Part shown: in pieces, positions 1 through 21,189 of the stretch
Layout of the letters: each line of letters begins with the position of its first letter
How positions within the stretch are numbered: position 1 is the first letter of the stretch
IMG/VR virus record: IMGVR_UViG_3300049846_003238
Location: 1 to 21,189 of that record
Source of the DNA: a virus
Length of the DNA: 21,189 nucleotides
Strand: one strand, 5' to 3'
Made by a program: the position numbers and the translations under genes
Notes under the pieces: model-generated
Told to the model about the DNA's origin: nothing
The model's database searches: none
The model's input: the letters and a program-made list of their open reading frames with translations, nothing else

Positions 1-1320
1 AGTATTAATATCTACTTGCATAGTTTTTCCAGAAATGGAAAGAATTGTGCAATATTTTTTATTAATTTGAGTCATTCCAACTACATCTCGTATATAAATA
101 CGCTTTCCAACATAAAATCCGGCAGCTAAAACGTCATAAGAGCATGTAATTGTGGCAGTTGTAGCTTTGTTAATACCAACAATTTGTAAACGCTTTCCAT
201 TTATCAAAACACTGAATCTACCGGCATTTTTAAATTTATTTCCAAATATTTTAAGATCTTTACCTCCATTAATTATTTGAATGGCGTGTGGAGAGTTGCC
301 TTCTCCAATAACATTGCTGCTATACAAGCCGTTTTCTACATTATTAATAGAAATAGCTTGATCGTAAAAATTATTTATGAAATTAGAATTAACTACGAAT
401 TCACCTTTATTGGTTTTGTCGTTATATGTTTCAATTCCTATTGAGCAACCATCTATAATATTATCTGTTATAGAAATAACTCCATTTCCAAAAGCGCTAA
501 TAGCAAACGATTTTATATTTCTTATTATATTTTTACTAATTACCGCATTTCTATTTCCATCTGTATTTACTGGATTATCTTGACTATTCCAGTACTCGAT
601 ACCATGTCTATCTAAGCCCCAAATTCTATTTTCTGTAATAATTGCGCCGTCTGCATAATTACCTATCCAAATTGCATTTGATAAAACAGGATGTTGTTGA
701 TTTTTATATCTTCCAGCTATTCTATTATTCTTTAAAGATGTATCTAGTAGTCTCCAATTTAAATGAATTGCTGTATGTGTAAATCCATAAAAATGACAAT
801 CTTCAATTAATAAATCGTTTAACCAAAAAGCATCTGTTGAACCCGGCCATCTCCATACTCCGCCAAGCGTATTTAAAAATTTACAACCAACTATTTTTAA
901 TCCCGAAGTATCTGCCACTCCATTATCTATTCTGATCGCAATACCCCCACTTTCTGAATCCTTAGTTAAAGGATGTCCTCCATCAATAGTTAAATTTACA
1001 AATTGGCAATTTTTTGCCTCAACTTTAAAAATGTCGACATATAAATCACTGCTTGTTCTATGAGAATTTATAATTTTCGCTTTATCAGATAATCCTACAA
1101 TTTTAGTTTCGTCTCCATTAAGAATTAAACTTTCATTTACTGCTATAGGTGAATCTATTAAAATTATTTTATTTTTTTCTAATGCCCGTTGCAAAGAAAG
1201 CTGATTATCTACAAATACATAAGATAATTCAGGTTGTGGTAAAGGGCTGGGAGCTGGAGTTAAACCTGTAAATAAATCTCCAAACTCTTTAATCCAATTG
1301 GCAACTTCTATAGGGCTCAT
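1..1320 (-). CDS. Beta-helix tail spike or fibre protein, 3' part beyond window
   Basis: The frame is open from an ATG at 1320 to the left edge (440 codons, no stop), so this is the N-terminal part of a larger protein. After a short N-terminal segment with a proline-rich linker (about residues 20-32), residues 35-370 read as a right-handed parallel beta-helix. Short Asn-, Ile- and Gly-rich coils recur, such as NNRI, ENRIWG, SKNIIRNI and NKFKNAG, as in pectate-lyase-like and NosD-like folds. Residues about 378-440 resemble the FCCH-type small beta domain seen in phage tail proteins, with a GINKA...GMTQIN pattern. Phage proteins of this build usually bind or depolymerise host surface glycans; no catalytic residues could be assigned. 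It lies 63 bases downstream of the glycosyltransferase operon. The fold call is firm; the role as receptor-binding protein is inference. Confidence 0.8.
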   Translation of the reverse strand, partial: MSPIEVANWIKEFGDLFTGLTPAPSPLPQPELSYVFVDNQLSLQRALEKNKIILIDSPIAVNESLILNGDETKIVGLSDKAKIINSHRTSSDLYVDIFKVEAKNCQFVNLTIDGGHPLTKDSESGGIAIRIDNGVADTSGLKIVGCKFLNTLGGVWRWPGSTDAFWLNDLLIEDCHFYGFTHTAIHLNWRLLDTSLKNNRIAGRYKNQQHPVLSNAIWIGNYADGAIITENRIWGLDRHGIEYWNSQDNPVNTDGNRNAVISKNIIRNIKSFAISAFGNGVISITDNIIDGCSIGIETYNDKTNKGEFVVNSNFINNFYDQAISINNVENGLYSSNVIGEGNSPHAIQIINGGKDLKIFGNKFKNAGRFSVLINGKRLQIVGINKATTATITCSYDVLAAGFYVGKRIYIRDVVGMTQINKKYCTILSISGKTMQVDINT

Positions 1321-1337
1321 AACAAATATTATTTATG

Positions 1338-1349
1338 TATCTATAGATA
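1338..1349. promoter_or_regulatory. 12-bp perfect palindrome upstream of tail protein
   Basis: TATCTATAGATA is a perfect 12-base inverted repeat lying 18 bases upstream of the tail protein start at 1320, in the 63-base gap after the glycosyltransferase gene. It could be an operator or part of a promoter region, but it is AT-only apart from one C and one G, so chance is possible. Confidence 0.25.
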
Positions 1350-1383
1350 ATTTACACCTGAATTACAGCTATTATCTTGGCTA

Positions 1384-2490
1384 TTATGTTTTTAAATTTT
1401 GTTTATACAGATTTAAATTAGACAATATTCTCTCTCTGTGTTCCAAGGGTGTATGAGGATTAGCCAATAACTTTTGACAAGCTTGTAAACCTATTTCATG
1501 TCTATTTACATAAAAAGCTGTGGCCCCAACTTCGTCCAGCATTCTCCATGAATAGCAATCTTCTTCTACAAACAAACTGTTTCTAGGTAATGGTATATTT
1601 ACTCCTGCGTTTGCATAAATAAATGCTTTCTTAGAGTTTCCATTTAAACGAAAATATAAAGAAAGTTTACATAGAGATTCTGCTCTATGAGGGCAAGCTT
1701 CATATGCATTTATATATGCTTCTACAATTTCTTTTTCTGGTCTTTTTAAAATCTCCCTACACATTCCTATCTTATACCAAGAATAGAAAATTTCTTCTTC
1801 CCAAGCTCCAAGTTCAACACGTTTTAAAAATTCTATTTCTGCTAATTCAAAATACTCCGCGTCAAATGCAGACTGTGCGGCATAAAATTGTTTGCGAGGC
1901 TGATTGGGATTTTCAATTAAATATTTTTTTAGAAATAAATAGTCTTTTGTATATTTTTCTCTAGAGCTTCCAGCTGATAAAAGTCTTCCTCCAGCAGCTC
2001 TTGCTGTCCATTTATAATCACCATTTAAATCACCAATTTTAACTTCTCCGTCACACGTTGCATATTCATGCAGAGGTTCTTCATAACGCCATTTTTTATT
2101 TTTTAAATTAAAAATTTGTACCCGTTTCCAAGATACAGAACCGGAACTCATCACTACATTGTAAGCGTCATATCGACTATCAAGAGAGCGAATTGGAAAA
2201 TTTCCGGAAATACTATCATCGGCGTCAATCATCAGCGCCCATTGAGTTTTTCCGTAACAAGCTTGTAGGGCTAACGAGCGATTGTGTCCAAAATCAACCC
2301 ATTTATGATCTAAAATTTCACCTTTGATGCCGCGAGCATTAAAAAAAGAAGCTATTACCTCTTTCGTATTATCTGTAGAGCCAGTATCACATATCACATA
2401 GTAATCTATATACGGCGCTACAGAAGAAAGGCACCTCTCTAAGTTAGGTGCCTCGTTCTTAACTATCATAGTTAAGGTTAAAAAATGCAT
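1384..2490 (-). CDS. GT2 family glycosyltransferase with TPR-like C-terminus
   Basis: A 368-residue protein with an N-terminal GT-A glycosyltransferase domain of family 2. MIVKNE at residues 8-13 and DTGSTD at 35-40 form the nucleotide-sugar binding start, WVDFGHNRSLA at 64-74 follows, and a metal-binding IDADD lies at 88-92. Residues about 200-368 are helical and look like tetratricopeptide-type repeats, as in many bacterial SPBc2-type glycosyltransferases. It should transfer a sugar from a nucleotide-sugar donor; donor and acceptor cannot be read from the sequence. Its ATG shares one base with the stop of the upstream FN3-like gene (TAATG), so it is probably translationally coupled. It is the last gene of the accessory operon. 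The family is confident; whether the target is DNA, a phage protein or host glycan is unknown. Confidence 0.88.
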   Translation of the reverse strand: MHFLTLTMIVKNEAPNLERCLSSVAPYIDYYVICDTGSTDNTKEVIASFFNARGIKGEILDHKWVDFGHNRSLALQACYGKTQWALMIDADDSISGNFPIRSLDSRYDAYNVVMSSGSVSWKRVQIFNLKNKKWRYEEPLHEYATCDGEVKIGDLNGDYKWTARAAGGRLLSAGSSREKYTKDYLFLKKYLIENPNQPRKQFYAAQSAFDAEYFELAEIEFLKRVELGAWEEEIFYSWYKIGMCREILKRPEKEIVEAYINAYEACPHRAESLCKLSLYFRLNGNSKKAFIYANAGVNIPLPRNSLFVEEDCYSWRMLDEVGATAFYVNRHEIGLQACQKLLANPHTPLEHRERILSNLNLYKQNLKT

Positions 2491-2816
2491 TATTCTTTAA
2501 CTCTTAAATTCTGCAATGCTACCGGAGCTTGAATAGTTAATTCATTACTCTTTGGACCTTCAACGCTCAAATTATTAATCGCTGATACGGCGTATGTAGT
2601 AGTTACACTTTTAGCTGGAAGATTAAAAACTTTACCAGACGTAACTCGCCAAATTGGCTTCCAAGTCACAGATGTTCCAGATATAACCTTCTCATACACA
2701 ATGTATGCCACAATGTTTGCTGTAGAAGGGTTTGGATCATCCCAAGTAATTTCTGGCTTTGCTATTGCAGCGCCACTTAACAAGAGAGATAGTAGTGTTA
2801 CTTTTAACGTTCTCAT
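2490..2816 (-). CDS. Small secreted FN3-like protein
   Basis: A 108-residue protein with a clear Sec signal peptide: basic MRTLK, a hydrophobic stretch LLSLLLSGAAIA, and likely cleavage after AIA at about residue 19. The remaining roughly 89 residues look like one fibronectin type III fold: ITWDDPNP at the start, a central YIVYEK strand, TTTYAVSAINN in the usual position of the F strand, and SNELTI at the end. There is no lipobox and no second membrane segment, so the mature protein should be soluble in the periplasm or outside the cell. It lies 3 bases after a small ORF and overlaps the next glycosyltransferase. A role at the surface of the infected cell is possible, but the function is unknown. 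Confidence 0.75.
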   Translation of the reverse strand: MRTLKVTLLSLLLSGAAIAKPEITWDDPNPSTANIVAYIVYEKVISGTSVTWKPIWRVTSGKVFNLPAKSVTTTYAVSAINNLSVEGPKSNELTIQAPVALQNLRVKE

Positions 2817-2819
2817 ATA

Positions 2820-3023
2820 TTATATACAGTTATTGTTGTCTAATGTGTTTAGAATTTGTTTTAAAGTTTCAATTTTTCCTTTGTTTATAAAATATTTGGC
2901 ATTTCGTAGATTTTGCCAGCCCTCTTCTTCTAATTTTAAAAAGTGCAGCTGCCAACGCAAAGCTTTTACTTCCTTATTAGAAATAATATGAAATCCAAGC
3001 AGTTGGCAGATAAACCGTATCAT
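2820..3023 (-). CDS. Small hypothetical protein (67 aa)
   Basis: A 67-residue ORF fitted exactly between its neighbours: one base after the TGA of the glycosyltransferase-methyltransferase fusion and 3 bases before the FN3-like ATG. This spacing is the main support for its being real. The N-terminus MIRFICQLLGFHII is weakly hydrophobic; the rest is charged and probably helical (KALRWQLHFLKLEEEGWQNL). No known motif was recognised. It could be a small peripheral membrane protein. Confidence 0.6.
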   Translation of the reverse strand: MIRFICQLLGFHIISNKEVKALRWQLHFLKLEEEGWQNLRNAKYFINKGKIETLKQILNTLDNNNCI

Positions 3024-3024
3024 A

Positions 3025-4236
3025 TCAAATATTAATTACACCCGGAAATCTATTTCCGGATTTTAGAGCTATCAACCTCACGTTTGTTATAGCAATATTT
3101 TCTGGAAACATGGATGTTTTCTTATAATTCTCAACAAAACGAATAGAATTATTGTTTATATATGACGCTTGTTCTTTTCTTGTATAATAATTAAAACTAT
3201 TTTCATTCCAGAAACTTACATGGGTTGGATCTTGCCAAGCACCTCTACCATCAGTCGACGGAACTTCGATAAAAGCCCAACCCCCATTAGATAATACTCT
3301 ATGTATTTCACTCATTATCTTAATAGGATCTTTGAATAGCTGAATAGAGTGACTGAGATTTATAACACCAACTGACGAATTGTCAAGCGGAATCTTCTCT
3401 ATATTTGTTAATACTTTTTCACATCCATTTTTTACATCTAGTCTGGGATTCAAATCTACTACTTTTAATTTGTTATTTTTCGCATCTTTAACAGCTAAAT
3501 CCCAAATGTATTTATCCCCTAATTCAACAGTCACTTGTTGAATTAAATCGCTTCTTTGAAGCCAGTTGTTGTCCCCTGTAATACGATAAATATACAAAAC
3601 TTCTGGAATGTGAACCATTTTTGTAGCTAAAAATGTTCTAATCATTAATTCATGATCGTCACAAACTGAATAATCTGGATTGTGACCCTTGAGAGATAAG
3701 TATAAAGTAGTTCTCCATGCCCGCACATGATCGGGCGCGTACCAAATATATTGCAAGCTATGACTTGTTGGAGCAAAAGTATTCATAGCATATAAGCTTT
3801 TGCCTTTCCAATTGAATTTAGAATATGTCCATCCAATACTTGGATTATAAGGTTGAAATGAGTCTTGATGGTGATAAACAGCGCTATTACTGTAAGCAAA
3901 TCCTACGGAAGGATCTTGAAATGCGGATACTAATTTCTCAAGGCAGTTTGGAGTAATCATGTCATCATGATCTACTTCGACTAAAATTTCTCCAAGCCCT
4001 AGCATAAAAGCATTTTTTTTGATTTCTCCTATAGATTGAGAAAAATTAGAAGCTCTGAAAATTTTAATACGAGCATCTCCGAATCGAATAATTGGAGGCA
4101 AGTCAACTTCCGAAGCTTCACCATTCAAATATATAACCCATTCCCAATTAGTGTAAGACTGATTTTTTATACAGTCGTACAGATCTAATAAAAAAGCATT
4201 TTGTAAATTGGTTGGAGTTATAATACTACATTTCAT
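3025..4236 (-). CDS. GT2 glycosyltransferase fused to a methyltransferase-like domain
   Basis: A 403-residue two-domain protein. Residues 1-230 form a GT-A glycosyltransferase: SIITPTN at 4-10, QSYTNWEWVIYLNGE at 26-40, metal-binding VDHDD at 88-92 and CDDHELMIR at 192-200. Residues about 255-365 match the C-terminal half of a class I SAM-dependent methyltransferase (Methyltransf_11 type): PLDNSSVGVINLSHSIQLF, then IHRVLSNGGWAFIEVPS and DGRGAWQDPTHVSFWNENS. The glycine-rich SAM-binding motif I normally expected near residue 260 is reduced to VVDLNPRLD, so methyl transfer may be lost or use an altered pocket. It overlaps the upstream Mom-like gene by 4 bases. It probably acts on a glycan; the substrate is unknown. 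Confidence 0.85.
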   Translation of the reverse strand: MKCSIITPTNLQNAFLLDLYDCIKNQSYTNWEWVIYLNGEASEVDLPPIIRFGDARIKIFRASNFSQSIGEIKKNAFMLGLGEILVEVDHDDMITPNCLEKLVSAFQDPSVGFAYSNSAVYHHQDSFQPYNPSIGWTYSKFNWKGKSLYAMNTFAPTSHSLQYIWYAPDHVRAWRTTLYLSLKGHNPDYSVCDDHELMIRTFLATKMVHIPEVLYIYRITGDNNWLQRSDLIQQVTVELGDKYIWDLAVKDAKNNKLKVVDLNPRLDVKNGCEKVLTNIEKIPLDNSSVGVINLSHSIQLFKDPIKIMSEIHRVLSNGGWAFIEVPSTDGRGAWQDPTHVSFWNENSFNYYTRKEQASYINNNSIRFVENYKKTSMFPENIAITNVRLIALKSGNRFPGVINI

Positions 4237-4877
4237 ATTTTATTATTTTTTGGACGCCAAGTGGATAAGTTTAACTTATTTAAAATATTTTTCTTGTCTT
4301 TTCTATTTGCATGAATAAAAAAATACCTTTTTTTACTAGATCTTTTTTCCTTATATAGTAAATCTCCGTATTTTTCCTTCATCTTCGATAACTTATTTTT
4401 TGAATGTTTAAATTCTCTAAAAAGTGTACTTTGATGTAAATGTTCTTTCCCCTTAACCTTCCAGTCAAAGTGATAGCTTTCGCTTTCGCCGCCATCTTGG
4501 AAATTAGATGCTTTATAAATAGTACCGATATGGTCAACAAATGTATCGGCGTAAGAAACAATTATTAAAGGCTGAGGAAGTAGTTTTATTGAATTAGATA
4601 TCAATATACTTGCTTCATTTTTTATATTATTTTTTAAAAAAAGCCTGTTTAATTCTATAACTATATTGGCATATTCTACTCCAGCCAAACTCTTTTTGAC
4701 AGCTGGAGAGGAAGGTGTCCCGTATGATACAGCTCCAACTAATTCATCTTTACAAAATAAACCAAACAAGAATGATATTCTAGGCCACTTATGTAAGTAA
4801 TGCCCTTTTAGAAAAAAATCTTTAGCGGCTTCTCTATCTATCGCTTTTACGCAATAATCTTCTTTTTTAGCTTCCAT
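4233..4877 (-). CDS. Mom-like DNA adenine modification protein (GNAT-like)
   Basis: A 214-residue protein matching the Mom family of phage Mu, whose members replace DNA adenine with a carbamoylmethyl-type modified adenine and so block many host restriction enzymes. Visible family hallmarks are GHYLHKWP at residues 25-32, FGLFCKDELVGAVSYG at 38-53, the IELNRLFL core at 74-81, and the signature SYADTFVDHIGTIYKASNF at 108-126. The C-terminal third is Lys-rich, suiting a DNA-binding protein. Its start overlaps the upstream conserved gene by 11 bases, and AGAAG lies upstream as a possible ribosome site. It is in the operon with the consensus sigma70 promoter, so early expression is likely. The family call is strong; the exact chemistry in this phage is inferred. 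Confidence 0.85.
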   Translation of the reverse strand: MEAKKEDYCVKAIDREAAKDFFLKGHYLHKWPRISFLFGLFCKDELVGAVSYGTPSSPAVKKSLAGVEYANIVIELNRLFLKNNIKNEASILISNSIKLLPQPLIIVSYADTFVDHIGTIYKASNFQDGGESESYHFDWKVKGKEHLHQSTLFREFKHSKNKLSKMKEKYGDLLYKEKRSSKKRYFFIHANRKDKKNILNKLNLSTWRPKNNKI

Positions 4878-5313
4878 TCATAATAACTTCTGCGCGTAAT
4901 TTAAGTTCTTCCGCCTCTGAATCTGTTACCGTATAAATATAACTATTTATGATATGTTGTGTGGCAGGTAATCCAGATATTTCTGATATAACAGAAGACT
5001 TGTTTCGAGCGTCGTCTATTAAACTGTGTATTTGTTGTATAGCCTGTTGTATATGAGGCCCATTTGGACCTTCTGATATATCTATGTGAATAGTTAGTTT
5101 CCCAAACTTAGATTTTACTTGGGCTAATTTTATATCTAAATTAACTTTTTTTACTATTTTTTCTATGGAATTTAAGGTATCATCTAACAAAGCATACCAT
5201 CCATCACCACAATCGAAACCCCATGCCATACATGTATTTTTGGGGTCTCCTTTATAATCTCTACATAATTGTGGGTATTTATTTCGTAAACTTAACTCTA
5301 GCTCTTCTTTCAT
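4867..5313 (-). CDS. Conserved phage hypothetical protein
   Basis: A 148-residue protein of a pattern I recognise from many tailed-phage hypotheticals: an early KYPQLCRDY, a CGDGWYALLDD motif at about residues 35-45, and a VKSKFGKLTIHI strand near 67-78, equivalent to the KEKFG-LR motif of that family. The family has no established function. Here the second half lacks the cysteine-rich zinc finger often present in relatives. Its ATG overlaps the stop of the cREC gene (ATGA), and GGAG lies 11 bases upstream as a good ribosome site. Position in an operon with Mom-like and cREC genes makes a nucleic-acid or counter-defence role possible, but this is context only. Confidence 0.75.
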   Translation of the reverse strand: MKEELELSLRNKYPQLCRDYKGDPKNTCMAWGFDCGDGWYALLDDTLNSIEKIVKKVNLDIKLAQVKSKFGKLTIHIDISEGPNGPHIQQAIQQIHSLIDDARNKSSVISEISGLPATQHIINSYIYTVTDSEAEELKLRAEVIMNGS

Positions 5314-5765
5314 TTTTTATTACTCCATGATTTTCGTCGTTCTAAAATTTCATCGGCTTTATCAAAAATTAAATCAACTGAATGAGTCCCTATTAGCCTA
5401 TCTTGCCCTAATACATTAATGATATTATCTCTTCCCTTTTCATTTAAAGAGTGCACTAAATATTTAGGTATTTGTTTGTTATTTTTTTCACACCATTGTT
5501 TTAAAAAAACAGCACAGTGATAACCTGTTTTTTCAATAACTTTATTATAATCAAAAGCTTCTTGATTGGTATTGCATCTAATACATTCGAAAGTGCTCGA
5601 CCTATCTAAGTCGTGATCGAAAGATATTATTTTAAATTCTTGAGACTCAACAGCTTCCACAAACGATTCAAAGTTGCGAACTATCATCCAATTTGTAGCA
5701 TTGTAATCGTAATTAACCCAATGCACAGTTGTAGGCCATCTTTCATCATCTAAAAATAGATTCAT
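5310..5765 (-). CDS. Cyclic-phosphate-processing receiver-domain (cREC-like) protein
   Basis: A 151-residue protein from the ATG at 5765. It has the features of the cyclic-phosphate-processing receiver-like domain: FLDDERWP at residues 4-11, an acidic FDHDLD at 49-54, and a VHSLN...GRDNI segment at 104-114. The family is predicted to handle cyclic-phosphate ends of RNA or related ligands, and its members occur in RNA-repair and polyvalent phage proteins. A longer frame starts at 5807, but the 5765 ATG overlaps the stop of the upstream zinc-finger gene as ATGA and begins right before the first core strand, so it was chosen. It overlaps the next gene by 4 bases. Domain assignment is good; a role in repairing host-cleaved RNA is inference. 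Confidence 0.78.
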   Translation of the reverse strand: MNLFLDDERWPTTVHWVNYDYNATNWMIVRNFESFVEAVESQEFKIISFDHDLDRSSTFECIRCNTNQEAFDYNKVIEKTGYHCAVFLKQWCEKNNKQIPKYLVHSLNEKGRDNIINVLGQDRLIGTHSVDLIFDKADEILERRKSWSNKK

Positions 5766-5941
5766 GATTTCTTTTTGTTTCTCCAGTCTCGTAGATTTTG
5801 TCTGCATTTTTCTTTGTTCTCTTGTCTATATCGCTTGGAATATTCTCTTTGACACTCTTTGCAAAAAGTTTGTAATTTGCCCCGATTCCAAGAAAAAAAA
5901 GATGGATCTAAAGATCTTTTACAACAACTACATGTTTTCAT
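5762..5941 (-). CDS. Small zinc-finger protein (59 aa)
   Basis: A short frame not obvious from length alone. It reads as 59 residues beginning MKTCSCCKRSLDPSFF and contains two cysteine pairs, one at residues 4-7 and one at 27-30 (FCKECQREYSKRY), followed by a strongly basic tail. This is the layout of small phage zinc-ribbon proteins related to the zinc-binding part of HNH or endonuclease VII-like proteins, without the nuclease. Both ends are ATGA overlaps: its ATG with the stop of the GT4 gene and its TGA with the start of the cREC gene, which strongly supports it. It probably binds nucleic acid; the function is unknown. Confidence 0.85.
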   Translation of the reverse strand: MKTCSCCKRSLDPSFFSWNRGKLQTFCKECQREYSKRYRQENKEKCRQNLRDWRNKKKS

Positions 5942-7035
5942 TTAGCATTTAAAAAAACGTTGTATAATTTAGCAGCCGCACTATTCCAAGAATTGCTGCT
6001 AATGAATAATTTTCTATCCTCAATCATTTTTTGAGGATTATTTTTTTGATTAAAGATGTCCGATATAGCTTTAACCCATTCGTTTAAGTCATTTAATTTC
6101 AATACTGTATCATCTAATCCGCTAAATAAATTTGCATGAGAAACTAATAAGGGGGTAGACGTTTGCAATACAATTCTAGCCATACCGCTAGCCGCATATA
6201 CATCAAAATCTGGTCCGGGTTTATAGGGTAGAACTACAACCGTACTCGTTCTAATGTAAGACATTAAAACTTCATGACTTACAAAACCCCTATCAATAAC
6301 TACGTTATGATTTAGATTTAAATTATTTATTTTTTCAATTAATTGCGCGTATAAAGCATCATGTTCAGATTGACATTTCGGATTCTCTGAAGCAACAATT
6401 AAATACAAAACATCTGGAAATTCTTTTTTAACTTCAGCTATTACATCCAGCATTCCTAAATGGTTTTTATAATTAAATAAAAATCCGGTTTGTAAAATAA
6501 CATGGTTATTCCCTAAATGATTCCAAAGTTTAGGTAATATACTGTTACTACTATCTCCAAAAGAGCAACCGTGATGTACTACATGAATATTTTCTTGATT
6601 TAAGCCTTTGCGAATGAGCGCTTGTTTAGCTTCTTCAGAATGAACAACAACATTCTTGCAAATTGATTCTGTAACAAGCTTATCTTTATGTAGTTCGTAA
6701 ACTGAATGGAAAATACTAACTACTTTGTAAGATTTTAATTTAAAATACGATACAAGATTTGTAAAGTAATATGCTTTTGGGAAGATTCCATACTCATGAC
6801 TGAACAAAACGATATCTGGCTTATAAGCGTCTACAGCGTCTATTAAGTCTAGTTTTGGAAATTCGTTTCTACTCCAACAATAGTTTATTTCATCGCTTGT
6901 TTGTCCATTTTTTTCTGCAAAAAAACGTACATCATACATTTTTTTCAAAGCTAAATAAAGCTGTTCGTTGTATGTGGCTATTCCACACTGAGAATAAATA
7001 TTCCCAATAAATGCGACTTTGAACAATCGATTCAT
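5938..7035 (-). CDS. GT4-type glycosyltransferase (GT-B fold)
   Basis: A 365-residue protein from the ATG at 7035. It begins with a Rossmann strand and the KVAFIGNIYSQCGIATYN motif (residues 6-23), has EYGIFP in the first domain, HHGC at about 154-157, a second-domain start ILQTGFLFNYKNH at 180-192, and the sugar-nucleotide region VVVLPYKPGPDFDVYAASG at 266-284. This is the GT-B organisation of family 4 glycosyltransferases. A longer frame would need a TTG start at 7095 inside the upstream small gene; the ATG at 7035 sits one base after that gene's stop and is preferred. The donor sugar cannot be told. It belongs with the two GT2 enzymes and the pyruvyltransferase in a glycan-building operon. 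Confidence 0.86.
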   Translation of the reverse strand: MNRLFKVAFIGNIYSQCGIATYNEQLYLALKKMYDVRFFAEKNGQTSDEINYCWSRNEFPKLDLIDAVDAYKPDIVLFSHEYGIFPKAYYFTNLVSYFKLKSYKVVSIFHSVYELHKDKLVTESICKNVVVHSEEAKQALIRKGLNQENIHVVHHGCSFGDSSNSILPKLWNHLGNNHVILQTGFLFNYKNHLGMLDVIAEVKKEFPDVLYLIVASENPKCQSEHDALYAQLIEKINNLNLNHNVVIDRGFVSHEVLMSYIRTSTVVVLPYKPGPDFDVYAASGMARIVLQTSTPLLVSHANLFSGLDDTVLKLNDLNEWVKAISDIFNQKNNPQKMIEDRKLFISSNSWNSAAAKLYNVFLNAK

Positions 7036-7036
7036 A

Positions 7037-7165
7037 TTACTTTTTAAAAAACCCCTTAATTTTGTTCTTGGTTTTTCTAATAATAACAAGAACAAAGAAC
7101 CATACTGTAATAATTATATTACAGCTGCTTCCATTTGGAGGTTCACAACAATGCGGTGTCTTCAT
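7037..7165 (-). CDS. Small single-pass membrane peptide (42 aa)
   Basis: A 42-residue frame that exactly fills the space between the pyruvyltransferase stop (2 bases away) and the GT4 start (1 base away). It has a Cys-rich N-terminus MKTPHCCEPPNGSSC, one hydrophobic segment NIIITVWFFVLVII at residues 16-29, and a basic C-terminal tail RKTKNKIKGFFKK. The charge pattern predicts the tail on the cytoplasmic side. It could anchor the neighbouring glycosyltransferase to the membrane, or be a superinfection or lysis-inhibition peptide; nothing in the sequence decides. Confidence 0.65.
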   Translation of the reverse strand: MKTPHCCEPPNGSSCNIIITVWFFVLVIIRKTKNKIKGFFKK

Positions 7166-7167
7166 GC

Positions 7168-8199
7168 TTAAATATTTAAAAAACGATCTTTTACTTCTCC
7201 CCACTTCTTTCTAGAAGATACACCGTATTCACTACTTACTTTCATCAAAGTTTCGTTTTTCTTAACTTTTTCAAAAGTATTTTTTAACTTATTTAATTCA
7301 ACTTCCCAATAATTGATTGAAAAATCTTGAAGTCCAAGTTCTTTTAAAAAATTGGCATTTTTTGAGTGATGTGTTATATCTATAAATTTGGTTTGCTGCT
7401 TTAATGCAAAAAGAGAAGAGTGATAACGACTTGAAATTACTAAACTAGATTCATTTATTAAACTCTCTAATTTACTAGATGAATATTCCCATCGTACGTC
7501 ATGGGATTTTATAAATCCTTTTAAGACGCCATGAATTACGTTATCATTAACGTCAGAATCTGTTTGGCAGGGTGCTAAAACTATTTGATAGCCTTGAGAT
7601 GATAAATAGTCTAAAAATGAGGCTATTTCTACCATGGCTTTTTCTGCAAAAAGTCTTTCTCTATGATTTTGAGAGAAAAAGTTTTTAAAGATATAGTAAT
7701 TTAGACAAACAACTACCTGCTTTAAAGGCTCAGATTCTACAAAATTAGATTCAAGAGTTAAACTAATGTCAGGAGCATACATTACGTTATCTTTTGGAAT
7801 AAACTGTTTAGCATACTCAAGGGAATAAGAATCCCTAACTACAGCTAACGCAATTTTTGGTCCAATTTCGGCCAAAATTGGCTGAGCTTCCACCGTTAGA
7901 TTTACATTAAATAAACACAGGCGCTGCTGATCGTTTACTTGCTTATGAAAGTTATTTTTAAAGAACCAAAAATTGGGAGAAATTATACCACCACCACCTA
8001 GTGCTATATATTCAAAACTTGGCAATATTTTTTCGAATATATTTTCCTTTTTAAAATTAAGAGCCTCTTCGGATTCTTTATCTGAAAAAACAGCCGCCGA
8101 AATATTGATATTTTTGAAAAAATCTATTATGGCTGATCTCATCAACGAGTCTCCATAATTTTTATATCCATAAAAACCACACAGGGCCAAATTGCTCAT
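7168..8199 (-). CDS. Polysaccharide pyruvyltransferase family protein
   Basis: A 343-residue protein of the polysaccharide pyruvyltransferase family (CsaB/WcaK type), which moves pyruvate from phosphoenolpyruvate to a sugar, giving an acidic ketal. Markers are GFYGYKNYGDSLMRSAI at residues 8-24, the glycine-rich LGGGGII at 67-73, VVRDSYSLEYAKQF near 119-132 followed by an APD motif, and SRYHSSLFALKQQTKF near 257-272. It is the first gene of the accessory operon, directly behind the sigma70 promoter at 8223-8250. It is close to full length for the family. The acceptor is unknown; together with three glycosyltransferase domains in the operon it suggests a modified glycan made during infection. 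Confidence 0.85.
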   Translation of the reverse strand: MSNLALCGFYGYKNYGDSLMRSAIIDFFKNINISAAVFSDKESEEALNFKKENIFEKILPSFEYIALGGGGIISPNFWFFKNNFHKQVNDQQRLCLFNVNLTVEAQPILAEIGPKIALAVVRDSYSLEYAKQFIPKDNVMYAPDISLTLESNFVESEPLKQVVVCLNYYIFKNFFSQNHRERLFAEKAMVEIASFLDYLSSQGYQIVLAPCQTDSDVNDNVIHGVLKGFIKSHDVRWEYSSSKLESLINESSLVISSRYHSSLFALKQQTKFIDITHHSKNANFLKELGLQDFSINYWEVELNKLKNTFEKVKKNETLMKVSSEYGVSSRKKWGEVKDRFLNI

Positions 8200-8222
8200 A
8201 TTATTTATAAAATAGGAGCGCC

Positions 8223-8250
8223 ATTATATCACACTTTTTTTAAATGTCAA
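8223..8250 (-). promoter_or_regulatory. Consensus sigma70 promoter of the accessory operon
   Basis: On the minus strand a perfect -35 box TTGACA (8250-8245) and a perfect -10 box TATAAT (8228-8223) are separated by 16 bases, and TGA just before the -10 gives an extended -10. The -35 overlaps the stop codon of the portal gene. The expected start of transcription near 8216 leaves a short leader of about 17 bases before the ATG at 8199. A match this good in such AT-rich DNA suggests strong early transcription of the operon by host RNA polymerase. Confidence 0.8.
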
Positions 8251-10088
8251 GCGTTTTCTGTCGTTATCGAATTTTTTAGAATTCCAGCCAAGAACATGGA
8301 GACATTATGTTCGGTAGCTAAATGCAAGCACTCGCTATCCAAGTCTGTAATAGGTTCTTCTAAATATTTATCTATAGATTCATTCCATTTCTCAGCAGGG
8401 ACATTCGAAACGATGGCTTCACTAATACTCCAACACAAATCTTTTTGACTCTTTGTTAAACGTTTAATATTATTTTTAGATCTAAAATTTGCTTCAACAT
8501 TTTCAATTAATTCGTTTGCTGAGCGAATGTGATCTGATATTTTTTGTAAACTAAATTTAGAAGCTCCTACGGGAGAAACTTTTTTTGTACTTTGTGGAGC
8601 CTTTGATCCATCGGGTCTTCCTTCTTCCTTTTTTTGACCTCCTATTAATGGTTCATATAGACCCTTATCCTTTAATTTCTTAAATTCCTCTTGAGATATT
8701 AATGAATTTTCAGGTAGAGGTAAAGAATGGCTTTCAAAAGCGTAAAAAAGCTCTTCCGGAGTTAGAATTCCAAGCTCTGCTAAGCGAGTATATACTTTCA
8801 TGTACTCGACTTCTTCTTTAAGGTCTACTTCGTCAAAAACTGGTTCTGGTATTTCATTAAATCCCATTTCTTGAGCGATCAATTTCATTTCCGGTTTTAA
8901 AAATCCGTTAAGATAAGCATCTCTAGCAGACTGCAATCTTTCTAGAAATACTTTAATCTTAACCATAGAATTCGCGAATTTTTCTTCGCCCCAAAATATA
9001 TTCATCAATCCATTTGCTATATCCTCGTTTACAACTTGATATTTTTCCGGACCTAATATCTTCTTTAAATCTGGTAATACGAATTCGGCAGATGTTGTAT
9101 AATCCGAAACTAATACTCTACCAACACTTTCTTGTTGAAACAAGCTTTCTAATTCAGATAGAATACGAGCATTTAATGCAGGCTCTCTCTCAGCTTCTCC
9201 AGCCTTGATTAAAAGAATCATGTAGTCGGCTGTTCTAGCTATAGCCTTCTCCATTTTTTTAAATTCTAATTTAAGGTCTATATCAAACAATACTGGATAG
9301 TACATTGGAATAGCTAGAGCCTCATAGTCCTGTTTTCCGCAAAAAATAGCTACTAAATATTTGGGATCTATAGGTATTAGAGGTTTTTGACCTTTTTTGA
9401 TTTGTTGTTTTACATCGGAAGGAAAAGAGTCAAAAAGTTCTATCTCTTCTGGGGTAGAAGGTTTTTTAAGTCTAGCTAATTCATAATCGTTTAACAGCTT
9501 ACTATAAACAGCATTTACAAATGTAGCGGCTCCTTCACAGCGCATATCTGCCGGATTCAATATTGAATAGCGCATTGGTACTAGCTTAACAACCTCAGCT
9601 TTACTCTCTTTGTCTGTTCCACGAGCCATTTGATTTAGTTCTGAAAGAGACATTTTATAAATGTATTTGTACACAAATACGTTTCCAGATCTAAACCATT
9701 CTCTAAAAAAACGTTCTGCCAAAGACCATCCACCAATTCTTTTATACCAATTGTCAAAAAATGTAACCGCTCGTTTATTTCTTCCTTTAAAATGCAGCTT
9801 GGAATTTGAGAATTCAGTCTGAATATCTATGGTATTACGAAAAATTGGGATGTTGTAATAAGCTTTTTGACATAAGCAAATAGCTTGGTCTGCACTAATT
9901 GATCCCGCGCTCTCGCGCCCGTAAGGAGACACTCCTCTCCAAATATTTTCCAATTCCCCTGCTAATTCTGAATAATACGTTTGACCCCCTGTCCCTCTAC
10001 CTCTCGTATTAGTTGAAGATTCTACAACAAATTTAGGTAAAAATGTATCTGTATTAGCTGTAGCTATATTACTTTTTTTGCGCGGCAT
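8247..10088 (-). CDS. Portal protein
   Basis: A 613-residue protein directly downstream of the large terminase, the usual place and size for a portal (the dodecameric ring at the capsid vertex through which DNA enters and leaves). It shows the portal-like order: a flexible N-terminus rich in Gly, Ser and Thr (25-40), a mixed wing with FREWFRSGNVFVYKY at 128-142 and LVPMRYSILNPADM near 170-183, and a helical region around 360-430 where a stem and crown would lie. The final 120 residues form an extra charged helical tail. It starts at an ATG 12 bases after a GTGT box. Recognition rests on these patterns and on context rather than a catalytic motif. Confidence 0.85.
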   Translation of the reverse strand: MPRKKSNIATANTDTFLPKFVVESSTNTRGRGTGGQTYYSELAGELENIWRGVSPYGRESAGSISADQAICLCQKAYYNIPIFRNTIDIQTEFSNSKLHFKGRNKRAVTFFDNWYKRIGGWSLAERFFREWFRSGNVFVYKYIYKMSLSELNQMARGTDKESKAEVVKLVPMRYSILNPADMRCEGAATFVNAVYSKLLNDYELARLKKPSTPEEIELFDSFPSDVKQQIKKGQKPLIPIDPKYLVAIFCGKQDYEALAIPMYYPVLFDIDLKLEFKKMEKAIARTADYMILLIKAGEAEREPALNARILSELESLFQQESVGRVLVSDYTTSAEFVLPDLKKILGPEKYQVVNEDIANGLMNIFWGEEKFANSMVKIKVFLERLQSARDAYLNGFLKPEMKLIAQEMGFNEIPEPVFDEVDLKEEVEYMKVYTRLAELGILTPEELFYAFESHSLPLPENSLISQEEFKKLKDKGLYEPLIGGQKKEEGRPDGSKAPQSTKKVSPVGASKFSLQKISDHIRSANELIENVEANFRSKNNIKRLTKSQKDLCWSISEAIVSNVPAEKWNESIDKYLEEPITDLDSECLHLATEHNVSMFLAGILKNSITTENA

Positions 10089-10089
10089 A

Positions 10090-10102
10090 ATTTTATATAC
10101 AC
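10090..10102 (-). promoter_or_regulatory. GTGTAT box upstream of portal gene
   Basis: On the minus strand GTGTATATAAAAT ends one base before the portal ATG, in the 63-base gap after the terminase. It matches the boxes found before other first genes in the window. It may be a phage promoter giving a nearly leaderless transcript; alternatively the preceding AAGGTG may serve as a ribosome site. Confidence 0.35.
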
Positions 10103-10151
10103 CTTTAAGTCAAAAAAATTGCTATAAAAAATTTATAATTTGATTTTGAAT

Positions 10152-12035
10152 TTATTTAAACATTTTTGGAGAGTAATAGAACTGAAGAGTTGGCGCTTGT
10201 CTAAATAGATTAAAATAACATTTAACACCCCAAGCTCCTAGAAGCAGCGCTGTATATGAGTCTCTTCTCGGTTTTTTTGGGCTAGAATCCTTTCTCATCG
10301 AAGCTGGCAAGTCGTAATTATGGTGACCATTTATGTTTGTTGTCAATTCTATTAACGAGCATTCCTTCTTCGTTAAATTAATCATATCGGCTAAATGGTC
10401 GACAAACTCGTTTTTAGCTTCAGCTAAGTAAGATTGTGGTAACACTTCATCTGGATTAGACGATAATTTGTTGATATCTTGATGAGTGGCGTAGTGAAGA
10501 TTTTGAATTGGAAATGGAGTGTTTAAAGCCGTTTCTAAGTCGCTTTCGTTGAAAACTGGAGCCGCAAAACGAATCTTCTTTTTTTCTATCATCCACTGTA
10601 AGTTTTCGTTAGCCTGTCTAATCCATTGTTCAACCCCGAAAGGTTGAGAATGTACTATTTTTCCAATTGCTGGATTAAAGTTTTGCTTTGAGAATGTAAT
10701 GCCTTCTAAAAAGTTTTGATTTAAAAAATCATGCTCAAACAATTCTAGCTTTTTTGGTAGGAAATTAAACTCGTTGGCTATACTTATAAATGCTGGACCA
10801 CCAGAGTTGTCCATTATAATGTAAACGATATTAAAATACTCCAAGATGTATTTGAGGTACAAACATCTTTTCTCGTTTGTTGTATTTGGCAAAGCGTACG
10901 CGTGAACTAGAGTTCCGGACTCATTTTCTTCGTCAAGCTCTAAAACGGCCATAGCAAAGTCGTCAGACGTTTCTGAATTACTGTAGTTGGGGTCAATAGC
11001 TAATACGTATTTCTTATTTGCGTCCCCCACTACTTTAACTACTGGGTGTTCTCCTAGCGGAACCGTTGCTTCTTCCATCTTTTGGGCTGAAAAGAATCCT
11101 CCGCTATCATCGCTAAAAATGGCCTCCAATTCTCGGTTAAACATCGAAGTAGACATTGTTCTACGCATGTCTTCAATGGCAGATTCTTCCATATATGCCT
11201 TAGGGGCAGCTCTATACGAAAGTCTAAAAACGCAGTGGTTAACCTCTTTAGAAGCCGGGTCTAAGATCGTATTGACGTACGGGACGTAATTATCTCTATA
11301 AAGCGATTCAAATTTAAAGCTTGCAGACGATAGACCTATAATCTTGTTGTTTGGATAAAATTGCTCAACATCTTCTGGAGACATTTGACCATTTTCAACA
11401 AGAAGTTGTTGGGCCTTCATAATCTGATCGTGCTTAGGTCCATCTTGACGCACCATCAAGAACGGCTTTAAGATAGAATCGATGATTTCCTTACTTACAA
11501 CAAGTAATTCGTCTACAATTAGAACGTTAAAACGATATCCACGAACCTTTCCTAGCGGAATAGCTGTAATAGAAGAGTATCCTATTTCTACGTTCCAAGC
11601 GTCACTAGACTTAGACATAGGTTTTGTTATACACGTACGCAAGAACGCGCCATTCTTAGGGTGTGAAGCGAAGGTATCTATTTGCTTCATAATCGACTTG
11701 GATTGTCGAAATGTGCCGGATGCAATACCTATCTTAACTCCCGGATGGGCAATAGCGTACACTATACAGAATAGAGATATAACGAATGACTTAGAAAAAC
11801 CCCGGCCAGCTACAACTAAACAGTAGTCCTTCAAGAAGAATGACCTTAGTAGAAGATCTTGAACTGGATCTAATTCTACTTTGGTCAGTAAATAGACCAT
11901 GAAAGTTGGGTTGGCTAAACAGAACTTAGCAAACCATAGTTGAGCCTGCTTTTCAGTAAGAGTTCCTGCCACCTCTTCTAACTCGTCGTTAGTTGATTTT
12001 TTTCTTGGTTTAGCGTGAGGTCCGGGTGTCCACAT
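10152..12035 (-). CDS. terL: Large terminase subunit (DNA packaging ATPase and nuclease)
   Basis: A 627-residue packaging motor. The N-terminal ATPase has a terminase-type Walker A AGRGFSKS at 76-83, Walker B VLIVDE at 171-176 with the catalytic Glu, and a coupling motif IIGLSSASF at 232-240. The C-terminal RNase H-like headful nuclease has its three acidic positions visible: AIDPN (D348), IIMDN (D409) and RRDSY (D592). The enzyme cuts concatemeric DNA and pumps it through the portal, which is encoded next. It is full length with no sign of an intein. It follows the ERCC4-type nuclease by one base. Its base composition is visibly richer in G+C than the accessory operon. Function is certain from motifs. 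Confidence 0.96.
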   Translation of the reverse strand: MWTPGPHAKPRKKSTNDELEEVAGTLTEKQAQLWFAKFCLANPTFMVYLLTKVELDPVQDLLLRSFFLKDYCLVVAGRGFSKSFVISLFCIVYAIAHPGVKIGIASGTFRQSKSIMKQIDTFASHPKNGAFLRTCITKPMSKSSDAWNVEIGYSSITAIPLGKVRGYRFNVLIVDELLVVSKEIIDSILKPFLMVRQDGPKHDQIMKAQQLLVENGQMSPEDVEQFYPNNKIIGLSSASFKFESLYRDNYVPYVNTILDPASKEVNHCVFRLSYRAAPKAYMEESAIEDMRRTMSTSMFNRELEAIFSDDSGGFFSAQKMEEATVPLGEHPVVKVVGDANKKYVLAIDPNYSNSETSDDFAMAVLELDEENESGTLVHAYALPNTTNEKRCLYLKYILEYFNIVYIIMDNSGGPAFISIANEFNFLPKKLELFEHDFLNQNFLEGITFSKQNFNPAIGKIVHSQPFGVEQWIRQANENLQWMIEKKKIRFAAPVFNESDLETALNTPFPIQNLHYATHQDINKLSSNPDEVLPQSYLAEAKNEFVDHLADMINLTKKECSLIELTTNINGHHNYDLPASMRKDSSPKKPRRDSYTALLLGAWGVKCYFNLFRQAPTLQFYYSPKMFK

Positions 12036-12036
12036 A

Positions 12037-12948
12037 TTATATTAAATTAAAGTCTTTTGCAAACTCTAGGTCTACATTACGTACATTCTCCTTTAACTGG
12101 AAAATTTTCTGAATAAGATTCATTGCGTGATTTCGTGAATCTGCGAATACAAACTGTACATTGTCGTAAGAGCTTAAAATAGATCTCATTACATAGAATA
12201 TGTATTGACTATTTACAGATTGTTTAAAATTTTTGTTTGGTTTCCAATTGTTAGCGTTGTGAAATGAATCTTCTATAACAACTACAATGTAATAGTCTAG
12301 ATCTTTAGCTCTATCCAACTCTCTTTTGAATCTATCTTTTCCTCCAGATAATGTTGAAACGAAATCAGAAAGACTTTTTCGTTCTACGAAAACTTCGCTA
12401 TATAATTCCCCAGCTGTAGAATAATCTCCACAACTAAGCTTCATAACCTTTGCATTTTCGAATGGTAATGGGTTTTGTTCCCTTGTATCTACGATGATTT
12501 CTGGTTCTGTATCTGAGAAAATAAGAGCCGAAGCATAGTTATACTTAAGCTTGAAAATCTTTTTGAGTTCCTCATTTGCTTTTTCAACTCCTCCGAATAT
12601 CGAAGAAATGCCATGCCACGAGGGAAGAAATAGAGTCTTTAACTCTAAATGAGACGGTATAAATTCAGTTCGTTTTTCAGAACATCTTTTTTGCAACTGC
12701 GAGACTATATATTGTTGGACTACTTCCGGTTCGTTATTAAAACACCATGAAGCTAAATTGCTTTTGTTATTAAAGTCTGTATTGAAATACTGATCGTAAT
12801 TTTTGAAGCCAATTAGACTTCCATCTAACAGGTCGTATCTAGGAAAATGACTGTGGTAGTACGATTCTACATCTTCATGTTTTTTACCTATGTGAGAATG
12901 TAAACTTTTTAACGTTTCAAAGGATTGTCCACACGCCTGACAAATCAT
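12037..12948 (-). CDS. ERCC4-type nuclease with N-terminal C2H2 zinc finger
   Basis: A 303-residue protein. Residues 3-24 form a C2H2 finger (C3, C6, H19, H24; CQACGQSF then HSHIGKKH). Residues 150-290 carry an ERCC4 (XPF/Mus81-like) nuclease core of the PD-(D/E)XK class: IIVDTREQNPLPF at 151-163, GDYS at 174-177, and VERKSLSDF at 188-196, with D154, E157, E189 and K191 as likely catalytic residues. XPF-family enzymes cut branched or flap DNA. Between the two lies an uncharacterised segment. It overlaps the upstream gene by 4 bases (ATGA) and is one base from the terminase, so it is co-expressed with packaging. Likely role: resolving branched replication intermediates before packaging; this is inference. 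Confidence 0.9.
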   Translation of the reverse strand: MICQACGQSFETLKSLHSHIGKKHEDVESYYHSHFPRYDLLDGSLIGFKNYDQYFNTDFNNKSNLASWCFNNEPEVVQQYIVSQLQKRCSEKRTEFIPSHLELKTLFLPSWHGISSIFGGVEKANEELKKIFKLKYNYASALIFSDTEPEIIVDTREQNPLPFENAKVMKLSCGDYSTAGELYSEVFVERKSLSDFVSTLSGGKDRFKRELDRAKDLDYYIVVVIEDSFHNANNWKPNKNFKQSVNSQYIFYVMRSILSSYDNVQFVFADSRNHAMNLIQKIFQLKENVRNVDLEFAKDFNLI

Positions 12949-14081
12949 AAATTAAACACTTCTTCTTTACCCAACCCAAAGACTTCGACAAATAGATCTG
13001 GGAAATTGTCCAGTTCTTCAATTCTGTCTTTCACCTTTACCTCTGCGGCTCTTGCAAGTATCATCAGTCGTTTCCTATCTTTTTCATCTTTAACCATTTC
13101 AATAAAATTGGTTAAGCTATTATTGGATTCAACTTGCTTTTCTAGTTTCTTAATTCTATCTCCGCTCAAGGAGCGGGTCATTTTTAAGATGCGATCCAAG
13201 CATTGATTATAAGCCGTTGTCTTATCTTTTAGAGCTTCTGTTAATGTGATAGTGAACTTTCTACCCTCGTCGTCATCGGAAGTAGACTCTCTAAGCCTGT
13301 CATTGAGACTGGATATATGCTCTCTAATTTCCAGAAGGTTAACGTATTCCAAAGCCAGTTGGATGTATAAGTTTGTTTCGTCTGGAATTAAGTCTGGCTT
13401 ATTATAGACAACTTTGACGAATTCCGTTTCAAAAACTTCTCTATGGCGTAAGTTTGTAAGGGCTGAAACAGTTTCTACAAAGCGAGGAGCTGCTAAGAAT
13501 TTCTTAACGGCTGCAATACTATCCTTTTTCTTTGCGTCTAATTTGTTAATGTCAAATTTTGCAGAAAAATCAGAGCGATTTATCAGATTGACGATCTGCA
13601 AATCTGTTTTAGGCGGGTTATACCTTGTTGTAACTTTAACATCTCTTTCCTCCTCTTTGCCTTGAGCGATACCCGCCGCCTGCAACAAGTACGAAATTGG
13701 CCTAATAGATTTAACTGGCGGCTGGTCTGGAAATAGAGTAGACGCTATTTCATGGGGTGTCATAGTAGCCCCGTTATCAAAGATAAAGTCCAGTTCCTCT
13801 GTTGTGTAATTTGGCCATTCACCTCCACGCCACAACTTTTGCATGAACTTACGAACGTTCTTAAACTGTTCGGACTGTTCTATAAGTTGAGGGTCTCCAA
13901 ATGCTTCTTGAGTAAGAGTAAGTAGGTGACTCTCTTTAGAGTTAATCTTACTCTCTAAAAAGATTTGTTGATCAAAATTTAAATGATATAATTGGTAATT
14001 GATAAGTCTATCTGCAACATTTTTGCATTTAGATTCGTCAGTTACGTTTAATTTTTCTACTAATAGCTCTCTAGTATTCAT
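12945..14081 (-). CDS. Possible small terminase subunit
   Basis: A 378-residue protein from the ATG at 14081; the longer frame needs a TTG at 14093. No catalytic motif is visible. The centre (about residues 92-136 from this ATG) holds a probable helix-turn-helix: YTTEELDFIFDNGATMTPHE, then IASTLFPDQPPVKSIRPISY. The C-terminal half is helical and charged, with coiled-coil character around 240-350. A DNA-binding helix-turn-helix plus an oligomerising helical region, encoded two genes upstream of terL in the same operon, fits a small terminase, which recognises phage DNA and regulates the motor. It overlaps the sigma-like gene by 11 bases. The function is a context-based guess; the gene itself is clear. 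Confidence 0.6.
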   Translation of the reverse strand: MNTRELLVEKLNVTDESKCKNVADRLINYQLYHLNFDQQIFLESKINSKESHLLTLTQEAFGDPQLIEQSEQFKNVRKFMQKLWRGGEWPNYTTEELDFIFDNGATMTPHEIASTLFPDQPPVKSIRPISYLLQAAGIAQGKEEERDVKVTTRYNPPKTDLQIVNLINRSDFSAKFDINKLDAKKKDSIAAVKKFLAAPRFVETVSALTNLRHREVFETEFVKVVYNKPDLIPDETNLYIQLALEYVNLLEIREHISSLNDRLRESTSDDDEGRKFTITLTEALKDKTTAYNQCLDRILKMTRSLSGDRIKKLEKQVESNNSLTNFIEMVKDEKDRKRLMILARAAEVKVKDRIEELDNFPDLFVEVFGLGKEEVFNL

Positions 14082-14751
14082 GTTCTGGATCAAATTCCGA
14101 TATTTTTTTCTTAGCTATAGTTTGTAAATTTTTACGGATTGTTATTAATTGTCGTTTTGTAATCCCTTTCCCGTTAGTTTTTTTCAAGAATTCAATAATT
14201 TGTTCGTCAGTCCAATTATTTATATAAATTAATTTATAAAAATTCTGCATTTTAGCATTTAGAAATTGACATATAAAAATATGAAACTTAGGAATGCTAA
14301 CTTCTAATTTAATAGAAGAAGATGGGTCGAAAGAATCCTTTTGTTCTAAAAAGGTAGTCGTATCTATAGAAATTGGAGTTTTTAATAAAAATTTATTTCT
14401 TTTCTTTTTAGACCATTTTTTAAAAGATGGGCATTGTCCGCATTTTATACCACTAGAAGTATAACCGCAAAACTCGCCACCTCTATCAAATGGGCAGGAG
14501 GCGCATGGAGGCGCATCTCTAGAATATCTATTTCTTACGGTATTCTTTATCTGATTTATTATTATTCTATTACACCAATGTTCAAACGGGCGGCTTTGAT
14601 CCCATTGATTCCATTTTTTAAATATGTGTACTCTAATAGTCTGGGCTAAATCTTCAAACCCAAACCCTCCTATATCAGATAAATGCCACCTACTTCTATT
14701 TTTTTGTATTAATTCATTGATAGAATCAATCTTATCTTCAAAGTTAAGCAT
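14071..14751 (-). CDS. Sigma-70 family-like RNA polymerase factor with cysteine cluster
   Basis: A 226-residue protein. Residues 31-77 match sigma region 2: GFEDLAQTIRVHIFKKW, then RPFEHWCNRIIINQIKNTVR, the helix that binds the core clamp and the -10 element. Residues 83-107 carry five cysteines (C83, C86, C95, C104, C107), probably a zinc or metal site placed where the linker would be. Residues 178-215 (WTDEQIIEFL...ITKRQLITIRKNL) resemble a region 4 helix-turn-helix. Small phage sigma factors of this kind, such as the late factor of T4, redirect host polymerase to late genes. It overlaps the zinc-ribbon gene upstream by 8 bases. The sigma call is good; metal binding is inferred. Confidence 0.75.
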   Translation of the reverse strand: MLNFEDKIDSINELIQKNRSRWHLSDIGGFGFEDLAQTIRVHIFKKWNQWDQSRPFEHWCNRIIINQIKNTVRNRYSRDAPPCASCPFDRGGEFCGYTSSGIKCGQCPSFKKWSKKKRNKFLLKTPISIDTTTFLEQKDSFDPSSSIKLEVSIPKFHIFICQFLNAKMQNFYKLIYINNWTDEQIIEFLKKTNGKGITKRQLITIRKNLQTIAKKKISEFDPEHEY

Positions 14752-15142
14752 TTTCTATTGTATTATTTTTAGAAGAAAAGATACGGCTTTTCAATTCTTC
14801 TTTTGATATAGCTTTACGCTTTTCTCTTGTTGCATTTGGGTCTGTACCTAAAACTGAACCAATCTTTTCACAATTAGCGCTTTCTATATCTACTTTAGGT
14901 TGAATTTTTTTAAATTTATTACGAACAGAATTAGATAATGATGAACTTTCAAATTCATTTTCGTCTTCTTCGTCATCGTATTCTTCCCTAATGGAACGAG
15001 GTTTTTTTGACTTATTAACCTCTGGAACGTCTAACTCTACAGATATAGACGCAAACACATATGAGCATTTAATGCACTTTTCTGGCTTTTGGTATAAATA
15101 TTTAATACCTGTGCCACACGATGGGCAATATATATTTGGCAT
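14744..15142 (-). CDS. Zinc-ribbon protein with acidic linker
   Basis: A 132-residue protein with an N-terminal zinc ribbon, CPSC at residues 6-9 and CIKC at 23-26, followed by an acidic, low-complexity stretch (EEYDDEEDENEFESS) and a basic C-terminal helix. It begins the minus-strand unit leading into the sigma-like factor, with which it overlaps by 8 bases. Proteins of this shape often bridge to RNA polymerase or DNA, so a transcription co-factor of the sigma protein is conceivable. No family was recognised. Confidence 0.7.
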   Translation of the reverse strand: MPNIYCPSCGTGIKYLYQKPEKCIKCSYVFASISVELDVPEVNKSKKPRSIREEYDDEEDENEFESSSLSNSVRNKFKKIQPKVDIESANCEKIGSVLGTDPNATREKRKAISKEELKSRIFSSKNNTIENA

Positions 15143-15179
15143 AACTAAGTATTAATACAGTTGACGAGTTAAAATGTCT

Positions 15180-16364
15180 CTAACGTAAATAAGAATTATA
15201 TGTAAAAATTCCGTATTTTATAGAAGATCCCGACGCCACTGGCAAGAAGGATGAAAAAGATCCGTGAATATTAAAGTTTGAAGCTCCAGAAGCCGATCCG
15301 GATGGTCTAAACGAATACAACGGGTTAGGTGTATTAAACCTATTTTTTACAAAACAGTTTGCAAAAATAGTATCTCCACCTAAATGAGAAATTAAACTGG
15401 CGTTTGGGTATAAATTTGAGTTGCGCGTATCCCATTTACATGCGTCAAAATAAATTTGTCCAGAAGTGATAATACCCCCTTCAAGAGTAGTATTATTAAC
15501 AGTGGACAAACCTAATGAAACAAATTTTGGGTAAATACCTGAAAAATAACAATTGTTAAATTCAAAAGCTCCTGTTATTTTATACTTTGGATTAGCGAAT
15601 GAAGTTTCAGTTGTAATAAAAGTGCAGTTATCACACACTGTTTTTTTACCAGAAGTTCCAGCTAATGTGAAAGTTGAAGATTCAACTGAAATATTTTCAA
15701 ATTGAACACTTTCGCTTTTAACAGTTACATCATTAAATATTAGTCTTCCTCCGTATAACCCCTCTCCTAAAGTTCTAAATACTACATTGGCAGTTTGGTT
15801 TGTCGTGGTTTCTATTGTAAGGTTTTTGCCATTACAATTGAAATAATCAAATTCCACAACCACTTGTCCGCCGCTAATTAAAAATGCTCCGCTAGCTGCC
15901 CCGGCATCGACAAAAGCTCCATTCCCATATATTGTGAAAACTCCTGTATCATTATGTCCAGTAACATGTAACTTACCACTAGTTAAAAAATTTACTGTTG
16001 AATTTTTATGAAAATAAAATGTAACTCCATCTTTAAATAGATTAGAGTTTAAATCGTATGATCCGGGAAATACTTCTATAATATCATTTGAAGAAGCGCT
16101 TCCTAAAGCGCCAGACAAAGTTTTGTAAGGGTAATCTATAGTATATTTTTTTGCTGTAGAATCATTGCCATTTTGATTTACAAAAAGAGTGTTAGAAATT
16201 GAAACCCCTGAAGTTATTTTCAATATATTTACAGGATTTCCAGACCCAGCTTGTAGAAACAAATCTATATAACCAGACTGCCCGGTTTGTAAAAATAGAA
16301 AACCGTCGTTTTCTCTAATCGCTGGATTAACAGCTAGTAACGCAAAGTTTGCAGGTAGAGACAT
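15180..16364 (-). CDS. Beta-helix tail fibre or spike protein
   Basis: A 394-residue protein, complete. After a short N-terminal segment, residues about 58-95 (LFVNQNGND, then YPYKTLSGALGSASSNDIIEVFPGSY) are the typical entry of a DUF1565 or pectate-lyase-like right-handed beta-helix. The coils continue to about residue 350 with repeated short hydrophobic strands and Asn or Gly turns. The fold is known from phage tail spikes and fibre-attached enzymes. No catalytic triad could be placed. It is the first gene on the minus strand next to the divergent PhoH-like gene and is followed by a 37-base gap. It is shorter than the tail protein at the left edge and lacks a visible FCCH-type domain. Confidence 0.8.
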   Translation of the reverse strand: MSLPANFALLAVNPAIRENDGFLFLQTGQSGYIDLFLQAGSGNPVNILKITSGVSISNTLFVNQNGNDSTAKKYTIDYPYKTLSGALGSASSNDIIEVFPGSYDLNSNLFKDGVTFYFHKNSTVNFLTSGKLHVTGHNDTGVFTIYGNGAFVDAGAASGAFLISGGQVVVEFDYFNCNGKNLTIETTTNQTANVVFRTLGEGLYGGRLIFNDVTVKSESVQFENISVESSTFTLAGTSGKKTVCDNCTFITTETSFANPKYKITGAFEFNNCYFSGIYPKFVSLGLSTVNNTTLEGGIITSGQIYFDACKWDTRNSNLYPNASLISHLGGDTIFANCFVKNRFNTPNPLYSFRPSGSASGASNFNIHGSFSSFLPVASGSSIKYGIFTYNSYLR

Positions 16365-16373
16365 AAAATTTTA

Positions 16374-16392
16374 CAACTATTTAAATATACAC
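16374..16392 (-). promoter_or_regulatory. GTGTAT box upstream of beta-helix gene
   Basis: On the minus strand GTGTATATTTAAATAGTTG lies 9 bases upstream of the ATG at 16364. Except for a 4-base insertion it is a mirror copy of the box facing the PhoH-like gene at 16403-16417. It may be a divergent promoter or a regulator site. Confidence 0.4.
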
Positions 16393-16402
16393 TCATTTTT
16401 TG

Positions 16403-16417
16403 GTGTATAAATAGTTG
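16403..16417 (+). promoter_or_regulatory. GTGTAT/TATAAATA box upstream of phoH-like gene
   Basis: GTGTATAAATAGTTG ends one base before the ATG at 16419. It includes TATAAATA, the consensus of T4 late promoters. If it is used as a -10 element, transcription would start at or within a base or two of the ATG, giving a leaderless message. Confidence 0.4.
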
Positions 16418-16418
16418 C

Positions 16419-17186
16419 ATGGCAAATAAACACAAACCTGTGTCGGATTTAGCTTACAAAAAAGCTAAAAGGAGTCAAAAATCAAATCTTGATTTTAGCT
16501 TAGATATTCAAATTAGGGAAGATTTAACAGAGACTCAAAAGCAAATTATAGAAGCTGCCTTAGATAAAAAAACGCGATGTATTGTTATTGACGGTTCGGC
16601 TGGTACAGGAAAAAGCTGGACTACTATTTTATCAGCTTTATTGTTATTAAATTCAAATGCTGTAAAGGAAATAGTTTACTTGCGATCCTTAGTTCAGTCA
16701 AAAGATGGTCAAACTGGATTTTTAAAAGGTGATTTAGATGAAAAAACCTTTTATTACAATGAGGCTTTAAATCAAACTTTATCTGAGCTTATTGATACAG
16801 CTGAGATCAAAAGGTTGCATGATACAGATAAAATAAAGTGTTATCCAACTTCCATGTTGAGATCATACAATTTTCATGATGCAGCTGTGATTGCAGAGGA
16901 ATGTCAAACTATGACATTTGACTCTATTTTTACAATCGCTACGCGCTTGGGTCCATATAGCAAGCTGTTCGTAATTGGAGATACAGTATATCAAAACGAT
17001 CTTGGAAAATCGTCTGGATTTAAGCAATTTGTTGATATTTTTTGCTCTGATCCTGAAGCTTACGATGCCGGATTTCGTTGTTTTAAACTAACTAGCTCTC
17101 AAATTGTACGGAGCGAATTTGTAAAATTTATTGTGCAAAAAGTAGAATCTTTCCAAAAACAAAATGGAAGTTCACTGATCAATTAA
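16419..17186 (+). CDS. PhoH-like ATPase
   Basis: A 255-residue P-loop protein of the PhoH family. Q-motif-like TETQKQIIEAAL is at 37-48, Walker A GSAGTGKS at 59-66, the PhoH-typical RSLVQ...TGFLKGD at 89-105, Walker B AVIAEE at 156-161, IGDTVYQND near 204-212 and SSQIVRSEFV near 226-235. PhoH-like proteins are common in phages and resemble the ATPase half of superfamily 1 helicases; their role in infection is not settled. It is the first plus-strand gene and its 3' end overlaps the convergent intein-like gene by 15 bases. No intein is present in it. Confidence 0.9.
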   Translation: MANKHKPVSDLAYKKAKRSQKSNLDFSLDIQIREDLTETQKQIIEAALDKKTRCIVIDGSAGTGKSWTTILSALLLLNSNAVKEIVYLRSLVQSKDGQTGFLKGDLDEKTFYYNEALNQTLSELIDTAEIKRLHDTDKIKCYPTSMLRSYNFHDAAVIAEECQTMTFDSIFTIATRLGPYSKLFVIGDTVYQNDLGKSSGFKQFVDIFCSDPEAYDAGFRCFKLTSSQIVRSEFVKFIVQKVESFQKQNGSSLIN

Positions 17187-18056
17187 TTCTACCCAACTAT
17201 CTAGTTTTACAGAATTTACCGGAATATTAACGCAGGGTCTTTTCCCTACGTAAGTAATATGTTCTATGCAGCGGACTCTTGGTTTTTTACTTGGTTTAAA
17301 AGTATTAGCTTTAAGTAGAAAAGGATTAAAACTACTATCGAAAGAAATGCTTACGATATAGTAAGGAGCTTTTCCTTCCTTTACTCTAATTTTAGCGAAT
17401 CCGTGTAAAGATTTTACTAGAAAAGAAATATCTTTAGCAAGCTGTTCTGAACTACATTCGAAAGTAGTTTCCCCTCTATAACATTTGCCAAAAATATCCA
17501 TGCACCCCCTGAGTAGAAGTTCTCTGTCTTCTTTGCGGGTGAATAAAAACTCGTCTGGAATTTGTCTAAGCTTTAAAGACGCAAACTGTTTATGTTTTTT
17601 TACATCTAATCTTAATAGATTTGGACTATCTTCATCGGGAGCTAACTCAAAATAATCACATGACATTTCGCGCAGACGAAGCGAATAATACTCCTTTGGA
17701 ATTTTTTTTAAGTCAACTTTTGTAATTTTTTTAGTTTGAAGAGTATTATTTCTAACAGGAGTACAAAAAGCTAATCCCATAATATACGGGTCAACTATTT
17801 CTGATACAAAATCTATTGTTGGATATTTTAGTTTGTATTTAGAGCGAGTTCCATAAAAACAACTTTCTTCGTTCTTTTCAATTTTTTTAACTCTATCTTC
17901 TAACTGAATAAAAGTTCCTTGAGGGACTAAAATTGACGTTCCATCGTTAATAGTTAAAGAAAAACAGTCAGTTGATACAATTTTGCCTTGAGATAAATCT
18001 ATGGCGTTAATTGGCCCACTTTCTCTTAAAATGGTGTTATAAGTATACAACAACAT
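17172..18056 (-). CDS. Free-standing intein-like (Hint/LAGLIDADG-derived) protein with degraded active sites
   Basis: A 294-residue protein whose C-terminal half closely follows the homing-endonuclease part and tail of phage inteins: IPDEFLFTRKEDRELLLRG at 166-184, SSEQLAKDISFLVKSLHGFA at 202-221, YYIVSISF...NPFLLKA near 232-250, and HITYVGKRPCVNIPVNS near 266-282, which corresponds to the end of an intein. The two LAGLIDADG helices would be PYIMGLAFCTP (90-100) and LLRGCMDIFGKC (181-192). Each lacks the acidic residue before the final Gly that binds metal, so cleavage is probably lost. There is no N-terminal Cys and no terminal HN-C junction, and it stands alone, so it does not splice a host protein. 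It sits opposite in strand between plus-strand genes. Confidence 0.8.
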   Translation of the reverse strand: MLLYTYNTILRESGPINAIDLSQGKIVSTDCFSLTINDGTSILVPQGTFIQLEDRVKKIEKNEESCFYGTRSKYKLKYPTIDFVSEIVDPYIMGLAFCTPVRNNTLQTKKITKVDLKKIPKEYYSLRLREMSCDYFELAPDEDSPNLLRLDVKKHKQFASLKLRQIPDEFLFTRKEDRELLLRGCMDIFGKCYRGETTFECSSEQLAKDISFLVKSLHGFAKIRVKEGKAPYYIVSISFDSSFNPFLLKANTFKPSKKPRVRCIEHITYVGKRPCVNIPVNSVKLDSWVELIDQ

Positions 18057-18057
18057 A

Positions 18058-18075
18058 TTGTATATACATATACAA
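18058..18075. promoter_or_regulatory. 18-bp near-perfect palindrome next to intein-like gene start
   Basis: TTGTATATACATATACAA has two 8-base arms (18058-18065 and 18068-18075) around a central AC. It lies one base from the ATG of the minus-strand intein-like gene and in the divergent gap with the PAS gene. It is a good candidate operator or dimeric regulator site, though AT-rich alternation raises the chance background. Confidence 0.35.
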
Positions 18076-18106
18076 CACTTCTTTGTTTCAAAAACTTATC
18101 GAAAAA

Positions 18107-18120
18107 GTGTATTATAAAGT
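18107..18120 (+). promoter_or_regulatory. GTGTAT box upstream of PAS gene
   Basis: GTGTATTATAAAGT directly abuts the ATG at 18121 and follows a run of A. It belongs to the recurrent box set of this window. There is no separate ribosome-binding sequence between it and the ATG. Confidence 0.4.
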
Positions 18121-18705
18121 ATGCTCTCTGTAATTCAAGATTTTTTTCAGCAGATGGTGCTTAGCGAAAAGATAATATCTATTGTATTGGCTTTTTTTTC
18201 AATTCTTGCAGTTGGAAGAAAAGTAATATCTTTTTTGTGGAAACATATTTCAGAAACTAATGCTTCAGTGAAAAAATTTTTAAATTTAATTCCTAAATTA
18301 GAAAAATTTACCAATTCTTGCGATATAGAAACAATGGTTGGTATTTTAAATAGATTGGAAAACGGTCTATTTCATACGAATCAGAAGATCCAATCTATAA
18401 TATTTAGTATGGGATTGGCATCATTCGAAACAGATAGGACTGGTAAGTATACATTTGTCAGCAAGCAGTGGATTGATTTAACAGGTCTTTCTATTAACGA
18501 GGCGACTGGAAATGGATGGATAAACGCTGTTCAAGAAGATTTTAGGAAAGAGGTTTTTTCCGAATGGGAGTCGTGTTTATTACAAAATCGTGAATTTAGA
18601 ATGACTACTAAATTCGAAAAGTTAGATAGAGAGATATCTATAGTTGCTTGGCCAATTAGAAATTTAGACGGTTCGATAGAAAAATTTTTCGGTATACTAA
18701 TTTAA
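18121..18705 (+). CDS. Membrane-anchored PAS-domain protein
   Basis: A 194-residue protein. One transmembrane helix is predicted near residues 16-36 (EKIISIVLAFFSILAVGRKV), followed by a helical linker (about 45-95) and a PAS domain at 97-194: ETDRTGKYTFVSKQWIDLTG, then INEATGNGWINAVQEDF, and an ending WPIRNLDGSIEKFFGILI. PAS domains sense small ligands, redox state or bind haem or flavin. There is no kinase, cyclase or output domain. It precedes the holin by 28 bases and leads the plus-strand lysis cassette, so it may sense the state of the cell and tune lysis. The domain call is strong; the role is inference. N-terminal orientation cannot be settled. Confidence 0.85.
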   Translation: MLSVIQDFFQQMVLSEKIISIVLAFFSILAVGRKVISFLWKHISETNASVKKFLNLIPKLEKFTNSCDIETMVGILNRLENGLFHTNQKIQSIIFSMGLASFETDRTGKYTFVSKQWIDLTGLSINEATGNGWINAVQEDFRKEVFSEWESCLLQNREFRMTTKFEKLDREISIVAWPIRNLDGSIEKFFGILI

Positions 18706-18707
18706 GT

Positions 18708-18727
18708 GTGTATTATTAATAAAGGAG
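18708..18727 (+). promoter_or_regulatory. GTGTAT box with Shine-Dalgarno upstream of holin gene
   Basis: GTGTATTATTAATAAAGGAG holds a GTGTAT box followed by a strong ribosome site AAAGGAG, 6 bases before the holin ATG at 18734. This is the clearest Shine-Dalgarno site in the window and suggests high translation of the holin. Confidence 0.5.
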
Positions 18728-18733
18728 TAAGTT

Positions 18734-19012
18734 ATGATTGTAAAATTTTTTGAAAAACTCTTTGGCGAAAACTGGAGAACAACTGCGTCTGGTTTGTTAG
18801 CTGGGTTATGCTCCTTTTTTGCTGTTAACATAGATCTTTTAGAACCTTTACCAGATTATTGGGAAAAATTTGCAAAGCAAGCTATTGCTTTTGCTATGGG
18901 CGCTGGAATTTTTCAGTTGGGAAGATCTAGTAGGGATAAAGTGGTCTCTCAAAAAGCTACGTCTGAATTAGAAGAGAAAATAAATGAGATCAAAAAAAAT
19001 GAAAAATTTTAA
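18734..19012 (+). CDS. Holin
   Basis: A 92-residue protein with two hydrophobic helices, about residues 16-34 (ASGLLAGLCSFFAVN) and 46-63 (AKQAIAFAMGAGIFQLG), and a charged C-terminal tail of Lys, Glu and Arg. The size, the two-helix layout and the position just before lipoproteins and an endolysin fit a holin that opens the inner membrane for the lytic enzyme. The tail is strongly charged, as in most holins. It has a strong ribosome site. The lipoprotein that follows overlaps its end. Membrane topology is predicted from hydrophobicity only. Confidence 0.75.
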   Translation: MIVKFFEKLFGENWRTTASGLLAGLCSFFAVNIDLLEPLPDYWEKFAKQAIAFAMGAGIFQLGRSSRDKVVSQKATSELEEKINEIKKNEKF

Positions 19013-19457
19013 TCAAAACGTTTTAACTTTTATAATTTTAATTGGATGTTTTTTGCTTTTAGGATGTCAATCGACAGGATTCTATTCTAATTTAGAAAAA
19101 GCTACACCATATTTAAGAAGTTCTTCCGCTATTATTACCAGCTTAACTTTACAGGAAGCTGTGTCTGAAGATGACAGAAAAGAAAAAGCTAAAATTATTT
19201 TGAATATAGCTTCTGTAATCGAAGAGATGACGCAAAATGGCGAGGTTGATATATTAGTATTTGCCGATAAGATTTCAAATTCTCTACCCAATAAAAATCA
19301 TTGGGATGAATTTGCGGCGTCACTCATTTTAATTTATGCCGATTTTAATGCGCAAGCTCAAAGCGTATTGGATGAAAACGATAGAAAACAAGTTTTGATT
19401 CAAGCATTAAATAAAATAGCTTCAGGCTGTAAACTAGCAGCTCAAAGAGCATTATGA
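18999..19457 (+). CDS. Outer-membrane-type lipoprotein
   Basis: A 152-residue protein from the ATG at 18999; the frame can be extended to 18984. It has a lipoprotein signal peptide with basic and Asn-rich start, hydrophobic TFIILIGCFLLLG, and a lipobox LLGC with the Cys at residue 23. Residue +2 after the Cys is Gln, not Asp, so sorting to the outer membrane is expected in Gram-negative hosts. The mature part is largely helical and charged (SEDDRKEKAKIILNIASVIEE). It overlaps the holin end by 14 bases and the next gene by 4. It may act as a spanin-like component or host membrane protein; no family was recognised. Confidence 0.7.
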   Translation: MKNFNQNVLTFIILIGCFLLLGCQSTGFYSNLEKATPYLRSSSAIITSLTLQEAVSEDDRKEKAKIILNIASVIEEMTQNGEVDILVFADKISNSLPNKNHWDEFAASLILIYADFNAQAQSVLDENDRKQVLIQALNKIASGCKLAAQRAL

Positions 19458-19711
19458 AATTTAAAGAATGTATGCAATTTGTTTTAGGGTTATTTAAGGA
19501 GCTGTTAACACTATTGCGCATTTCGCAAGAAAAGAAACAGCGCGAAATAGAGTTGAAAAATACAGAAGACTTTAAAAAAGCTGCTGAAAATCAATCTGTA
19601 GTCACTCAAAAAGATAAAGACGAAGAAGTTATAGGCAGAGTTGTAAATTCGAAATCTGAAGAAGATAAGAAAGCTGCGCTAGATGAAATTAGACGAGTTA
19701 TTGCGAAATGA
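19454..19711 (+). CDS. Small amphipathic helical protein (85 aa)
   Basis: An 85-residue protein. The N-terminal 22 residues (MKFKECMQFVLGLFKELLTL) form a possible membrane-associated amphipathic helix. The rest is a highly charged helix likely to be coiled coil (EKKQREIELKNTEDFKKAAE). It lies between two lipoproteins and overlaps both neighbours as ATGA. In spanin systems an inner-membrane coiled-coil partner (i-spanin) pairs with an outer-membrane lipoprotein (o-spanin); this protein could be such a partner, but its N-terminal segment is weakly hydrophobic for a true membrane anchor. The function is unproven. Confidence 0.6.
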   Translation: MKFKECMQFVLGLFKELLTLLRISQEKKQREIELKNTEDFKKAAENQSVVTQKDKDEEVIGRVVNSKSEEDKKAALDEIRRVIAK

Positions 19712-20052
19712 AATCTGTTTACGTTCTCCCTGTTAGTATTTTAATATTAGCTAGTTGTCAATCTCCAACTAAAAAAATAGATACTTTTATTCCTCCGCCT
19801 GTAGTGGAAAAACAACCCAGTTGGGATGGATACGAACAAAATTCTGGATTAATAAATTATGAGGATGGAGTTGGTTTTATTATAACTCCAAATGCGGCTA
19901 AAAGATATATTTCATTGACAGAAAAATTTGGGGCTAAATTAACTCCACCTATATCAGTTGGAGAAGGGTTGAAGAAATATGAAGAAAATTATTCATTATC
20001 TCCCGAATATATGAGTGTATTTATGGAGGTTTCTCGTTTAAATAAAAATTAA
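19708..20052 (+). CDS. Small lipoprotein, possible o-spanin-like protein
   Basis: A 114-residue protein with a short signal sequence and lipobox LASC, Cys at residue 17 (MKSVYVLPVSILILASCQSP). The mature N-terminus is proline-rich (FIPPPVVEKQPSW), a feature of outer-membrane spanin lipoproteins; a helical C-terminal part follows. It overlaps the upstream helical protein by 4 bases (ATGA) and ends 2 bases before the endolysin ATG. An o-spanin with the upstream protein as partner is plausible; other surface roles are possible. No close family was recognised. Confidence 0.7.
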   Translation: MKSVYVLPVSILILASCQSPTKKIDTFIPPPVVEKQPSWDGYEQNSGLINYEDGVGFIITPNAAKRYISLTEKFGAKLTPPISVGEGLKKYEENYSLSPEYMSVFMEVSRLNKN

Positions 20053-20054
20053 TT

Positions 20055-20873
20055 ATGACCTTTCAATTGGGATCAAGTGGAGACGATATCAAAGCGATTC
20101 AGAGTTTTTTGAAATCCTTGGGATATACAATAGCTGTAAACGGAATCTTTGATGCTATCACAGATGTTTCTATTAAACTGTATCAAAAAGCTAAAAATAT
20201 TACTATAGATGGTATTATTGGACCTCAAACTTTATCAAAGCTCATTGCAGATGGATTCGTATTGCCTTCTAACAGGGGTTTAGCTGTAGCATCTGATTTA
20301 ACTAATAAATTTGCAGATAGGTTATTGTATCATTGTCTAGAATTTGAAAATGACTATGAAATAGTTAATAATACATCTTGGGATGACCCTGATATACCCG
20401 GAATTCAAAAGGATAAATCAGACAATTTGATTAAGTACATGCTTCAAATATCACCGTGGGGTCTTGGAGAACCTTATTGCGCAGCTGGTGTTGGAGCTAT
20501 TATTCTCATGTCGTTAGAAGATTGTGATTTGCCAACAAATAAATTTAAATCTGTTTGGACGGCTCATGTAATGACAAATGTAAATCGTTTAAAACAGCAT
20601 GGTGTCTTATCCATAGTCCCATCATTAAATAGTGTTTGGATGGCCAGATTTGGTGAAACGAGTAAGGGTCATACTGGCATTGTAATAGATATAAAAGGGG
20701 ATCATATTATTACTATTGAGCCAAATACAATTCAAGAAGATACTGGAGATCCCAATAGACAGCGTACTGGAGATGGGTTTTATAGACGTAAATTTAATAA
20801 AAGGGGAAGGGGTCTTTTACAAACTCAAGGGTTCTTATCTTCTGAAAACATCTTAAAGTTTTTCGTTTCTTAA
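20055..20873 (+). CDS. Endolysin: peptidoglycan-binding domain plus CHAP/NlpC-like cysteine peptidase
   Basis: A 272-residue lytic enzyme. Residues 3-66 are a PG_binding_1 domain (LGSSGDDIKAIQSFLKSLGY, then IDGIIGPQTLSKL). Residues about 107-265 look like a CHAP or NlpC-type papain-like domain: the nucleophile in GEPYCAAGVG (C142), the histidine in GHTGIVID (H206), and a polar third residue in IEPNT (E222 or N224), as in TIGR02594-type phage proteins. It would cut peptide or amide bonds in peptidoglycan. There is no signal peptide, so it depends on the holin for release. It follows the lipoprotein by 2 bases. Confidence 0.85.
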   Translation: MTFQLGSSGDDIKAIQSFLKSLGYTIAVNGIFDAITDVSIKLYQKAKNITIDGIIGPQTLSKLIADGFVLPSNRGLAVASDLTNKFADRLLYHCLEFENDYEIVNNTSWDDPDIPGIQKDKSDNLIKYMLQISPWGLGEPYCAAGVGAIILMSLEDCDLPTNKFKSVWTAHVMTNVNRLKQHGVLSIVPSLNSVWMARFGETSKGHTGIVIDIKGDHIITIEPNTIQEDTGDPNRQRTGDGFYRRKFNKRGRGLLQTQGFLSSENILKFFVS

Positions 20874-20880
20874 TTTTTTA

Positions 20881-20893
20881 GTGTATTTTAAAT
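20881..20893 (+). promoter_or_regulatory. GTGTAT box upstream of the last gene
   Basis: GTGTATTTTAAAT ends one base before the ATG at 20895, in the 21-base gap after the endolysin, following a T-run. It resembles the boxes before other unit starts and may mark the beginning of the head-gene transcription unit. Confidence 0.35.
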
Positions 20894-20894
20894 C

Positions 20895-21189
20895 ATGGAT
20901 TATAAATATATTTCCAAATTTGCAATAAAAGCTGACTTGCAAGTAAATGATTTCGCAAAGGGGAGTTTTGTTAGTAAGGCTAGCCTTGGTTTAGACGAAT
21001 TAAGATCTTTATTACCAAGTAATGATGAGATAGAAAACAACCCTGATATTTTATACACATGTTTTAACGCCGCAGTTGTTAATTTAATAAATCTGAATGG
21101 CGATGGCATTACAACCGAAGGAGCTAAAAAGTTGGTAGCTTCATGCAAAATGAAGCCTATGAACATTGAGCATTATAGAGGAGATGTGG
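20895..21189 (+). CDS. N-terminal part of probable prohead protease
   Basis: The frame is open from the ATG at 20895 to the right edge (98 codons and one base). It starts with a beta-rich segment (MDYKYISKFAIKADLQVND) and reaches KPMNIEHYRGDVG near residues 87-98. The NIEH motif followed by a short loop is where prohead maturation proteases carry their catalytic His. The position, at the start of what would be the plus-strand head genes after the lysis cassette, agrees. The Ser part of the active site would be beyond the window, so the call is provisional. Confidence 0.55.
   Translation, partial: MDYKYISKFAIKADLQVNDFAKGSFVSKASLGLDELRSLLPSNDEIENNPDILYTCFNAAVVNLINLNGDGITTEGAKKLVASCKMKPMNIEHYRGDV

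Follow-up and report, generated by a model that had tools for sequence, protein, structure and literature searches.

The locus described here raises the question of what an intein-like gene does when it has neither a host protein nor the residues for catalysis. An intein is a selfish element that splices protein and cuts DNA, and the usual expectation is that inteins are lost in the end or shrink to splicing-only forms. In a 21,189-base virus record, called the window below, a preliminary description had noted an intein relative in an independent gene with its own start and stop and no splice junction. We name the protein of this open reading frame (17172-18056, minus strand) HLP. The gene and its surroundings are composed as follows.

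16419..17186, plus strand: gene for a PhoH-like P-loop ATPase, intein-free (Pfam PhoH, 8e-36).
17172..18056, minus strand: HLP, a free-standing and, as predicted from sequence, catalytically dead Hint plus double-LAGLIDADG protein of 294 aa (open reading frame, intein profile match, model, orthologues).
18057..18120, no strand: 64-bp intergenic region between the divergent HLP and PAS genes, a candidate control region (conserved blocks).
18121..18705, plus strand: gene for a PAS-domain protein, the first of a lysis-type gene row (Pfam PAS, 1.1e-5).

The independence of the gene was confirmed. The reading frame begins with ATG and runs for 294 codons with no internal stop to a stop codon at 17172-17174, and an in-frame stop lies 13 codons upstream of the ATG. 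Exteins are absent, as the gene has its own ATG near the start of the Hint part and its stop codon at the Hint end.

phoH and HLP are convergent and overlap by 15 bp. The row that starts with the PAS gene continues with holin-like, lipoprotein and peptidoglycan-binding lysin-like genes, of which the first two were judged from sequence by eye. In a 49.9-kb relative, HLP lies at a divergent boundary between a lysis/capsid block and a terminase/portal block; from this relative, conclusions were drawn on the left part, and the right part, which looks unlike the left, was set aside. Beyond about 28 kb, the genes of this 49,880-base record (G003; L132-L134) differ in style and include repeated short ORFs, and this part may be a different replicon joined in assembly. 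Elsewhere, the window encodes a Mom-like DNA modification protein (4233-4877, minus strand; Pfam Mom, E 1.7e-33), an ERCC4-type nuclease that adjoins TerL and has a weak C2H2-finger match at its N-terminus (12037-12948, minus strand), and a sigma-70 region-2-like protein (14071-14751).

Searched alone, the window HLP gave nothing significant against Pfam, NCBIfam and PDB sequences, and its sole match in a single-sequence search was PHROG 36964 (terminase; E 2e-4). LAGLIDADG_3 was matched by all five orthologues at E values up to 1 (best 0.0015), with the window copy unmatched. A tblastn search of HLP against phage records gave E values down to 3e-11 in genes annotated as helicase, terminase, PhoH or hypothetical; the outcome was the same with an HLP orthologue as the query, and the matches fell on the inteins within phage helicase, TerL and PhoH genes. 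When HLP was aligned with inteins cut from seven translated host genes, the alignment ran from block A to block G, and the motifs common to HLP and the seven inteins include RFIPDEYL, LLRGxMDxxG, FxxSSxQLAKDxxFLVKS and PSKxPRxRxI. A profile of six HLPs aligned with a profile of 20 embedded inteins, containing no HLP sequences, at 99.9% probability (E 4.7e-36) over 269 columns. The preliminary description had held that the C-terminal half follows inteins; this match is real, but the resemblance is not confined to that half, as residues 7-60 align with Hint blocks A and B and are modelled as Hint strands. By these comparisons, HLP is homologous to phage inteins with Hint and double-LAGLIDADG parts over nearly its full length, and its parts are assigned as follows.

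17877..18056, minus strand: residues 1-60, Hint N-terminal part, blocks A and B, lacking the first-position nucleophile and the block-B His (intein alignment).
17745..17792, minus strand: residues 89-104, first LAGLIDADG helix (block C) and turn (alignment, model).
17487..17534, minus strand: residues 175-190, second LAGLIDADG helix (block E), LLRGCMDIFG (alignment, model).
17319..17486, minus strand: residues 191-246, strands and helix of the second LAGLIDADG repeat (conservation).
17175..17270, minus strand: residues 263-294, Hint C-terminal part, blocks F and G, lacking the terminal His-Asn and a C-extein (alignment).

An AlphaFold model from the six HLPs alone was poor (pLDDT 52); its top PDB matches were the TliVMA intein (1.7e-6) and I-DmoI, and WhiA (3hyj) stood lower in the list at E 4e-3. 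With an alignment of 55 rows, combining HLPs and viral-contig inteins, pLDDT rose to 90.4 and pTM to 0.90. Because this model leans on the intein rows, it tells of a good fit of the HLP sequence to the fold and is not independent proof of it. The best PDB matches of this model were TliVMA (4e-11), PI-SceI (TM-score 0.66 by query length) and PhoVMA (1.4e-7), which span both the Hint and the endonuclease parts, and a Foldseek match to I-DmoI was also obtained. The model contains two LAGLIDADG helices, at residues 90-98 and 175-189, with strands between them. The fold of HLP is predicted to be Hint plus double LAGLIDADG, and the structural match on which the preliminary assignment depended is strong.

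Protein splicing by inteins involves a first-position nucleophile (or an Ala/Pro variant), the block-B His and a terminal His-Asn, followed by Cys, Ser or Thr. These signature residues and the two LAGLIDADG acids were compared with those of 75 non-redundant intein relatives. All 73 inteins that are ungapped at the block-B His carry this residue, while HLPs have T, I or V there; the C-terminal His (71/72 inteins) and Asn (72/72) are both absent from HLPs. At the position of the block-E acid, 74 of 75 inteins have D, whereas the window HLP has F189 (17490-17492, motif MDIFG) and all five orthologues have C. For the block-C acid, 68 of 74 inteins have D, one has E and five have N. Block C is the single place in HLP where the alignment is ambiguous: an ungapped count from the helix glycine puts the acid position at T99 (17760-17762; L in the orthologues) and MAFFT, with a 4-residue gap, puts it at N103, both non-acidic. 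The F/C and T/L variation at these positions argues against an unusual active site.

All six complete HLPs lack the first-position nucleophile, the block-B His, both acids and the terminal His-Asn. The absence of an N-terminal Cys and the loss of both LAGLIDADG acids, which the preliminary description had reported, therefore hold throughout the complete family members, and the block-B His and terminal His-Asn extend the list of losses. With no splicing or cutting residues left, HLP is predicted to be catalytically dead. Its predicted fold and the order of its blocks agree almost throughout with those of the double-LAGLIDADG phage inteins that occupy Walker A sites in PhoH, TerL and helicases; unlike them, HLP is extein-free and lacks all of the residues named above. 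Judged on its sequence, HLP is derived from inteins but is not one itself, being neither embedded between exteins nor equipped with splicing residues.

Is the gene kept, or is it decaying? Six records of related phages were found through PhoH, which is 69-70% identical. Five of them carry a complete HLP at the same site, 44-47% identical to the window copy, and the sixth carries the last 29 HLP residues only, cut by the contig end; HLP adjoins phoH in all six records that cover the site. All of the relatives are metagenomic fragments, and a host search with HLP and TerL against genome contigs gave no match. Pairwise dN/dS was 0.03-0.08 among four close orthologues and 0.09-0.12 against L005; this range of 0.03-0.12 was computed among the five orthologues. 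Pairs with the window copy are near synonymous saturation. Third positions hold most of the HLP changes (66/81 in L002/L006), and the neighboring phoH, fiber and PAS genes have dN/dS similar to that of HLP. The most conserved part of the protein is the second LAGLIDADG repeat (166-245), with 56% invariant columns versus 24-41% elsewhere, and E196 and E200 in its strand are invariant across the family. Between L005 and L002, DNA identity is about 72% for both HLP and PAS and 92% for phoH, a difference that suggests exchange of the HLP/PAS side as one block.

These substitution patterns show that HLP is retained by strong purifying selection in one phage group, and the earlier view of a catalytically dead domain kept as an open gene stands across five complete orthologues. 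An intein or endonuclease gene that broke recently and is decaying, or a chance resemblance, could also account for the complete loss of catalytic residues. However, lineages with just 46% identity have the same losses, every copy is open, dN/dS lies within the range given above and the homology is far from chance; relatives with intact acids, which would point to recent decay of the window copy, were not among the five complete orthologues. We find decay or chance hardly credible, and the sequences already contradict it.

Two known systems show part of the same pattern. The PhoVMA intein of Pyrococcus horikoshii has a LAGLIDADG part that has no active-site acids and keeps its fold (PMC8966425), but PhoVMA is still embedded in its host protein and HLP is not. 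The yeast HO and WHO proteins are free-standing intein derivatives without exteins or splicing, and WHO genes adjoin their target gene (PMC7282813). HLP is likewise a free-standing, extein-free, intein-like gene; however, HO and WHO have kept nuclease activity and carry C-terminal zinc fingers (PMC7282813), whereas HLP has neither the conserved nuclease acids nor the zinc fingers. The position of HLP beside phoH recalls that of WHO beside FBA1. HLP might therefore be read as a WHO-like homing element beside its target phoH, with a nuclease that has since died and a present role that is secondary or still unselected for homing. Its location directly downstream of and opposite to phoH would fit, as WHO genes lie downstream of FBA1 and some are oppositely oriented (PMC7282813). 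We consider this origin very doubtful, since the acidic residues are absent from every HLP, no remnants of phoH were seen next to the gene, and for a gene to be conserved so long with no nuclease, another selected role is needed.

A pattern scan of viral contigs based on a mixed alignment yielded 213 confirmed relatives. Among the best 80 of the 213, four are known HLPs and none is a further free-standing copy, the scan patterns favoring good matches; a second scan of viral contigs with an HLP-specific segment returned the known five only. The other 76 of the best 80 all lie inside much longer reading frames, and nearly all are recognisable inteins (L063, L065 and L090 are among the less clear matches). 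Their catalytic residues are mostly intact, and nearly all end in His-Asn followed by Thr, Ser or another extein residue. Most of the 76 directly follow the Walker A lysine (GK^T/S), several of them in PhoH-like or TerL genes. In a tree, the HLPs group together in a single, fully supported clade whose stem is 1.03 changes per site long, and the placement among PhoH, TerL and helicase inteins did not resolve a sister group.

The TerL gene of a distant relative phage (L131, 8435-11653, plus strand) has an apparent intein at the Walker A site. It begins after GRGVSK with TLTYNASS... and ends with FINHN before SWTVALF, so that Thr is the apparent first residue. Thr is unusual as the first residue of an intein. 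This intein was ruled out as the direct source of HLP, since its blastp similarity to HLP is not significant.

The site preference of the embedded relatives raises a further explanation, in which HLP still recognises the Walker A codons of phoH and terL and shields these genes from inteins. Both phoH and terL are intein-free in the window, and the distant relative has a TerL intein at precisely such a site. On the other hand, the Walker A codons of phoH and terL show no excess of synonymous conservation in these phages, and the lack of significant similarity between HLP and the L131 intein also weighs against a guard, which we regard as unlikely. If it were true, a recognition module of the parasite itself would protect the virus from that parasite.

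We favor, at about an even chance, the explanation that HLP is a domesticated, non-cleaving intein, most likely a monomeric, sequence-specific DNA-binding protein and probably a regulator near the divergent junction. Its ancestor would have been a Hint plus double-LAGLIDADG endonuclease intein like those that today sit mostly at the Walker A GK^T/S of phage P-loop proteins, and this embedded intein would have become a stand-alone gene beside phoH. The stand-alone form would then have lost all splicing and cleavage residues, a loss that is seen in the alignments together with the homology, and kept the whole predicted fold. The LAGLIDADG platform may bind DNA without cutting, and HLP would act as a regulator at or near the divergent junction between its own gene and the lysis/capsid genes. 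HLP has a basic net charge as inteins do (pI about 9), and its place at a divergent boundary of gene blocks suits a regulator. Homology, charge and location make DNA binding the most likely job.

WhiA (DUF199) is a regulator encoded by its own gene, and its degenerate LAGLIDADG domain is under selection and has no metal-binding residues; this dead domain alone gives no footprint, and DNA binding is mainly by an added HTH (PMC3781837). HLP also has a degenerate LAGLIDADG domain encoded as its own gene. In contrast to WhiA, it is a phage protein in which Hint parts are present and the HTH is absent: it ends with Hint strands, and neither its sequence nor its model contains an added HTH or zinc-finger domain. 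By analogy, HLP would work like WhiA if DNA binding is correctly assigned, yet it is not a WhiA. The lack of a footprint of the WhiA domain alone and the two invariant acidic residues of HLP temper the DNA-binding claim, and the invariance of E196 and E200 does not favor DNA contact at the second-repeat strand.

Because of both points, the main rival is a protein-binding or structural role, in which the dead fold would serve as a scaffold or inhibitor of a phage or host protein and DNA binding would be gone. Such a role would agree with the loss of every catalytic residue under continued constraint on the whole fold, the Hint part among it, and with the invariance of acidic residues on a strand expected to face DNA; the dead domain of WhiA may itself act by protein contact (PMC3781837). 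However, the charge of HLP is basic, like that of DNA-binding inteins, and no partner gene is suggested beyond the neighbors. We regard a protein-binding role as possible, and hold it only tentatively.

If HLP is a DNA-binding regulator, the HLP-PAS intergenic region would be a candidate place for its target. This region has conserved blocks, TTTGTTTC and AGTGTA, in six phages; a search for a TTTGTTTC...AGTGTA regulon in the 49.9-kb relative found the whole block once. The palindrome TTGTATATACATATACAA (18058-18075), upstream of the HLP start, was rejected as an operator: it is AT-rich, it is not kept in the HLP orthologues, and 13% of 64-bp shuffles equal it. These searches brought no DNA target of HLP to light, which counts against the regulator reading. 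The window has no Rfam match, neither to a group I intron nor to another known RNA on which a LAGLIDADG maturase could act.

A GTGTA-type motif (GTGTATA or GTGTAWWA) was observed in the window at 16403(+), 18107(+), 18708(+), 16392(-) and 10102(-), 14-28 nt and often 14-16 nt upstream of the phoH, PAS, holin-like, fiber and portal starts. Several genes of the 49.9-kb relative (L132/L133) have the same upstream motif. It is a candidate promoter element of these phages, one that would give a very short leader. In the phoH-fiber intergenic region (16386-16409), the motif forms an inverted pair, TATACAC-N10-GTGTATA, with arms that are conserved in related phages and a variable spacer. This pair is a putative operator or, alternatively, two back-to-back promoter elements.

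In the open-access literature, intein repurposing took the form of conditional splicing or of active free-standing endonucleases (PMC7282813 for WHO), and a dead free-standing protein was not found. It is probable that HLP has been co-opted for a different job, DNA binding for example. The whole intein fold has been selectively kept in HLP after the loss of the splicing and cutting residues and of the host protein, which makes HLP a compact viral counterpart to WhiA and HO. HLP would allow a direct test of what an intein fold is capable of once selection for both splicing and homing has gone.
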